Assembly (NCBI GenBank): GCA_021732995.1 | Contig: JAKFWA010000090.1 | Coordinates: 1 to 64,000 of the forward strand | Origin: Planctomycetaceae bacterium | GTDB taxonomy: Bacteria; Planctomycetota; Planctomycetia; Planctomycetales; Planctomycetaceae | DNA length: 64,000 nt | Direction of reading: 5' to 3' | In this document: one piece after another, positions 1 through 64,000 of the stretch | Numbering within the stretch: position 1 is the first letter of the stretch | Layout: each line of letters starts with the position of its first letter | Notes under the pieces: model-generated | What the model was told of the DNA's origin: nothing | What the model saw: only the letters and a program-made list of their open reading frames with translations | Database searches by the model: none | Made by a program: the position numbers and the translations under genes

Positions 1-78
1 AACCAGCGCGGCAACATTCCTAAACGGCTGCGAATCGTGAAGAGAGAGTTGCAACAAGGTTACTGGACTTCGTGTGCA

Positions 79-126
79 CCCCTCACCCCCGACCCCTCTC
101 CCCGGACATACCGGGGCGAGGGGAGT
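79..126. repeat. Intergenic palindromic repeat, first copy
   Basis: A C-rich half followed by a G-rich half. The inner stem is CCCCGG (100-105) against CCGGGG (111-116) around the loop ACATA; CCCCTC near the start pairs with GAGGGG near the end. A related element lies at 54591-54629, sharing the CCCCTCGCCCC core and the GGGGTGA end but with a different loop. The shared ends and variable loop suggest a dispersed intergenic element. Confidence 0.6.
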
Positions 127-180
127 GATTTCGCACAACAGTCAAGTTGAGTCCTGAGGAACGACTGACTTGTGCGACCG

Positions 181-381
181 TTACCTTCTCGGCTCGGCGT
201 CCGGCTCGCAACCAACCGCGACCGGATCAGCGGGCTCAAGCCAGTAAACCTGCTTGTGCCCATGCGATTCAAACTCCGCCACCCGCTGCTCCGCCGCCAC
301 TCGCGACAGCCGGGTCTCCACCACAAACCGATTCCCGTTGTCGTCCTGCCTCAGCACGTTCCAGAGTTCGCCCGCGTGCAT
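181..381 (-). CDS. Small SPOR-like protein
   Basis: A 66-residue protein starting at the ATG read from 381 (MHAGELWNVLRQDDNGNRF). The core has an aromatic residue, then RQDDNGNRFVVET, a helix with AAEQRVAEFE, and GHKQVYWLE. I know this pattern from very small bacterial proteins annotated as SPOR-domain proteins, made of about one beta-alpha-beta unit. It has no signal peptide or membrane segment, so it is probably cytoplasmic. An upstream in-frame start at 408 would add nine residues without a clear ribosome site. It is divergent from the DUF1592 gene downstream. The family call is from memory of the pattern and the function is unknown. Confidence 0.65.
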   Translation of the reverse strand: MHAGELWNVLRQDDNGNRFVVETRLSRVAAEQRVAEFESHGHKQVYWLEPADPVAVGCEPDAEPRR

Positions 382-523
382 GATCTGCCTCCACTCAGCA
401 GCTTCCACGATTCACCCGTTGCTTTACCAGTTGTTACGCTCGCATGATGCATCGCTGATGTTTCGTTGCAGCGACGTCCTGAGTCGAGCGCTTTCGCCGA
501 CGGACGTTCGCGGAGAGGTCCTC

Positions 524-2680
524 ATGATGACACGGCTGATGGCCTGCGGGATCGTGTTACTCGCGGCCTGCACCCACGCATTCGCAGATGACAAGCCGGC
601 CGACGCTGCCGCTCAAGGCCGCGTGGTCATGCGGCGACTGAACCGTATTGAGTATCAGAACACATTGCGTGACTTGCTGGGGATCGAGATCGACGTCCAG
701 GAAATGCTGCCCGCCGATACCTCAGCGGACGGCTTTGACAACGTCGGCGAGGCACTGCATGTGTCGTCGTTCCTGATGGAGCGGTATCTCGAAGCCGCTG
801 ACAAGGCTCTGAATCTGGCGATTGCGAACGGCCCTCAGCCACCGTTGTTCAAGAAACGGCTGCTGCTGCAGGACGAGCGACAGGTCAAAATCTCAACGGA
901 GTCTGTCTTTCGCAAGCTGGATGATGACGTCACGGTGATGTTCAGTTCGTCGCCGTGGAATAGCGTGATGATGGGGCAGTTCTATCCGCCGGATCGAGGC
1001 CGCTATCGCATCCGAATTTCGACATCGGCTTTTCAGAGCGGTGATCAGCCCGTCACGTTTCAGGTGGACGCCGGCCCCATGCTGATGGGGACGAAGAATC
1101 GTCTCGTCGGGTTCTTTGACGCGTTGCCGGACAAGCCGCAGGTGACGGAATTCGTCGATCACTTTGAAGCTCGCAGCACGGTGCGAGTTCTGCCGTTCGG
1201 GATCGGGACTGCGTTTACCCTGAAGGCCGCGGGTGGCGCCGACAAATACACCGGGCCCGGCCTGGCGGTTCAATGGATTGAAGTCGAAGGTCCATTGCAT
1301 GACACGTGGCCGCCGGAAAGCCATCGACGCATCTTCGGTGACTTGCCGCAGGTGAAAGCTCCGCAGCCGAATCAGAGCAATCGAGTCGAGGTCACCTCGA
1401 AAGAGTCCGAAGCTGACGCGCAGCGTCTCTTGCGGCAGTTCGCACAGCGCGCGTTCCGTCGCTCCGTCACGGACGAAGACATTCAACCTGCATTGGAACT
1501 CGTCACCGAGCAACTGCGGCAGACGCCCATGCCCGCGACGTTTGAACAAGCCATGCGCGTGGGCTTGAAGAGTCTGCTGGTGTCGCCGGACTTCCTCTTT
1601 CTGCGTGAGCGACCCGGCGTGCTGGACGATTTCGCTCTGGCCAGCCGCCTCTCGTACTTTCTGTGGAGCACGATGCCCGACGCGGAATTGCTGTCGCTGG
1701 CTGCGGAGAACAAGCTCCATCAACCGGACATCCTGCGGCAACAGGTCGAGCGTTTGCTGAACGCACCGCAGGCGAAGTCGTTCACTGAGAACTTCGTCGG
1801 TCAGTGGCTGGGTCTGCGTGAGATCGACTTCACGGAACCCGACCGGCGGCTCTATCCCGAATTCGACGGGCTACTCAAAACGGCCATCGTTCAGGAAACA
1901 AACCTCTTCTTTGATGAGGTGCTGCGGAACGATCTCAGCCTGACGAACTTTGTGGCGTCCGACTTCAGCCTGCTCAACGAACGGCTCGCGAAGCACTACG
2001 GTGTTCCGGGGGTCACCGGGCATCAGTTCCGCAAGGTAAAGTTGCCGCCCGACAGTCATCGCGGCGGAGTGATGACGATGGCCAGCGTGCTGAAGGTCAC
2101 TGCGAACGGCACCAATACCTCGCCGATCGTGCGCGGGGCCTGGGTGCTGGACCGCATCCTGGGCACTCCGCCAACTCCGCCACCAGCCGGCGTACCCGCG
2201 ATTGAACCCGACATCCGGGGCGCGACCACAATCCGCGAGCAGTTGGCCAAACATCGTGCGATCGAGTCCTGTGCCAGTTGTCACGTGGAGATTGATCCTC
2301 CTGGTTTTGCGCTGGAGAGTTTTGACGTGATCGGCGGCTGGCGCGAGCACTATCGCAGCGTCGGTCGAGGCGATCCTGTGATGATCGACGGCAAACGAGC
2401 GCCGTACTCGCGCGGTCCCAAAGTGGAAGTCCCCGACGTACTGCCGGACGGGCGTCGGTTCGAGAACATCGACCAGTTCAAGCAACTGCTACTGTCCGAC
2501 AAGGATCAACTCGCTCGCGCGCTGGCGACAAAACTGGTGACCTACGCGACGGGTCGAGGTCCTCAACCGCGTGATCGCGTAACCGTCGACGCCATCGTCG
2601 CTGAGATCCGCACGAAAGATTACGGCCTGCGGTCGCTGGTACATGCCATCACGCAAAGCAAACTGTTCCGAGAGAAATAA
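524..2680 (+). CDS. DUF1587/DUF1592/DUF1588/DUF1585 c-type haem protein
   Basis: A 718-residue exported protein of the planctomycete group that combines DUF1587, 1595, 1592, 1588 and 1585. The ATG at 524 is chosen because GGAGAGG sits 5 bases upstream and a signal sequence follows at once (MMTRLMACGIVLLAACTHAF). LAAC is a good lipobox, so it may be a lipoprotein. Residues about 40-80 (RLNRIEYQNTLRDLLG) are DUF1587. Near the C terminus CASCH (583-587), followed by DPPGFALESFD, is the DUF1588 haem-binding site. The N-terminal cytochrome domain found in many relatives is absent. The DUF1552 gene follows after 19 bases, the usual pairing. The biochemical role of the family is not established; extracytoplasmic electron transfer is an inference. 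Confidence 0.9.
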   Translation: MMTRLMACGIVLLAACTHAFADDKPADAAAQGRVVMRRLNRIEYQNTLRDLLGIEIDVQEMLPADTSADGFDNVGEALHVSSFLMERYLEAADKALNLAIANGPQPPLFKKRLLLQDERQVKISTESVFRKLDDDVTVMFSSSPWNSVMMGQFYPPDRGRYRIRISTSAFQSGDQPVTFQVDAGPMLMGTKNRLVGFFDALPDKPQVTEFVDHFEARSTVRVLPFGIGTAFTLKAAGGADKYTGPGLAVQWIEVEGPLHDTWPPESHRRIFGDLPQVKAPQPNQSNRVEVTSKESEADAQRLLRQFAQRAFRRSVTDEDIQPALELVTEQLRQTPMPATFEQAMRVGLKSLLVSPDFLFLRERPGVLDDFALASRLSYFLWSTMPDAELLSLAAENKLHQPDILRQQVERLLNAPQAKSFTENFVGQWLGLREIDFTEPDRRLYPEFDGLLKTAIVQETNLFFDEVLRNDLSLTNFVASDFSLLNERLAKHYGVPGVTGHQFRKVKLPPDSHRGGVMTMASVLKVTANGTNTSPIVRGAWVLDRILGTPPTPPPAGVPAIEPDIRGATTIREQLAKHRAIESCASCHVEIDPPGFALESFDVIGGWREHYRSVGRGDPVMIDGKRAPYSRGPKVEVPDVLPDGRRFENIDQFKQLLLSDKDQLARALATKLVTYATGRGPQPRDRVTVDAIVAEIRTKDYGLRSLVHAITQSKLFREK

Positions 2681-2699
2681 CCTCGAACGAGCCCCTCAC

Positions 2700-3986
2700 A
2701 TGAACTTCCTGCGCTCTCAGTATTCGCTCGACCGCCGCGCCTTTCTGCGCGGTACCGGTGTAGCCCTCGCCCTGCCGTTGCTCGACGTGATGACGCCGCG
2801 CGCATCGGCCGTTGACTCCGCAACTGCCGCCGCCAAGCGACGCATGGTCTGCATCTGCACGCCGCTGGGTCTGCACGCTCCGAACCTGTTTCCCGAACAG
2901 ACGGGCAAGGACTACCAGTCCACGCCGTATCTGGATGTGCTGCGCGATCATCGTCAGGATTTTTCAGTCATCTCGGGATTGTCGCATCCCGATGTGGAGT
3001 CCGGTCACGACTCCATCTTCAGCTTCCTGACGGCTGCGCCTCATCCCGAACGGCGAGCGGGTTTTCGCAACAGCATTTCGGTTGATCAACTGGCCGCCGA
3101 GCATCTGGTCGGACGCACGCGTTTCCCGAGTCTTACACTGTCGGCTGAAGGTTTTAGTCTGTCGTGGACACGCAGTGGGGCACTGGTGCCGTCCGAGTTC
3201 TCGCCCGCGCGTGTGTTCGCCAAACTCTTTCTGGATGGTCGGCCCGACGAAGTACAGGCTCAGGCGCGCCGCCTGCGGGACGGGCAAAGCATTCTCGACA
3301 AAGTGCGCGATCAGGCCAGCCGTCTGCAGTCGGGACTCGGCACCAGTGATCGTGAGAAACTCGACGAATACTTCACCAGCGTCCGCGAACTCGAACAACG
3401 ACTGGCGTCCGCTGAGGAGTGGTCCAAAAGGCCCAAGCCCAAAGTCGACGCGAAGCAGCCACAGGACATTGCCAACCCGGCCGACCTGATTGGTCGCACG
3501 CGGTTGCTGTTTGATCTTTCGCATCTCGCACTGCAGACAGATTCGACGCGGCTGATCACGATCATGCTGCTGGGTACGAGCCTTGTGCCGCCCATTAACG
3601 GTGTGTCGGACGGACATCATAATCTGTCACATCACGGACAAGACCCGGACAAATTGAAGCAACTGAAGACGCTGGAACTGGCCAAACTCGAAACGCTACG
3701 CGACTTCCTCGGCAAGCTCAGCCAGACGAAGGAAGAAGACGAACGCCTGCTGGATCGCACGATGGTGTACTTCGGCAGCAACCTGGGTAACGCCAGCAGC
3801 CACTCGTGCAAGAACCTGCCCACCATCCTCGCCGGCGGCGGCTTCCAACACGGCCAACACCTCGCCTTCGACCCCAAGAACCCGCCACCGCTGAGCAATC
3901 TCTACGTCTCCATGCTGCAACGCCTCGGCCTGGAAACCGACCACTTCGGCTCCAGCACGGGCACGCTGACGGGATTGAATGCCTAG
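2700..3986 (+). CDS. DUF1552 protein with Tat-type leader
   Basis: A 428-residue protein. The ATG at 2700 is preferred over the in-frame start at 2643, which lies inside the preceding gene, because it is followed directly by a twin-arginine-like leader (SLDRRAFLRGTGVALALPLL). The body matches DUF1552, a planctomycete and verrucomicrobial family related to DUF1501 and sulfatase-like folds: CICTPLGLHAPNLFPEQ early, GLSHPDVESGHDS, and NGVSDGHHNLSHHG near the middle. It is cotranscribed with the DUF1592 gene, and the two are routinely adjacent. It is probably exported folded through Tat. No reaction is known for the family. Confidence 0.9.
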   Translation: MNFLRSQYSLDRRAFLRGTGVALALPLLDVMTPRASAVDSATAAAKRRMVCICTPLGLHAPNLFPEQTGKDYQSTPYLDVLRDHRQDFSVISGLSHPDVESGHDSIFSFLTAAPHPERRAGFRNSISVDQLAAEHLVGRTRFPSLTLSAEGFSLSWTRSGALVPSEFSPARVFAKLFLDGRPDEVQAQARRLRDGQSILDKVRDQASRLQSGLGTSDREKLDEYFTSVRELEQRLASAEEWSKRPKPKVDAKQPQDIANPADLIGRTRLLFDLSHLALQTDSTRLITIMLLGTSLVPPINGVSDGHHNLSHHGQDPDKLKQLKTLELAKLETLRDFLGKLSQTKEEDERLLDRTMVYFGSNLGNASSHSCKNLPTILAGGGFQHGQHLAFDPKNPPPLSNLYVSMLQRLGLETDHFGSSTGTLTGLNA

Positions 3987-4042
3987 TACGGATCGCAGCA
4001 GATAACTGCGAGACGAGCGGAAGCTCTGCGCGATCCGTACTA
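3984..4042. terminator. Bidirectional hairpin between convergent genes
   Basis: TAGTACGGATCGC (3984-3996) and its exact reverse complement GCGATCCGTACTA (4030-4042) form a perfect 13-bp stem. The left arm begins with the TAG stop of the DUF1552 gene, and the right arm ends with the TAG stop of the minus-strand gene, so both stop codons are inside the stem. No long U tract follows. A role as a shared terminator or mRNA 3'-end stabiliser is inferred from position and symmetry. Confidence 0.6.
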
Positions 4043-6961
4043 CTTCGGCTCTGGGCGCTCGAAGCGAAAGGGCTTGCGATCAAGGTACTCTGCTCGACAT
4101 TTCTGGATCAGAGACGGGTAGGTTTTCTCGGACGCTTTGGCTTTAGTATCGGCGAGGTCGATCATCTTCATCGCCTGCTCAAAGTCACCCAGTTCCGCGA
4201 GTGCCGCAGACTTGACCATGTAGTCTGCCCACACACCGGCAGCGGAGTTGCAGTTGGGCTCGATCACTGCCAGCGCCTCTTTTCCATTTCTCATGCCATC
4301 CTCAGGGCACGCGGCCAGAAAGAACCCATACTCTCTGGCAAAATCGGGGTCGCGTGTGTGTGCGGGATGATGTTCGCGAAAGTGGCGCAGCGCGTTTTCG
4401 TAGTCCCCCTGCATTTCGTAGCACTTGGCGATCTTGAGGCCCGCGTTATTTCTGTCCAGACTGGGCGAACGGCGCAGTGACTCCAGTAGCAACGGCAAGG
4501 CCTCGGTCGGACGATTCAGCAAGCGCAGCGCACGTCCGCGACTATACATCGCCCAGACATCGTCTGGATCAAGCTCCAGTTCATGCTTGTGATAGCGTTC
4601 CTGTGCTTCCCACAGTCCCGATTGAGATCCGTCAATAAGGTCTGTCGGAGGAATGTCGTAGTTGATTTTTCTCAGTCGCACGTTGCTGATCGTGACTTCG
4701 CCCATTTCCTTGAAGTCGCGAACCTTATATCCACTACCGAGGCAAACCCGGGGCGCGGGATTAAATCCATTATCTGCCTGATTAACATAAGGTATGCCAT
4801 TTACATAAAGAGTGTACCAGTTTCGCCAGCATTTGATTTTCAGGCGATATGGTGGGCTTTCAAAGAATCCCATCATGAGGCTCGCGTTTTCGTCGCGAGG
4901 TGACAGAGCCGCGCAAGTCTTGTACGACGCGTCGAGACCGAAGAGTCTCGAGCCGTAGATCGAGTCTCCGATTGCGTGGAAGTCTCGATCGCCGACGAAT
5001 GCCCCGATCATACCGATTGGGGCCGATGTGACTTTGGGTGCAAGATCGAACTCGATCACGAACGGCAGCGGAACGCGGTTCAGCAGGTCGGCGTTCATGA
5101 CGCGCTCACCAGTTGTAGTCACGTTGGAAAGCCACAACGTGTTGTCGTCCACGATCCGGGAATGCGGCGCGTCAATCGACCATCCAGCCGCTTCGTTTTC
5201 GAAGTTCAACGAAGTCCAATCATCAGACTGGAAGGCCAGAGCCCGTTTCACAACGGTGATTGAGTGCCGAAAGAACGGTTTTGCCTTGGCGTCCGTTGAC
5301 TTCGCCTGCAGGGATTCCAGCGACGCCAGTAACGCTTTCAATTCGTCAGTCGGCCGCTTGAAATCAAAACCATTGTTGAATTTGTCCAACATGGACTTCA
5401 CGAACGGCTCGTCGTCCGCGGATGCAAATACTGCCGAGGCCACCAGCTCTGCAGGTTCCCAGAGCCCCGTCAGTTCATTGCGCAAATCTTCAATGGGCTC
5501 CTTCTCGTTCTGCAGAACGCGACGAGCTGCTTCCAGTTTTCGGGCTTGCGCATACAAGGCTGCGACCGAAATATCATGAAATGAATAGATCGACGCGGCT
5601 TCCTGCGCGTCGGCTGGTTCTTTTGAACTGAAGGGGTGCAGCTCTTCGTACAGACGTACGACCTCTTGAGCCGCCGGGTAATCCATGATCTTGCGGGCCT
5701 GCCCCAGCTCATTCTTCTGAATGTTGAACAGGAGCGGAGTTGCTCGACCCGGGACAAAGGTATCAAAGCGTCGAGTTTCAACGCACAGCTTCGCAAACTG
5801 TATCAGTTCATCAATGCTGCCTCCCCAGCGGGGATACAGACTCGTGATGTAGCGGCCATAAGCGTCCTCAAAGTCCAACCGAGCGTTCGTGGCTCGATAA
5901 AACCAGGTTGTCGGCGAGCCGTACTTTCGATCGACGCCGCCAAGAGTAACGCTGATCATATAGGATGCCGCGTGAGGATATTCGGGCATGAGATGCCAGG
6001 CGTAGGAGAGATGTCTCGCGGCAACGCCCAGCTCGAGGCTGAAAAACCGGCCTCGCTGAGGATCTACCTGCCATCCCGCTCCGCGCAACGACCATGCGAC
6101 GTCGTTATGGAAAACACCGGCAATCATGTGGCGTAACCACGCAGGCGCGCGCTGAGCCTGGGCAAAGGCTCGATAGACGGCCTGGTGGTTACCTTTCAGG
6201 TCGCTCTCGCTATACAGCCTGCGACTGAGCCCATACAGATAAACCTGCGTGACAGGATCGCTGTCGCATTCTTCAGCCCAGGCGACCATGCCATCCAACA
6301 TCTGAGTGACAGGATCGATCCCACGCACAGTTTTGCGGGTCAACTTCCAGAGTCGAAATTGCGCATCATGCGCCTCAGTCCGGATAAACCTCGATGGATT
6401 GCTGGTGAGTACATCGTCGATCGCAGCTTGGATATTGTCTTTCCAATCCTTGTCCGTCTGATCGATCAGCAACAACTTAATGGCCCGGTCCTGGCAACCA
6501 GCTTCTAGAGCTTCCTGACCGAACTTGTTTGCGGCTTCGTAGTTTTTTCTGCGCGCCACACCGGATCGCACCTCCATGGATGCTTCCAGAAACTGGACCG
6601 CTTTTTCCTGAGCCGCCGCGGGATCCTTCGTTCGTTGTTTGTAGGCCTCGACTTCGCTGAGCAAAAGCTTCTGAAGCCGGCGGCTGGCATCTTTTTGCAG
6701 GTGGATCTGATCGTCCGTGGGAAATTGCAATTCGCGGAATTCAACGGGAGCCAGCGATCGCAGTGACAGATCCACTTGGGGTTCGGCCAGATCCAGTTCT
6801 TTCTTGAACTGGATCTCCCAAGGTTGGTCAGGCTCCAGCATGAACTCGCCGACGCGAACCGTTCGGGGCTGTTTGTCCTCGAAGTACCCGGACTGCCACG
6901 CGAAGCCGAGGCAGCCCAGCAGCAGGATGAGCACTCCACCCAGCGCGATAAGTCGGTTCAT
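4040..6961 (-). CDS. Large anchored TPR protein with LamG-like domain
   Basis: A 973-residue protein with one N-terminal hydrophobic segment (ALGGVLILLLGCLGFAW), a signal anchor or weak lipoprotein signal; LLGC is a marginal lipobox. The next 550 residues or so are helical with no family I recognise. Residues about 600-770 resemble a concanavalin/laminin-G-like beta sandwich of the DUF1080 type (FVIEFDLAPKV, PYRLKIKCWRNWYTLYVNG, GEVTISNVRLRKI). The C-terminal 200 residues hold TPR-like helix pairs (DPDDVWAMYSRGRALRLLNR, GDYENALRHFREHHPAHTRD). It stands alone between two c-haem protein genes and converges on the DUF1552 gene. It is probably an extracytoplasmic scaffold; no function is assigned. 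Confidence 0.85.
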   Translation of the reverse strand: MNRLIALGGVLILLLGCLGFAWQSGYFEDKQPRTVRVGEFMLEPDQPWEIQFKKELDLAEPQVDLSLRSLAPVEFRELQFPTDDQIHLQKDASRRLQKLLLSEVEAYKQRTKDPAAAQEKAVQFLEASMEVRSGVARRKNYEAANKFGQEALEAGCQDRAIKLLLIDQTDKDWKDNIQAAIDDVLTSNPSRFIRTEAHDAQFRLWKLTRKTVRGIDPVTQMLDGMVAWAEECDSDPVTQVYLYGLSRRLYSESDLKGNHQAVYRAFAQAQRAPAWLRHMIAGVFHNDVAWSLRGAGWQVDPQRGRFFSLELGVAARHLSYAWHLMPEYPHAASYMISVTLGGVDRKYGSPTTWFYRATNARLDFEDAYGRYITSLYPRWGGSIDELIQFAKLCVETRRFDTFVPGRATPLLFNIQKNELGQARKIMDYPAAQEVVRLYEELHPFSSKEPADAQEAASIYSFHDISVAALYAQARKLEAARRVLQNEKEPIEDLRNELTGLWEPAELVASAVFASADDEPFVKSMLDKFNNGFDFKRPTDELKALLASLESLQAKSTDAKAKPFFRHSITVVKRALAFQSDDWTSLNFENEAAGWSIDAPHSRIVDDNTLWLSNVTTTGERVMNADLLNRVPLPFVIEFDLAPKVTSAPIGMIGAFVGDRDFHAIGDSIYGSRLFGLDASYKTCAALSPRDENASLMMGFFESPPYRLKIKCWRNWYTLYVNGIPYVNQADNGFNPAPRVCLGSGYKVRDFKEMGEVTISNVRLRKINYDIPPTDLIDGSQSGLWEAQERYHKHELELDPDDVWAMYSRGRALRLLNRPTEALPLLLESLRRSPSLDRNNAGLKIAKCYEMQGDYENALRHFREHHPAHTRDPDFAREYGFFLAACPEDGMRNGKEALAVIEPNCNSAAGVWADYMVKSAALAELGDFEQAMKMIDLADTKAKASEKTYPSLIQKCRAEYLDRKPFRFERPEPK

Positions 6962-7212
6962 CTGCTGCTTCCCATTGCGGTGATCACATTCCCGCCGCCC
7001 GGATCATCAGGGACGGCGCACACGCTCATTTTTAACCTGCACCTGTTCATTCCTAACCTTGAGCCTGTGTTAACTCAACTCTGTTCGCGTGATTAAACAG
7101 TCTGCGTTGGCGAGTGTTTTCCGACTTGTGTGGTCGCGGGGCTGCGGACAAGATCCATCAGCGATCGTCGATCATCGCTTCCCGCCTCGTTCTCCTGCCT
7201 TGATATCTCACC

Positions 7213-10200
7213 ATGCAGATCACCTCGTTTCGATTGGTGGCTGGTTGCTGGCTTGCGCTGGTGACGGGTTGTTTCCTCACCGCTCCCGTTGTGGCTGCGG
7301 ACGACGCCACGAGTGCGCCAACTCCCGAACAACTGGAATTCTTCGAAGCCAAGATCCGGCCGGTACTGGTCGCTCACTGCTATGAGTGCCATTCGGCCAA
7401 GTTGCCGACGCCGCGCGGCAACCTGCGAGTGGACAGTCGCGAAGGTCTGCTGAAGGGCGGCGATTCGGGACCGTCCATCATCGGCCTGGACGTCAAGAAG
7501 AGCGTGTTGCTGCAGGCTCTGAAGTATGACGGCCTCGAAATGCCGCCCAAGGGCAAGCTGCCAGCGGCCGTGATTGAAGACTTTGAGAAGTGGATCAGCC
7601 TCGGTGCTCCTGATCCGCGCAGTGAGGCCGCGGCGAACCCGGCCGGGACGACAACCGGAACTCTCAGCCCGGAAGCGCTGCGGGACCGCATGAAGTCGCA
7701 CTGGGCGTTTCAGCCCATTCAGAAGTACGCAGCGCCGAACGTGAAGCAGGCTGACTGGGCGGCGAGTGACATCGACCGCTTCGTGCTCGCGAAACTGGAA
7801 GCCAATAACCTGCAGCCCGCGGCACCGGCCGATCGTCGCACGCTCATTCGTCGAGCGTACTTTGATTTAGTCGGTCTGCCGCCGGATGTGGCGCAGGTCG
7901 AAGCGTTTCTCAATGACCCGACTCCGGATCGCGAGGCCTTTGCGAAAGTCGTCGATGGACTGTTGCAGTCTTCCCACTACGGCGAACGCTGGGGCCGCTA
8001 CTGGCTGGACGTCGCTCGCTACGGCGAAGACCAGGCGCATACCTTCAAAGCGAGGAACTACCCGCGCGGGTATCTGTATCGCGACTGGGTCATCAAGGCG
8101 CTGAATGATGATGTTCCCTACGACCGCTTCCTGACGGCGCAGATTGCTGGCGACTTGCTGGATGAACCCAATCGCCATGAACGCCTGCCGGCGCTCGGCT
8201 TGTTCGCATTAGGGCCAGTGTATTATCAGGACAACGGCGAGAAGGATAAGGCGATCGCCGATGAACGCGATGACCGAGTTGATACTCTGATTCGCGGAAC
8301 TCAGGGGCTGACGATTTCGTGTGCGCGGTGTCACGATCATAAGTATGACCCGTTGACGATGGCGGATTACTACGGGCTCGTTGGAGTGTTCGCGAGCAGT
8401 GAGTATCAGGAACGTCCGGCTGTTTCGGAAGCGACGGTGATTGCCCGCCAGCAGGCCGACGCCGCCGTGCAGCAGCAGCAACTCGATATCGATCGCTTCC
8501 TCGCAAAGGAAGCTCGCAACGTGCGCGGTCAGGTGGTGCCGTTGATACCTCAGTATGTGTATGGGGCTTGGCAGGCCAATAATAAATTGAAAGCCGCCGA
8601 GAAGAAGAAGGACGATAAGAAGGTTGTCGCCGAGATCACCAAATCGCAGAAGCTGAACGAAGACCTGCTGCGACGCTGGATGCAGTATCTCGAAGCGAAG
8701 CCAGGGTTAGGCATTGTCGAAGCCGAGCGTCCGTATCTGGCTGAATGGCGGCAACTGCTGGCGTCGCAGGACGCGTCCAAAGACCTCTCGCAGGATGAGG
8801 CTGCTCAAGCCGCCGTGAAGCAATCAGCGGCTAATTTGCAGAAGCACATCGAATCGCTACTGCCGGACCGAGCCGCGCTGCTGGCCGAGTTCGGTGAGGA
8901 TTTTGCCTTTGTGGCTGACGCGGATCGCGGCACGGTCGACCCCGGTCAGATTCCGCTGGGCAATCTGTTTGATGACGCGCCCGGCACGCTGCTGAATACC
9001 GCGGTCGCCAGTGATCGTTTCAAAGCCGCAGCGAGTGACAACAGTCTCGGAGTTGATCGCATCGCTCAAGGCTGGGGTAATACCACTCTGATCGCCCCCG
9101 GTGTGAATGTGGATTTTCGAAAGCTGGGCAGCGACGACCGCTCGCACGGCGCCATTATCAACGATGGCTGGGATGCTCAGGGCGGCATTCGCACTCAGGG
9201 TAAGCGCGCGGCTTCGAACCTGCCGCGCACCGAGCAGGGCATCGGCATGCATGCGAACGCTCTTATTACCTTTGATCTCGACGAGATCCGCCGCGCAGGG
9301 TTGATACCCGCCGATCGCAAGTTCCGGTTCCGTGCCGAGCGAGCCGGGCTGAACGACGACGTGCTCGATTCCGGAGCTTCGGTGCATCTGGCCGTGATCG
9401 TGTCCAAGCCGCAGTCTGAGAAAAGTCAGTTCGACGCCGTGTTGTTTGCGTCGGTCAATGGCGTGCAAGCGAAGGTCGAAGAGAACGACGGCGTCTACTA
9501 CTTCGCAGGTGAGATCCCGCCGCCAGTCCGTCCCAACGGCCGCTATGTATCATTTGATATCGCACTGCCGCCCGACGCGCGTTACCTCACACTGGTAGCA
9601 ACGGGCGCCGGTAATCTCGGTGATGAGAACACCATCAGCAGCGATCACGCGGTCTTCTCGGGAGCTCGGCTGGAGTATGAACCGCTCGAAGCCGCGACCG
9701 TCGCTGCTAACTCAGCGACACCTGCCAAGAGATCACCGCAAGCCGAAGCGGGAGCTCGCACCGCGGCGCTGTTGCTGTCGGAATTGTTCTCTGATCGCGG
9801 CTTGCTCGCGCTGCCGGGCAAGGACGTTGTCGCCTTTCTCCCGGAGCCAACAGCGAAGCAGCTGAATGAACTCAATCAGCAACGCGACTCTTTGAAGAAG
9901 ACGGCGGATGCGATCAACGTCGTGATGACGCACGCCCTGATGGAAGGCCCGTCGGTCGACGTGCCGATCTATCTCGCGGGAGACCCTCGCAAGAAGGGAC
10001 CAGTGGTGCCGCGCGGCTTCCCGGCTTTGTATGGGCAGGGCGAACGTCGAGCCTTCCAACCGAAGGGCAGCGGACGCCTGGAGCTGGCTCAAGCCATCAC
10101 TGCGCAGGACAATCCACTGACCGCGCGCGTCATGGCGAATCGCATTTGGGCCGGTCACTTTGGTGTCGGACTGGTGAATACACCCAGCAACTTCGGCGTG

Positions 10201-10878
10201 CTGGGCGAAAAGCCTTCGCATCCAGAATTGCTCGACTGGCTGGCGACAAAGTTCCGTGACGGCGGCTGGTCGCTGAAGGCTCTGCATCGCGAGATCATGC
10301 TGTCGATGACGTATCGTCAAAGCAGCTTCGGTATGAAGTCAGACCTTGATCCCGAGAACCGCCTGCTGGCTCGCATGAACCGCCGCCGCTTGGAAGTCGA
10401 ACCGTGGCGCGACACCGTGCTGTCCGCAGCGGGCACTCTGGATACCACCATGGGCGGGCCATCGAGCGACCTCAGCAATGGCAACAACAAACGGCGCACG
10501 ATCTACGGTTTCGTCAGCCGCCATCGCCTGGACGAACTGCTGCGGCTGTTCGACTTCCCGGACCCGAACATCACCGCCGGACAACGCACGGTGACCACAG
10601 TGCCTCTGCAGCAGTTATTCGTGCTCAACAGCGAGTTCATGTCCCAGCAGGCGCGAGCGTTGGTCGCTCGCCTGAATCGCGAAAGCACGACCGACGAAGA
10701 CCGCGTCCGTCGCGCGTATCAACTGCTCTTCAGCCGCACTCCCTCCGCCGCCGAAGTGCAACTCGCAACCAACTTCCTCGAAGAAGCCAAGAGCGATTCA
10801 TCCGGCAGCAAGCTGTCCCCGCTGGAACAACTCGCGCTGGCCCTGTTGGGTTCTAACGAACTGGCGTTTGTGGACTGA
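7213..10878 (+). CDS. PSCyt1-DUF1549-DUF1553 c-type haem protein
   Basis: A 1221-residue exported protein. The signal peptide is about residues 1-29 (LALVTGCFLTAPVVAAD). A planctomycete cytochrome C domain (PSCyt1) follows, with CYECH at residues 56-60 and MPPKGKLP as the likely distal methionine ligand region. DUF1549 spans about residues 180-390, with HWAFQPIQ at its edge, GERWGRYWLDVARYGEDQ inside, and a second CxxCH (CARCH, 370-374). The middle region, about 600-830, is beta-rich. DUF1553 forms the C-terminal third (NPLTARVMANRIWAGHFG, RRLEVEPWRDTVLSAAG, PLQQLFVLNSEFM). The usual DUF1501 partner is not adjacent; a DUF1501 gene lies about 10 kb away. The family is abundant in planctomycetes and its role is unproven. 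Confidence 0.93.
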   Translation: MQITSFRLVAGCWLALVTGCFLTAPVVAADDATSAPTPEQLEFFEAKIRPVLVAHCYECHSAKLPTPRGNLRVDSREGLLKGGDSGPSIIGLDVKKSVLLQALKYDGLEMPPKGKLPAAVIEDFEKWISLGAPDPRSEAAANPAGTTTGTLSPEALRDRMKSHWAFQPIQKYAAPNVKQADWAASDIDRFVLAKLEANNLQPAAPADRRTLIRRAYFDLVGLPPDVAQVEAFLNDPTPDREAFAKVVDGLLQSSHYGERWGRYWLDVARYGEDQAHTFKARNYPRGYLYRDWVIKALNDDVPYDRFLTAQIAGDLLDEPNRHERLPALGLFALGPVYYQDNGEKDKAIADERDDRVDTLIRGTQGLTISCARCHDHKYDPLTMADYYGLVGVFASSEYQERPAVSEATVIARQQADAAVQQQQLDIDRFLAKEARNVRGQVVPLIPQYVYGAWQANNKLKAAEKKKDDKKVVAEITKSQKLNEDLLRRWMQYLEAKPGLGIVEAERPYLAEWRQLLASQDASKDLSQDEAAQAAVKQSAANLQKHIESLLPDRAALLAEFGEDFAFVADADRGTVDPGQIPLGNLFDDAPGTLLNTAVASDRFKAAASDNSLGVDRIAQGWGNTTLIAPGVNVDFRKLGSDDRSHGAIINDGWDAQGGIRTQGKRAASNLPRTEQGIGMHANALITFDLDEIRRAGLIPADRKFRFRAERAGLNDDVLDSGASVHLAVIVSKPQSEKSQFDAVLFASVNGVQAKVEENDGVYYFAGEIPPPVRPNGRYVSFDIALPPDARYLTLVATGAGNLGDENTISSDHAVFSGARLEYEPLEAATVAANSATPAKRSPQAEAGARTAALLLSELFSDRGLLALPGKDVVAFLPEPTAKQLNELNQQRDSLKKTADAINVVMTHALMEGPSVDVPIYLAGDPRKKGPVVPRGFPALYGQGERRAFQPKGSGRLELAQAITAQDNPLTARVMANRIWAGHFGVGLVNTPSNFGVLGEKPSHPELLDWLATKFRDGGWSLKALHREIMLSMTYRQSSFGMKSDLDPENRLLARMNRRRLEVEPWRDTVLSAAGTLDTTMGGPSSDLSNGNNKRRTIYGFVSRHRLDELLRLFDFPDPNITAGQRTVTTVPLQQLFVLNSEFMSQQARALVARLNRESTTDEDRVRRAYQLLFSRTPSAAEVQLATNFLEEAKSDSSGSKLSPLEQLALALLGSNELAFVD

Positions 10879-11015
10879 AAGCATCGTCGATCAGCCTGGC
10901 TGACCGGCGGGCGGTTCGAGCGAGACGAACTCTGAGGCACGCTGTGTTACACTGCCGCCAGTCGGAGATTCGTTTCATCGCACACGGCCGATGTTTGTTC
11001 AGGATTCGCAGCCGC

Positions 11016-11963
11016 ATGACCGTTTCACTCGCAGACTCTTATGACCTCTGCCATCGGATCGCGCGGCGTACGGCGAAGAATTTTTACTTCTCGTTTCTCG
11101 GTCTCCCGAAGCCTCGCTTTCAAGCCATGTGCGCTCTCTACACGTACATGCGCATCAGCGATGACATCGGCGATGACGAGACCCTGCCGCTCGAACAACG
11201 TCGAGCGGACATGACGCGTTGGGAAGACATCGTGCGGCGGTCGCTGGCGGGCGAGGATGTTTCGTCAGACGACGGCCCCGTGGCCTGGGCGCAACGTGTG
11301 GCTGCGTTGAAGGCGATCAGCGACATGGTTCGATCCTTCCAGATTCCTCAGCACTATCTGTTCGATGTGCTGAAAGGTGTCGGGATGGATCTGGACGCCG
11401 GAACGAGCGACGAGCAGCAACTGACTTGCCGCTTTGAGACGTTCGAGCAGTTGGAGCAGTACTGTTATCACGTCGCGGGTGTGGTGGGGTTGTGCTGCAT
11501 CCACATCTGGGGGATTCGAGACCAGCGGGCTCTGCCGCGGGCGATTGACTGCGGACTGGCCTTTCAGCTCACCAACATCCTGCGGGACGTCGGCGAGGAT
11601 GCGGAAGTCGGGCGCGTCTATCTCCCGGCCGAGGATTTGCGGCGGTTCGACTACTCGCCGGGCCAGATGCGGCAGCGGGTCCGTAACCAGAACTTTCGCG
11701 ATCTGATGGACTTCGAGGCCGGGCGGGCGAAGGCGTGCTACGCGCGGGCCGAAGAACTCTTCGACTTTCTGGAGCCGGTCGGGCACCCGATTCTGGCCGC
11801 GATGATGGACATTTACGGCGGGTTGCTGCGAGCGATCGAGCAGCGGCAATTCGATGTGTACTCAGGACATGTGTCGCTTCCGAAGTGGCGGAAGCTGTGC
11901 ATTGCGGGCCGGGCGCTCTTGCAGCAGCATAAGATCTTGAGGCTTCCGGCCCGTCAGCGCTAG
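11016..11963 (+). CDS. Squalene/phytoene synthase family protein
   Basis: A 315-residue head-to-head prenyl synthase that condenses two isoprenoid diphosphates, giving squalene from farnesyl or phytoene from geranylgeranyl diphosphate. The first aspartate motif is at residues 49-54 (DDIGDD, after LYTYMRIS). The second signature, about 182-203, reads FQLTNILRDVGEDAEVGR followed by VYLP, with both metal-binding aspartates present. The length is normal for HpnC/HpnD/CrtB proteins. The ATG at 11016 is used because the family begins at this point; an upstream in-frame start adds 24 unconserved residues. The neighbours are not isoprenoid genes, so squalene versus phytoene cannot be decided from context. 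Planctomycetes make hopanoids and some make carotenoids. Confidence 0.88.
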   Translation: MTVSLADSYDLCHRIARRTAKNFYFSFLGLPKPRFQAMCALYTYMRISDDIGDDETLPLEQRRADMTRWEDIVRRSLAGEDVSSDDGPVAWAQRVAALKAISDMVRSFQIPQHYLFDVLKGVGMDLDAGTSDEQQLTCRFETFEQLEQYCYHVAGVVGLCCIHIWGIRDQRALPRAIDCGLAFQLTNILRDVGEDAEVGRVYLPAEDLRRFDYSPGQMRQRVRNQNFRDLMDFEAGRAKACYARAEELFDFLEPVGHPILAAMMDIYGGLLRAIEQRQFDVYSGHVSLPKWRKLCIAGRALLQQHKILRLPARQR

Positions 11964-12041
11964 AGTGCGGATTCGGGCAAGGACACTTTTCATTCTGGAC
12001 CGCTCCGGATCCAGCTTGAGCCAAGGAAGGCGGAACGAACG

Positions 12042-12845
12042 ATGGCACGACTTGCAACCCGTATTGAAGGCCCCGTCGCGGTGATCGGCGACGTGCATGG
12101 TCAGGTCGAGCAACTGCTGACAATTCTCGATCGACTCCGCGACCTGCCTGATTACGAACGACGCTGGATTGTCTTTATCGGTGACCTCGTTGATCGCGGC
12201 CCGGATCCCAAAGCAGCGCTGGACATCGTGTGTGATCTGATGCTGGAGCACCCACGCACCACGGTCTGCTGCGGCAACCACGAACTGGCGATGGCCGGCG
12301 CGCTCGGGCTGATTCCCGCGCCTGAATACTCCAACTGGGCCGAACGCTGGCTGAACGACTACGGCGCTCAGGAAACGTTCGCGTCGTATGACGCCCCGTT
12401 TGGCGAACTGGAAACGCTTAAAGCCAAACTCGGAGAACAGCACACGGCATTGCTGTCCGACCTACCCTGGGCTGTCGAACATCCGCAGTACCTCTTTGTG
12501 CACGCGGGCCTGGACCCCAATACTCCGTATGCGATGCAGATGCGAATTCTGAAACAGCGTGACTACACGTTGCAGCGTCCGCAGTGGCTGTGCTCCAAGG
12601 CTCTGGTATCGTCGGCGATCCCACCCGATTGTCCGGTTACGGTCGTCAGCGGACACGTGCAGGTGCCGGCTGTGAAGTTCGCTCCCAAGCGACTCTTGAT
12701 CGACACGACCGGCGGCAATGGCGGTGATATGAGCTGCGTCCTGCTGCCCGAAAACAAGATCATTTCATCCGGTGCGACGACGAGTCCTCAACCTGTCGCC
12801 AGCGGATCGACCAAGTCGGAAAAGAGCTGGTGGAAGATCTGGTAG
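12042..12845 (+). CDS. PP-family metallophosphoesterase
   Basis: A 267-residue calcineurin-like phosphoesterase related to bacterial PP1-like Ser/Thr phosphatases and ApaH. All metal-binding motifs are present: GDVHG (16-20), GDLVDRG (47-53), GNHE (78-81), then HAG (VHAGLDPN), with GHVQVP supplying a later histidine. There is no signal peptide. The last 25 residues are polar and rich in Ser and Lys, ending SWWKIW. It starts 78 bases after the prenyl synthase on the same strand. The substrate could be a phosphoprotein, a nucleotide or a dinucleoside tetraphosphate; sequence alone does not decide. Confidence 0.88.
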   Translation: MARLATRIEGPVAVIGDVHGQVEQLLTILDRLRDLPDYERRWIVFIGDLVDRGPDPKAALDIVCDLMLEHPRTTVCCGNHELAMAGALGLIPAPEYSNWAERWLNDYGAQETFASYDAPFGELETLKAKLGEQHTALLSDLPWAVEHPQYLFVHAGLDPNTPYAMQMRILKQRDYTLQRPQWLCSKALVSSAIPPDCPVTVVSGHVQVPAVKFAPKRLLIDTTGGNGGDMSCVLLPENKIISSGATTSPQPVASGSTKSEKSWWKIW

Positions 12846-12864
12846 AGTGGACGCGGCGAATCTG

Positions 12865-12917
12865 TTGTAGGCCGGACAATCCTGTCCGGCTGTCGGACAG
12901 GATTGTCCGACCTACAA
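12865..12917. repeat. GGACAATCCTGTCC inverted repeat (type A)
   Basis: Two 24-base arms (12865-12888 and 12894-12917) around a 5-base loop, complementary except for one position, built on GGACAATCCTGTCC. It lies just after the phosphoesterase gene and covers the stop codon (12912-12914) of the decayed transporter on the other strand. A shorter relative, GCAGACAAGATTGTCCGC, is at 36069-36086. It looks like a dispersed palindromic element that could also act as a terminator. Confidence 0.7.
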
Positions 12918-13390
12918 AGACACTGACAGAATCAAGTATGCCAGCGCGGCCAACAGGGCTCCGCACGGCACGGTGCTGATCCATGCGAACAGGATCTCAG
13001 CCACTTTGCGCCACTTGGCCTGACGAGCGGTGGCTCCCATACCCAGCAGCGAGCCCACGCTGACGTGAGTCGTTCTGACCGGCAGGCTGTGAAAGCGGCG
13101 GTGGTGACCAGTCCCGCAGTGACAAGGCTGGCCGCGAAACCCTGGCCGGGATTCATGTCGGTGACTTTCTTGCCGAGCGTCTCCGCGACGCGATCGGCGT
13201 CCAACAATCCGCCGAGAGCGATCATCACCGCCACTCCGGCGAACGCCCAGCGGATATCAAATCCAGGCGTGACGAGAAACAACGCAACCATCTTCGGAGT
13301 GTCGTTCAAGCCGCGCGCAAAACTTGCCGCCCCTGTGCTCAGATAGTGCAGGACATCGAGCGTACGGGCATCGAATTTGAAGTCATTCAC
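12912..13390 (-). pseudogene. PiT-family phosphate transporter remnant
   Basis: The minus strand encodes the C-terminal half of a PiT-type inorganic phosphate/sodium symporter. The diagnostic motif ARGLNDTPKMVAL is followed by membrane-spanning stretches and ADRVAETLGKKVTDMNPGQG. Near 13095 the reading frame breaks: the conserved continuation LPVRTTHVSVGSLLGMGA is encoded one frame away and then runs openly to a TAG at 12912-12914 (AALAYLILSVSL). One missing base near GCCGCTTTCAC explains this. The N-terminal half, about 300 residues in intact relatives, is not recognisable upstream, so the gene is both truncated and frameshifted. Sequencing error could explain the shift but not the missing half. 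Confidence 0.8.
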
Positions 13391-13948
13391 GCCACTCCGT
13401 GGACATCCTCGATGTCGGTTCTGCCTACCCGAGCCTACTGGGCTGCAGCGGCGACCAATTGTCGACCGGCACCTTCGAAGTTTTCAAATCTGCACGGGCG
13501 ACGAAACTACGCTGCTGGAAGTCGCCACCGAGCTGGGTGACGCCACCGGTGGCCTGAAGCGAGCTACTGGAACAAGCCACAATCCGCGAAGCGGCATTTT
13601 TTCCCCGGAACCCAACCGTGGCCACCGGCTGGCATTCACAGGTCACATAGCAAAGAGCCTTCCATGACCGTTGCTAAGTCATTTCCGTAAAGCAGCTTAA
13701 GGAGCGTCGGCATGAGCATCCTTCGCGTTGCATCTGGAGGCTTTCGCAGCAGCATCAATCATGGCAGAATTGGTGGTGACGAAAATTTAAAGATTTCAGT
13801 TGATTCGCTGCTGAGAACAACGATAACGTCCTTAGGACGTTATCGTTGTTCTCAGCTACAAGGCTTTGACGCATTTTCCAAGGCCTTTGAAAAAGAGCGA
13901 TGAATTCGACTGCATGGCCACATTCGCCACGGGCACTGGGAATCAGCC
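13391..13948. other. Non-coding stretch upstream of the AbiE genes
   Basis: No convincing gene. The part next to the transporter remnant may hold more decayed sequence of it; minus-strand reading gives a short open stretch, 13646-13425, that I cannot assign. The second half contains the 47-bp palindrome listed separately and the presumed promoter of the AbiE pair. Base composition shifts to more A+T from about 13760 and stays so through the two AbiE genes. Confidence 0.5.
13811..13857. repeat. Perfect 47-bp palindrome
   Basis: The arm GCTGAGAACAACGATAACG plus TCCT (13811-13833) is followed by a single T and then its exact reverse complement (13835-13857). Twenty-three paired bases with a one-base centre is far beyond a normal terminator, and no U tract follows on either strand. 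It sits 92 bases before the AbiEi start. It could be a MITE-like or REP-like element, a scar of integration, or an operator; the sequence alone does not decide. Confidence 0.75.
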
Positions 13949-14833
13949 GTGAAAACCATCGCATCATTGATCTTGTCTGAACTAGCAAACGAACGCAGAG
14001 TTATTGCGGCGGACTGGAGGATTCACGTCCACTATCACCGTGTTGCTCGCGCGAACGCCTTTCGTCTGCCTGACCGACGAAGTGCTAGAGATCAAATTCA
14101 AAAGATGCAAGCCAATGGCCTGATAGAAAACATTGAGGGCGTCGCTGGCGTTTACAAAGTCGTCGTTCCTTATGCATCCACCATTCCAACGTCGGATGAG
14201 GCGATTGTTCAAGAGGCAAATCCCTATGCCACCTTTAATTGTTTCACAGCGATGTCACATCATGGACTGACGGACGAAGTTCCGCAGCAAATCTACGCGT
14301 CTCACAGCAAGACGCCCAAAAAACATTCTCCTCTGGGATCTACTCCTGATGACTGGGTCGACATGCCAGCGCCTCCCGCAAGGCAACCTCGCGTCGTAGG
14401 TAGTCGATCGGTAGTTTGGACCCACACAAAAGATGAGTGGAACTTTGGCCACATGATTGGTTACATTGCCTCATCGCCAGCATATGTCACAGACTTGGAG
14501 AGAACGCTAATAGACACCCTTCGCTTCCCAGAAAAATGCGGCGGCGTCCTGCACGTATTCCGAGCTTGGAAGCGTGCGAATGATAGTCTTCAGATTGACC
14601 GATTATTAAACTACGTTGAACTGCTAAATCAGACACTCTTGCGACAGCGAGTGGGATATGTACTCGAATCACTTGGGCGTGAGCATTCACGTCTCGAGAG
14701 TTGGGTAGCTAAAGCCGTGAGAGGAAGCTCTGCAAAGTTACTTGCTACCGAGGCCTTTTCTTCAGTCTACTCCGAGCGATGGGCATTATCTCTTAATGCC
14801 CCGCCGTCAGTGCTTTCGGAACTTCGCGATTAA
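13949..14833 (+). CDS. abiEi: AbiEi-type antitoxin and repressor
   Basis: A 294-residue protein starting at GTG 13949. It has the AbiEi layout: an N-terminal winged-helix-like region (about 10-75: ADWRIHVHYHRVARANAF, RSARDQIQKMQANGLIENI), a middle region with YATFNCFTAMSHHGLTDEVP and VTDLERTLIDTLRFPEKCGG, and a helical C-terminal part. In known AbiE systems AbiEi represses the operon and counteracts the AbiEii nucleotidyltransferase without a direct protein complex (type IV toxin-antitoxin). The toxin gene begins three bases after its stop. The genes are less GC-rich than the flanks, suggesting acquisition. Assignment rests on the gene pair and the LERTLIDTL motif. Confidence 0.85.
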   Translation: MKTIASLILSELANERRVIAADWRIHVHYHRVARANAFRLPDRRSARDQIQKMQANGLIENIEGVAGVYKVVVPYASTIPTSDEAIVQEANPYATFNCFTAMSHHGLTDEVPQQIYASHSKTPKKHSPLGSTPDDWVDMPAPPARQPRVVGSRSVVWTHTKDEWNFGHMIGYIASSPAYVTDLERTLIDTLRFPEKCGGVLHVFRAWKRANDSLQIDRLLNYVELLNQTLLRQRVGYVLESLGREHSRLESWVAKAVRGSSAKLLATEAFSSVYSERWALSLNAPPSVLSELRD

Positions 14834-14836
14834 GGC

Positions 14837-15712
14837 ATGAGCGTGACCGGAATACCTAGATCTCCCGCAGAGCTCAATGCATGGTGCAAGCAACACGGTA
14901 TTCCTGCACATGAAGCCCGCGTGAGGTTATCAGGCCTCATAGTTCTTGCATGCATTGCAAGCAATCCACGTCTCAACGGCGCGATTAGTTTCAAAGGCGG
15001 CAATGCTCTCCGATTCTTCTATCAAAGCCCGCGCAGCACGCTAGATCTTGATTTCTCCGCAACCGGGCCGGATATCCCTGACGACGCTGATGAGCTCCGC
15101 ATCGTTGTGGACGCGGCCTTGAGTCGATCGCAATCTCTGTTCAATATGAAAACCAAATGCCAAAAGATTGAACGGAAGCCAAAAGCCAACCCACACAGGA
15201 CTCATCCGACCTATTCAATAAACGTTGGATACCAGTTTGAGTGGGATCCGTATTATCACAACTTTGACACGAAGAATGTTTCCGATGTCACGTATCTCGA
15301 AATCAGCTTGGCGGACATTGTTTGCGAATTCGCTCAAAAGCCACTGCCCTTGGGTGGCTTGTTACTCAACGTCTGTAGTCTCGATGATATTGCAGCGGAG
15401 AAGTTGAGATCACTACTCCAACAACCGATACGCAACCGGCATCGAAGCCAAGATGTGTATGACCTCTCACTAATCTACCGTAATCATCGTCACGATCTCG
15501 ATTTTCCGCAAATTAGAGACTTTCTAATTAAGAAAGCCCGTCCGAGGGGAATCGAGCCACTAGCATCATCGTTCGATGGGGTCATACGCGAAATGGCTAA
15601 ACTGGAGTACGAAGAACGAATCAAGCAGCAATCTAAGGACAACTATATCCCGTTTGAAGCTGCGTGGAGTGACGTTATGGGTATGGTTGCCACCTTAGAA
15701 TTACCACCTTAA
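14837..15712 (+). CDS. abiEii: AbiEii-type nucleotidyltransferase toxin
   Basis: A 291-residue DNA polymerase-beta-like nucleotidyltransferase. The signature is present: FKGGNALR followed by RSTLDLDFSA, supplying the GG/S motif and the paired metal-binding aspartates (TLDLDF). A later block, AAEKLRSLLQQPIRNRHRSQ followed by DVYDLSLI, gives the conserved Lys and Asp of the family. In characterised members the enzyme transfers nucleotides to target RNA and stops growth, for example to abort phage infection. It overlaps neither neighbour, follows the antitoxin by three bases, and converges on the WD40 fusion gene after 40 bases. All catalytic residues I can check are intact, so the pair is probably functional. 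Confidence 0.88.
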   Translation: MSVTGIPRSPAELNAWCKQHGIPAHEARVRLSGLIVLACIASNPRLNGAISFKGGNALRFFYQSPRSTLDLDFSATGPDIPDDADELRIVVDAALSRSQSLFNMKTKCQKIERKPKANPHRTHPTYSINVGYQFEWDPYYHNFDTKNVSDVTYLEISLADIVCEFAQKPLPLGGLLLNVCSLDDIAAEKLRSLLQQPIRNRHRSQDVYDLSLIYRNHRHDLDFPQIRDFLIKKARPRGIEPLASSFDGVIREMAKLEYEERIKQQSKDNYIPFEAAWSDVMGMVATLELPP

Positions 15713-15752
15713 GGGGTTCCTTAATTCGCTCCTTCCATTGCGTTAACTGTCC

Positions 15753-17849
15753 CTACTTCGCTTCGATTGCGGCCTTAACTTTAGCTGCGGCTTCCGTGCG
15801 AGCTTTGCTCAAAACGGTTTCCAGCTTCACTGGCGCGCCGCCTTGCCGCTTACTTTCGTCGGCGGCTTCCATGAAGGCGTAGATCTCCAGAGTTTCCTGC
15901 TCGGAGACTGGCACCTGCTGCGAACGGAAGAACTTCACGATCTCGACCAGCAGCGGCTTATAGCCATCGAACTTGCCGACTTCGGAAACACCCTTCGTAC
16001 CGAACGCGGTGCCGCCATAGCCGCTGCCGCCCGAACGAATGCCTCGGAACGTGCCAATACGTCCGCCAGCCCAGGTGCCCGCGACGAAATCAAAGTTCGG
16101 CGTCGAGGTGCGCGACACCGACTCGCAGCCAATACCCATCACTGTGAAGAGCGTTTCGACACCGTGAATGCCGTACCAGAAGAGGTCTGGGTGAGTCGCT
16201 TCCAGCGAGCACGGTGAATACGCATCGCAGCCGGTGATGTCACCAATCTTGCCGTTCCGCAGAGCTTGAGCGCCGCTGGCGAACCGTAGCGACGACGACG
16301 AGAACAGCGGCGTCTTGTAGTGACGCGCGAGTTCGAAGATGGCCACCGCGTCCGTCAGCGATCCGGAGATCGGCTTGTCGATGAACACCGGCTTGCCGGC
16401 TTTCAGCACCGGAATGACTTGTTCCAGGTGCGGTCGGCCATCGTTCGTTTCCAGCAGCACGGCATCGACCTGCTGCACCATCTCTTCGATGGAGTCCACG
16501 ACCTCGACGCCCAGTTTCGTGATCTGCTCGGTGTATTGTGGCACGCGTTCGGTGCTGGATTTGATGTCCGGGCTGCCCTTCGGGTAGACGTACAGCAACC
16601 GGCAGTTCGCGAGATCGCCGGACGCATTCGCATCGTTCAGCAGTCCGGCGAACGCGATGCAGTGCGATGTGTCCAGACCGATCATGCCAATCCGCAGCCT
16701 CGGCAAGTCGGCCGTTGCGTCAGCGGCGTTGTCACTCTTCTCAGCTTTCTCAGCAGGCTTGGCGGCATCCTGAGTTTCCGCTGCCGCCAGCCCGGCTTTC
16801 GCCAGTTGAGTCGCCGCAGTCAGTGCTTTCGCAGTGAGTTCCTTGGCGCTTGTTGATTCGCCGAGTTCCCACACCACAGCCGTCTGATCGCGGCTGACGC
16901 TCGCGAAACGCTTGCCATCCGCCGTAACCGCCACGCCCAGCACGGGGGCTTCGTGCTTCTCCAGCGCGGCCAGCGTCTCGCCTTTCTCAACAGTCCACAG
17001 GTGCACTTCATTGCGACCCACGGCTCGACCGCCTGCGGCACTCAGTACGCGTTGGCTGTCGGGCAGGAACCGAGCCTGATTCGTCGGACGCTGATGATCT
17101 TCATAGTTCTGCACCAGTTTGCCGTCTGACACATTGGAGACGAGCACCTTGCCATCCGCTCCGGTTGACGCCATCAGCTTGCTGTTGGGTGAGAACGTCA
17201 CGCTGGTAGCGACTCGATCATGAGCGGTCAGCGTGTGAACGACCTCGTTGGTCTCGGCGTTCCACAGGCGAACGCTGCCCTTGCGGGTGGGTCGAGTCTC
17301 ATCACCCGCCGCCGTGGCGAACCACTTGCCATCGGGCGAAAACGCGACGCCCATCATCGGATCATCGTCGTTGCTGGCGATCTGCTTGGACTCGAAAGTC
17401 GCGAGGTCCCACAGCCGGACCGTCATGTCTTCGCTGGATGAGGCCACCGCCGCGCCGTTCGCCGTCAGGGCCAGCGCGGTCACATAGCCTTTGTGAGCCT
17501 TCCATTCGCGAACGGCCTCTCCGGTCTCCACGTTCCAGAGCACCAGCTTTTGATAACCGCCCGCGATCAGCCGCTTGCCGTCTTTGGTGAAGGTGACCGC
17601 TCGCACGCGACCGAGCTTCGCGGTGAGATCTCTCAACGTCTTCTGGCTCGCAGCATCCCACAAACGCACCTGATCATAGCTGCCTGCAGCGAGGACTTTT
17701 CCATCCGGAGTCCAGTCGGCACTGGTGACCCAGTCTTTGAACTCTTTGATTGTCGCGACTTCGCGGACCGCTTCTTCCGCGAAGACATTCACCCCCGACC
17801 AAACCACCGTCAACAAAGCCAGCAAACTCCAACACAACAGGCGTCGCAT
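15753..17849 (-). CDS. WD40 propeller fused to Gfo/Idh/MocA oxidoreductase
   Basis: A 698-residue protein with a signal peptide (MRRLLCWSLLALLTVVWSGV to about residue 24), which fixes the start at 17849 rather than 74 codons earlier. Residues about 30-345 contain WD40 repeats (VTSADWTPDGKVLAAGSYDQ, VRAVTFTKDGKRLIAGGY, MTVRLWDLATF, DQTAVVWEL). A low-complexity Ala/Glu/Lys linker follows. From residue 382 a Gfo/Idh/MocA-like fold begins: RIGMIGLDTSHCIAFAG is the nucleotide-binding loop, GKPVFIDKPISGSL contains the EKP-like motif (here DKP), and GIHGVETLFTVMG follows. Both halves occur separately in planctomycetes; this order with an export signal is unusual. Substrate and cofactor use are unknown. 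It is divergent from aroB. Confidence 0.88.
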   Translation of the reverse strand: MRRLLCWSLLALLTVVWSGVNVFAEEAVREVATIKEFKDWVTSADWTPDGKVLAAGSYDQVRLWDAASQKTLRDLTAKLGRVRAVTFTKDGKRLIAGGYQKLVLWNVETGEAVREWKAHKGYVTALALTANGAAVASSSEDMTVRLWDLATFESKQIASNDDDPMMGVAFSPDGKWFATAAGDETRPTRKGSVRLWNAETNEVVHTLTAHDRVATSVTFSPNSKLMASTGADGKVLVSNVSDGKLVQNYEDHQRPTNQARFLPDSQRVLSAAGGRAVGRNEVHLWTVEKGETLAALEKHEAPVLGVAVTADGKRFASVSRDQTAVVWELGESTSAKELTAKALTAATQLAKAGLAAAETQDAAKPAEKAEKSDNAADATADLPRLRIGMIGLDTSHCIAFAGLLNDANASGDLANCRLLYVYPKGSPDIKSSTERVPQYTEQITKLGVEVVDSIEEMVQQVDAVLLETNDGRPHLEQVIPVLKAGKPVFIDKPISGSLTDAVAIFELARHYKTPLFSSSSLRFASGAQALRNGKIGDITGCDAYSPCSLEATHPDLFWYGIHGVETLFTVMGIGCESVSRTSTPNFDFVAGTWAGGRIGTFRGIRSGGSGYGGTAFGTKGVSEVGKFDGYKPLLVEIVKFFRSQQVPVSEQETLEIYAFMEAADESKRQGGAPVKLETVLSKARTEAAAKVKAAIEAK

Positions 17850-18097
17850 GTGACTACTCCCTGCTCGCGATGAAACCCCGTGATCGGTGAGACGCACCTC
17901 AGCTTGTACTCGAAGACCCCGCCGGCTGGGAAACTTGGCGGACGATCGAAGTCCGGGCTTTGCGGTTTCCGCGAGTTGGTTCACTGACGATAGGCGGACC
18001 GCAGACACTACGATGCACCCTAGCGCTGTGGTCTCGGCTGTTGCCGATACCGACCAGCGCAGCTTTCTCACTTCAGAACTTCATTAAACGATCCAAT

Positions 18098-19225
18098 ATG
18101 TCTGGCGACCGCACGGTTCATGTTTCGCTTCAAGATCGCAGCTACGACATCCTCATCACCAGCGGGACGTTGGGTTCCAGCGGTGAACTGATCACGCGTT
18201 GGTTCCGCGCAAAGTACCCGAACCATTCCGGCACGCAGCAAGCGTTGCTGGTCACCGATGAGAATGTGTCGAGCCACGCCAAGACCGTGCAGGACAGTTT
18301 GACTCAAGCGGGTTGGACCGCTGATTGCGTCAGCCTGCCCGCGGGAGAGCCGACGAAGTCGCTGGCGGAGCTGTCGAACCTCTACGACCGCATGATTCGG
18401 ATGAACGCGGGACGGCACACGCTGGTTGTCGGCGTGGGCGGCGGCGTCATCGGGGATCTCTCGGGATTCCTGGCTGCAACCTACACGCGGGGTGTGCCCT
18501 TCGTGCAGGTGCCGACGACGCTGCTGGCCGACGTGGACAGTTCGGTCGGTGGCAAGGTGGGTATCAACCATCCGGCCGCGAAGAACATGATCGGCGCGTT
18601 TCATCAGCCGCTCGGCGTCTTCATTGATACCGAGGTATTGAAAACGTTACCCGATCGTGAATACCGCGCCGGCCTGGCCGAAGTCGTGAAGTATGGCGTG
18701 ATCCTGGACGAGAAATTCTTTGAATACCTCGAAGCCTCAATCGACAAGATCAATCGCCGCGATCCGGAAGCGCTGCGATATATCATCACGCGCAGTTGCG
18801 AACTGAAGGCGATGGTTGTTGAAGGTGACGAATTTGAACGCACGGGTCTGCGCGCTGTCTTGAACTACGGCCATACGTTCGGGCATGCCTTCGAAGCGCT
18901 CTCCGGTTATGGACAGTTGCTGCACGGTGAAGCCGTCTCGATCGGGATGCTCTGTGCCAGTCGCTTGGCCGAGCGGATGGGCCGGATTGATCATTCCGTC
19001 ACCGAACGCCAAGTGGCGTTGCTGAAGGCTTTCCATTTACCGGTAGACCTGCCTCCGACAGACGCGATTACTCCCGAAGCGGTGATCGACAAAATGCGAC
19101 TCGACAAAAAGACCGTCGGCGACCATATCCGTTTCGTGCTTCCGTCACGGATGGGCCATGTGGAAATCGTGAAGGATGCGCCGCTGGCCGACGCCATTGC
19201 CGCACTACCGAAACCGAGCCGGTAA
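18098..19225 (+). CDS. aroB: 3-dehydroquinate synthase
   Basis: A 375-residue AroB, the second enzyme of the shikimate pathway, which converts DAHP to 3-dehydroquinate using NAD and a divalent metal. Clear motifs are GVGGGVIGDLSGFLAATY (nucleotide loop), VPTTLLADVDSSVGGKVGIN, KNMIGAFHQP, AGLAEVVKYG, and LNYGHTFGHAFE with the metal-binding histidines, then HGEAVSIGM. The ATG at 18098 gives a normal N terminus (TVHVSLQDRSYDILITSG); a longer reading adds 46 unconserved residues. It is cytoplasmic. No other aromatic biosynthesis gene is nearby. Confidence 0.97.
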   Translation: MSGDRTVHVSLQDRSYDILITSGTLGSSGELITRWFRAKYPNHSGTQQALLVTDENVSSHAKTVQDSLTQAGWTADCVSLPAGEPTKSLAELSNLYDRMIRMNAGRHTLVVGVGGGVIGDLSGFLAATYTRGVPFVQVPTTLLADVDSSVGGKVGINHPAAKNMIGAFHQPLGVFIDTEVLKTLPDREYRAGLAEVVKYGVILDEKFFEYLEASIDKINRRDPEALRYIITRSCELKAMVVEGDEFERTGLRAVLNYGHTFGHAFEALSGYGQLLHGEAVSIGMLCASRLAERMGRIDHSVTERQVALLKAFHLPVDLPPTDAITPEAVIDKMRLDKKTVGDHIRFVLPSRMGHVEIVKDAPLADAIAALPKPSR

Positions 19226-19417
19226 TGCGGATTCCGTGGGAATCGATGTGGGTGTCTTGTCCGAGAGGTGGTCCAGCAGGCTGCCACCGGCAACGATTGC
19301 GCCAGCGTTCGGGGGAGCGCTGATGACGGGGTACGACCGAGACCGATAAACTGACGTGCCGAAAGCGCCGCCTGGCGTGTTGTCTGCCGCTGTTCAAACT
19401 CAAGGAAACCGGGACGA

Positions 19418-20332
19418 ATGGATCGCGCCATTGATGGTTTCCTGAGGTACCTCAAGATTGAGCGGAACGCGTCGCCGCTGACGATTAAATCGTACGGCGA
19501 AGATCTGGCGAGTCTGCTGGATTACTTCCGCGACCGGGTGGGCTACGCACCAGATCCCGAGCACCTCAACATCACGATTCTGCGCGGCTACGTTACTTAC
19601 CTGCATGAATGTGAATACTCGAAGTCGACCATCGCGCGGCGGCTGGCTTGTTTGCGGTCACTGTTTCGATACTGCGTCCGCGAAGGCTTGGTGAAATCAA
19701 ACCCCGCGGCGGCGTTGAGGACTCCTCGATCCGGCCGCAAGCTCCCGCACCTGCTCAGTCCCGATCAGCTCATCAAGCTGCTGGAGACTCCGCCAGCAAA
19801 TGAACCGGCCGGGCTCCGCGATCGGGCGATTCTGGAGACGATTTACTCGGGCGGGCTGCGTGTGGCGGAACTGGTGGGCCTGAACGTCTCAGACTGGGAC
19901 CGGGACTCCGATGTGCTGCGAGTTCGCGGTAAAGGCCGCAAGGAACGCATTTCACCGCTGGGCAAGTTCGCGGTGAAAGCGTTGATGAACTGGCTGGAAG
20001 TGCGAGAGCCAAATCCAAAAAGCACCGACGGCGACGCCCTGTTTCTCAATCGCTTCGGCGAGCGTCTGACCACTCGCAGCGTGGGCCGCATGCTCGAGAA
20101 GTACCTGGCGCTGGCGGGACTTGATCCGAAGACGAGTCCGCACACGCTGCGACACAGTTTTGCGACTCACCTGCTGGATGGCGGTGCTGATCTGCGCAGC
20201 GTGCAGGAGTTACTGGGCCATAAGAGCCTGACGACGACGCAGATTTATACGCACGTCAGCGCCCGGCGGATGCAGGAAACCTACGAGGCCGCGCATCCGC
20301 ATTCTCAGAAGAACCAACGCTCGCGCAAGTGA
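19418..20332 (+). CDS. xerC: XerC/XerD-type tyrosine recombinase
   Basis: A 304-residue tyrosine recombinase of housekeeping Xer type, which resolves chromosome dimers at dif. The N-terminal SAM-like DNA-binding domain covers about 1-100 ([36 protein letters not shown]). The catalytic domain has the full set: Arg in [13 protein letters not shown], Lys in [13 protein letters not shown], His-x-x-Arg in [19 protein letters not shown], His in [15 protein letters not shown] and the nucleophilic Tyr in that same segment. It begins 192 bases after aroB on the same strand. The length and even fit to the family argue for the host Xer rather than an integron or phage integrase. XerC versus XerD is not settled. 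Confidence 0.92.
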
Positions 20333-20485
20333 CCGGTTTATGGGCCTCGTGAGGTCCGGTTCCGATTCGTTTCGGTGCAGAACACATCGAAGATCTGGAA
20401 TTTGATCGAATCTTGGGCGATACTCTGGCCGAAATTCCCGCCTGACTGGAGTCCCTCCAAACTATCCCACCGCCCGGAGATCGTG

Positions 20486-21889
20486 ATGCCTCGTCCTGTA
20501 TCCGCTTGTCCCGGACCAGTGCTTTCTCGCCGCAGCATGATGCAGATTGGAACGCTCGGCATGACCGGCTTCGGTCTGTCGGATCTGCTCAGAATGCAGG
20601 CTCAGGCGGCTCCCGATCAGGACCCTTTGCCCGATACCGCGACGATCTTTATCTGGCTGCCTGGTGGGCCTCCGCATACGGAAACGTATGATATGAAGCC
20701 ACTGGCTCCGTCCGAGTTTCGTGGCGAGTTTCAACCGATCCCGACGAACGTGCCCGGACTGGATGTCTGCGAGTTGCTGCCGCTGCACACGAAGATCGCG
20801 GACAAGTTCAACATCATCCGTTCGTGCCATCACAACTTTGGAGATCACGGCGGCGGGCATAAGCGGTTCATGACCGGTCGCGATCCGCGTCTGCCGGTCG
20901 GCTTTGAGAACGATTCACCCGCCGTCGGCTCGTGCATCGCCGAGATGATGAAGCACCGTCATCGCGGCATTCCGAATTACATCGCCGGCACGGACAACGG
21001 TCGGCAGGGCATCGACGTCTTCAGCATGGGCCATTCGTACCTGCCCGCGACGTCGGCTCCGTTCATCTTCGGCGGCGACCCCAGTGCTGAGAACTTCAAG
21101 GTCGAGAACCTGTCGCTGTCCTCGCAGCTCGAAGCGCGGCTGGATGATCGGACCGCGCTGCTGAACGGTCTTGATGGCCTGAAGCGCGAGATCGATCGCA
21201 AAGGCATCATGGACTCGGTTGATGCCAGTTCGCGACGTGCGTTCGATCTGCTGACGAGCACTCGCACGCGTGATGCGTTTGACCTCACCAAAGAATCGCG
21301 TGAGATGCGCCAGCGTTACGGCATGCACGCTTATGGCCAGCGCGCGTTGATGGCTCGCCGACTGGTCGAAGCGGGCGTCTCGTTCGTGACGATGGTCTGG
21401 GAGAACCCTTGGCCGGGTAAGCAACTGCCCGAAGGTGTCATCTATAACTGGGACTCGCACGCGGTGAATGGCCACATCTTCGACGACGCGAAGGTCCGCC
21501 TGCCGCTATATGACCAGGCCGTGCACGCGCTGGTCACCGACCTGTTCGAACGCGGTTTGAACAAGCGGGTGCTGCTGATTGTGACCGGCGAATTCGGACG
21601 CACGCCGAAACTGGAATACTGGAACGGTCGCCCCGGACGGGATCACTGGCCAAGTGCCATGTCGATTCTGATGACCGGTGGCGGCATGCGAACCGGACAG
21701 ATCATCGGCTCGACCACCTCGAAGGGCGAACGGCCGAAGGATCGACCGCTGACTCCGAACGACATCTGGGCCACGGTCTATAAGCATCACGGCATCGACT
21801 ACAACCACAACTTCATCGATCACCGCGGTCGTCCGATGCCAATCTTGCCCTACGGTGCACCTATCGACGAGCTGTTGCCAGTCTCATGA
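20486..21889 (+). CDS. DUF1501 protein with Tat-type leader
   Basis: A 467-residue DUF1501 protein, related to the alkaline phosphatase/sulfatase fold. The ATG at 20486 has CGGAGA about 8 bases upstream and leads into a twin-arginine leader (VLSRRSMMQIGTLGMTGFGL). Conserved blocks include IFIWLPGGPPHTETYDMKP, FNIIRSCHHNFGDHGGGHKR, WDSHAVNGHIFDDAKVRLP, VTGEFGRTPKLE and GRDHWPSAMSILMTGGG. DUF1501 proteins usually partner with PSCyt1/DUF1553 proteins; here the downstream partner is a large beta-propeller protein whose start overlaps the stop by four bases. Probably exported by Tat; no proven reaction. Confidence 0.93.
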   Translation: MPRPVSACPGPVLSRRSMMQIGTLGMTGFGLSDLLRMQAQAAPDQDPLPDTATIFIWLPGGPPHTETYDMKPLAPSEFRGEFQPIPTNVPGLDVCELLPLHTKIADKFNIIRSCHHNFGDHGGGHKRFMTGRDPRLPVGFENDSPAVGSCIAEMMKHRHRGIPNYIAGTDNGRQGIDVFSMGHSYLPATSAPFIFGGDPSAENFKVENLSLSSQLEARLDDRTALLNGLDGLKREIDRKGIMDSVDASSRRAFDLLTSTRTRDAFDLTKESREMRQRYGMHAYGQRALMARRLVEAGVSFVTMVWENPWPGKQLPEGVIYNWDSHAVNGHIFDDAKVRLPLYDQAVHALVTDLFERGLNKRVLLIVTGEFGRTPKLEYWNGRPGRDHWPSAMSILMTGGGMRTGQIIGSTTSKGERPKDRPLTPNDIWATVYKHHGIDYNHNFIDHRGRPMPILPYGAPIDELLPVS

Positions 21890-24800
21890 AGACGCAGTCT
21901 TTCCGCGCGGCGGTCAGTTTTCTGGCCGCCGTTTTTCTTTGTGGAGCAGCCCGGTCTCAGGCTGCCGAGCGAGAGCCTCAAGCCGAGGCTGCGGGCAGCT
22001 TGTCTTCATCGATCGCCGTATCGCGCGATCGCGATATCGCGGCTCGCTTCTCGAATGTCCGCGAGGCACTGGATCAGCAGAATTATGCGTCGGGTTTGGG
22101 CCTGCTGCAGACGTTGCTGGATTCGAATTACGCCGACTTCGTTCCGATCGAGCCTGATCCGCACGATCTCACTCGCGAGCGATATGCATCGGTGTCGCAC
22201 GCTGCCCGTCGCTTACTGATATCGCTCCCGGCGGAAGCCTTGCAGCTTTACGAACAACAAACTGGACCGACCGCGTGGACCGAGTTTGAAGCCGCGAGCC
22301 GGCGCGGCGACCTCGAAGCCGTACGGCAAGTGGGGGCTCGGTTTCCGCTGACCCGAGCTGAGCTGTCAGCGTTGAAGTTTGTGGCGGCGTCAGCACTCGA
22401 TTCAGGACGGCCTCAATTGGCGGCGGCCGGTACCTGGCAGTTGCTGCAGCATCCTTTGTTGGAACAGCGCGATCGCTCGCGAGTGGAACAGCAGCTCAAG
22501 GCGGCCCTGCGAGCGCAGGAAGTCGCGAAGACAGGTCATCGCAACAGCACTCTTTCTCCTGATGCCGCTCAGCCGTGGCGAGTCGGTGGGTTGATTGCTG
22601 CTGATGACGCCACCTTGTTGTCGGAAGCGTTTCAGGAGCATGAGTCGCACTCGATCGACATCCTGCCGCGCGGCAAACCGATCATTCGTGGCGACGTGTT
22701 GTGCGTGAGGTCGTTGCGGCATGTCAGCGCCTATGACCTGTCATCGGGCCGCGAACTCTGGACCTCGCGCAAAGCGACTGACGACGCACCCGTAATGACG
22801 TCGAACCTGTCCTTGCGAGATCTCGTGGCGCGGTCACTGGGCAAGCAGGTGCAGTCGGATTCAGTGCTGGCGGGGCTGAATGCTGACGCCGAGATCGTCG
22901 TGACCGTTGAAGCCGTGCAGCCGCGACTGGTGGTTTTACCGAGTGAGCCGGTGGTTTCCGGATCGACTCGCATCCCGCAGAAGACCGTGCTGCAGGCGCG
23001 TCGGCTCATGGATGGGCGAGCCGCCTGGACCTTCAACGGAGCGGCTCTGATTCCGCATCGGCCATCGCCTGCAGGGGCTGATTTTCTCGGTGTGCCGACG
23101 TTCGTTGATGGGGAACTCTGGGGCTTGGCTCAATGCGATTCCGCGCTGCTGGCGTATCGCCTGAACCGGAATGATGGTCGACTGCTCGGCGTGTTGAAGG
23201 TCGGTGAAACGACGCGCGGGCATATCGTCGATTCCGACTGGCGGTCGCTCGCGAATCAGGTTGCGACCGCATCTGGCGAATTGATCTTCGTGACAAATGC
23301 CGGGCTGCTGCTGGCCGTTGATCCCGTCAGTGGGACGCCGTTGTGGGCGACGCGTTACGCACGGGAAGACGCGCCGCCCGAGTACCCGCAACTGGTGGGG
23401 GCTCAGATCAACACGAGCCGTCGTCGCTGGTGGGATCACTGGCGTGAAGGACGTGTTCTCTCCGTGGGCTCAGCAGACAGTGCGGCGCAGGGGCGAGTTA
23501 GCAGCATTGTCGCCAGCACCGACAGCGACGACGTCACTGCCATCGACCGTGACGGCCGATTGATCTGGCGGCAGAGCGTTGACGATGGCGTTTCAATGGT
23601 CGGGATGCGCGGCGATCGTCTGCTGGTCCTGACGCGTCATGCGGCCTTGATCCTCAACGTTGCGACGGGTGCTCGGGTGCAGACGTTGCCGATTCCTGCT
23701 CCGGCCGGAGACGGCGATTGGTCGGTCGCGAACCCGGATGCTTACTGGTTCCCGACAGCTCGCGGCATCTGGTCGATTGAACTCAGCAAGTCGCCTGCCC
23801 TGGCGGCGCCTGTGGATGATGATGGTCTGGTGCCGGGGCATCTAGTGGCCGCCCGCAACGGGTTGGTGCATCAGACGGTGGATTCGGTTGCCTTGATCTC
23901 TGCCGGCGTGAGATTGCCGAACGATGCGAAGTCGTCGACAGGAGATGCTTCCGAGAACGTCGACAAGCTGTTCGCCACTGCGCTGCAGGCGAGAAAGTCA
24001 GGGGACACAGAGGCCGCGTTCAAGGCATATCTGCGGTTGCTGGAACTCAATCCGACCATGTGGAAAAGCGGCGAGCAGATTGGTCCGCGCCGTCGCGTGC
24101 GAATGGACCGGCTCGTGCTGGGTGAGATGCAGGATCTGCTGCGCCTGGAGCACACTCCCGGCACGGCACCGCCGGCACGAACGCCGTTGAAAGATCTCAT
24201 CACGACGGCGCATCAGCAGGCAACGGTCAGCCCGGACCCGTTTGCTCTGCAGCGGTTCGCTCAACGCTACGGCCAGTTGTCGCCCGCTCGCGAAGTGTGG
24301 CTGCATCGTTCTTCCCGCATCGGGCTCGGATACGTCCCCGCGCTGCTGCCGCTGCTGACTCTGACGGAAGCTGAAGATTCTCTGCTGGCTCTGCGGGCAG
24401 CAGTTGAAGTGGCTGAGCACTTCCGGTCGCGCAGCTATGAAGACGACGCCCGGGCGATTCTGGCCAACGTGCCGCAACTGCCCTCGGCCAAACAAACAGC
24501 CGAGTCCACTTCGACGCTCGATGCGATTCAACAACTGCGGCGCACGTTATCCAGCGAAATGAAAAGCTTCTGGCCAGCGACGGCTCCGGTTGTGACCGAG
24601 CGCGAGATGGCTCAGAACAACATCGCCTTCAAGCCACTGCCTGTCAGCGCGGCGGCTGGGTCTTTGCTGAGTCGGCTCGACGTGAGCTGGCATGCGGCGG
24701 GAACCAGTCTCAGGTTCATCGGCGACGGACGCGCGGGTGGCTGGTCGCTGACGCTGCCGCAAACGCGAGCGTTCATGCGGCGGGCCGACCGGCTGGCACG

Positions 24801-25926
24801 CGGCTGGGGAGTCGGGCATTTGTTGGTCGCTCAACTGGGCACGGAACTTTTTGCAGTCGCTCCGTTTGATGAGAACGGCGATGCCCGGGCGCGGCTGCTC
24901 TGGTCGGTGGATATGGCTCCGGCTGCCCAGATGCACGGGCATCGCGTCATCCCGGCCCGGCTGGGATTCGCGGATCAAGACCTGCAACTGCTCGACGCCT
25001 ACGACCGGGCGATCGGTCAGGTTGGCCCCGTGCAGGCGGGATATGTGTGTTATCAGGCAGAGGGCAGGCTGGTTTGTCTGGAGACGTCCTCTGGGCAAAC
25101 GCTGTGGGAACGGTTTGAGCTGCCTCACAACGCGACGATCACCGGCAACGAGGCGTCCATCTTCGTGACGGCGGATGATTCGACGACGGTGTTACGGGCA
25201 CTGGACGGCAAGACGCTGCGAGCTCCGCAGCCCGCTGAGCATTCCGAGAGTCGTTTCGTCGATCAGTCAGGACCGTGGCAAGTCAGACAGGCGGACGATC
25301 GGTTGCTCGGCATCGATCTGCGAACCGGCGGTGCCGCCTGGACGCGTGACCTTGCAGCCGGAGACCTGATGTTCGCGGCAGATCAGGAGCATCTCGGCCT
25401 GCTGTCGGCGAATGGCGAACTGGCTTTTCTGCGCAGATCGTCCGGCGAATCCATTCAGCCGAGATCAGCCGATGAGCCACCGAGTCGGGTGAACCGCCCG
25501 CAGCGAGTTGAATTCCTCGCCTGCGTACCAATTGGGTCGCGGTATCTGGTGGCCACTTCCGGCCCTCGATCTCACGCCAGCGCCGAGACTCAGTTTGAAG
25601 CGCTGATGACTCGTAATCCGCTGATCGACGGCACCGTGACGGCAGTCGATCGTAAGACAGGCAAGATTCAATGGTCTCAGGAGATTGCGGAAGGTGCGTT
25701 CCTGCTGGATCAGCCGCGCAGCGTGCCGTTTGTCCTGCTGCAGTCGACGTCGGTGGAACGCGGGGGCACGTTCCTCAGGCTGCTCGATCAACGCAGCGGT
25801 GCCGAACTCTTCCGCCGTCATACGCCGGGGCGTGAGGGACTACCCCTCATTCGCCCGAACTCGCCGCAGCCGTCAGTCAGCCTGCGGAGTGCAACGCGCG
25901 AGATCGTCCTCGACTACGCCCCATAA
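21886..25926 (+). CDS. Giant exported PQQ-like beta-propeller protein
   Basis: A 1346-residue protein translationally coupled to the DUF1501 gene through an ATGA overlap. It has a signal peptide (FLAAVFLCGAARSQAAE). Two propeller regions, about 230-640 and 940-1340, carry repeated strands typical of PQQ-like repeats: SAYDLSSGRELWTSRKA, LLAVDPVSGTPLWATRYA, VTAIDRDGRLIWRQSV, LVCLETSSGQTLWERFEL, VTAVDRKTGKIQWSQEIA. Between them is a helical region with a TPR-like unit (GDTEAAFKAYLRLLELNPTM). It is probably periplasmic or outer-membrane-associated. Cofactor-binding residues of true quinoprotein dehydrogenases are not evident, so a scaffold role is as likely as an enzyme. Confidence 0.88.
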   Translation: MKTQSFRAAVSFLAAVFLCGAARSQAAEREPQAEAAGSLSSSIAVSRDRDIAARFSNVREALDQQNYASGLGLLQTLLDSNYADFVPIEPDPHDLTRERYASVSHAARRLLISLPAEALQLYEQQTGPTAWTEFEAASRRGDLEAVRQVGARFPLTRAELSALKFVAASALDSGRPQLAAAGTWQLLQHPLLEQRDRSRVEQQLKAALRAQEVAKTGHRNSTLSPDAAQPWRVGGLIAADDATLLSEAFQEHESHSIDILPRGKPIIRGDVLCVRSLRHVSAYDLSSGRELWTSRKATDDAPVMTSNLSLRDLVARSLGKQVQSDSVLAGLNADAEIVVTVEAVQPRLVVLPSEPVVSGSTRIPQKTVLQARRLMDGRAAWTFNGAALIPHRPSPAGADFLGVPTFVDGELWGLAQCDSALLAYRLNRNDGRLLGVLKVGETTRGHIVDSDWRSLANQVATASGELIFVTNAGLLLAVDPVSGTPLWATRYAREDAPPEYPQLVGAQINTSRRRWWDHWREGRVLSVGSADSAAQGRVSSIVASTDSDDVTAIDRDGRLIWRQSVDDGVSMVGMRGDRLLVLTRHAALILNVATGARVQTLPIPAPAGDGDWSVANPDAYWFPTARGIWSIELSKSPALAAPVDDDGLVPGHLVAARNGLVHQTVDSVALISAGVRLPNDAKSSTGDASENVDKLFATALQARKSGDTEAAFKAYLRLLELNPTMWKSGEQIGPRRRVRMDRLVLGEMQDLLRLEHTPGTAPPARTPLKDLITTAHQQATVSPDPFALQRFAQRYGQLSPAREVWLHRSSRIGLGYVPALLPLLTLTEAEDSLLALRAAVEVAEHFRSRSYEDDARAILANVPQLPSAKQTAESTSTLDAIQQLRRTLSSEMKSFWPATAPVVTEREMAQNNIAFKPLPVSAAAGSLLSRLDVSWHAAGTSLRFIGDGRAGGWSLTLPQTRAFMRRADRLARGWGVGHLLVAQLGTELFAVAPFDENGDARARLLWSVDMAPAAQMHGHRVIPARLGFADQDLQLLDAYDRAIGQVGPVQAGYVCYQAEGRLVCLETSSGQTLWERFELPHNATITGNEASIFVTADDSTTVLRALDGKTLRAPQPAEHSESRFVDQSGPWQVRQADDRLLGIDLRTGGAAWTRDLAAGDLMFAADQEHLGLLSANGELAFLRRSSGESIQPRSADEPPSRVNRPQRVEFLACVPIGSRYLVATSGPRSHASAETQFEALMTRNPLIDGTVTAVDRKTGKIQWSQEIAEGAFLLDQPRSVPFVLLQSTSVERGGTFLRLLDQRSGAELFRRHTPGREGLPLIRPNSPQPSVSLRSATREIVLDYAP

Positions 25927-26184
25927 AAGTGTGGCTCAGCATTGCGAGCGTCTGTTCACAGGACACCTTGCGCCCTGGCCACGCGAACCTGCTCTCCGCA
26001 AGTCGTTACAGGAATAGCCGCTTCCTGATCCGTATTGACACACTTCCGCAAGAAGCCGTACTTCTCCCATCCCCTCCCGTGGTCTGACATCAGTGCGGAC
26101 CACGATTGATCTGCCAGAAGTCCTTTCGTTGCGGCGATGTGAGCAGCCTCTTTGCTCACCAATCACCGAGAGCGGTATCGATTC

Positions 26185-27348
26185 ATGGAAGAATTCGTGA
26201 TCCCACCATTTGCGCGGTCGAGTGCGTCAATGCCTGGCTCACCCAGCGCCTTGATACGCCGAACGGCTCAAGGTTTGATTGGCTTGATCTGCCTGTTTGT
26301 GGTTACCGGCTGCGCCTCGCAGTACGGCACGCTGCATCAGGCGCACGATTGCCCAGATCATCTGATCGCTCCGCCTTCGGAAAATACTCAAACTTTGGAC
26401 CTGTCCAAGCTGTCGCCGGACGCGGGTAACACCAACGTCATTGGTCCTGGCGATCTGCTGGATGTGACCGTCGCGGCATCGATGTCAGCGCGCGATATCG
26501 TCACTTTTCCCGTGCGCGTGGAAGACAACGGCAACGCCCGGGTTGGCATGATTGGGATCATCAAGCTCGGTGGTCTTGAACTGGAAGACGCCGAAGAACG
26601 CATTGCGCGCGCCAGCATCGAGAATCGAATCTTCAATTCACCGACCGTTACGGTCGGGTTCAAACGCAAACGCATGAACCGCGTCACCGTCATCGGTGCC
26701 GTGAAGACGCCAGGTACGAAGATGCTGCCCAGCAGCGAAAGCGATCTGCTGTCGGCCATCGTTGCCGCAGGTGGCCTGGCCGATGACGCGGGTGTCTTTG
26801 TTGAAATCCGCAACGTTATCGAACAACCGACGGGGGATTCGTCCGTCGCGGGTGGTGCCGCAGGCTCAGGCTTCACACAGACTGGCTACGCCGGCGGTGC
26901 GAACGCGACTCCGAAGAACGTGCGCATCGACCTGATCTCGGCCGCGAAGAAGGGCTCGAACGGTTACTACATCGCCGACGGTGGTGTGGTGATGATTGAG
27001 AAACGCGACCCCAAAGCCGTGCAGGTCACCGGTCTGGTGCGTAAACCCGGCAGGCAGGACTTCCCGGTGGATAAAGAATTCACGCTGCTCGACGCGCTCT
27101 CACAGGCGGGTTGGACGAGTTCTCAAGTCGCCGACAAGGTGTATGTGATTCGCCAGTTGGAAGGTCAACCAGAACCTTCCGTCATTCAATGCAGCATTCG
27201 CCGATCGAAATTTGACGTTGAACACAACATGCGACTGGCTCCGGGCGACATCGTGACGGTTGAGCACACCCCGGAAACCGTGTTGCTGGAAGCTCTCAAC
27301 ATCATGCGTGTCGGCTTGTCCGCAAGCCTCAACCCGCTTCTCCAATAA
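26185..27348 (+). CDS. Wza-like polysaccharide export lipoprotein
   Basis: A 387-residue outer-membrane polysaccharide export protein. The lipobox VTGCAS, after the hydrophobic run GLIGLICLFV, marks a lipoprotein. The Poly_export domain starts at GPGDLLDVTV (about 90) and runs through VEDNGNARVGMIGIIKLGG and RIFNSPTVTVGFKRKRMNR. Two SLBB-like segments follow (VTVIGAVKTPGTKMLPSSE and VQVTGLVRKPGRQDFPVDKE). The ATG at 26185 is used because GAGAG lies upstream; a start at 26230 gives a tidier signal peptide and is a real alternative. The copolymerase/kinase gene starts 31 bases downstream, the classic Wza-Wzc order. Confidence 0.9.
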   Translation: MEEFVIPPFARSSASMPGSPSALIRRTAQGLIGLICLFVVTGCASQYGTLHQAHDCPDHLIAPPSENTQTLDLSKLSPDAGNTNVIGPGDLLDVTVAASMSARDIVTFPVRVEDNGNARVGMIGIIKLGGLELEDAEERIARASIENRIFNSPTVTVGFKRKRMNRVTVIGAVKTPGTKMLPSSESDLLSAIVAAGGLADDAGVFVEIRNVIEQPTGDSSVAGGAAGSGFTQTGYAGGANATPKNVRIDLISAAKKGSNGYYIADGGVVMIEKRDPKAVQVTGLVRKPGRQDFPVDKEFTLLDALSQAGWTSSQVADKVYVIRQLEGQPEPSVIQCSIRRSKFDVEHNMRLAPGDIVTVEHTPETVLLEALNIMRVGLSASLNPLLQ

Positions 27349-27379
27349 TACCCTCGGATCCACGACGAGACCCCGCCTC

Positions 27380-29695
27380 ATGAATCCGGAAAATGAAAAT
27401 TCCAACTTGGCTGTGAATCAGTCAGGGGGTAGCCCGCTGACGGCGCACAATGTCTTTACAGCCGTGTTCCGCTTTCTGCATGCCGTGCGCATGCGCAAAG
27501 GAATCATGCTGCTGTGGATGTTCATCGCGGCTCTCGGCGGTGCGGCGTACTATGCGACCGCTCCCCGTAAATATGATGCTGAAGCCTCGGTGCTGATCAT
27601 CGCCCCCGAAGGCAGTATCAACCACAACGGCAATCAGAATGACGGCGTGGCCAAGATCATGCCGACGCACGTGCGACTCGTCAGCAGCCACGAAGTGCTC
27701 AACAAAGCCAGCGCGAAGCTGCATGCTGATTATCGCATCGATTTGAAGGGTGTTCGCAAGGAGTACTGGGCGGACGCAATTCAGAAGAACTTGCGCGTCA
27801 GCTACGAGCGAACGACAAACCTGATTGATATTCGCTATCGCTCGCTGAGTCCTCAGGCCGCGGCGGAAATTGTGAATTCGATTATCACTGAGTATCAGGC
27901 CTTCGTGAACGAGAACAACACCGACACGGTGATGGTCACGCTGAAGACGCTGACGGATCGCAGCAAAGAGCTGGAAGGTGAACTGCGTTCGCTCGAACAG
28001 AAACTGCGTGAACTGCGTCAATCTCAGGGCGAGATCATGGTTGACGACGGCAAGAGCATGAACATGGAGCGAGATAAGCTGGTGTCGCTCGAACAGGACT
28101 TGATCAAAGCCGAATCTCAATCACGCGACGCGGAGGCTTTCAAGCAGTCGATCGAGAACGCGATCACCAGCGGCCAGGACCTGATGCAATACGCGATCAC
28201 GGCGCTGGACAGCGTCGGCCGGGATTACGTTGCTCTGGAACTGGGCGTGACGCAGCAGGACGCCGCGCTGCAGAGTCAGGTGTATCAACGGTACATCCAG
28301 AATCAGGCCGAACTGACCAACTTACAACGGTTGTATGGCGAACGACATTCGGTGGTGCAGGATCTCCAGTCGCGCTTGAACACCGACCTGGCATGGTTGC
28401 AGGGCGTACAAGTTCAGCGCCGCCAGAAGCTGCAGCAGTTGCAGTCGGCGGAACTGGCGAGCCGCTTGCAGAGTTGTGCGGACCAGCGTCTGCAGGCCGC
28501 GCGGGATCGCCAGCAGTTCATCCGCAGTCAGTTCGACGATGCCAATCAACGGTATCAACTGGTCGCCGGACCGATTCAGGACATCATGGAGACCGACAAT
28601 CAGCGCAAACGCATTGAGCAAGCGCTGCACGGAACGCTCGACCGCATGGGTGCTCTCCAGATCCAATTGAAAGACGGTATCCGCACGCAGATCAGCCGCT
28701 ACCCAATCATCGCTCGTTCGCCGGTCAGTCCGAAGTTATCGATGGTCATCGCGGGCGTTCTGGTCGTCGGTACATTTTTCGGGCTGGCGTCGGTTTATCT
28801 GCTGGACTCGCTCGACGATCGCTTCCGCTCGCCCGAAGAACTGCGGTTGCAACTGGGTGTCCCGGTGCTGGCGATGGTTCGCAAGATGGATCCGCTGGAA
28901 GGTGTCGGCGTGGAAACGATTCACACGCTGGTCAAACCGAACGGTGTCGAGACCGAAGCGTTCCGGACTCTGCGAACGGCGATCACCTTCTCGGAAGGTA
29001 ATACTCAGCGGTTGATGGTCACCAGTTCTGAACCTGGTGACGGTAAAACAACCGTGATGGCCAATCTCGCCGCGGCATTTGCTCAATCTGGCAAGAAGAC
29101 ATTGTTGATCGACGCCGACATGCGGCGTCCCGGCATGTCGACTTTGCTGGAAATGCGCGGGCCGAAGGGACTGTCACATATTCTGCGCGAGGATTTGCCG
29201 CTGACCGACAGCATCGAGAAGCACATCTTCCGGCACGTCACTACGGGCATGGACGTCATTCCGTCGGGTTCCCGTCCTGTGAATCCCGCCGAGTTGCTGT
29301 CGAGCGATCGCTTTGCCGAACTGGTGGCGTGGGCCGAAACGATGTACGACCAGATCCTGATCGACGCGCCGCCGATTCTGGCCGTAAGCGATCCGGCCAT
29401 CATCGGCCGTCTGGTGGATGGTTGCGTGCTGGTGCTGCGACCGGACAAGAACAAGCGGAAGATGGTGATTCGCGCTGTCGAGTCCGTGATGGCGATGGAT
29501 ATCAAACTGCTGGGCCTGGTGGTCAACCGGGTTACCCAGGAGATTGGCGGCGACTACTACGGATACGGATACGGGTATGGATACGGCTATGGCTATGGTT
29601 ACGGCTATGGTCACGACGAGAAGACCGATGAGAAAGATGACCGTCCTGGCTCCGAAGAGGAGCACGAAGCTGGTGCCTCGCGCCGAGCGGCCTAA
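27380..29695 (+). CDS. Wzc-like copolymerase and tyrosine autokinase
   Basis: A 771-residue inner-membrane protein that controls chain length and export of an exopolysaccharide. The first membrane segment is at about 45-62 (GIMLLWMFIAALGGAAYY), followed by a Wzz domain, a long coiled coil (about 190-420) and a second membrane segment at about 455-475 (LSMVIAGVLVVGTFFGLASV). The C-terminal BY-kinase domain has Walker A (SSEPGDGKTTVMANLA), Walker A' (LLIDADMRRPGM) and Walker B (QILIDAPP). The tail holds ten tyrosines in a Tyr-Gly run, the expected autophosphorylation cluster, then an acidic Lys/Glu/Asp end. It sits between the exporter and the polymerase genes. Confidence 0.93.
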   Translation: MNPENENSNLAVNQSGGSPLTAHNVFTAVFRFLHAVRMRKGIMLLWMFIAALGGAAYYATAPRKYDAEASVLIIAPEGSINHNGNQNDGVAKIMPTHVRLVSSHEVLNKASAKLHADYRIDLKGVRKEYWADAIQKNLRVSYERTTNLIDIRYRSLSPQAAAEIVNSIITEYQAFVNENNTDTVMVTLKTLTDRSKELEGELRSLEQKLRELRQSQGEIMVDDGKSMNMERDKLVSLEQDLIKAESQSRDAEAFKQSIENAITSGQDLMQYAITALDSVGRDYVALELGVTQQDAALQSQVYQRYIQNQAELTNLQRLYGERHSVVQDLQSRLNTDLAWLQGVQVQRRQKLQQLQSAELASRLQSCADQRLQAARDRQQFIRSQFDDANQRYQLVAGPIQDIMETDNQRKRIEQALHGTLDRMGALQIQLKDGIRTQISRYPIIARSPVSPKLSMVIAGVLVVGTFFGLASVYLLDSLDDRFRSPEELRLQLGVPVLAMVRKMDPLEGVGVETIHTLVKPNGVETEAFRTLRTAITFSEGNTQRLMVTSSEPGDGKTTVMANLAAAFAQSGKKTLLIDADMRRPGMSTLLEMRGPKGLSHILREDLPLTDSIEKHIFRHVTTGMDVIPSGSRPVNPAELLSSDRFAELVAWAETMYDQILIDAPPILAVSDPAIIGRLVDGCVLVLRPDKNKRKMVIRAVESVMAMDIKLLGLVVNRVTQEIGGDYYGYGYGYGYGYGYGYGYGHDEKTDEKDDRPGSEEEHEAGASRRAA
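29555..29611 (+). repeat. Tyr-Gly coding repeat in the autokinase tail
   Basis: Nineteen codons encoding ten Tyr and nine Gly as alternating TAY-GGN units. Third positions vary (TAC/TAT, GGA/GGC/GGG/GGT), so the array is not a recent perfect expansion and the protein repeat seems maintained by selection. A six-base period makes it prone to slippage that would change the number of tyrosines. Confidence 0.8.
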
Positions 29696-29804
29696 CTGGT
29701 CTTCTCAGGGAGGGTTCTGATTCGGTATTGATGCCGAGCACTCGGATGAATGATTTCGTAAGTTCGGTTCAGGTGGCTGAGTCCACCGCGTGAGGATGCA
29801 CTGC

Positions 29805-32588
29805 ATGTCGACGGAGCGACAGTCACGCTCGAGTAAGCGTCTAGCCCTTACGGACGAGGAACGTGCGGAGGAGCAGAAGCGACTTCGTCGGCGTCAGAAG
29901 GAGAAAGACCGTGAGCGGAAGAGGGCGGAAAATCCACCTCGAGACTGGTGGCTGCCAGCCTTTGATCTGTGTCTGTTCGCCGCCATGCTGGTCCCGTTCG
30001 TACTCGGTGGTCGCCTCGCTCACGGCGAATTACTGCTGATTGGAGCCACGATCGGATGTTCGATCTCCTGGATCGGGTATCAATTCTCTCAGCCAACGGC
30101 CACCTGCGTGTGGACGAAGGTGGAATGGCTGCTGATCGCGATTCTGAGCGTGGGACTGCTGCAAATCACGCCCTTACCCGTGGGCCTACTCGATCAACTG
30201 TCACCCAATATCAAGACGGTGCTGCCGCTCTGGAATGGTGCGCCCGAAAGTCTGGTGGGGACCTGGAGTTATTTGTCGCTGACTGTCAGTGATACGCGTT
30301 CCGCGCTGGCGGTCGGTATCGCGTATATCCTGCTGTTCTGGTTGACGGCGCAGCGAGTTCGCGAGGTCGCCGACGTGTCGCGCATCATGAAAGTCATGTG
30401 CGTGCTGGCCGGCATCATGGCCGGGTTTGGACTGATCCAGTACTTCGGGTCGAACGGTTTATATTACTGGGTGTTCGAGTATCCGGCGGTCACGACGGCC
30501 GATCAGATCAAGGGCGGGTTCACCAACAAGAATCACTTTGCGGCTTTTCTGATGTTGTCTATCGGCCCGTGTATCTGGTGGCTGATGGAACTGATGGATC
30601 GCCGCCAGAGGGATGAGCCGGTGTTTGGCACGGCGGGCGCGACCTCGTTGCCTCGACCCGTGCGGATCGCCCTGGTTGGCGGCATGGGAGCCGTGGTGAT
30701 CGTCGCCTGGTTGTCGTCGCTGTCACGCGGTGCCGTCGTTGCCGGAGCGATCGGTGTCGGCGTGATGCTGTTGATCATGGCGCTGCGGTCGATGATCTCT
30801 ATTCGCGTCGTGGGCGGCCTGTGCCTGATCGGGTTGGTTGCCGGCGCGCTGCAGTTCGCTGTCGGTTATGAAGCGATGATGAATCGCCTGGACCGCTGGG
30901 ACGACAACGGCCGCACCCAGATCTGGCAGGCCAACCTGGCCGCCGAATCGGAGTTCCGCTTCTTTGGCAGCGGGATCGGCAGTCATCGCTACATCTATCA
31001 TCGATATCTCGATAAGCCCTATGACGAGCACGAGTACTCGCACGCGGAAAGCAATTTTCTGAACGTGGCCACAGAAACTGGCGTGGTCGGGTTGAGTCTC
31101 GCCATCGTCGCGCTGTCGTGCTGCTTCTGGTGGTGCTATCAGGGGCTGCGAGTCAGTCAATCCAGGAGCACAACGATTGCACTGCTGGCGTTGATGGTCT
31201 CGCTGATTGCGACGTCGATTCATGCACTGGTTGACTTCACCTGGTATGTGCCCGGCTACATGGTGTTCTTGCTGATGCAGATGGCCTGCCTGTGCCGTCT
31301 GACGCAACTGCTGCGAGCATCCGCTCCGAATGTCGCGCCCTCCGCGCCGTTGACGATACCGCACTGGGCTCTGGCTCCTGCGGGGCTCATGCTGCTTGTG
31401 GCCGGACTGTGGATGGTGAAACTCGAACTGCCGTTGTACGCGGCGGAGCCTCACTGGCTGGAATACCGCCGCATGGTGTTCAACCCGGACGCAGCGTTCG
31501 AAGCCGACGCGGAAGCGGATGCGGGACTGAGCTCGGAACAGAAACAAGAACGCTCGCGGGAACTCGCGGCCCGGAAGATTCGCGTGCTGCGATCTGCCAT
31601 CAAGGCGAACCCGCAGGACTCGCGGTTTCATCTGCGTCTCGCGCGGCTGTATGTCGCCCTGTTCCATGATCTGCAGGAATCCGCTGACAACCAGATGCCG
31701 CTGAACCAGATTCGGGACGCGGCGATTTCGAGCGGTTTCGAGTCACGGCAACAGCTCGATGAGTGGCTGGATCGGGCCATTGGCAATCACGTCAAGTTTG
31801 CCCGCGCGGCCAGTGTTCATTCGCTGAAAGCGCTGCGGCTCAACCCGCTGCAGTTCTATGGCTACGTCGATTTCTCGGAACTGGCCTTCCTGCAGCATCT
31901 GGATCCGAACTTCGAAGGCCTCTGTCTGAAGCAGGCACTGGCAGTCGCGCCGTATGAAGGCTACGCACTGTTTATCGCCGGGCGAGAAGCCTGGATGCGA
32001 CAGGACTCGCAGAGTGCATTCGACTACTGGAAGCGGGCGTTCCACCGCAACTACATCGCCCGTCGCGACATCTTGAAAATCATGGTCGGCTCGGGGCTGG
32101 GGCTGGACGATCCGATGACGACTCAGACCGACGCCCTTGTTCGCATGTTCGAGCCTGATCTGGATGGTCTCGAAGAGATGGCGCGGTTCCAGAAGGAAAA
32201 CGGTCTTGTCGATGACGAGCAGCGAACACTCCATCTGCTGGCCGGCCGACTGGTTGAGAAGGCCCAGTCGCCCGGCAACTTCGACCGCCTGAAAGACTGG
32301 TTGCGGGCAACCGGAGTCTACGAGCGCATGAATCAGACTGAGCAGGTTGAGTTGTGCTTCCAGGAAGCGATTAAGGCGAACCAGTCGAGTTTCCTGGCGC
32401 GCTATGAATTCGGCATCTGGCTGTACACCCAGCATCGCGGTAGCGATGCGATGGATCAGTTGCGCTGGTGCCAGCGCGAGCAGCCCAACGATCGTAAGAT
32501 CGCCAAGCTGATCGACCGCATTCAGCGCGGCCAGTTCCCCAACCAGATCCAGCAGGCGAAAGGCGTCACGAGTTCCGGTGCTCAATAG
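29805..32588 (+). CDS. Wzy/WaaL-type O-antigen polymerase with TPR tail
   Basis: A 927-residue membrane protein. The ATG at 29805 has GAGGA about 8 bases upstream, better than the GTG at 29790. The N terminus is a basic, charged coil (DEERAEEQKRLRRRQKEKDR). About twelve membrane helices follow. The Wzy_C/O-antigen-ligase region lies at about 290-460, with SSLSRGAVVAGAIGVGVML, a periplasmic loop GSGIGSHRYIYHRYLDKP, and HAESNFLNVATETGVVGLSL. The last 380 residues are soluble and contain TPR-like repeats (NPQDSRFHLRLARLYVALF, SSFLARYEFGIWLYTQHRG). With the exporter and autokinase genes it makes a minimal Wzy-dependent exopolysaccharide set. No glycosyltransferase is in the window. Confidence 0.88.
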   Translation: MSTERQSRSSKRLALTDEERAEEQKRLRRRQKEKDRERKRAENPPRDWWLPAFDLCLFAAMLVPFVLGGRLAHGELLLIGATIGCSISWIGYQFSQPTATCVWTKVEWLLIAILSVGLLQITPLPVGLLDQLSPNIKTVLPLWNGAPESLVGTWSYLSLTVSDTRSALAVGIAYILLFWLTAQRVREVADVSRIMKVMCVLAGIMAGFGLIQYFGSNGLYYWVFEYPAVTTADQIKGGFTNKNHFAAFLMLSIGPCIWWLMELMDRRQRDEPVFGTAGATSLPRPVRIALVGGMGAVVIVAWLSSLSRGAVVAGAIGVGVMLLIMALRSMISIRVVGGLCLIGLVAGALQFAVGYEAMMNRLDRWDDNGRTQIWQANLAAESEFRFFGSGIGSHRYIYHRYLDKPYDEHEYSHAESNFLNVATETGVVGLSLAIVALSCCFWWCYQGLRVSQSRSTTIALLALMVSLIATSIHALVDFTWYVPGYMVFLLMQMACLCRLTQLLRASAPNVAPSAPLTIPHWALAPAGLMLLVAGLWMVKLELPLYAAEPHWLEYRRMVFNPDAAFEADAEADAGLSSEQKQERSRELAARKIRVLRSAIKANPQDSRFHLRLARLYVALFHDLQESADNQMPLNQIRDAAISSGFESRQQLDEWLDRAIGNHVKFARAASVHSLKALRLNPLQFYGYVDFSELAFLQHLDPNFEGLCLKQALAVAPYEGYALFIAGREAWMRQDSQSAFDYWKRAFHRNYIARRDILKIMVGSGLGLDDPMTTQTDALVRMFEPDLDGLEEMARFQKENGLVDDEQRTLHLLAGRLVEKAQSPGNFDRLKDWLRATGVYERMNQTEQVELCFQEAIKANQSSFLARYEFGIWLYTQHRGSDAMDQLRWCQREQPNDRKIAKLIDRIQRGQFPNQIQQAKGVTSSGAQ

Positions 32589-32614
32589 CGCCGTGACGCT
32601 TAGGATACTCAGTC

Positions 32615-32700
32615 GAAAGCAAGGCACATCTGTCGCGCAGCAGGCAGATTTCATGTGCCGTAACCAAGCGGACGGCACATGGAATGTGCCTGTTACTTTC
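32615..32700. terminator. Nested inverted repeats after the polymerase gene
   Basis: GGCACAT at 32623-32629 and 32674-32680 each have the complement ATGTGCC at 32653-32659 and 32684-32690. The outer parts extend the pairing: GAAAGCAAGGCACAT at 32615 against ATGTGCCTGTTACTTTC at 32684, with small bulges. It lies between convergent genes (polymerase and truD), so it may end both transcripts. It may also be another dispersed palindromic element. Confidence 0.5.
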
Positions 32701-32735
32701 CGCATCCCGACACCGAAGTCTGCGGCCGGCGGCGT

Positions 32736-33914
32736 TTATCGCGCGGTGGTCAGCCGCTTCACGACGATGGTCGCGTATGAGCCTCGCGGCAGGGAGAAGC
32801 TCAGCTTCACCTTGTGGCAGCGCGGATAGAGTTCATCATCCTCCAGCCGGGTCTGCAGATCGGTCAGTGAGATGAACGCCGCCCGTGAACCCTTCGAAAA
32901 GAAGCTGTCGCGCGGATACTTCACACGCAGTTCGCGCAGTTCCAAACCTTCAGTGGCAACGGCCTGATTGACGAGGTCCAGCATCGGGCCGGGTTCGAGT
33001 TTCAAGCGTGCAGAGGGCAGCGGTAGTTGCAAATCCCGGAGTGATTGCGCTTCTTCGTCGCTGACATCACGCACGAACCAGCACGGGCCACTTTCCAGTT
33101 CGACCGGCACGCGACGCGACTCGGGAACGGCGCCGGTCACAGACTGCGACAGCATGCGATTCCAGATCGCGCTCTGAAACGCGGACAGGTACAAGCCGCG
33201 CAGATCGATGCTCAGACAAGCGAACGCCCCGCGAAAGTCCGGCGTCTTGCCGCTGCTTTCTTTGTCGGCCAGATAGGTGACGACGCTGCGACGATGCGAA
33301 CGGCTCAACGCGGCCTTGCATTCTGCCCAGCGGCCCCAATGGTCGCGCAGGATCTGCTTCTCGCGCTTCTCATCCGATCGATCGTCCGGATGAGCATCAG
33401 CCAGCGCGAGCCACAACGCGCGTTCGTAGTTGCCCTGACACCAGTACTTGCCAATCCACTCGCGCGAGAAGCCCAGTGACCCGAAGCGCTGATCATCGAA
33501 GTAGTTTGGAACGCCGCTGCGTACGACTTCCTGCGCGGCCGTCAGCGCTGCTTCGGCTTCCGTCTTCGTCATGTCGCGCATGACCAGTCCGAAGCGATTG
33601 CCGTCAATGTCGGTGGCGTTGAAGTGCCGCTCGGCCTGCCCCAGATACTCCAGCGAGAACGAGCGCTGCTCGAAGTGCTTGCGCGGTCCGTTCTGAACGG
33701 TGATGAACTGAGTGGTCTCGGCGTGCTTGTCTTTCAAGCCGCCATAGCTGATGCGTTTGCGCGGCACGTTCCAGCGCTCCACGATGGCGTTGATCGCCTC
33801 GGGAGTGCCGAGTGAGCGCTTGCTGAGTCGATAAACTGCGAACGGCCCGCCGGTAATCGGAAAGCTGCTGAGTTCTTCAACGATGAAGTCTTCGGGGAGC
33901 CGTTTCAGTTTCAC
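32736..33914 (-). CDS. truD: tRNA pseudouridine synthase TruD
   Basis: A 392-residue TruD, which makes pseudouridine 13 in tRNAs. It opens MKLKRLPEDFIVEELSSFP. The catalytic aspartate is in YGGLKDKHAETTQFIT, the family GxKDxxAxTxQ motif. The second signature reads VPNYFDDQRFGSLG, where the first D replaces the usual glycine of NYFGxQRFG. An insertion-type TRUD domain follows (FRGAFACLSIDLRGLYLSAF, QSAIWNRML). It lies 27 bases after map on the same strand, so the two are probably cotranscribed translation-related genes. It is cytoplasmic. Confidence 0.93.
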   Translation of the reverse strand: MKLKRLPEDFIVEELSSFPITGGPFAVYRLSKRSLGTPEAINAIVERWNVPRKRISYGGLKDKHAETTQFITVQNGPRKHFEQRSFSLEYLGQAERHFNATDIDGNRFGLVMRDMTKTEAEAALTAAQEVVRSGVPNYFDDQRFGSLGFSREWIGKYWCQGNYERALWLALADAHPDDRSDEKREKQILRDHWGRWAECKAALSRSHRRSVVTYLADKESSGKTPDFRGAFACLSIDLRGLYLSAFQSAIWNRMLSQSVTGAVPESRRVPVELESGPCWFVRDVSDEEAQSLRDLQLPLPSARLKLEPGPMLDLVNQAVATEGLELRELRVKYPRDSFFSKGSRAAFISLTDLQTRLEDDELYPRCHKVKLSFSLPRGSYATIVVKRLTTAR

Positions 33915-33941
33915 TGCAACTACCGGAACTGCGCGAACGAA

Positions 33942-34769
33942 TCAGAACTTGTGGCCTTCTTGCGGGCCGTTCTTGGTGACAGTCAACGGCTCTGGGCCGT
34001 TCTCGGTCATCAAGATGGTGTGTTCGAACTGGGCCGACAGCTTGTTGTCGAGCGTGCGTACGGTCCAGCCATCGAACTTGTCCGCGACCGTCTTCCACGT
34101 GCCTTGATTGAGCATCGGCTCAATGGTGAAGCACATGCCCGGACGAATCACTTGCGAACCTGCCTTGCTGCGCGGGAACCAGAAGTGCGGCACGCCAGGT
34201 TCCTGATGGAACTGGCGACCGATGCCGTGTCCCTGATAGTCGCGGACCACTTCAAAGTTGCGATCGCGCGCGTACTTGTAGATCGCCGCACCGATGTCGC
34301 GCACGTAACCGAACGGCTTGATCGCTCGAATGCCGACCCACAACGCATCGAACGTTGTCTGCACCAGACGGCGAGCTTCCGCTCCGACGGCGCCGACCAT
34401 GAAGGTTTCCGACTGATCACCGTGCCAGCCGTTGACGATCGATGTGATGTCGACGTTGACGATGTCGCCTTCCTTCAAGCGACGCTCACTGGGAACGCCG
34501 TGGCAGACAACTTCGTTGATGCTGATGCACGAGCTGTTCGGATACGGCGGAGCACCGGACGGTCCGGCATAGCCCAGGCACGCTGGAGTGTGCCCGTGGT
34601 CCTTCGTGAAGGTGAAGATCTCACCATCAAGTTCAAGTGTTGAAGCGCCCGGCTGGACCAGCGGTCGGATGTGGTCCATCAGTTCGGCGTTGAAGCGGCC
34701 GGCTGCCCTTAATCCTTCACGTTCTTCCTGGTTATAGATTGGAGGGCCTTTGGCCACTGTACCGCCCAT
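33942..34769 (-). CDS. map: Type I methionine aminopeptidase
   Basis: A 275-residue enzyme that removes the initiator methionine from new proteins. All metal ligands are visible: Asp in [20 protein letters not shown] (two of them), His in [17 protein letters not shown], Glu in MCFTIEPML and Glu in [14 protein letters not shown]; the substrate histidine is in NEVVCHGVP. The N-terminal part ([16 protein letters not shown]) is slightly longer than in E. coli Map, and no ribosome-binding site is visible before it. The upstream bases are A+T-rich (ACTCAAAATTA), consistent with a promoter or leader. It is followed by truD. Confidence 0.95.
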
Positions 34770-34980
34770 TAATTTTGAGTAATCAAAAAGTGTAAACTTC
34801 TGTTGAACTGCCCGAGCCGTTCATGTCGAAAATCAAAGCAAAATCCAAGCTGCGCACAGCGTTATAGGCAACTTCAAGGGAAACGAAAACCTTGTCGGCA
34901 GTCAGCGCTGAACAGCTTCACCGTGCTTTTGTGATGCACGAACAAGCCGCCGATCCGATCGTTCGAAGGACTGAATCGTC

Positions 34981-36057
34981 ATGGAAAGACACATCCACCG
35001 CCAGACTGAAGCCTCTGCTCTTGGGCGGTGGACCGCGGCCGTGCGGCTGGGTGCGGCGATTTGCTCACTGGCAGCAGTGTGGAGCCTCCCTGCGTTTGCC
35101 GAGCAGCCCAGCGGCAGTGACGCCTTTCCGCAACGGGTCACACCGCGCGTGCGGATGACCTCGCTGGATTTCCTGCAGGCAGACGCTGAGCGTCCGTGGA
35201 TCTCGGCGGCTGAGCGTTCCACCTCCCGCTTGCGTCTCGTGAATGACGAGGTGGAAGCACTCGGCCCGCAGACTCTGATGGAGTGGGCGGGGGGCGGCGG
35301 CGATGAAGAGGAAGGTCCGACGTCCAAACTTGACGATCCACTGGTGACCGATCGGCCGGACTTCACCGAGGCCTCGACGACCGTCGGCAAGGGCGTCCTG
35401 CAAATCGAAATGGGTTACACCTACACGCACGATTCCGATAGCGGCGAGACAGCCATCGAACAGAGCTTCGGTGAACCCCTCTTCCGCTACGGCATGTTCG
35501 CGGACTGGTTCGAATGGCGACTCGCGGTCAAGCCGGTCCAGGTGCGCGAATCTTCCGCCACGGCTCGGAACACGACGGCTGGCGTTGAGGACATTTATCT
35601 GGGTGCCAAGATCGCGCTCACGCCTCAGGATGGCATGCTGCCCGAGATCGCGATCATGCCACAGATGACAGTGCCTTCGGGCAGCTCTGCGTTTCGAGCC
35701 AACAAGGTCTTGCCCGGCGTGAACATCCTCTACGGCTGGGACGTCAACGACAACCTGGCCTGGGGCGGGAGCAGCCAATGGAACAACAGCGTTGAGGGCG
35801 TCGACGACACCTACGTCGAATTCGCTCAATCCTTCACGGTGAACTACGCCTGGACCGAGGAACTGAGTTCGTATACGGAATGGTTCGCGTTCTTCCCGAT
35901 CTCCGCTGATGACGCGCAGAACGAGCACTACATCGACGGTGGCTTCGTCTACCTGATCACGAACGACTTGCAGTTTGATATCCGCGCCGGTGTCGGCCTC
36001 AATTCCGCCGCCGCCGACTACTTCGTCGGTTCAGGTCTTTCGATTCGACTGCACTAG
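34981..36057 (+). CDS. Outer-membrane beta-barrel protein, MetA-pathway type
   Basis: A 358-residue exported protein with a signal peptide (AAVRLGAAICSLAAVWSLPA, cleavage near AFAEQ). After a low-complexity region the sequence enters a series of amphipathic strands beginning LVTDRPDFTEASTTVGKGV, then LQIEMGYTYTHDSDSG, EDIYLGAKIALTPQ, FTVNYAWTEELSSYTEWF and FDIRAGVGLNSAAADYFVGS. TDRPDFTES-type openings and ...GLSIRL endings are typical of the Phenol_MetA_deg/transporter barrel family, whose members' substrates are mostly unknown. It is divergent from map by 211 bases. The exact family name is from memory of the motif. Confidence 0.78.
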   Translation: MERHIHRQTEASALGRWTAAVRLGAAICSLAAVWSLPAFAEQPSGSDAFPQRVTPRVRMTSLDFLQADAERPWISAAERSTSRLRLVNDEVEALGPQTLMEWAGGGGDEEEGPTSKLDDPLVTDRPDFTEASTTVGKGVLQIEMGYTYTHDSDSGETAIEQSFGEPLFRYGMFADWFEWRLAVKPVQVRESSATARNTTAGVEDIYLGAKIALTPQDGMLPEIAIMPQMTVPSGSSAFRANKVLPGVNILYGWDVNDNLAWGGSSQWNNSVEGVDDTYVEFAQSFTVNYAWTEELSSYTEWFAFFPISADDAQNEHYIDGGFVYLITNDLQFDIRAGVGLNSAAADYFVGSGLSIRLH

Positions 36058-36197
36058 CAGTCCTTGGGGCAGACAAGATTGTCCGCTTGCTTTGTCATTC
36101 CAGCTTAGATCGAGTTGTCAAACAGCCAGTTCTGAGTCTAATTTCACAGCCCGATGCGTTGGTAGTTGCTGAGGAATCTGACCAAACGGGCCAAGTG

Positions 36198-37124
36198 ATG
36201 ACGTTCTCTATCTCGCTACGAGCGTCCTGGGTTGTCGCACTGATCGTCGCGCTGCTGGCAGTCGGTAGTTGGCGGCTGCAAGCTGAAGATAAGCCGCAGG
36301 CTGCTCCGGCGTCTGAGAAAGAAACGCTCGACGCGGCTGCTCGCAAGAAGCTGAAGGACGTCGTGCGGCTAGCCTTCGTCGCTGTGCACGACGGCTGGAG
36401 TTCCGACGAAGTCGTCTTGAATGACGACCTCAATCAAAAATTTATCGCGCACTGCAAAGAGCGCATGCCGGAAGCTCCAGCGTTTGACTGCAATTGGACG
36501 CTGCTGAATCTCCGCAAGGCGGGTGAGTTGTCGGACGTCTCCGCCACGCGACGCAGCAACGATCGGCATGACGACTATCTCCACGCGGCCGAGATCGCGG
36601 CGCGGTTTCTGGAAGACAAGCATTCGACGAACACCGATCGCGTCATCTGCGATCCGAAGCTGCGGGCTGAATTCGACGCACTGACAAAGGAACTCGCGCC
36701 GGATGTCTCGGCGTACAAGCTGCGGAAGGCGGCGTTCGCGCTGCGCAAGTCGCGACGCTTGTCGCCCGAACTCGTGCTGCGAGTCGCTTCATGGAAGAAA
36801 GAAGTCGAGGCCCATGCGGCGGACAAAGTCGCGGCCGATCCGAAGCTCATCCCGGATGGACCCGGCGTGTACCTGTTCCGCGATGCGAGCGGGTACCTCT
36901 ACATCGGCGAGTCCTCTGAGTTGCGAACGCGCTTGAAGAAGCATCTCGATAAGTCGGACCGGCAATCGCTCGCACGCTATCTGGCGGAGAAGAACATCAA
37001 GGACGTCACCATCGAAGTGCATGTCTTTGATCCCGACTCGGAAGCCAAACAGAAGCCGATGCGCCGGGCGTATGAGTCTGACTTGATCCGCAGCCGCAAG
37101 CCGCGTTTCAACCTGGCGCCTTGA
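36198..37124 (+). CDS. Exported GIY-YIG nuclease-like protein
   Basis: A 308-residue protein. The ATG at 36198 starts a clear signal peptide (residues 1-28: LRASWVVALIVALLAVGSW), so the protein should cross the membrane or be anchored. Residues about 45-215 are a helical region with two similar halves, each with LRKAGELS- or LRKSRRLSPE-like ends and dispersed charged residues. The C-terminal 88 residues form a GIY-YIG domain with every hallmark: GVYLFRDASGYLYIGES, Arg in LRTRLKKHL, and the catalytic Glu followed by Pro and Asn in AYESDLIRSRKPRFNL. GIY-YIG nucleases are normally cytoplasmic (UvrC, homing enzymes), so export is odd. Function is unknown. Confidence 0.8.
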   Translation: MTFSISLRASWVVALIVALLAVGSWRLQAEDKPQAAPASEKETLDAAARKKLKDVVRLAFVAVHDGWSSDEVVLNDDLNQKFIAHCKERMPEAPAFDCNWTLLNLRKAGELSDVSATRRSNDRHDDYLHAAEIAARFLEDKHSTNTDRVICDPKLRAEFDALTKELAPDVSAYKLRKAAFALRKSRRLSPELVLRVASWKKEVEAHAADKVAADPKLIPDGPGVYLFRDASGYLYIGESSELRTRLKKHLDKSDRQSLARYLAEKNIKDVTIEVHVFDPDSEAKQKPMRRAYESDLIRSRKPRFNLAP

Positions 37125-37148
37125 TACGCATCGCGAAGCGTCTTGGTT

Positions 37149-37217
37149 GTAGCCTGGACGCCTCGTCCGGGCTGGCCTCACGTATGACTCGTGCTCGGAC
37201 GAGGGCGTCCAAGCTAC
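37149..37217. repeat. TGGACGCCTCGTCC inverted repeat (type B)
   Basis: Two arms of about 25 bases (37149-37173 and 37193-37217), GTAGCCTGGACGCC... and its imperfect complement ending GGCGTCCAAGCTAC, around a 19-base loop. The design resembles the type A element at 12865-12917 (GTAGG/CTAC ends, short loop) but the core differs. It sits between the GIY-YIG gene and the glycerol-3-phosphate dehydrogenase gene. Confidence 0.65.
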
Positions 37218-37283
37218 TTGGGCTTGCACGCTACATCCGTTGATAATCTGGCAGCGTGATGGATGCGTGGGTGACTGCTTGTC

Positions 37284-38924
37284 ATGCTTGGTGCCATGGG
37301 AACGGACTCGGAACAAGTTGAGGCGCGGCCGCTGGTGCTGGTGGTGGGTGCGGGGATCAACGGTGCGGCCGTGGCGCGCGAGCTGGCGCTCAACGGCGTG
37401 TCCGTGGTGGTCGTCGATGCCTTCGACATCGCCTTTGGCGCCACATCCCGATCATCGCGACTGATTCACGGCGGGTTGCGATATCTTGAACGCGGCGACT
37501 TTGCTCTGGTCCGCGAATCGCTGCGTGAGCGGGCGATTCTGTTGCGAACGGCGCCGCAGTTCGTACAGCCATTGAAGCTGCGTATTCCGGTACGACGACG
37601 CTTGGGCGGACTGGTCTGGAGCGTGCTGACGTTCATTGGCTGTGAGCGTTCGTGGTTCGGTCGCTGGTGGCTGCGTTGCTGGCCCAATGCGCGCGAACGC
37701 GGCCTGTGGCTCGTCCGTCTCGGGTTGTGGATGTACGACTGGTTGGCAGGCGAACCCATCGGGAAGACTGAAGATCAAGACGCGCGCCCGCGACAGACTC
37801 ACGTCGGAAGTTCTGAGGTCTCGTCTCAAGCGACATTCCGTTGGTCGTGCGAATACTTCGACGCGCAGATTCTCTCTCCGGAACGCTTCACGGTCGCGCT
37901 GCTCGACCAGGCAAGGGGACTGACGCAACAACACTGCCGGACGTTTGCAGTTCATACTCACACGCTCGCAAAACTTGATGGTTCGCAGGTGCGATTGGTC
38001 GATCGGCTGGGCCTGAACAGCGAGGTTGTGCTGCAGCCCGACTTGATCATCAACGCGACGGGAGCCTGGGGCGACGCCACGCTGGCTGAATGGCGCGTCG
38101 ATTCGCAGCGTCTGTTCGGCGGCACTAAGGGCAGTCACTTCATCACGCAGAATCGTGAACTGCGAGCTGCTCTTGGAGACTCTGGCATCTACGCGGAAGC
38201 TGGCGACGGTCGCATGGTCTTCGTGCTGCCATTTGGTCTGGATCAGACGCTGGTTGGCACGACGGACGAGCCGTTCGAGGCTTCGCCTGAAAACGCCGTG
38301 GCTGAACCTCGTGAGATCGACTACCTGATTGACCTCGTGAATGAAGTCGTCCCAATCGCGCGGCTGACTCGCGATGACGTGGTGATGAGCTACTGCGGCG
38401 TACGTCCTCTGCCGTTCAGCCGGGCGGACTCAACCGCAGCGATCCCGCGCGGGCACTGGATTGAAGAAAACACGAGCGGCCCGGTCCCGATTCTGACACT
38501 CATCGGTGGCAAGCTCACGACGTGCCGCGCTCTCGGTGAAGAGGTCGCGGATCGTGTGCTCGCGCGACTGCGCCTGCCGCGCACCGCCAGTTCACACAAC
38601 CTGCCGTTGCATGATCCCCGATTGCCGCCCGATCAGCAGTTCGCAACCGCGGCGAGCGTTGCTGAGCTCATTGATTCCACTGCGGTCATGGAAATCATCC
38701 GTCACGAGTGGGTGCGTACGCTCAGCGATCTGATCGAACGCCGCTTGATGCTGATTTTTAACCCGCGTCTGAGCCCGCAACACTTGCGGCAGTTGGCGAC
38801 GGTCCTGGCGGATGAAGGCGTGATCCGCTCGGACCAGATCGATTCGGAAGTGGCTACCGCAATCGAGCGGCTGGAGCGCGTCTACGGAATCCGCCTGTCC
38901 GCACAAGAGACATCTCAGAGCTGA
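37284..38924 (+). CDS. glpD: FAD-dependent glycerol-3-phosphate dehydrogenase
   Basis: A 546-residue flavoprotein that oxidises glycerol 3-phosphate to dihydroxyacetone phosphate and passes electrons to quinone. The FAD-binding Rossmann motif is at the N terminus (VVGAGINGAAVARELALNG), followed by the family signature FGATSRSSRLIHGGLRYLE. Further motifs are NATGAWGDATLAEW, GTKGSHFITQNRELR, VGTTDEPFEASPENAVAEPR and LIGGKLTTCRALGEEVAD. The C-terminal cap domain is present (VRTLSDLIERRLMLIFNP). It begins at ATG 37284 or 37296, a four-residue difference. It is peripheral to the cytoplasmic membrane in known cases. It converges on csrA. Confidence 0.93.
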   Translation: MLGAMGTDSEQVEARPLVLVVGAGINGAAVARELALNGVSVVVVDAFDIAFGATSRSSRLIHGGLRYLERGDFALVRESLRERAILLRTAPQFVQPLKLRIPVRRRLGGLVWSVLTFIGCERSWFGRWWLRCWPNARERGLWLVRLGLWMYDWLAGEPIGKTEDQDARPRQTHVGSSEVSSQATFRWSCEYFDAQILSPERFTVALLDQARGLTQQHCRTFAVHTHTLAKLDGSQVRLVDRLGLNSEVVLQPDLIINATGAWGDATLAEWRVDSQRLFGGTKGSHFITQNRELRAALGDSGIYAEAGDGRMVFVLPFGLDQTLVGTTDEPFEASPENAVAEPREIDYLIDLVNEVVPIARLTRDDVVMSYCGVRPLPFSRADSTAAIPRGHWIEENTSGPVPILTLIGGKLTTCRALGEEVADRVLARLRLPRTASSHNLPLHDPRLPPDQQFATAASVAELIDSTAVMEIIRHEWVRTLSDLIERRLMLIFNPRLSPQHLRQLATVLADEGVIRSDQIDSEVATAIERLERVYGIRLSAQETSQS

Positions 38925-38945
38925 ATGAGACAGGCTCGACCTGGC

Positions 38946-39269
38946 TCAAAATGGTTGCGACTCGCGGCGGATGGCCTGATAGACCTCGTAGCGATGAACG
39001 CTCAGATCACGGGGAGCCTGAATTCCCAGCCGGACTTTGGTCGGCGTGCCTTCACCAAAAACACGGATGTCAACGACGCACACTTCGATATCCAGCTCAT
39101 CGAGCCCCGTTGAGTCGTTCCTCTTTACATACTGCCTCGCCAGAACCTCGCCGTTTGACCCGCGTGAAAACTGCAGTTCGGCGCCGTCTTCGTCAATCTT
39201 GACGACCGTGAGGAGCGTTTCTGAACCGAACATTACCGAATCACCGGACGTGCGACTGATGACCAGCAT
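38946..39269 (-). CDS. csrA: CsrA-family RNA-binding regulator with internal insertion
   Basis: A 107-residue CsrA, longer than the usual 60-75. The ATG at 39269 has a strong GAAGGGAG site 5-6 bases upstream, better than the longer reading from 39374. It begins MLVISRTSGDSVMFGSETLL and ends VRLGIQAPRDLSVHRYEVYQ, the two RNA-contacting ends of CsrA. Between them the strand pair LLTVVKI...AELQFSR is followed by about 25 residues and then a second, better pair, DIEVCVVDIRV...TKVRLGIQAP, as if strands 3 and 4 were duplicated. Normal CsrA binds GGA motifs near mRNA start sites as a domain-swapped dimer. Whether this form still dimerises is unknown. Confidence 0.88.
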   Translation of the reverse strand: MLVISRTSGDSVMFGSETLLTVVKIDEDGAELQFSRGSNGEVLARQYVKRNDSTGLDELDIEVCVVDIRVFGEGTPTKVRLGIQAPRDLSVHRYEVYQAIRRESQPF

Positions 39270-39489
39270 GGTAACTCCCTTCGAGAGATTGACGGCGCCA
39301 GATTGGCATCGACCTGACGATCCATCCGTAGCGGAGTGCCCGCGCCGCTGTTTCCAGGACGCGTCAAAGTACAAGACAGACGCGCGGCGGCAAGCGGTTT
39401 CTGGCTGGCCGGTTCAGATCCCTTCGGCAGGTTGCTAAACTGCGGTTTGGTGCACTTTCCAAACCGAATCATTAACCCGCGCGTGAACT

Positions 39490-40722
39490 GTGGCATTGCA
39501 AGAATCGTTGACGGTCTCTTTGAAGTATGGTCGCCAGGGGCATTTCAGTTGTGAGATGCACTCGCCGCGCGTCGCCGTGTATCGACCGGGCCCGAAGGCT
39601 CGAGATGCCGCCGAGGCCACGCGCCAGGCGCTCGCAAATCCCATCCAGTTTCCGACGCTCGACAAAGCACTGGTTCAGGATGACCAGATCGTGCTGGCTC
39701 TGGAACGCAACACGCCGCAATCCCCTGTTATCGTCAACGAGATCTGGAAGTTCCTGTCGCGCTGCGAGATCGATCCAGCCAACCTGTTGATCATTCAACC
39801 GGCTGAGTTGCTCGCGCGCGCCGAACAGGACCCGCGGTCTCTGCTGCCGGATAACGTCAAGTTGAAGGTGGGTTGGAAGATTCACGACCCCACCGATGCC
39901 AACAGCATCGCCCTGCTGACGAATGCTTCCACCGGCGAACGTGTCAGCCTGGCTCGCGACGTCATTGATGCCGGCATGGTCATCCCGGTCGGGCTGACAC
40001 GCTACGACCCCATTCTCGGCTATCGCGGCGGTGCGAGTGTGTTTTATCCGGGACTGTCGACCGTGGACGCCATGCGCACTTCGATCGGCCTGGGTCACTC
40101 GGAACTCTCACCGCGCGAGCTGCGGCCGAAGCGGCTGTTCGTGGACGAAGTCGCGTGGCTGATGGGTGTGCAGTTCGCCGTGCAACTGATTGCGTCTGAT
40201 GGCGCCGGCGTTTGCGAAGTGCTGGCGGGGGGCGCTGAATTCACGCATCACAAGAGCAAGGAGCGACTCGATCATCACTGGCTCATCAGTCTGAGCGAAC
40301 GAGTTTCCACGGTGGTGGTGGCGGTGACTCACGATGCCGAAGGGCACGGCTGGTACCAGCTTGGCCGCGCGATCGAGGTCGCCCGGCAACTGGTGGAGTC
40401 CGATGGCAAGATCATTGTCCTATCTGAGATTTCTGAAGAGCCAGGAGCGGGCGTGGCCGTGCTGAAGGAAGGGGAAGACCCTGAAGACCACCTGCAAGCT
40501 TTACGCACTGCTGCGCCACTGGATCTGCTGCCTGCGACGCAGTTGATTCAGGCCCTGGGTTGGGGCCGAGTTTACCTGCGCAGCCGCCTGGAACCGTCGC
40601 TGGTGGAAGACCTGCAAATGGCCCCACTGAGTTCCGACCGCGAGGTCGAACGACTCGTATCCGACGAGGACTCAGTAGCGTTTATCGGATCCGCCCAGCA
40701 CGCGTACGGGATCGTTGATTGA
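39490..40722 (+). CDS. LarA/DUF2088-like protein
   Basis: A 410-residue protein starting at GTG 39490. Its central part matches the DUF2088 (LarA N-terminal) family as found in planctomycetes: KIHDPTDANSIALLTNASTG, DVIDAGMVIPVGLTRYDPIL, GYRGGASVFYPGLSTVDAM, and ELRPKRLFVDEVAWLMGVQF. LarA is a nickel-pincer lactate racemase, but its catalytic histidine and lysine pattern is not clearly conserved here (only FTHHKSKERLDHHW is suggestive), so racemase activity should not be assumed. No larB, larC or larE cofactor genes are nearby. It converges on the DUF1080 gene after 25 bases. Confidence 0.7.
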   Translation: MALQESLTVSLKYGRQGHFSCEMHSPRVAVYRPGPKARDAAEATRQALANPIQFPTLDKALVQDDQIVLALERNTPQSPVIVNEIWKFLSRCEIDPANLLIIQPAELLARAEQDPRSLLPDNVKLKVGWKIHDPTDANSIALLTNASTGERVSLARDVIDAGMVIPVGLTRYDPILGYRGGASVFYPGLSTVDAMRTSIGLGHSELSPRELRPKRLFVDEVAWLMGVQFAVQLIASDGAGVCEVLAGGAEFTHHKSKERLDHHWLISLSERVSTVVVAVTHDAEGHGWYQLGRAIEVARQLVESDGKIIVLSEISEEPGAGVAVLKEGEDPEDHLQALRTAAPLDLLPATQLIQALGWGRVYLRSRLEPSLVEDLQMAPLSSDREVERLVSDEDSVAFIGSAQHAYGIVD

Positions 40723-40747
40723 GGTTCGAGATGAACCCCTATACCCG

Positions 40748-41473
40748 CTACTGATCCTTGCGAACGCGCAGGTTGCGGAACTGGACTTCGAAGTCTTCGG
40801 CCTGAAAACCGATGAGGCCGGACTTCAACTCGCCGGGTTCGTTGGTGCAGATCTTTGTGCCGTTAATGGACGTCGTCAGCACCCCGTCCTTCGACGTGAC
40901 TTCGATGCTGTTCCATTCGCCAACCGGCTTGCGAGCGGTCTGACGCGCGGCATCATCGTCCTGAATGACGGCGTCCTTGGCGCCACCGTTAGCCTTGATG
41001 CTGGCCATCTCGGTGTACTTGCCCTGCACCTCTAATGAGACCGGCCACTGCTTATGCGGCTCGGTGATGTAGACCAGCAGGCCCGTGTTGCCTTTGTACT
41101 CGGCATCGTTCTTCAGATCCGCCGGACGACGGAAGCGGTAGTCGAACTTCAGCGTGAAGTTGTCGTAGCTCTGCTTGGAATATAGGTAGCCGCGCGGCTT
41201 GCCGAAGCAGTCGAAACCGTTGCCGGCCGCTTGCCAGACAACCGCGTCCTTGGGGTCTTTGGCGAAGAACTTTTCAAAGGCGTCAAAGCTCAAGAGCTCG
41301 AAACCTTCTTCCAGCTTCAGTTCGGGAGCGTCTTCCGGGAGCGGCTCCGGCTTGGATTCAGTAGCCGCCACTTTCCCCGGCGCAGAATCGGCGGGAGGTG
41401 GTGTGACCGGCGTCGAATTGGAACATCCCGTGACCAGCACTCCGAGAAACAAAGCCGACCAGAAGCGCGCCAT
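40748..41473 (-). CDS. DUF1080 lipoprotein
   Basis: A 241-residue lipoprotein. The signal MARFWSALFLGVLVTGCSNS has a standard lipobox (VTGC), followed by a Pro/Ala/Glu-rich linker to about residue 55. The rest is a DUF1080 (3-keto-disaccharide hydrolase-type) beta sandwich: SFDAFEKFF, GKPRGYLYSKQSYDNFTLKF, NTGLLVYITEPHKQWPVSLE, EVQGKYTEM, GEWNSIEVTSKDGVLTTSIN and LKSGLIGFQAEDFEVQFRNL. DUF1080 proteins are very common in planctomycetes and some act on modified sugars. It should be anchored in the outer or cytoplasmic membrane facing the periplasm. Confidence 0.9.
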   Translation of the reverse strand: MARFWSALFLGVLVTGCSNSTPVTPPPADSAPGKVAATESKPEPLPEDAPELKLEEGFELLSFDAFEKFFAKDPKDAVVWQAAGNGFDCFGKPRGYLYSKQSYDNFTLKFDYRFRRPADLKNDAEYKGNTGLLVYITEPHKQWPVSLEVQGKYTEMASIKANGGAKDAVIQDDDAARQTARKPVGEWNSIEVTSKDGVLTTSINGTKICTNEPGELKSGLIGFQAEDFEVQFRNLRVRKDQ

Positions 41474-41789
41474 GACGAAACCTCGCTCGGGAGAGATGAT
41501 TCAAGACGCTGGCATCTTCGACTCTCCTCGCCGACACGCAAGGCTGACGATCCGTAACTACCGCCAGGTCATCCGGAAAACTGCAGCGCCGCCAGAAACA
41601 GTCTGATTTGCCACGCAACTATCCTCACGCGATCCGCGTCCGATTCCGTGGGCAGTTGGAGTAAGCCGCTCACTCGTGAATCGGCTCGCGAGGAAGCTCC
41701 GCGGTTGCAGGCCACTCGCACTTTCACGGTTTGCAAGCCTATAACTGCAAGTACCGTCTCGCGACTTCTATCCCCGGCTTGAGCGATCA
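41474..41789. other. Non-coding stretch between divergent genes
   Basis: This separates the divergent DUF1080 lipoprotein and the small membrane protein. Short open frames on both strands show no family pattern. I see no repeat or hairpin worth naming; the promoters of both genes should lie here. Confidence 0.4.
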
Positions 41790-42146
41790 ATGTCCTCTGC
41801 AGAAATAACACCGACTCCACCCACTGCACGCAGGCGCCGGCTGTGGCTGTGGTGTATCGGCGGTTTCATAACCACCTTCATACTGATTGCCGTATCAAGC
41901 ACCACGATGATCATGGTGCGCGTTGGAGATAAATTTGGAGTCGCACCCATCAAGCTCTGGCGGTTCTACCTGCGAGAATGGCCACGAGCTTTTGAGCCAG
42001 TCAACCTCGGCTCCGCGTCCACAAATCAGAGCATCCTGCTGACCGCCACCGCTCAGCACCTGCTGCTCTCTGCTGGCGGCGCGGCTGCGTTCCTGATCAT
42101 CGGCTGGTTACGCCGGCGACTCAAAGACCGGTCCAGAGTGCCATGA
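41790..42146 (+). CDS. Small two-helix membrane protein
   Basis: A 118-residue protein of unknown family. A polar N terminus with a basic patch (ARRRRLWLW) leads to a first membrane helix at about 20-43 (CIGGFITTFILIAVSSTTMI), an extracytoplasmic loop with IKLWRFYLREWPRAFEPVNL, and a second helix at about 84-104 (HLLLSAGGAAAFLIIGWLRR). The positive-inside pattern at both ends supports a real protein. The ATG at 41790 has no strong ribosome site. It may be cotranscribed with the DUF1653 gene 42 bases downstream. Confidence 0.55.
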   Translation: MSSAEITPTPPTARRRRLWLWCIGGFITTFILIAVSSTTMIMVRVGDKFGVAPIKLWRFYLREWPRAFEPVNLGSASTNQSILLTATAQHLLLSAGGAAAFLIIGWLRRRLKDRSRVP

Positions 42147-42188
42147 AAACCTGTTCGGCTCATCCGCTGGAAAGACGACTTTCGTATA

Positions 42189-42419
42189 ATGACTGATCTC
42201 AAACCCGGCCGTTATCGCCATTTTAAGGGCAACGAATACACCGTTCTTGGTATTGTGCGTCACAGCGAGACACTCGCAGAGCTGGTCCTGTATCGGCAGG
42301 AATACGGCGATCGTGGGCTGTGGGTTCGCCCTGTGGCCATGTTTCTGGAGACGGTCGAGTTTCAAGGACAAATTGTTCCCCGATTCCAGTATCTTGGTCC
42401 GGAAACCGAGGCCAGTTGA
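42189..42419 (+). CDS. DUF1653 protein
   Basis: A 76-residue protein with the complete DUF1653 pattern: LKPGRYRHFKGNEYTVLGIV, RHSETLAELVLYRQEY, and LWVRPVAMFLETVEFQGQIV ending in FQYLG. The family is widespread and small, probably one compact beta-rich domain; its role is unknown. There is no signal peptide. The next small gene begins 19 bases downstream. Confidence 0.88.
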   Translation: MTDLKPGRYRHFKGNEYTVLGIVRHSETLAELVLYRQEYGDRGLWVRPVAMFLETVEFQGQIVPRFQYLGPETEAS

Positions 42420-42438
42420 CCGCCCGAGGTGCATCGTC

Positions 42439-42609
42439 ATGGAGAATCAAGACTATTTCATCGGCTGGGGAACCTTGTCGCTGATCAACGCCGGACTTGC
42501 TCAGTCGAAAGGCCGCAGCGGGTTACTCTGGTGGCTCATTTCGATCGTCCTCGGCCCCGTTGCCACGTTGCTGATCGTGGTCCTGCCGAAAGAGCCGCAA
42601 GCTCGTTGA
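42439..42609 (+). CDS. 56-residue membrane protein
   Basis: A short protein MENQDYFIGWGTLSLINAGL, then QSKGRSGLLWWLISIVLGPV and ATLLIVVLPKEPQAR. It has one hydrophobic helix at about 28-48 and a weakly hydrophobic N-terminal half. The pattern (aromatic start, GRSGLLWWL, SIVLGPVATLLIV) resembles small hypothetical membrane proteins often found next to unrelated genes. GAGGTG lies about 9 bases before the ATG at 42439; longer in-frame readings overlap the DUF1653 gene and are not preferred. Confidence 0.55.
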   Translation: MENQDYFIGWGTLSLINAGLAQSKGRSGLLWWLISIVLGPVATLLIVVLPKEPQAR

Positions 42610-42693
42610 GCGTCACCGATGGAGTAGTGCTGAAGCCTCGATTGATGCAGAACTCTGGACTGTTCCGTCACAAACCTGATCGAGGGGCATCCT

Positions 42694-43308
42694 ATGGGCC
42701 TGTTTGACGTCTTCGGTGGTCGCAAACGCTCGAATGTCACCGTGCTGGATGATCGTATCTGGCTCAACGGTTCGGCCAAGCTGAAAGGCATCAGGAGCGA
42801 CCTCCTCGATCAACAAAAATCGAAGCTCACTGGTATATTACTGGTGGCACACTTCTCTGATGTACTGGAACAGCTTGCCGAGATCGCTTCGGAGAATGTC
42901 CACATCCCGATCAAAACCTGCCTCGCAAAGGACCTCTCAGCGCACATTGCGGCAGACTGGCCAATTAATGATTCTGTCACGCTCGCCATCATCGTTGGTG
43001 AACGCCATCCGTTACCCAAACACGATCAATTGGTGGCGCAATTCGCACAGAGTCTTCCCGTTCAAGTTCGATTGATCACGCATGTCTCGCTGGCAGACGC
43101 ATTCATGAAAGCATTCGCCGGGGAATGGGTGGAAGGCCTGCTCAAAAGCTTGGGTATGAGCGAAGACGAATTCATCGAAAGCGAGATGGTCTCTCGGCGA
43201 ATCAAGGCTGCTCAGTTGAAGATCGAGCAAGAAGCGTTTGGCGATTCCGACGCCCCCTCGGCCACCGAATGGCTCGCCGCCAACGTGCCGGAAATGCAGC
43301 GAGATTGA
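42694..43308 (+). CDS. Small protein with SecA-like helical segment
   Basis: A 204-residue cytoplasmic protein. Residues about 45-135 look like an alternating alpha/beta domain (TGILLVAHFSDVLEQLAEI, SVTLAIIVGERHPLPKHDQ, PVQVRLITHVSLADAFMKAF). Residues 149-182 (LLKSLGMSEDEFIESEMVSR, RIKAAQLKIEQEAF) closely resemble the SecA segment that in E. coli reads LGMKPGEAIEHPWVTKAI followed by NAQRKVESRNF. The SecA ATPase motifs and the following LLEYDDV segment are absent, so this is not a translocase. It could be a SecA-interacting or SecA-mimicking protein, or a divergent paralogue fragment that became a gene of its own. The ATG at 42694 follows GGGGCAT and has a typical MGLFD start. Confidence 0.72.
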   Translation: MGLFDVFGGRKRSNVTVLDDRIWLNGSAKLKGIRSDLLDQQKSKLTGILLVAHFSDVLEQLAEIASENVHIPIKTCLAKDLSAHIAADWPINDSVTLAIIVGERHPLPKHDQLVAQFAQSLPVQVRLITHVSLADAFMKAFAGEWVEGLLKSLGMSEDEFIESEMVSRRIKAAQLKIEQEAFGDSDAPSATEWLAANVPEMQRD

Positions 43309-43674
43309 TAACCTGCTTCCGTATGGAAATGTTCCAGGACTGGTTTGTCACAGCTCATCGCAACATTTGCATTAGCCCCAGAAACGCTTCAACTTACCTG
43401 GGCTCGATTGGCAAGCACAGGACCACATGGGCGTCGCTAATCACACTCTACGAGGCGTCCATAAGCACTGCTTTTCATCGAATAACCCCACCGCAATCGC
43501 TCTACCAGCAAGTGACGAGCCGCAATAGCATCCCGCGCAGATCGCGTTCGAATGAGATGCGCCGACTAACGAGCAATTCCACCCGGCGTGTACTGCGGGC
43601 GGGTTGGTGCCTGACATGTCGCTGGCGAGGGTTAGCTTTGGCGTTGGGGAGAATTGGTGCCACGGAGAGGCGTC
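43309..43674. other. Non-coding stretch
   Basis: No gene can be supported. An open frame crosses the whole stretch on the plus strand but has no coding-like composition, overlaps the previous gene in another frame, and runs into the next one. No hairpin or direct repeat was seen. The ribosome site of the following gene (GGAGAGG, 43664-43670) is at its end. Confidence 0.4.
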
Positions 43675-44187
43675 ATGTTCAAGTCGCAATCATTTTGTTG
43701 GTTATGCCTGCTATTTGCCGTAGGTTGCCACTCGTTTCCTTTTGACTTGTCCCATGGCCAGGAAGCTCCCAAAGACAGCGGCGAAACGATCAGCATCACC
43801 AGATCCAGCGGGCGCAGCACGCCAGGCACGCCGTTTACCAATTCGGCATGGGAATTCCGCCCGACGGGGGAATGTCGATATTCGAGCTCATCCAAAAAAG
43901 TTTTGAGCAATCTCCCACCCGTTGAATCCGAGTCGCAATGGCTGTCCCAAACCGACTATGAGCGATGCCGAGATCTATTATGGAAAACCCGCTTTTTCTA
44001 CATGAGAGAAGAGAACGGGGAGATCGTGGCGGGCGCGAGCTACACCGGCATCGAAGTCCAGTGCGGTGACAAGAAACATCGAGTTTCTTTCAACTCGCGC
44101 AAACCGCCTCATGGGATTTCTTCATTGATGACCTTTTTGGACACGTGCGCGAAAGATGCTGATTTGAAAGCGGACGGAACCAGATAA
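43675..44187 (+). CDS. Putative lipoprotein of unknown family
   Basis: A 170-residue protein. The ATG at 43675 is fixed by GGAGAGG four bases upstream and by the signal that follows, MFKSQSFCWLCLLFAVGCHS, whose AVGC is a lipobox. The mature part has a beta-rich pattern with ITRSSGRSTPGTPFTNSAWE, DYERCRDLLWKTRFFYMRE, NGEIVAGASYTGIEVQCGDK and KHRVSFNSRKPPHGI. The arrangement suggests a small periplasmic beta protein. I do not recognise the family. Confidence 0.65.
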   Translation: MFKSQSFCWLCLLFAVGCHSFPFDLSHGQEAPKDSGETISITRSSGRSTPGTPFTNSAWEFRPTGECRYSSSSKKVLSNLPPVESESQWLSQTDYERCRDLLWKTRFFYMREENGEIVAGASYTGIEVQCGDKKHRVSFNSRKPPHGISSLMTFLDTCAKDADLKADGTR

Positions 44188-44510
44188 GCAGCGACCACCC
44201 AAACCGTCTCATCGCCGCCGGACGACACAGCTCGGCAGTAGCACAGGCCGAGTGATGCGATCCCCGGAACACTAACTATGTCATCGCCCGGCACTTGTCT
44301 GATTGAGTCACGCCTGCAGATGGAAGCCGTTTGTCATGCCAGCACGAGTTGCCTTCAGGTCTACCCTTGGCTGCGACCAGCGCGAGCACTTATGTTCTCA
44401 TCTGCCAGTAACTGTCCGCGACTAGAGGATGTCGCAATCGGACTGACTTGGGCCGTGCGACAAAAGTCCCTGCAGAGCTGACAGCCATCTCAACTTGAGG
44501 GAGCAACCAA
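44188..44510. other. Non-coding stretch
   Basis: No supported gene. A 67-codon open frame at 44278-44481 lacks a ribosome site and any pattern. The GAGGGAG ribosome site of the next gene lies near the end. Confidence 0.4.
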
Positions 44511-45038
44511 GTGAATCATCGAGGGCTTTATCCGACGGGTGCGGGTATGCATTGCCTGTGGAATCCGGCGGCGTTCGCCGCGGTCAACGACTATGACTCA
44601 TGGGCCAAAGAACTTGAGCAAGACAAGGACATCGAACGGCACATTCGAGCCGGCGCCTTCGTGCCCTTGAACATCGGCTCTGATGGAGCGATGGAGATCG
44701 AGATCCGCGTGGGCACACCAGAGGCGCCAGCCACGCTGAACGAACGCGAAACGCAGTACTTGATCGTTGCTTCTCAGCCGTACCTGCTGCGATCGACCGG
44801 AGCGATCGGTGTCAGCGGCATCGAAGAGGTTTCGTACCCCGTTTCGCGGCGTGCCGGTTCCGTGTCCTTGCCCAATGGTGACTACGCGGTGACGGCTCAC
44901 TTGATTGCCTGGGACGAAGAGCCCGGTATGCAAACCGACGATGGCCCAGCTCCGGGGGCACTGCCCGATTATCTCGTGCTGATTAATCCGGCGAAACCCG
45001 GTACCGAATTCCGCACAGCCATCGGGACGTTCAAGTAG
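44511..45038 (+). CDS. Hypothetical protein
   Basis: A 175-residue protein starting at GTG 44511, with GAGGGAG about 9 bases upstream. It has no signal peptide or membrane helix. The pattern is of alternating strands: FVPLNIGSDGAMEIEIRVG, LIVASQPYLLRSTGAIGVSG, AGSVSLPNGDYAVTAHLIAW and LPDYLVLINPAKPGTEFRTA. The first 40 residues are helical and acidic. The layout recalls small immunity-type or DUF63xx-like proteins, but I cannot assign a family. Confidence 0.6.
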   Translation: MNHRGLYPTGAGMHCLWNPAAFAAVNDYDSWAKELEQDKDIERHIRAGAFVPLNIGSDGAMEIEIRVGTPEAPATLNERETQYLIVASQPYLLRSTGAIGVSGIEEVSYPVSRRAGSVSLPNGDYAVTAHLIAWDEEPGMQTDDGPAPGALPDYLVLINPAKPGTEFRTAIGTFK

Positions 45039-45212
45039 CAACCAACTCCTGGAACGAGGGATCAACCAAATTCGACGCGACGCATCATTTGCCGCTGGCG
45101 GTTTACGACCCACGACTTCTAACGTAGCTCGTAGGCTGAGTTCTGGGCTCGTCTGTTCGAGCCCAACTCAATCACGGACATCGGACCAAGGGTGAAGCAG
45201 ACAGGTGCGTCC

Positions 45213-45551
45213 ATGTCGAATCCTGACTGTCCAGCTCCGCACAATCGCGATCCAGCATCGAGCAGTTCATCTCGAGTCGACGTTCTCTTTCTGGCACTGG
45301 TGATCTTTGTTGATTTGCTCCTCGGACGCGGAGTCGTGCACTCCCTTAGCATGCAGTATCAATGGCGACTGATCTTGGCCTTTAAGCTCTTCGCCTGGGT
45401 GTTCTATCTGACGCCGTACTATCTCGATTGGCGAAAGTCGCGCCGTCCCCCGCAGTTCACGGGCGCCTGGCACTGGGCAGTGACTTTGGCGGTAACACTA
45501 CTGTGTTTAGACACCGCGGGTGCAGCTTTATTGGCAACGCAGCCCCATTAA
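45213..45551 (+). CDS. Small three-helix membrane protein
   Basis: A 112-residue protein from the ATG at 45213, which has AGGTG about 7 bases upstream; a GTG at 45192 would add seven residues. Hydrophobic helices lie at about 22-40 (VDVLFLALVIFVDLLLGR), 52-70 (LILAFKLFAWVFYLTPYYL) and 85-105 (HWAVTLAVTLLCLDTAGAAL). A polar Ser/Pro-rich N terminus precedes them. The family is unknown. The phosphatase-like gene starts 32 bases downstream. Confidence 0.55.
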   Translation: MSNPDCPAPHNRDPASSSSSRVDVLFLALVIFVDLLLGRGVVHSLSMQYQWRLILAFKLFAWVFYLTPYYLDWRKSRRPPQFTGAWHWAVTLAVTLLCLDTAGAALLATQPH

Positions 45552-45583
45552 CCCTTCACATTTGCCGCTCCGTTGACCTCACC

Positions 45584-46081
45584 ATGTTTACCATGTTTCA
45601 GATCACACGGCACATCTGGCTGGGTCGGTTCGCCTCAAGGCTACTGCTCGACAACCTGCAGGAAGCGCGGATCACACACATCGTCAACGTCGGTGAATCC
45701 ACGCCTCAACTTCAGCTGTCCGACGGACCGTTTCGTCGCATCGAATGGACACCAATTGAAGATCTGGTACCAATGCAGATCCCGCTGGCGATATCGTCGC
45801 TAACGATCTTGCATGAGTGCATCTGCGACGCGGACAGTAATGACTACGTGCACTGCGTCGCCGGCCAGAACCGCTCACCAACGATACTCTGGCTTTACCT
45901 AACTGCCTGCGGCCTCGAACTCACTGCCGCGAAACGACTGATCGAATCACATTCCTACGATGCCATTCCGGGGCATCCGAAGCTCACCACCACAGCCCTC
46001 GTTGCGGCAGTCATCAGCCACGGTTCGGCCACCTTTCTGCCCTACCCCCGGCCTTTGGCATTCCAGCCGATCCCGTCTTGA
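45584..46081 (+). CDS. Dual-specificity phosphatase-like protein
   Basis: A 165-residue protein with the small-DSP layout. It opens FQITRHIWLGRFASRLLLDN, matching the IxxxLxxG/S start of DSPs, then THIVNVGESTP. The active-site loop is VHCVAGQNRSPTI, which fits CX5R (Cys-Val-Ala-Gly-Gln-Asn-Arg) followed by Ser. A general-acid aspartate may be supplied by IEDLVPMQIP. The ATG at 45584 is chosen; an upstream reading overlaps the membrane-protein gene. Such proteins remove phosphate from Tyr or Ser/Thr, RNA 5' ends or other substrates; the partner here is unknown. It ends about 70 bases from the 5S terminator. Confidence 0.8.
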   Translation: MFTMFQITRHIWLGRFASRLLLDNLQEARITHIVNVGESTPQLQLSDGPFRRIEWTPIEDLVPMQIPLAISSLTILHECICDADSNDYVHCVAGQNRSPTILWLYLTACGLELTAAKRLIESHSYDAIPGHPKLTTTALVAAVISHGSATFLPYPRPLAFQPIPS

Positions 46082-46153
46082 GCATGTCCCACACTCGGAA
46101 AACAAAACACAGAGTTCTGCGACCACCTGAGCCATTGAGCCAAACTCGGCGCA

Positions 46154-46186
46154 TAAAAAAAGCTGATACCATTGCTGGTATCAGCT
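46154..46186 (-). terminator. Rho-independent terminator of the rRNA operon
   Basis: On the minus strand AGCTGATACCA and its exact complement (46161-46171 and 46176-46186) form an 11-bp stem with a four-base loop, followed at once by seven U residues (46161-46155). It begins about 4 bases beyond the end of the 5S gene, so it ends the tRNA-Ile, tRNA-Ala, 23S, 5S transcript. Confidence 0.95.
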
Positions 46187-46190
46187 ATAA

Positions 46191-46301
46191 ATCCGGCAGT
46201 CTCCTACTTTCGCTCTTGTGGGAACTATCATCGGCCCCGAGAACCTTAACCTGCGAGTTCGGAATGGGATCGGGTGTTTCTTCTCAGGCATTGCCACCGG
46301 A
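46191..46301 (-). rRNA. rrf: 5S ribosomal RNA
   Basis: Read on the minus strand, the gene begins TCCGGTGGCAATGCCTGAGA and contains the near-universal CCCGATCCCATTCCGAACTC followed by CGCAGGTTAAGG, and GCGAAAGTAGGAGACTGCCG at the end. The two ends (TCCGG and CCGGA) pair to form helix I. Length about 111 bases; ends are good to a few bases. Confidence 0.95.
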
Positions 46302-46304
46302 AAG

Positions 46305-46324
46305 TCCCCTGATTGCTCAGGGGA
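46305..46324 (-). other. 23S-5S spacer hairpin
   Basis: TCCCCTGA and TCAGGGGA pair perfectly around TTGC just before the 5S gene on the transcribed strand. A stem here may be an RNase processing site of the rRNA precursor; this is inference from position. Confidence 0.45.
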
Positions 46325-46344
46325 GTATAAATATGGCACAGTTC

Positions 46345-49100
<2,756 letters not shown>

Positions 49101-49279
49101 GTTCGTTTCGTGTCTGCAATGTTACTTGCAGATTCACTGTGCCAAATTGTCAAAGATCGAAGAGTTTTGTCGCAGTTGCCTGCGGCGGGCGGATGTTAGT
49201 TGGGTCGCGGTGGCGGTTCAAGTTCTCGACTTGGTTTTCGTCACGATTGCGGAACCAACTTCCCATCAGTCCGTTTATA

Positions 49280-49352
49280 TGGAGACGACCGGCTTCGAAC
49301 CGGCAACCTCAGGCTTGCAAAGCCAGCGCTCTCCCAATTGAGCTACGTCCCC
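49280..49352 (-). tRNA. tRNA-Ala (anticodon TGC)
   Basis: Minus strand, 73 bases: GGGGACGTAGCTCAATTGGG, D arm AGCTC, anticodon loop CTTTGCAAG giving TGC, T arm CGGTTCGAAGCCG, acceptor end CGTCTCC plus A. The acceptor stem has one G-U pair. CCA is not encoded. It lies 12 bases downstream of tRNA-Ile in the operon, about 180 bases before the 23S gene. Confidence 0.97.
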
Positions 49353-49364
49353 GCGAGATGGGAT

Positions 49365-49438
49365 TGGGCGCACGAGGATTCGAACCTCGGACCTCAGCCT
49401 TATCAGGGCTGCGCTCTAACCAACTGAGCTATGCGCCC
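49365..49438 (-). tRNA. tRNA-Ile (anticodon GAT)
   Basis: Minus strand, 74 bases: GGGCGCATAGCTCAGTTGGT, anticodon loop CCTGATAAG giving GAT, T arm GAGGTTCGAATCCTC, acceptor end GTGCGCCC plus A. CCA is not encoded. It is the first gene of the operon; the pair tRNA-Ile, tRNA-Ala is the one normally found between 16S and 23S genes. Confidence 0.97.
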
Positions 49439-49916
49439 GCGGACAAGATTTTTCGCCTATCGAGGCTCGGTTGTAAAGCGTCCTGTAAGGGAAGCCCTTT
49501 CGACCGGCCAACTTTGCGGCAGCACTGCGAGTTTGTCCTCACCCGCAATCGCTTCGGCGGCATTTTGACAACTATATATGCGGCGCAGAGACCAGGACGT
49601 TCGCGGTCGGCCCACCGCACAAAGTAGAAACCAGCGAACTATGTTCGGCCATCGCCACCGGCCCGCTTGAGGAGCTTGGCGAAGCTTTGCCAGACGCGTA
49701 GACCCTCGGGACTTCAGCGGTGATGAGCTTTTCGGCCCCACGGCTGATCCCCGAGTTGTCAGCAACTTCTTGACCCCGCACCTGTGAGGGGTAGACTTCT
49801 GCGTTCGCTGCGAGGTTCGCAGGCGGGCGCAAGGAGTTGAGCCGATGTGGCCGCAACATCATGTGCTCGCATGATTTATGGAAGCTAACCGAGCAGCGAT
49901 CCGGGGAGCCTGATGG
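49439..49916. other. Divergent intergenic region between rRNA operon and dnaG
   Basis: A 478-base region that must hold the rRNA operon promoter (minus) and that of dnaG-rpoD (plus). On the plus strand TTGACA (49565-49570) is followed by ACTATATATGCGG, but no good -10 element lies at the right distance. On the minus strand I see TTTACA near 49478, again without a convincing -10. No 16S sequence is present. Short open frames here have no recognisable pattern. Confidence 0.45.
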
Positions 49917-51791
49917 ATGCCTCTTTCCAGCGATTTCAGGGAGTTAGTCAGATCCCGGTGCGACATCGTGTCGTTGATTGGCGAGTCGGTCACCCTGATC
50001 CCCGAGCGTGGCGGAGCTGAGTACAAATGTTTGTGCCCATTCCACGACGACCACAACCCATCAATGAGGGTTTATCCCGAGCGTCAAAGTTTCCGCTGCT
50101 GGTCCTGCAACGAGGGTGGAGACATCTTCACTTGGACCATGAAGCGGGACAACGTGCCGTTTCCGGAAGCTCTGGAGATCCTGGCTCACCGGGTCCACCT
50201 AGAGGTCCCAAAGCGAAGTGCGAAGGAGGCGCAGGAGGCGTCGTTCAGAGCAGATGTCTTCGACGTCCTGTCGTGGGCAGAGGGAGTTTTTCACGACTAT
50301 CTGATGAAGAGCCCGGATGCTCAGATAGCGCGCGATTACTTGCGAGGACGGGGGTACACAGAGCAGACCCTTCAGCAGTGGCGGCTGGGCTTTTCGCCGG
50401 ACGACTGGACTTGGTTAAGCCGCCAGGCCGGGGCAAAGTTCTCGGATGCCGAACTGGTCGAAGCTCGGTTAAGTAAGGAGAGAGACGGCAAGTCAGGCTG
50501 TTACGACTTTTTCCGAGGACGTGTCCTGTTTCCGATTCGCGACGAACAATCGCGCGTTGTTTCATTTGGAGGACGCCTTGTGCCTGGGGTCGGCAGCCCA
50601 GACGGACAGAAATATCTAAACACCGCAGACTCGCCAGTCTTCCATAAAAGCAAAATCCTGTTTGGCTTGCCGGCCGCTCGACCGACCATCGGCCAAGAGA
50701 AGTCCGTGCTGGTGGTGGAAGGGTACGCAGATTGCGTTGCTTGCCATCAACACGGAGTGAAGAACGTGGTGGCCACCTTGGGCACCGCACTGACAGAATC
50801 CCACTGTGCTCGTTTGAAACTGTTCGCCCCACACGTCGTGTTACTTTACGACTCTGACGAGCCGGGTCAGAACGCCGCCGCCAAGAGCGTTGGCATGTTG
50901 CTCGGACAAAGCGTCGATTTGCGAGTGCTGACATTGCCGTCGGGAAAAGACCCGGACGAGTACCTGAAAACTCACAGCGCGGATTCGCTGCGAGAACTAG
51001 CCAAGCAGGCACCGGAGGCTTGGGAGTTTCGATTGAATTGGGAGATCAGGAAGCATGGCCGTGACTCCATCAATAGTCGTGAGCTGATCCTCACCGAGAT
51101 GCTCAACCTGCTGGCGTCGATCCCCAAATTCGAAGGGTCGCCTCGGGAATCGATCGTGTTAGGACGAATTGCCTCGAAACTAAGGCTCAGCGAGCCGGAA
51201 GTTCGGGCTCAATTGCAACGAGTGAGATCCGAGCAAGCCCCGCAATCTTTTCGACCTATATCTAGAGACAAGCCTGCTGAGCCTCAGCGGGTCATCACCT
51301 TTTACAGAAGGCCACTGTCAAAAGATGACAAGCTGGATGTGGAACTGTTGGAGATCCTGCTTGTCAGACCTGAGTTAGCCGTTCGCACGCGAACACAGAT
51401 TGGTGAGGACGATGTCTTAAATCCGGATCTGCGCGAGTTGCTGCAGATGATTTACGACCTCGTTGATCACGAAGAACTGCCCACGTTCGAACGGATCATG
51501 TTGCAGACGGAGAAGAACGAGCTGAAGTCACTGCTGGTCTGGCTGGAGAACCAGGCTCGTACGAAGGGAATCGAACAGAAACTTCTGGACGCCGTGGATG
51601 GTGTGCCTAAGTTCTATCTACAGAACCTGGATCACCTGAAGTGGCGCCGTGAAAAGTTGTCTCATGAAGCGTACTTGGATCGCGAGGCGCTGAGCCCCGA
51701 GCAAGAGGATCCTCTCGCTCGGCTCAAGAAGGCGTCCACGTTCCATAAGAAGCGGAATACTGACCGGCGGCAAGGCTTCGGCGAAAGCTGA
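49917..51791 (+). CDS. dnaG: DNA primase
   Basis: A 624-residue DnaG, which makes RNA primers for replication. The N-terminal CHC2-type zinc finger is complete ([15 protein letters not shown] then [14 protein letters not shown], residues about 38-68). The catalytic core includes [20 protein letters not shown] and FGGRLV, with the TOPRIM elements [15 protein letters not shown] and [16 protein letters not shown] (DSD rather than the commoner DGD/DND). The C-terminal DnaB-interacting part is divergent. The ATG at 49917 gives the usual start ([20 protein letters not shown]). The rpoD gene follows after 22 bases, the conserved macromolecular synthesis arrangement. Confidence 0.97.
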
Positions 51792-51813
51792 CCAACCACC
51801 AAAGGAACTGCTC

Positions 51814-53475
<1,662 letters not shown>

Positions 53476-53484
53476 CTGCCAGCG

Positions 53485-54495
53485 ATGAATCAGCAAGTCG
53501 ATCTACCAACACACCAGCAGCCGCGAAATAGAACTTCGCGGCTGCGTGTTTGTCTGAGCGTGTTCTCAAGTACGTTGATACTCGGCTCCGTCGCACTTTG
53601 GGTAATGCAACCAACTGGGTTGATCGCATTGCTATACGTTCCTGTGGGTGGATGGGTAACTGTCGGACTACTCACGGCTGTGATGGGACAGGGACACCGA
53701 TGGCGACAGAGTTTAATCGCGAGCTGGCTGACTCTGTGCATCGTCCTGTCTGAGCCTGTGTGGTCGATACCGCGTGGGTGGTTCCAGGCGCCATTCGAAC
53801 GGCGATTGCGTGTTGTCAGCCTCAACTGCAACGTCGGTAACCAAGCTGCCGCTCGCGAAGTGATCAAGCTGCGCCCGGACCTCGTCCTGTTTCAGGAGAC
53901 AGTCTCCAAACCTGTCGCTCAAGAGGTGGCTCGCGAACTCTGGGCGGATACCGGTGCGGTGGCGGCAACTGCCGAGTGCTCCATCATCGCGGACGGAAAC
54001 TTACGCGTGCTGGCCGCAGATCCGGCAGCGGCATTCGTACTCTGTGAATGGACCACTCGTGCCGGCGAATCATGCCTGGTGGCTTCCGTCAGACTCGCAC
54101 CACCAGCGACTCGACTGGACTTGTGGAATGATGCCGCTCGCCAGGAGCACGCAGACCGGTGCCGGAATCGGGCTCAAGTCATCGAGCATCTGCTGAAGCT
54201 GATTGCCAAGCATCATAAGGCACACCAACTCGTGCTGATCGGCGGCGACTTCAACACGGTGCCCAAAGATCGTACGTTGCTCAATGCCCTGTCCTCGCAA
54301 GCCGAGTTACAGTTCAGAGACAGTTTTTCACTCGGTGGAGTTGGTTGGGGAGACACGGTGTTGAACGACTTCCCATTCCAGCGCTTCGACCAGATCTGGC
54401 TGACTCAGAAAGGCTCAATCCCGGGCGTACGCTGCGCGGCGGTTGGTACGGCGAACTCGGACCATCGCCTGGCTCTATGCGACATCGGCCGCTAG
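53485..54495 (+). CDS. Membrane-anchored endonuclease/exonuclease/phosphatase protein
   Basis: A 336-residue protein. The first 95 residues contain about three membrane segments (VFSSTLILGSVALWVMQ, LIALLYVPVGGWVTVGLLTA, SLIASWLTLCIVLSEPVW). The rest is an EEP-fold catalytic domain with all its motifs: VVSLNCNVGNQ, DLVLFQETVS (metal-binding Glu), VLIGGDFNTVPKDRTLL (catalytic Asp and Asn), RFDQIWLT and TANSDHRLAL (Asp-His pair). Such enzymes cleave phosphodiester or phosphomonoester bonds in nucleic acids, lipids or inositol phosphates. The catalytic domain probably faces the periplasm. Nine bases after rpoD suggest cotranscription. Confidence 0.85.
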   Translation: MNQQVDLPTHQQPRNRTSRLRVCLSVFSSTLILGSVALWVMQPTGLIALLYVPVGGWVTVGLLTAVMGQGHRWRQSLIASWLTLCIVLSEPVWSIPRGWFQAPFERRLRVVSLNCNVGNQAAAREVIKLRPDLVLFQETVSKPVAQEVARELWADTGAVAATAECSIIADGNLRVLAADPAAAFVLCEWTTRAGESCLVASVRLAPPATRLDLWNDAARQEHADRCRNRAQVIEHLLKLIAKHHKAHQLVLIGGDFNTVPKDRTLLNALSSQAELQFRDSFSLGGVGWGDTVLNDFPFQRFDQIWLTQKGSIPGVRCAAVGTANSDHRLALCDIGR

Positions 54496-54590
54496 CGCTG
54501 TGAGTATTTGCTGCGGAAACGTGGGGCACGTGGCCGCAGGCCGGATGAGGGGACCGAGCGTCACGTCACTACGACTCCTCGCATAAACTA

Positions 54591-54629
54591 TTCCCCTCGC
54601 CCCTTCGGGCAGAGCGGTTCGGGGTGAAG
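54591..54629. repeat. Intergenic palindromic repeat, second copy
   Basis: TTCCCCTCGCCCC followed by TTCGGGCAGAGCGG and TTCGGGGTGAAG. It shares the CCCCTCGCCCC start and GGGGTGA end with the complement of the element at 79-126; the middle differs. It lies in a 343-base gap (54496-54838) in which I see no gene; the rest of the gap is A+T-richer towards the next start codon. Confidence 0.55.
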
Positions 54630-54838
54630 AGCGACGCCAGCTTTCAGCAGCGGATGAAACACGAATAAGAATTCGCATGCTATTCCAGCACTTGTTAACT
54701 TCACTCCCAGTAGTTGACAAACCCCTGTTTCGAAACCACTTTTGGCGATTCCATTGAAAGCCGCAACTCGACGCTTGGCCGAGTTTAGCCAGCCTGTTAC
54801 TCAATTCGCTTTTATCTGCGACATTGAAATGTACCTGA

Positions 54839-55339
54839 ATGAACGAGTTGTTTTTCCTAAAGCAATTGAATGATTCGCCAGGCGATACTGCGATTCTTCG
54901 CGAGTATGCTCGCTGGTTGAGTGATCGTGGCGACCCGCGGGGTCAGCACCTCTCCGCCGAACTTGACTTCTACGAGGCCGAGAAACAATTCGCACAAGCA
55001 GAGCAGCATCTTGGCGGCCTTCGCGGTAGTCGCCCACAAGATTTCGAGTGGTTGAACAGCGTACTCCCGATGGTGACGCGGGCTCCCGTTTCGGGAATCT
55101 TCTATTCAACGGCGTCTCCTGACGATCCTCCGTTTGTTCAACTCGGTGACTTTTGCGGTCGCAGTACTGTTGTCGGGATCATAGAAGCACAAAAAGTGTT
55201 CTTTCGTATTCCGGCGGGCCACAGCGGTATCATAACAGAAATATATGTTTGCAATGGCACACCTGTTACGGCGGGTGACAAGCTATTGAATATCATTCGA
55301 CCGCAGAAAGCTGATGTCCTACAAGTGAGGCTCAGATAA
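54839..55339 (+). CDS. TIGR02996 domain fused to AccB-like biotinyl domain
   Basis: A 166-residue protein. Residues 6-42 match the TIGR02996 repeat-companion domain (FLKQLNDSPGDTAILREYAR, WLSDRGDPRGQHLSAEL). Residues 83-155 closely follow the biotin carboxyl carrier domain of acetyl-CoA carboxylase: PVSGIFYSTASPDDPPFVQL, then GIIEAQKVFFRIPAGHSGII, then YVCNGTPVTAGDKLLNI. The biotinylated lysine position is kept (Lys119) but the flanking Met of EAMKM is changed to EAQKV. The protein is cytoplasmic with no signal. No carboxylase genes are nearby. It may be a modified carrier, an unmodified structural relative, or a decoy substrate for biotin ligase. No strong ribosome site precedes the ATG. Confidence 0.8.
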   Translation: MNELFFLKQLNDSPGDTAILREYARWLSDRGDPRGQHLSAELDFYEAEKQFAQAEQHLGGLRGSRPQDFEWLNSVLPMVTRAPVSGIFYSTASPDDPPFVQLGDFCGRSTVVGIIEAQKVFFRIPAGHSGIITEIYVCNGTPVTAGDKLLNIIRPQKADVLQVRLR

Positions 55340-55445
55340 TCAAGCATTGCACGGGAGTTGCAGCCGGTGGGCCTTCTGTTTTTGGACCATTCCACCGGAA
55401 ACCGCATCGAACATGGCAGGTACGGAGTGCATGTGATCCAAGGAC

Positions 55446-55931
55446 TCAGCCGCGGTAAGCGGCCTCAATGGCGGCGACGTCGATCTTTTTCATCTCCATC
55501 ATCGCCTCGAACGCGCGTTTGGCGACTGCGCGATCGGGATCGGTGAAGGCTTTTATCAGCACTATGGGTGTAATCTGCCAGGAGATACCCCATTTGTCTT
55601 TACACCAGCCGCACATACTCTCTTCGCCGCCGTTCCCGACGATCGCGTTCCAGTAACGATCCGTTTCAGCTTGATCGACAGTAGCAACCTGAAACGAAAA
55701 CGCTTCGCTCTGCTTGAACTCCGGCCCGCCATTGAGGCCGATGCAAGGAATGCCCATCACGTTGAACTCGACCGTCAACACGTCCCCTTCCTGACCGGAC
55801 GGAAAATCGCCCGGCGCGCGATGCGCTGCTCCCACGGATGAATTCGGGAAGGTTCTGGCGTAGAACTTCGCTGCTTCCTCAGCGCCACCATCGTACCACA
55901 GGCAAATCGTATTCTTGGCTGGCTCGATCAT
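55446..55931 (-). CDS. VOC-fold PhnB-like protein
   Basis: A 161-residue VOC-superfamily protein of the PhnB/3-demethylubiquinone-methyltransferase-like type. It opens AKNTICLWYDGGAEEAAKFY with ARTFPNSSVG, then GDVLTVEFNVMGIPCIGLNG and CGWCKDKWGISWQITP, and ends in a helix with AFEAMMEMKKIDVAAIEAAY. These are the standard blocks of this group, which is widely misannotated as methyltransferase and whose members have no firm function. Its start is 33 bases from the divergent FGE-ankyrin gene. Confidence 0.9.
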   Translation of the reverse strand: MIEPAKNTICLWYDGGAEEAAKFYARTFPNSSVGAAHRAPGDFPSGQEGDVLTVEFNVMGIPCIGLNGGPEFKQSEAFSFQVATVDQAETDRYWNAIVGNGGEESMCGWCKDKWGISWQITPIVLIKAFTDPDRAVAKRAFEAMMEMKKIDVAAIEAAYRG

Positions 55932-55964
55932 GTTGTTTCTCCGTCGAGGTCATTGGTCTCAAGC

Positions 55965-57077
55965 ATGATGTTGAAGTCTTCAGCTTCGGAATTCCAGAAC
56001 TCCGCAGGCATCGTGCTGATCAGAGTGCCCGCCGGTTCCTTCACGATGGGCAGCCCGGATTCGGAAGATGGCCATCGCGTCTGGGAACGGCAGCGCGAAG
56101 TCACCTTTGCGAATGACTTCTGGTTAGGTAGATCGCCTGTCACACAAAATCAGTATCAAGCGGTAACAGGCACCAATCCGACGGACCATGAGCAGCTTGC
56201 GGACGCCCCGATTGACTCAGTGAGCTGGGAAAAGGCAACTCAGTATTGCCACAAGCTCACCGAACTAGACCGCGAAGCCGGAGTGCTCCCTGAGGGCTGG
56301 GCGTATCGGCTGCCGACGGAAGCGGAATGGGAATACGCCTGCCGGGCAGGAAGCTCGGAGCCGCGGCATGGTCCACCGCAGGATACTGCGTGGTATCATG
56401 ATAATGCGGACGAACGACCACACTCCGTTGGTCAGAAGACGCCCAACGCGTGGGGCTTTCAGGACATGCTCGGCAATGTCTGGGAATGGTGTCAGGACTG
56501 GTTCTATGTGGGTTGTCGGTCCGTTCGCGGGGGGAGCTATTTCAACAGTGCTCGCTTTTGCCGTTCAGCTCAGCGCTGGGGCTATGGGTCGTTTCCAGGA
56601 CGCTACCTCGGTTTTCGGGTGCTCGCTGCCAGGACGGGCTCATTCGACCTGACTCCTCCGATCGATGGCTTTCCGGCCCAAGAACGCATCTTCGACGCTA
56701 TCGAGGCGAACGATTTCGACCTGGCATTACGAATGATCACCGCCGATCCCGCTGCGGTCGAGTCCGTAGATGGCATCCCGCCGCCGCTGCACGATTGCAT
56801 CTACCATGATAATCCAGAATGGCTGGAGTGGCTGTTGGATCACGGAGCCAACATCGAACGCCGCGAACAGGACTACGGTTCGACGCCGCTCAAGGCCGCT
56901 GTAATCCATCGTCACAAGGGGATTATCAGAACTCTGATTGAGCGAGGCGCGGATACCACGCGCGCCATGAACGTTGCTCAACGCGGATTGGCCGGTGCCT
57001 TCGAAGATGATCCGCGCCTTGACCGCGCAGGATATCAAGAAATCATCGAATTACTTCGAGAGCTTGGAGTCAGATAG
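55965..57077 (+). CDS. FGE-sulfatase-like domain fused to ankyrin repeats
   Basis: A 370-residue protein. Residues about 14-225 are a formylglycine-generating-enzyme-like (SUMF1) domain: RVPAGSFTMGSPDSEDG, GRSPVTQNQYQAVTG, YRLPTEAEWEYACRAGSS, FQDMLGNVWEWCQDW and VRGGSYFNSARFCRSAQRWG. True FGEs carry two cysteines spaced by four residues in this last block; only one is present, so formylglycine formation is unlikely. Residues about 235-370 contain ankyrin repeats (ERIFDAIEANDFDLALRMI, WLEWLLDHGANIERREQDYG, STPLKAAVIHRHKGIIRTLI, ERGADTT). There is no signal peptide. The start is uncertain: ATG at 55965 or 55968, or TTG at 55953 close to GAGG. Confidence 0.85.
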   Translation: MMLKSSASEFQNSAGIVLIRVPAGSFTMGSPDSEDGHRVWERQREVTFANDFWLGRSPVTQNQYQAVTGTNPTDHEQLADAPIDSVSWEKATQYCHKLTELDREAGVLPEGWAYRLPTEAEWEYACRAGSSEPRHGPPQDTAWYHDNADERPHSVGQKTPNAWGFQDMLGNVWEWCQDWFYVGCRSVRGGSYFNSARFCRSAQRWGYGSFPGRYLGFRVLAARTGSFDLTPPIDGFPAQERIFDAIEANDFDLALRMITADPAAVESVDGIPPPLHDCIYHDNPEWLEWLLDHGANIERREQDYGSTPLKAAVIHRHKGIIRTLIERGADTTRAMNVAQRGLAGAFEDDPRLDRAGYQEIIELLRELGVR

Positions 57078-57168
57078 GGCCAACCTCATCCTCCTCCGCT
57101 TGAACGAACGTATGAGCAACCACGTTAATGGTTGGCTTGCCCGGAGTCGCGTGGATATAACAGTCGGC

Positions 57169-57840
57169 ATGAACACCAATGAAATCCTCACACAACTGAA
57201 ATCTCTCGGCGACGATGCTCGGCGCAAGCACAACATTAAGGCGGGCGCGCCGGACAATCAGTTCGGCGTGAAACTCGGCGACATTCGCACGCTGGCCAAG
57301 AAGATCAAGACTGATCACGAACTGGCGCTCAAGCTGTGGGAAACCGGCAACGTCGAAGCGCAGCTCCTCGCCACGCTCATCATCAAGCCGAAGTCGCTCT
57401 CCGCCGACGAAGTCGACAAGCTGACTCGCTCGACGACGTGTGCTCAGGTAGCAGACTGGCTGAATTCGTATGTCGTCGCGGAGCATGCCGAGAAGGAAAC
57501 TCTGCGTCAGAAGTGGATGAAGCCGAAGGAAAAGGATCGCTGGGCTGCCCGCGCTGGCTGGCACTTCACTGCCAGCCGTATCAATAAAGGTGCCACCGAT
57601 CTCGACCTGCCCGCGCTGCTGGACCGCATCGAGAAGGAGATGCCCAAAGCGGCGCCAGAAATCCAATGGACCATGAATAACACACTGGCCGCGATCGGCA
57701 TCCACGACGTCAAGCTCCGCAAACGCGCCGTCGCCATCGGCGAAAAGATCGGCCTCTACCGCGACTGGCCGGTCTCAAAAGGCTGCATCATCCCTTTCGT
57801 GCCCATCTGGGTGGACGCGATGGTACAACGCCAGGCGTGA
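57169..57840 (+). CDS. AlkD-like DNA alkylation repair protein
   Basis: A 223-residue all-helical HEAT-like protein of the DNA alkylation repair (AlkD/COG4912) family. FGVKLGDIRTLAKKIKTDHE followed by LALKLWETGNVEAQLLATLI is the characteristic N-terminal block; CAQVADWLNSYVV and RWAARAGWHFTASRI follow, then AAPEIQWTMNNTLAAIGIH and GCIIPFVPIWVDAM at the end. Some members are glycosylases that excise bulky or cationic alkyl adducts; others have no known activity, and I cannot place the catalytic Asp/Trp with certainty. The ATG at 57169 is used because the upstream in-frame part overlaps the previous gene. Confidence 0.8.
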   Translation: MNTNEILTQLKSLGDDARRKHNIKAGAPDNQFGVKLGDIRTLAKKIKTDHELALKLWETGNVEAQLLATLIIKPKSLSADEVDKLTRSTTCAQVADWLNSYVVAEHAEKETLRQKWMKPKEKDRWAARAGWHFTASRINKGATDLDLPALLDRIEKEMPKAAPEIQWTMNNTLAAIGIHDVKLRKRAVAIGEKIGLYRDWPVSKGCIIPFVPIWVDAMVQRQA

Positions 57841-57987
57841 GCAGAACGGCAGGTTCTTGCCTCAGCCTGACGTGTGCGAGCCCGATTTGGAATAAAAGAG
57901 CAGAACCAACTGTTCGTGGATGCCGATGGCACGCCCCGATTGAGTTGAGCATCAGCACCGGGCCATCCAGCCGATGGAGTTGAAAGA

Positions 57988-58395
57988 ATGGCACGTTCGA
58001 ACATAGCCACGCTGGAGGCCGCCAACGCCGCACTTATCGTTGACGGAAACCTCGACGCGGTTGGTGACTACTTTACCACCGACTACGTGGCGCACGTCAC
58101 CGGACGGGACATTTCCGGCGGACACGACGTGGTGAAGAGAATCATCCGCGAGTATCGGCGAGCGTTCTCCGAGATCGAGATTGACATCGAAATCCTCGTC
58201 AAAGCAAAGAACCGGATTGCGTGGCAGCGAACTCTGACGGCTTTACACACGGGTGCGTTCAAGGGGTTTCCAGCGACAAGACGGCCGATTGTCTGGCGAG
58301 ATATGGTTGCTACCGAATTTCGTGATGGCCTGATCGCCGAGGACTGGGTCATCACGGACCTCGCCGAGAAACTGCTGCTGGCACGCAAACAGTGA
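57988..58395 (+). CDS. SnoaL-like NTF2-fold protein
   Basis: A 135-residue single-domain protein of the SnoaL-like ester cyclase group. Typical blocks are ANAALIVDGNLDAVGDYFTT, DYVAHVTGRDISGGHDVVKR and IIREYRRAFSEIEIDIEIL, then KNRIAWQRTLTALHTGAFKG with PATRRPIVWRDMVATEFRDG and LIAEDWVITDLAEKLL. GGAG lies about 8 bases before the ATG at 57988. Members range from polyketide cyclases to proteins of no known activity; nothing nearby suggests a polyketide. Cytoplasmic. Confidence 0.85.
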   Translation: MARSNIATLEAANAALIVDGNLDAVGDYFTTDYVAHVTGRDISGGHDVVKRIIREYRRAFSEIEIDIEILVKAKNRIAWQRTLTALHTGAFKGFPATRRPIVWRDMVATEFRDGLIAEDWVITDLAEKLLLARKQ

Positions 58396-58496
58396 CAGGG
58401 TAATCTGCGGACATAACAACTGAGCATTGGACCTACGGCACAAAATGCTCGCAAGCCAGATACCGCTTAACACGGGCGACGAACGGAGACACCGCG

Positions 58497-58734
58497 ATGA
58501 TTCGAACTCGATTTGTGGTGGTGGCGCTAGAAGCGCGTTGAAAAAGGCACCTATCGCGTCGATACCGCGAAACAACCTCGGGAAATTGACGTCACCACCG
58601 AGGGCCGCGACGGAACTGAGAAGGGTATTTATGTCATTGAGGGCGATGACCTGAAGCTGTGTCTCGCGACGAAGAGCGGTCAACGGCCGGGCAAGTTTGC
58701 TACCCAGAAAGGCACCGATCAGATCCTGATCGTC
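58497..58734 (+). pseudogene. Degenerate TIGR03067 gene
   Basis: From 58537 one frame encodes VEKGTYRVDTAKQPREIDVT, then GIYVIEGDDLKLCLATKSGQ and ILIVLRRA, the C-terminal half of the planctomycete TIGR03067 domain. In that frame a TAG at 58528-58530 closes the upstream side and no ATG is available. A start-like MIRTRFVVVALEAR at 58497, preceded by CGGAGAC, is in another frame and stops at once. The N-terminal half of the domain is missing. The simplest reading is an internal deletion in a former TIGR03067 gene, leaving its end joined in frame to the glycosidase that follows. Confidence 0.65.
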
Positions 58735-59823
58735 TTGCGACGCGCTGGTTCGGTGCCTGCCGAGAATCCCCCTGCGAAAGCCAATCCCGGTTCGTCAGTG
58801 AAGAACGCCCTCGCCGAAAAACCGACGGGTACCCGATCCTTCCGCATGGGCTTTACCGGCTTCGTGCCTGATATCACTCTGGAAGCCGTGACCGGCTCGC
58901 ACAAGTTCTGCCGTGAGAACGGCGACCTGCTCGCCCACCATATTGAAGGCGTACCGTGGGCCGAGGCGCTGAACGATCAACCTCTTCCGAAAGCCTTGCT
59001 GGATGACTGGCGAGGCAAAAAATCAGCGACGCCGCCAAAGGGAAAGGTTTACCTTGCGATCGCGCCCGGACGCGGTGAACTGAAGCTGTCGGACAAAGCG
59101 GGGCCTCTACCGAAGGAACTGAAGGGTAAGGCATACAATGACCCGCTCGTCCTGAAGGCGTATCTGAACTACTGCCGCAAGGCCGTTGACTTCTTCAATC
59201 CCGATTATCTGGCCATCGGGATTGAAATGAATGAGATCAATGATCAAGGCTCCAAGGTGTGGCAGAGCTATGTCACCCTGCACAAGCACGTCTATACCGA
59301 ATTGAAGAAGGAGCACCCGAAGCTGCCGATCTTTGCGTCGTGGACGCTGCACAATATGTATAAAAAGCGAGCCGGTATGTTGAAGAACTGGAAAGAACTG
59401 ATGCCGTACAATGATCAGATTGCGGTCAGCTATTATCCGTTCTTCATGCCCGACGCGGACCGCATTGCCGCTCTGGACTGGATGACGAAAGAGTTCGACG
59501 AGTTCAAGAAACCGTACGCGATGGTTGAGACCGGCGACGCTGCCGAACGCCTGCCTCTGCCCTCAGCGAAAGTCGTTATTGAAGGCAATCCGGAGAAGCA
59601 GGAAGCCTATTTACGTGCTCTACTGGCTTTGGCGCAGAAGCGTGAGTTCTCGTTCGTCGTGAGCTTTATTCATCAAGACTACGACGCCCTATGGGAGCGG
59701 ATCAAGGCCGGTGCCCCCGAGTTGTTCATGGCTTGGCGCGACTGCGGCTTGCTCGATGAAAAAGGCAATAAACGCCCCGCTTATCAAGCCTGGAAAGATT
59801 ATTTGGAACTTCCACTGAAGTAG
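58735..59823 (+). CDS. Clan GH-A-type glycoside hydrolase-like protein
   Basis: A TIM-barrel-type protein, 362 residues if counted from TTG 58735. The sequence from FRMGFTGFVPDITLEAV onward looks like a complete barrel: HIEGVPWAEALNDQ, GKVYLAIAPGRGE, FFNPDYLAIGIEMNEINDQG with the probable acid/base Glu after Asn-like context, PIFASWTLHNMYKK, IAVSYYPFFMPDADRI, YAMVETGDAAERL with the probable nucleophile Glu, and FSFVVSFIHQDYDALWERI. This resembles GH53/GH5-type clan A enzymes; the family cannot be fixed by eye. No signal peptide precedes it; the reading frame runs back into the broken TIGR03067 remnant, so its real start is unclear and the original 5' end may have been lost. Confidence 0.65.
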   Translation: MRRAGSVPAENPPAKANPGSSVKNALAEKPTGTRSFRMGFTGFVPDITLEAVTGSHKFCRENGDLLAHHIEGVPWAEALNDQPLPKALLDDWRGKKSATPPKGKVYLAIAPGRGELKLSDKAGPLPKELKGKAYNDPLVLKAYLNYCRKAVDFFNPDYLAIGIEMNEINDQGSKVWQSYVTLHKHVYTELKKEHPKLPIFASWTLHNMYKKRAGMLKNWKELMPYNDQIAVSYYPFFMPDADRIAALDWMTKEFDEFKKPYAMVETGDAAERLPLPSAKVVIEGNPEKQEAYLRALLALAQKREFSFVVSFIHQDYDALWERIKAGAPELFMAWRDCGLLDEKGNKRPAYQAWKDYLELPLK

Positions 59824-59846
59824 TAGGCACATTCCGTGGTGCAAGA

Positions 59847-61205
59847 TTACTGCGGCTTGAGTGCGCCGATGTATGCCGACTCGCCACCCGGCATTGACTC
59901 GACCCCGGCACGACTCAGCGTGCCGTCCTTCGCCGGTCGCATCAATCCGATGTCAGGCAGACTGCCATCGGACTTGCGTGGCTTGAGCAACTCGGCCTCA
60001 TCGAGACTAACAAAGTCTTGGTCCGTCAGCTTCAACTCAAGCGTAAATGAATTATCAACGACTTCACATTTGGCGGCATTGAAGTTGGTAATATCTCGGC
60101 GAGATTTATAGCTCAGATTCCGGAACAATCGATGATCGTAACCTAAGATCTCGGTTCGATTGTCCGTCAGCCGTCCCTGCATGTTGAAGTTGGTGCCGTT
60201 GCGAAAAGCCGTGTTGTTGATCCAGTCGCAGCCGCCCGGATGATGATTGGCATAGAACCCGCTCGCCTTGTTCCTGACGGCGACGCAGTTCTGTACGACG
60301 TGCCGAGGGATCGGATCCGGCAGTTCGTTCGCCGGATGAGAGCCATAGCCGCCAGCCTTGAATCCGTTGCCATTCGCCAGCGATTCGAACTTCGTTGAAT
60401 ACCCGCTATAGGCGGCCCAGCAATTCTCGAATCTCACCGCCTCGCTGGCGCTGATGCAGTCATAGCCGTCATCGCTGTTGAACCATGCCCGGCAGCCGCG
60501 AAAGATGTTTCCCGTGCTGCCTTTAGTCGGATGACACCCGAATCCGTCGACGTTCTCACCTTTGCCATTCTCGGAAGTGTAATCCCAATTATTCCACGCA
60601 TCACAATTCAGAAACAGGTTATCCGAACCACGCACATGATAAATACCAATCGCCTGACCATCATGCATGGTGAGTCGTTCAAACACGTTATGACTGCCCT
60701 GACTCTCGACGCAGATGGACTGCGTGTGCTCCATCTTTCCGACCTGCACGCCGATGATATCCAGGCCCATTAAATGGATCCACGAGCCGCTGACGTAGAA
60801 CGCGGTGCAGCGGACATCGGTGAGTTTGATCGCCGAGAAATCGAAGACCGGCGCTTCGTTCTCATACGGCCGATAGGTGATGGGTTGTCCGGGCTTGCCA
60901 CTTATATTTAACACCGTCACGCGGCCAAAAATTCCCTTCCGCTGCGTGATGTGCGCTGTGGTCATCTTGTAGACGCCGCCACGAAGATAAATCGTGTCAC
61001 CGGGAGCAGCCGCGCCCTGTGCCCGCTGCACCGTCGCGAAGGGTTTCTCCAGACTTCCCGCAGCCGTGTCGTCACCCGCTGGAGCAACGTACCATGAATC
61101 CGCCACTGCCGAGACGGCACAAGCGTGAAACAGGCCTTGCACGAGCAGACAAGCCGCGATCCAGGCCAGACCGCGTTTGGCGAACATATTGAGAATGCCG
61201 ATCAT
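59847..61205 (-). CDS. PL9-like right-handed beta-helix lyase
   Basis: A 452-residue exported protein with a signal peptide (GLAWIAACLLVQGLFHACAV to about 36). The mature protein opens SWYVAPAGDDTAAGSLEKPF then ATVQRAQGAAAPGDTIYLRG, the DUF1565-like start of PL9-type pectate/exopolysaccharide lyases. Parallel beta-helix coils follow (HNVFERLTMHDGQAIGIYHV, NIFRGCRAWFNSDDGYDCIS, FENCWAAYSGYSTKFESLAN, NNTAFRNGTNFNMQGR). SDDGYDCI and GNGFKAGG match the Ca-binding and basic-residue region of PL9 enzymes. It converges on the glycosidase-like gene 23 bases away. Pectate or a related uronic acid polymer is the likely substrate by family. Confidence 0.85.
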   Translation of the reverse strand: MIGILNMFAKRGLAWIAACLLVQGLFHACAVSAVADSWYVAPAGDDTAAGSLEKPFATVQRAQGAAAPGDTIYLRGGVYKMTTAHITQRKGIFGRVTVLNISGKPGQPITYRPYENEAPVFDFSAIKLTDVRCTAFYVSGSWIHLMGLDIIGVQVGKMEHTQSICVESQGSHNVFERLTMHDGQAIGIYHVRGSDNLFLNCDAWNNWDYTSENGKGENVDGFGCHPTKGSTGNIFRGCRAWFNSDDGYDCISASEAVRFENCWAAYSGYSTKFESLANGNGFKAGGYGSHPANELPDPIPRHVVQNCVAVRNKASGFYANHHPGGCDWINNTAFRNGTNFNMQGRLTDNRTEILGYDHRLFRNLSYKSRRDITNFNAAKCEVVDNSFTLELKLTDQDFVSLDEAELLKPRKSDGSLPDIGLMRPAKDGTLSRAGVESMPGGESAYIGALKPQ

Positions 61206-61524
61206 CTTGCTTTCCGATTCATTTACAGAGCCACTCCGTCTGCAATTTATACTCGACGTGGCACATCGAACTCCATCTCGGAAGCGACAGGCTGTTGAGG
61301 GATGTCTGGCACGACGTCATCGTGTCCATCCTGCTGAGAACCCTGTAATCCAAGGCTCGTCGAGAACGTGCCTCACGTTATTACTCAACCTGCCGACCAG
61401 AGGATAATTTGAAGAGATCGTTCCGGGCGGATAGTCTCTTGTGCACATCTCGGCGTTTCTGTTCGGGCTGCTGATTACCAGCGGCGCCGAATCGATCGGT
61501 TCTCGATTACTGCTGGAGCCCATC
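61206..61524. other. Non-coding stretch between divergent genes
   Basis: This separates the divergent lyase and TPR genes and should hold both promoters. GGAAAG precedes the lyase start and GGAG precedes the TPR start. An in-frame upstream extension of the TPR gene to 61441 has no ribosome site. I see no repeat or other structure. Confidence 0.4.
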
Positions 61525-62832
61525 ATGACGAACGCTTCTTCGTTGACGCCGCCTTCAACGACAGACTCTAACGGCGTCAAGAAACGTCGCTCGCGAGTTG
61601 AGAAGCTTGTAGTGTGGCTCTTGATCGCAGCCCTGGGATGCGTCGCTGCGTGGGAAGGTTCGCAGCGGTGGGGGTATAACCAAACGCTGTCGCAGTTGCA
61701 GTCCAGAATACAACAGGGCGACAAGGCAGATAGCCATGACCTGACCCTGGGTGAAGCCCGCCTGCTGGTTCATGGCTGGCCTGTGGAGACCATCGCACCA
61801 AGGAACCTCGGCAAGGATGTCGAACTGAAATGGCGAAGCCTCTTCAAGGAGTTTCGTATTCAAATACAGCTTGGCCAGCAGGATCTGGTGCTATCACTCC
61901 GAGCCAGCGGAGATCCGGAGGAACCTTCCGAACCGGTGCCATCCATCGAGCCGCTCGTGTCGGCCTCGATGCTGAAGGCGCATTACCTCACCGAGTTACC
62001 GTACCGTCAAATTGGTAACGCCGGGTTATCGCAATCAGACACTCCGATGTTACTCCTCGACACCAGTGAGCCGCGATACGCGCCGAACGTCAGCAGTCAG
62101 GTAGAACGCGGTGTCCTAGTTCGGGAGCTTGGCCGGCAGGCTCTGATCATCGCCGCCAGCGAAGAACTGGGTTTCGAGCTGCCACCACCGCATCGGCCCG
62201 TTTTCGCACCAGAACTGATGCGTGCGTTTCATCTGGTGCTGCGAGGCAATAAGGAGCGCGAAGAAGGTAATATTGAGTTTGCTCAGCGACTCTACGAGAC
62301 CGCGCTGCAGGCGTCGCCGAACTACACAACGGCGATCTTCCAGCGTGCTCGGCTGGCCAACACGCAGCAGCGCTGGAAAGACGCTGTCGTTGATTATCAC
62401 CATCTACTGAAACTGCTGCCCGGCGACGCGATCTGCCACTTGTTGCGCGGTCGCGTTTTCGAGATTCAGGGAGACCACGCCGCCGCTATCGCTGATTACG
62501 AAGCCGCGTTACGAACAGATCCTCGCAACGGGTCTGCACATAACAATTTGACATTTCTATACTCGGCGTGCATCGACCCCAAGTACCGCGACGCCGCCAA
62601 GGCCATCGAGCATGCCAAGGCCCTGCAGACCTGCGATGACCAACCCAAGTGGAGTCGCCAGGCCGCACTCGGCGTGGCTCACGGTGCTCTCGGAGAATTT
62701 CATGAGGCCTTCAGCCAAACGGCCGCCTCACTCCAGAAGGCTCCCTCCGAATGGCAGGAGCGATTGAGTCAACGGCGCGATCTGTTTCAGAAGCGGCAAC
62801 CCTATACTCGCTCCGGCGAGTGGTGGCGATAG
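61525..62832 (+). CDS. Anchored TPR protein
   Basis: A 435-residue protein. The ATG at 61525 has GGAG about 7 bases upstream. After a basic Ser/Thr-rich start (GVKKRRSRVEK) there is one membrane helix at about 28-45 (LVVWLLIAALGCVAAWEG). Residues 50-220 are of unknown fold. Residues about 265-420 contain TPR repeats: REEGNIEFAQRLYETALQA, SPNYTTAIFQRARLANTQQR, WKDAVVDYHHLLKLLPGDAI and GDHAAAIADYEAALRTDPRN. The bulk should be extracytoplasmic. It is followed 227 bases later by a pseudopilin-like gene, but no functional link is evident. Confidence 0.82.
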   Translation: MTNASSLTPPSTTDSNGVKKRRSRVEKLVVWLLIAALGCVAAWEGSQRWGYNQTLSQLQSRIQQGDKADSHDLTLGEARLLVHGWPVETIAPRNLGKDVELKWRSLFKEFRIQIQLGQQDLVLSLRASGDPEEPSEPVPSIEPLVSASMLKAHYLTELPYRQIGNAGLSQSDTPMLLLDTSEPRYAPNVSSQVERGVLVRELGRQALIIAASEELGFELPPPHRPVFAPELMRAFHLVLRGNKEREEGNIEFAQRLYETALQASPNYTTAIFQRARLANTQQRWKDAVVDYHHLLKLLPGDAICHLLRGRVFEIQGDHAAAIADYEAALRTDPRNGSAHNNLTFLYSACIDPKYRDAAKAIEHAKALQTCDDQPKWSRQAALGVAHGALGEFHEAFSQTAASLQKAPSEWQERLSQRRDLFQKRQPYTRSGEWWR

Positions 62833-63059
62833 GAGATTATTGAATCAGTCGCGGGGCTTGTTTTCAACCTGCGATGAATGACAGCGTTTGCATCACGATG
62901 AAATCGTACTCTACCCCTTTTTCAACAGGCTGTACGGGGCAATTCGCAGAGTGGCCCGGCGATAACTCCATCTCGCAGAATTCTACTCGTCGAATGACGA
63001 CTCGCTGCATAGAATTGCCTTCGTCTTTCCGTGGTCTTCAGGCTGGAACGGAGTGAGCA

Positions 63060-64000
63060 ATGCGCACAGCTCAACGACACAGCAATACTCAGAGGCTTGA
63101 TCGCGCAGGCCTGACGTGGCTGGATGTCCTGGTTTCTATCAGCATCACACTGACAGTAGCCGCATTGATGTTTCCGGCGATCAACCAGCAAAGGGCACCG
63201 AACAAACGAATCTTGTGTCTCAACAACATGAAGCAGTTGGTCTTGTCCGAACGCAATTTCGCGGACAGGCATCATGGCCAACTGACCTGGCTCTGCGAGA
63301 AGTATGGTGCCAATGCGGACAGTTCGGTCCTGGCACCCTGGACTTATGCCTTACTCCCGGACCTCGACAACGCAGGAATGTTGCGTGAATTCTTACAGGA
63401 CCCTCGTGCGTTCCAGAACGGCAACCCGATCTTGCTGAAGGTGCTCCAGTGCCCGGCGACATATGATACCCCTGAGTTCGGTGCGCTCAGTTACGTAGCC
63501 AACGCGGGTTACATTCGAGCCGACATTTATAATCAAACTGCGCCGGACTGGATGCTGGCCCATTCACTGACGGCCGTGAATTGGAATCAGAACGGCACGA
63601 TCGATAATGACGATCTGCAAATTGCTTTCTCAACGGGAGCGTTCTGGCCGAAGACATCGGACTCACAAGCTGAATCGGATGAAGAGAAACTCGCGTTGCT
63701 CAAACGACCGATGACACTGGACGACATCGAGTCGTACGACGGGCAACAACATACAATTCTGTTCGCCGAGAACAAGCAGGCTCGAAACTGGCAGCGGGCC
63801 GACGCGTTGCATGACTTCGCCTTCGGAGTGCCCGTGAATCCCGCCAAAGACTTCGCCGCCCCTGCTCGAGGTCGACCGCTGGATTTTACTGCTGATTTCG
63901 GAACCACTTTGAAGTTGCAGAATGCGATGACAAACAACAATCCCACCGCCAAATCCGGCACCGCCGCGCGACCCGGCTCTAATCACCTTGGAAGCAGCAT
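63060..64000 (+). CDS. DUF1559-like pseudopilin, partial
   Basis: An open frame from ATG 63060, preceded by GGAGTGAG about 5 bases upstream, to the end of the window (313 codons, no stop). Residues 17-42 (GLTWLDVLVSISITLTVAAL) are a type IV prepilin-like segment, with GLTWLDVLV in place of the usual GFTLIELLV and a basic leader before it. It continues NNMKQLVLSERNFADRHHG, matching the NLKQIGLALHNY block of DUF1559, then HTILFAENKQARNW (usual TxxxxE) and RPGSNHLGSS just before the edge (usual RPSSxHPGG). DUF1559 proteins are very abundant in planctomycetes and are thought to be pseudopilins; their function is unproven. Confidence 0.85.
   Translation, partial: MRTAQRHSNTQRLDRAGLTWLDVLVSISITLTVAALMFPAINQQRAPNKRILCLNNMKQLVLSERNFADRHHGQLTWLCEKYGANADSSVLAPWTYALLPDLDNAGMLREFLQDPRAFQNGNPILLKVLQCPATYDTPEFGALSYVANAGYIRADIYNQTAPDWMLAHSLTAVNWNQNGTIDNDDLQIAFSTGAFWPKTSDSQAESDEEKLALLKRPMTLDDIESYDGQQHTILFAENKQARNWQRADALHDFAFGVPVNPAKDFAAPARGRPLDFTADFGTTLKLQNAMTNNNPTAKSGTAARPGSNHLGSS

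Follow-up and report, generated by a model that had tools for sequence, protein, structure and literature searches.

A planctomycete protein family joining a diverged TIGR02996 domain to an AccB-type biotinyl barrel, and its possible role as a non-catalytic partner of ACC

Introduction

What might a bacterium do with a protein that has the barrel of the biotin carrier AccB, an altered acceptor motif and a helical domain of another kind in front of it? The question is raised by one ORF of the window (the whole 64,000-nucleotide stretch of planctomycete DNA analysed here), for which the initial annotation, made from the letters alone, proposed either a biotinylated carrier or an unmodified relative. 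The thumb of the biotinyl domain of E. coli BCCP has a Tyr and a Pro that are functionally needed and has been linked to dimerisation; several other carboxylases have biotinyl domains that lack it (PMC11926652). In plants, BADC proteins, which are BCCP-like, are devoid of the AMKL motif and touch the thumb of BCCP, have been described as ACC inhibitors or, alternatively, as ACC assembly factors (PMC11926652). Below, we examine the two domains of the window protein, its relatives and its acceptor motif, before weighing the possible functions.

Results and Discussion

The Two Domains of the Window Protein

The C-terminal half of the window protein is an AccB-type biotinyl barrel with an AccB thumb (Table 1), as HMM profiles, sequence matches and predicted fold agree; the domain had been recognised from the start, but with the limits 83–155 instead of about 77–153. 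PF00364 (Biotin_lipoyl) matches the protein with 32.5 bits (E 7.6e-8; gathering cut-off 22.1), TIGR00531 (BCCP) matches residues 80–152 with 59.1 bits (E 6.8e-16), which does not reach the equivalog cut-off of 115.2 bits, and a sequence search of the PDB returns E. coli BCCP (1bdo/3bdo, E 2.6e-8). The AF2 model (mean pLDDT 88.7), built from an alignment of six members of the family with ten barrels of AccB, superposes on E. coli BCCP (4hr7_G) with a Z of 15.0 and an rmsd of 0.8 A over 77 residues and has BCCP structures at the top Foldseek ranks, but the AccB rows in the alignment favour the BCCP fold, so that the independent support comes from the sequence matches. Within the thumb, YSTASPDDPPF of the window protein pairs with YRTPSPDAKAF of E. 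coli BCCP. Membership of the Lipoyl/E2 group was rejected, the scores being weak and below cut-off and the thumb indicating AccB. The best NCBIfam match is to the short biotinyl-domain proteins PRK07051 / NF005457 (65.9 bits), but the window protein stays under their cut-off of 87, and NF005457 is a family of lone 80-residue domains.

Table 1. Features of the two-domain ORF, with positions in the window.
Feature	Positions	Strand	Description or evidence
Two-domain ORF, 166 aa, ATG start	54839..55339	+	TIGR02996-like domain and AccB-type biotinyl barrel
TIGR02996-like N-terminal helical domain, residues 1–45	54839..54973	+	Profiles; model helices 3–12, 17–29 and start of 33–61
Helical linker, residues 46–76	54974..55066	+	Invariant Trp71-Leu72 (six members); model helices 33–61 and 67–75
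AccB-type biotinyl barrel, residues 77–153	55067..55297	+	HMM, PDB sequence match, predicted fold
AccB-type thumb YSTASPDDPPFV, residues 89–100	55103..55138	+	Alignment with E. coli BCCP
Acceptor hairpin EAQKV, residues 116–120	55184..55198	+	Lys119 codon 55193–55195

The N-terminal half is, judging from profile comparisons, a diverged TIGR02996 domain, as had been proposed, yet this assignment rests on the orthologues and on homology within the family, since the window protein alone fails the shuffled control (8.5 with a local TIGR02996 profile, not exceeding the maximum of 8.8 among shuffled N-termini). Its own TIGR02996 score of 12.8 bits is under the curated cut-off of 29.05, as are those of P0002 (16.5 bits) and P0004 (22.9 bits), whereas the orthologue in G400 (P0005) passes it with 38.2 bits. 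Moreover, when six family N-termini were compared with 18 TIGR02996 segments using hhalign, the two aligned over 42 columns with a probability of 97% (E 6.6e-11). Residues 1–79 of the window protein gave no convincing match in the PDB. TIGR02996 is a repeat-companion domain described from Gemmata, with which about 45 N-terminal residues of the family align; here, however, no protein repeats follow and the partner is a biotinyl barrel. In the open-licence literature, our searches returned no paper naming TIGR02996 and no described protein combining it with a biotinyl barrel, in line with the initial annotation. Elsewhere in the window's own genome, there is one further TIGR02996 match, below threshold, and a Gemmataceae-like genome (G047) has 70 TIGR02996 matches, beside varied partners.

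Family Membership and Distribution

The two-domain architecture is real. Full-length homologues, which the initial annotation had suggested looking for in other planctomycetes, exist in five other genomes, and the family thus has at least six full-length members in three taxonomic families. The genomes searched were those of the same taxonomic family (170), of the class (397, drawn evenly) and of the phylum (392), as well as those of three further families (241, 95 and 45); as the searches overlap and the larger ones score the top candidates per genome only, the number of members is a lower bound. Identity to the window protein in the alignment is 67% for the copy of an uncultured Schlesneria bin, 54% for G067, 41% for both G113 and G400, and 29% for G377. 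The distribution is rare and patchy, with members in four of the 170 genomes of the window's taxonomic family. A seventh member, the G357 copy (L064), is devoid of the N-terminal domain and lies beside a transposase-like ORF (minus strand, L106 8301–8929 on contig C7 of G357, just upstream of the family member); its TIGR02996 domain was not found within the 19 kb examined.

In a tree computed from the barrel only (74 columns, with long branches), L053 and L064 are placed apart from the other five members, but a single clade uniting all seven is not rejected (AU p 0.30), and the architecture common to the full-length members speaks for a single origin. A model of P0006 made from its sequence alone was unusable (pLDDT 43). 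A viral or plasmid origin was rejected, no relative being found in viral contigs and the plasmid matches being AccB-like and extending mostly over the barrel. A link to defence systems was also rejected, the window protein having no PADLOC match.

Acceptor Motif and Selection

The acceptor motif was compared across 96 distinct barrels, i.e., 89 canonical AccB and the seven family members. EAMK is present in 89/89 of the former and in 0/7 of the latter, a contrast that is not built in, because the AccB loci were chosen by similarity to the window protein and not by motif. The family members instead have EAQK (three of them), ESMK, EAMH, EVMA and ESMS. The window protein does read EAQKV with Lys119 retained, as first described, but Lys119, whose conservation among homologues had been set in advance as a test of the annotation, is kept in four of the seven members, the other three having His, Ala or Ser in its place. 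This argues against biotin carriage as a family-wide function, while the sub-clade of the window protein keeps the lysine, so that, of the two possibilities initially offered, a biotinylated carrier is disfavoured for the family in common but may still apply to the window protein itself. The papers searched offered no usable information on substitutions next to the biotin-bearing lysine.

Seven residues are invariant in all seven members (Gly86, Tyr89, Pro94, Gly103, Glu116, Ala126, Val143); fixed or nearly so in AccB, they are likely structural. Thr87, Ala117, Met118, Lys119 and Gly130 have drifted in the family. In the window protein and its two closest relatives, the invariant run of greatest length, TVVGIIEAQKVF, encloses Lys119 (column shuffling, p 0.004), which suggests that the retained hairpin still does something in the window sub-clade. 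The window gene is under purifying selection: against the Schlesneria copy, dN is 0.23 and dS about 1.80, i.e., near saturation, for a dN/dS of about 0.13, and pN/pS is 0.29 overall and 0.27 in the N-terminal part as in the barrel.

AccB and AccC Elsewhere in the Cell

No carboxylase was found among the ORFs checked with Pfam between 49.9 and 61.2 kb of the window, and the host AccC gave no tblastn match in the window, both of which bear out the earlier remark that no carboxylase gene is nearby. The AccB–AccC pair of this genome is located on a different contig (C33). Five of the seven genomes have an AccB distinct from the family member (the window's genome, G173, G067, G400 and G357). Neither G113 (87% complete) nor G377 (74% complete) yielded a second AccB, likely due to the incompleteness of these genomes; in both of them, the family member may also have replaced AccB. 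The family loci have no acc gene context.

A Possible Non-Catalytic Partner of ACC

The fold and the thumb are kept, the biotinylation consensus is lost, the lysine is missing from three members and a separate AccB is present, a combination that points to a non-catalytic partner. Our main reading, with a probability of roughly 0.4, is that the window protein would be an AccB paralogue acting on ACC in the manner of plant BADC. Because several relatives have lost the biotin-holding lysine, an accessory or regulatory part in ACC is more likely than that of a normal biotin carrier. In such a scenario, an AccB paralogue would have lost the N-terminus of AccB and gained the TIGR02996 helical domain, biotin carriage being no longer required. 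Its barrel and thumb would bind ACC at AccB, at the biotin carboxylase AccC or at both, where the non-catalytic subunit might aid assembly or compete with AccB, as plant BADC do, while the TIGR02996 domain could dock the protein to a further partner or site. Speaking against this reading, no acc genes accompany the family loci, and the window protein and its two closest relatives retain the lysine within the invariant run of the hairpin.

With AccB / BCCP, the family has in common a biotinyl barrel at the C-terminus, the Tyr and Pro of the thumb and the Glu of the acceptor motif, but it has TIGR02996 in place of the N-terminal half and has lost EAMK, and the window protein is under the equivalog cut-off and does not adjoin accC. 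With plant BADC, the likeness is one of description, i.e., BCCP-like proteins without the biotinylation consensus in organisms that also have a true BCCP (PMC11926652). In contrast to the family, BADC have a plastid N-terminus and no TIGR02996, and the acceptor lysine is kept in four of the seven family members. That the family amounts to a bacterial counterpart of BADC, a pseudo-BCCP with a TIGR02996 N-terminus that arose in planctomycetes and regulates or scaffolds ACC without biotin, is a more doubtful proposition. If true, a BCCP-like ACC partner would have shed its biotin site not just in plants but also in bacteria, planctomycetes would offer a small bacterial system for studying how such partners act, and a TIGR02996 domain would have its first tractable binding partner. 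If wrong, the succession of Lys, His, Ala and Ser at one position would still be a natural series for studying the action of a biotinyl domain without biotin.

Among the alternatives, a second, specialised biotin carrier limited to the window sub-clade is unlikely but survives best. Lys119 would then be biotinylated by the host ligase for the benefit of AccC or another carboxylase, and the lysine losses elsewhere in the family would be secondary. The three closest members do keep Lys119 and Glu116 within their longest invariant run, the barrel is near enough to BCCP for ligase recognition and a Met before the acceptor Lys is not strictly required for biotinylation; since the EAQK hairpin is what the sub-clade conserves most, this possibility stays alive for the window protein. 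Against it stand the Gln of the window protein at position 118, where Met is invariant in 89/89 AccB barrels, the absence of the acceptor lysine from three other members, the absence of a carboxylase partner gene nearby and a genome that already has an AccB adjoining AccC.

Less probable again is a barrel serving as a mere structural or binding module unrelated to carboxylases, with TIGR02996 setting the function, as in the repeat proteins of the phylum. The 70 places where TIGR02996 occurs in G047, with their varied partners, and family loci free of acc genes would fit such a module, whereas the preserved AccB-specific thumb residues would be needless for a generic barrel. Finally, a decaying AccB duplicate or a chance fusion without function is very improbable, for although the rare and patchy distribution, the long branches and the truncated L064 copy beside a transposase-like ORF are what decay might leave, the frames are open and full-length in six genomes of three families, and purifying selection of similar strength on both halves, together with the best-conserved EAQK hairpin of the sub-clade, indicates that the window gene is not a decaying copy, which largely refutes this reading; the preferred one remains the non-catalytic partner of ACC.

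Other Genes at the Family Loci

No gene neighbours are common to the family loci. A DUF1501-type gene lies upstream of the family member in two of them, but it was not taken as a sign of a conserved neighbourhood, given that a transposase-like ORF intervenes in L106 and that such genes looked common at these loci. Downstream of the two-domain ORF, the plus strand of the window carries a 374-aa ORF with a TTG start (55953–57077), which combines an FGE-sulfatase domain (PF03781, E 4.6e-37) with C-terminal ankyrin repeats, and a 362-aa ORF (58735–59823) without a Pfam match at E 1e-5. Upstream of the G400 member, on the minus strand of L052, there is a tandem pair of near-identical ORFs (374–823 and 833–1357).
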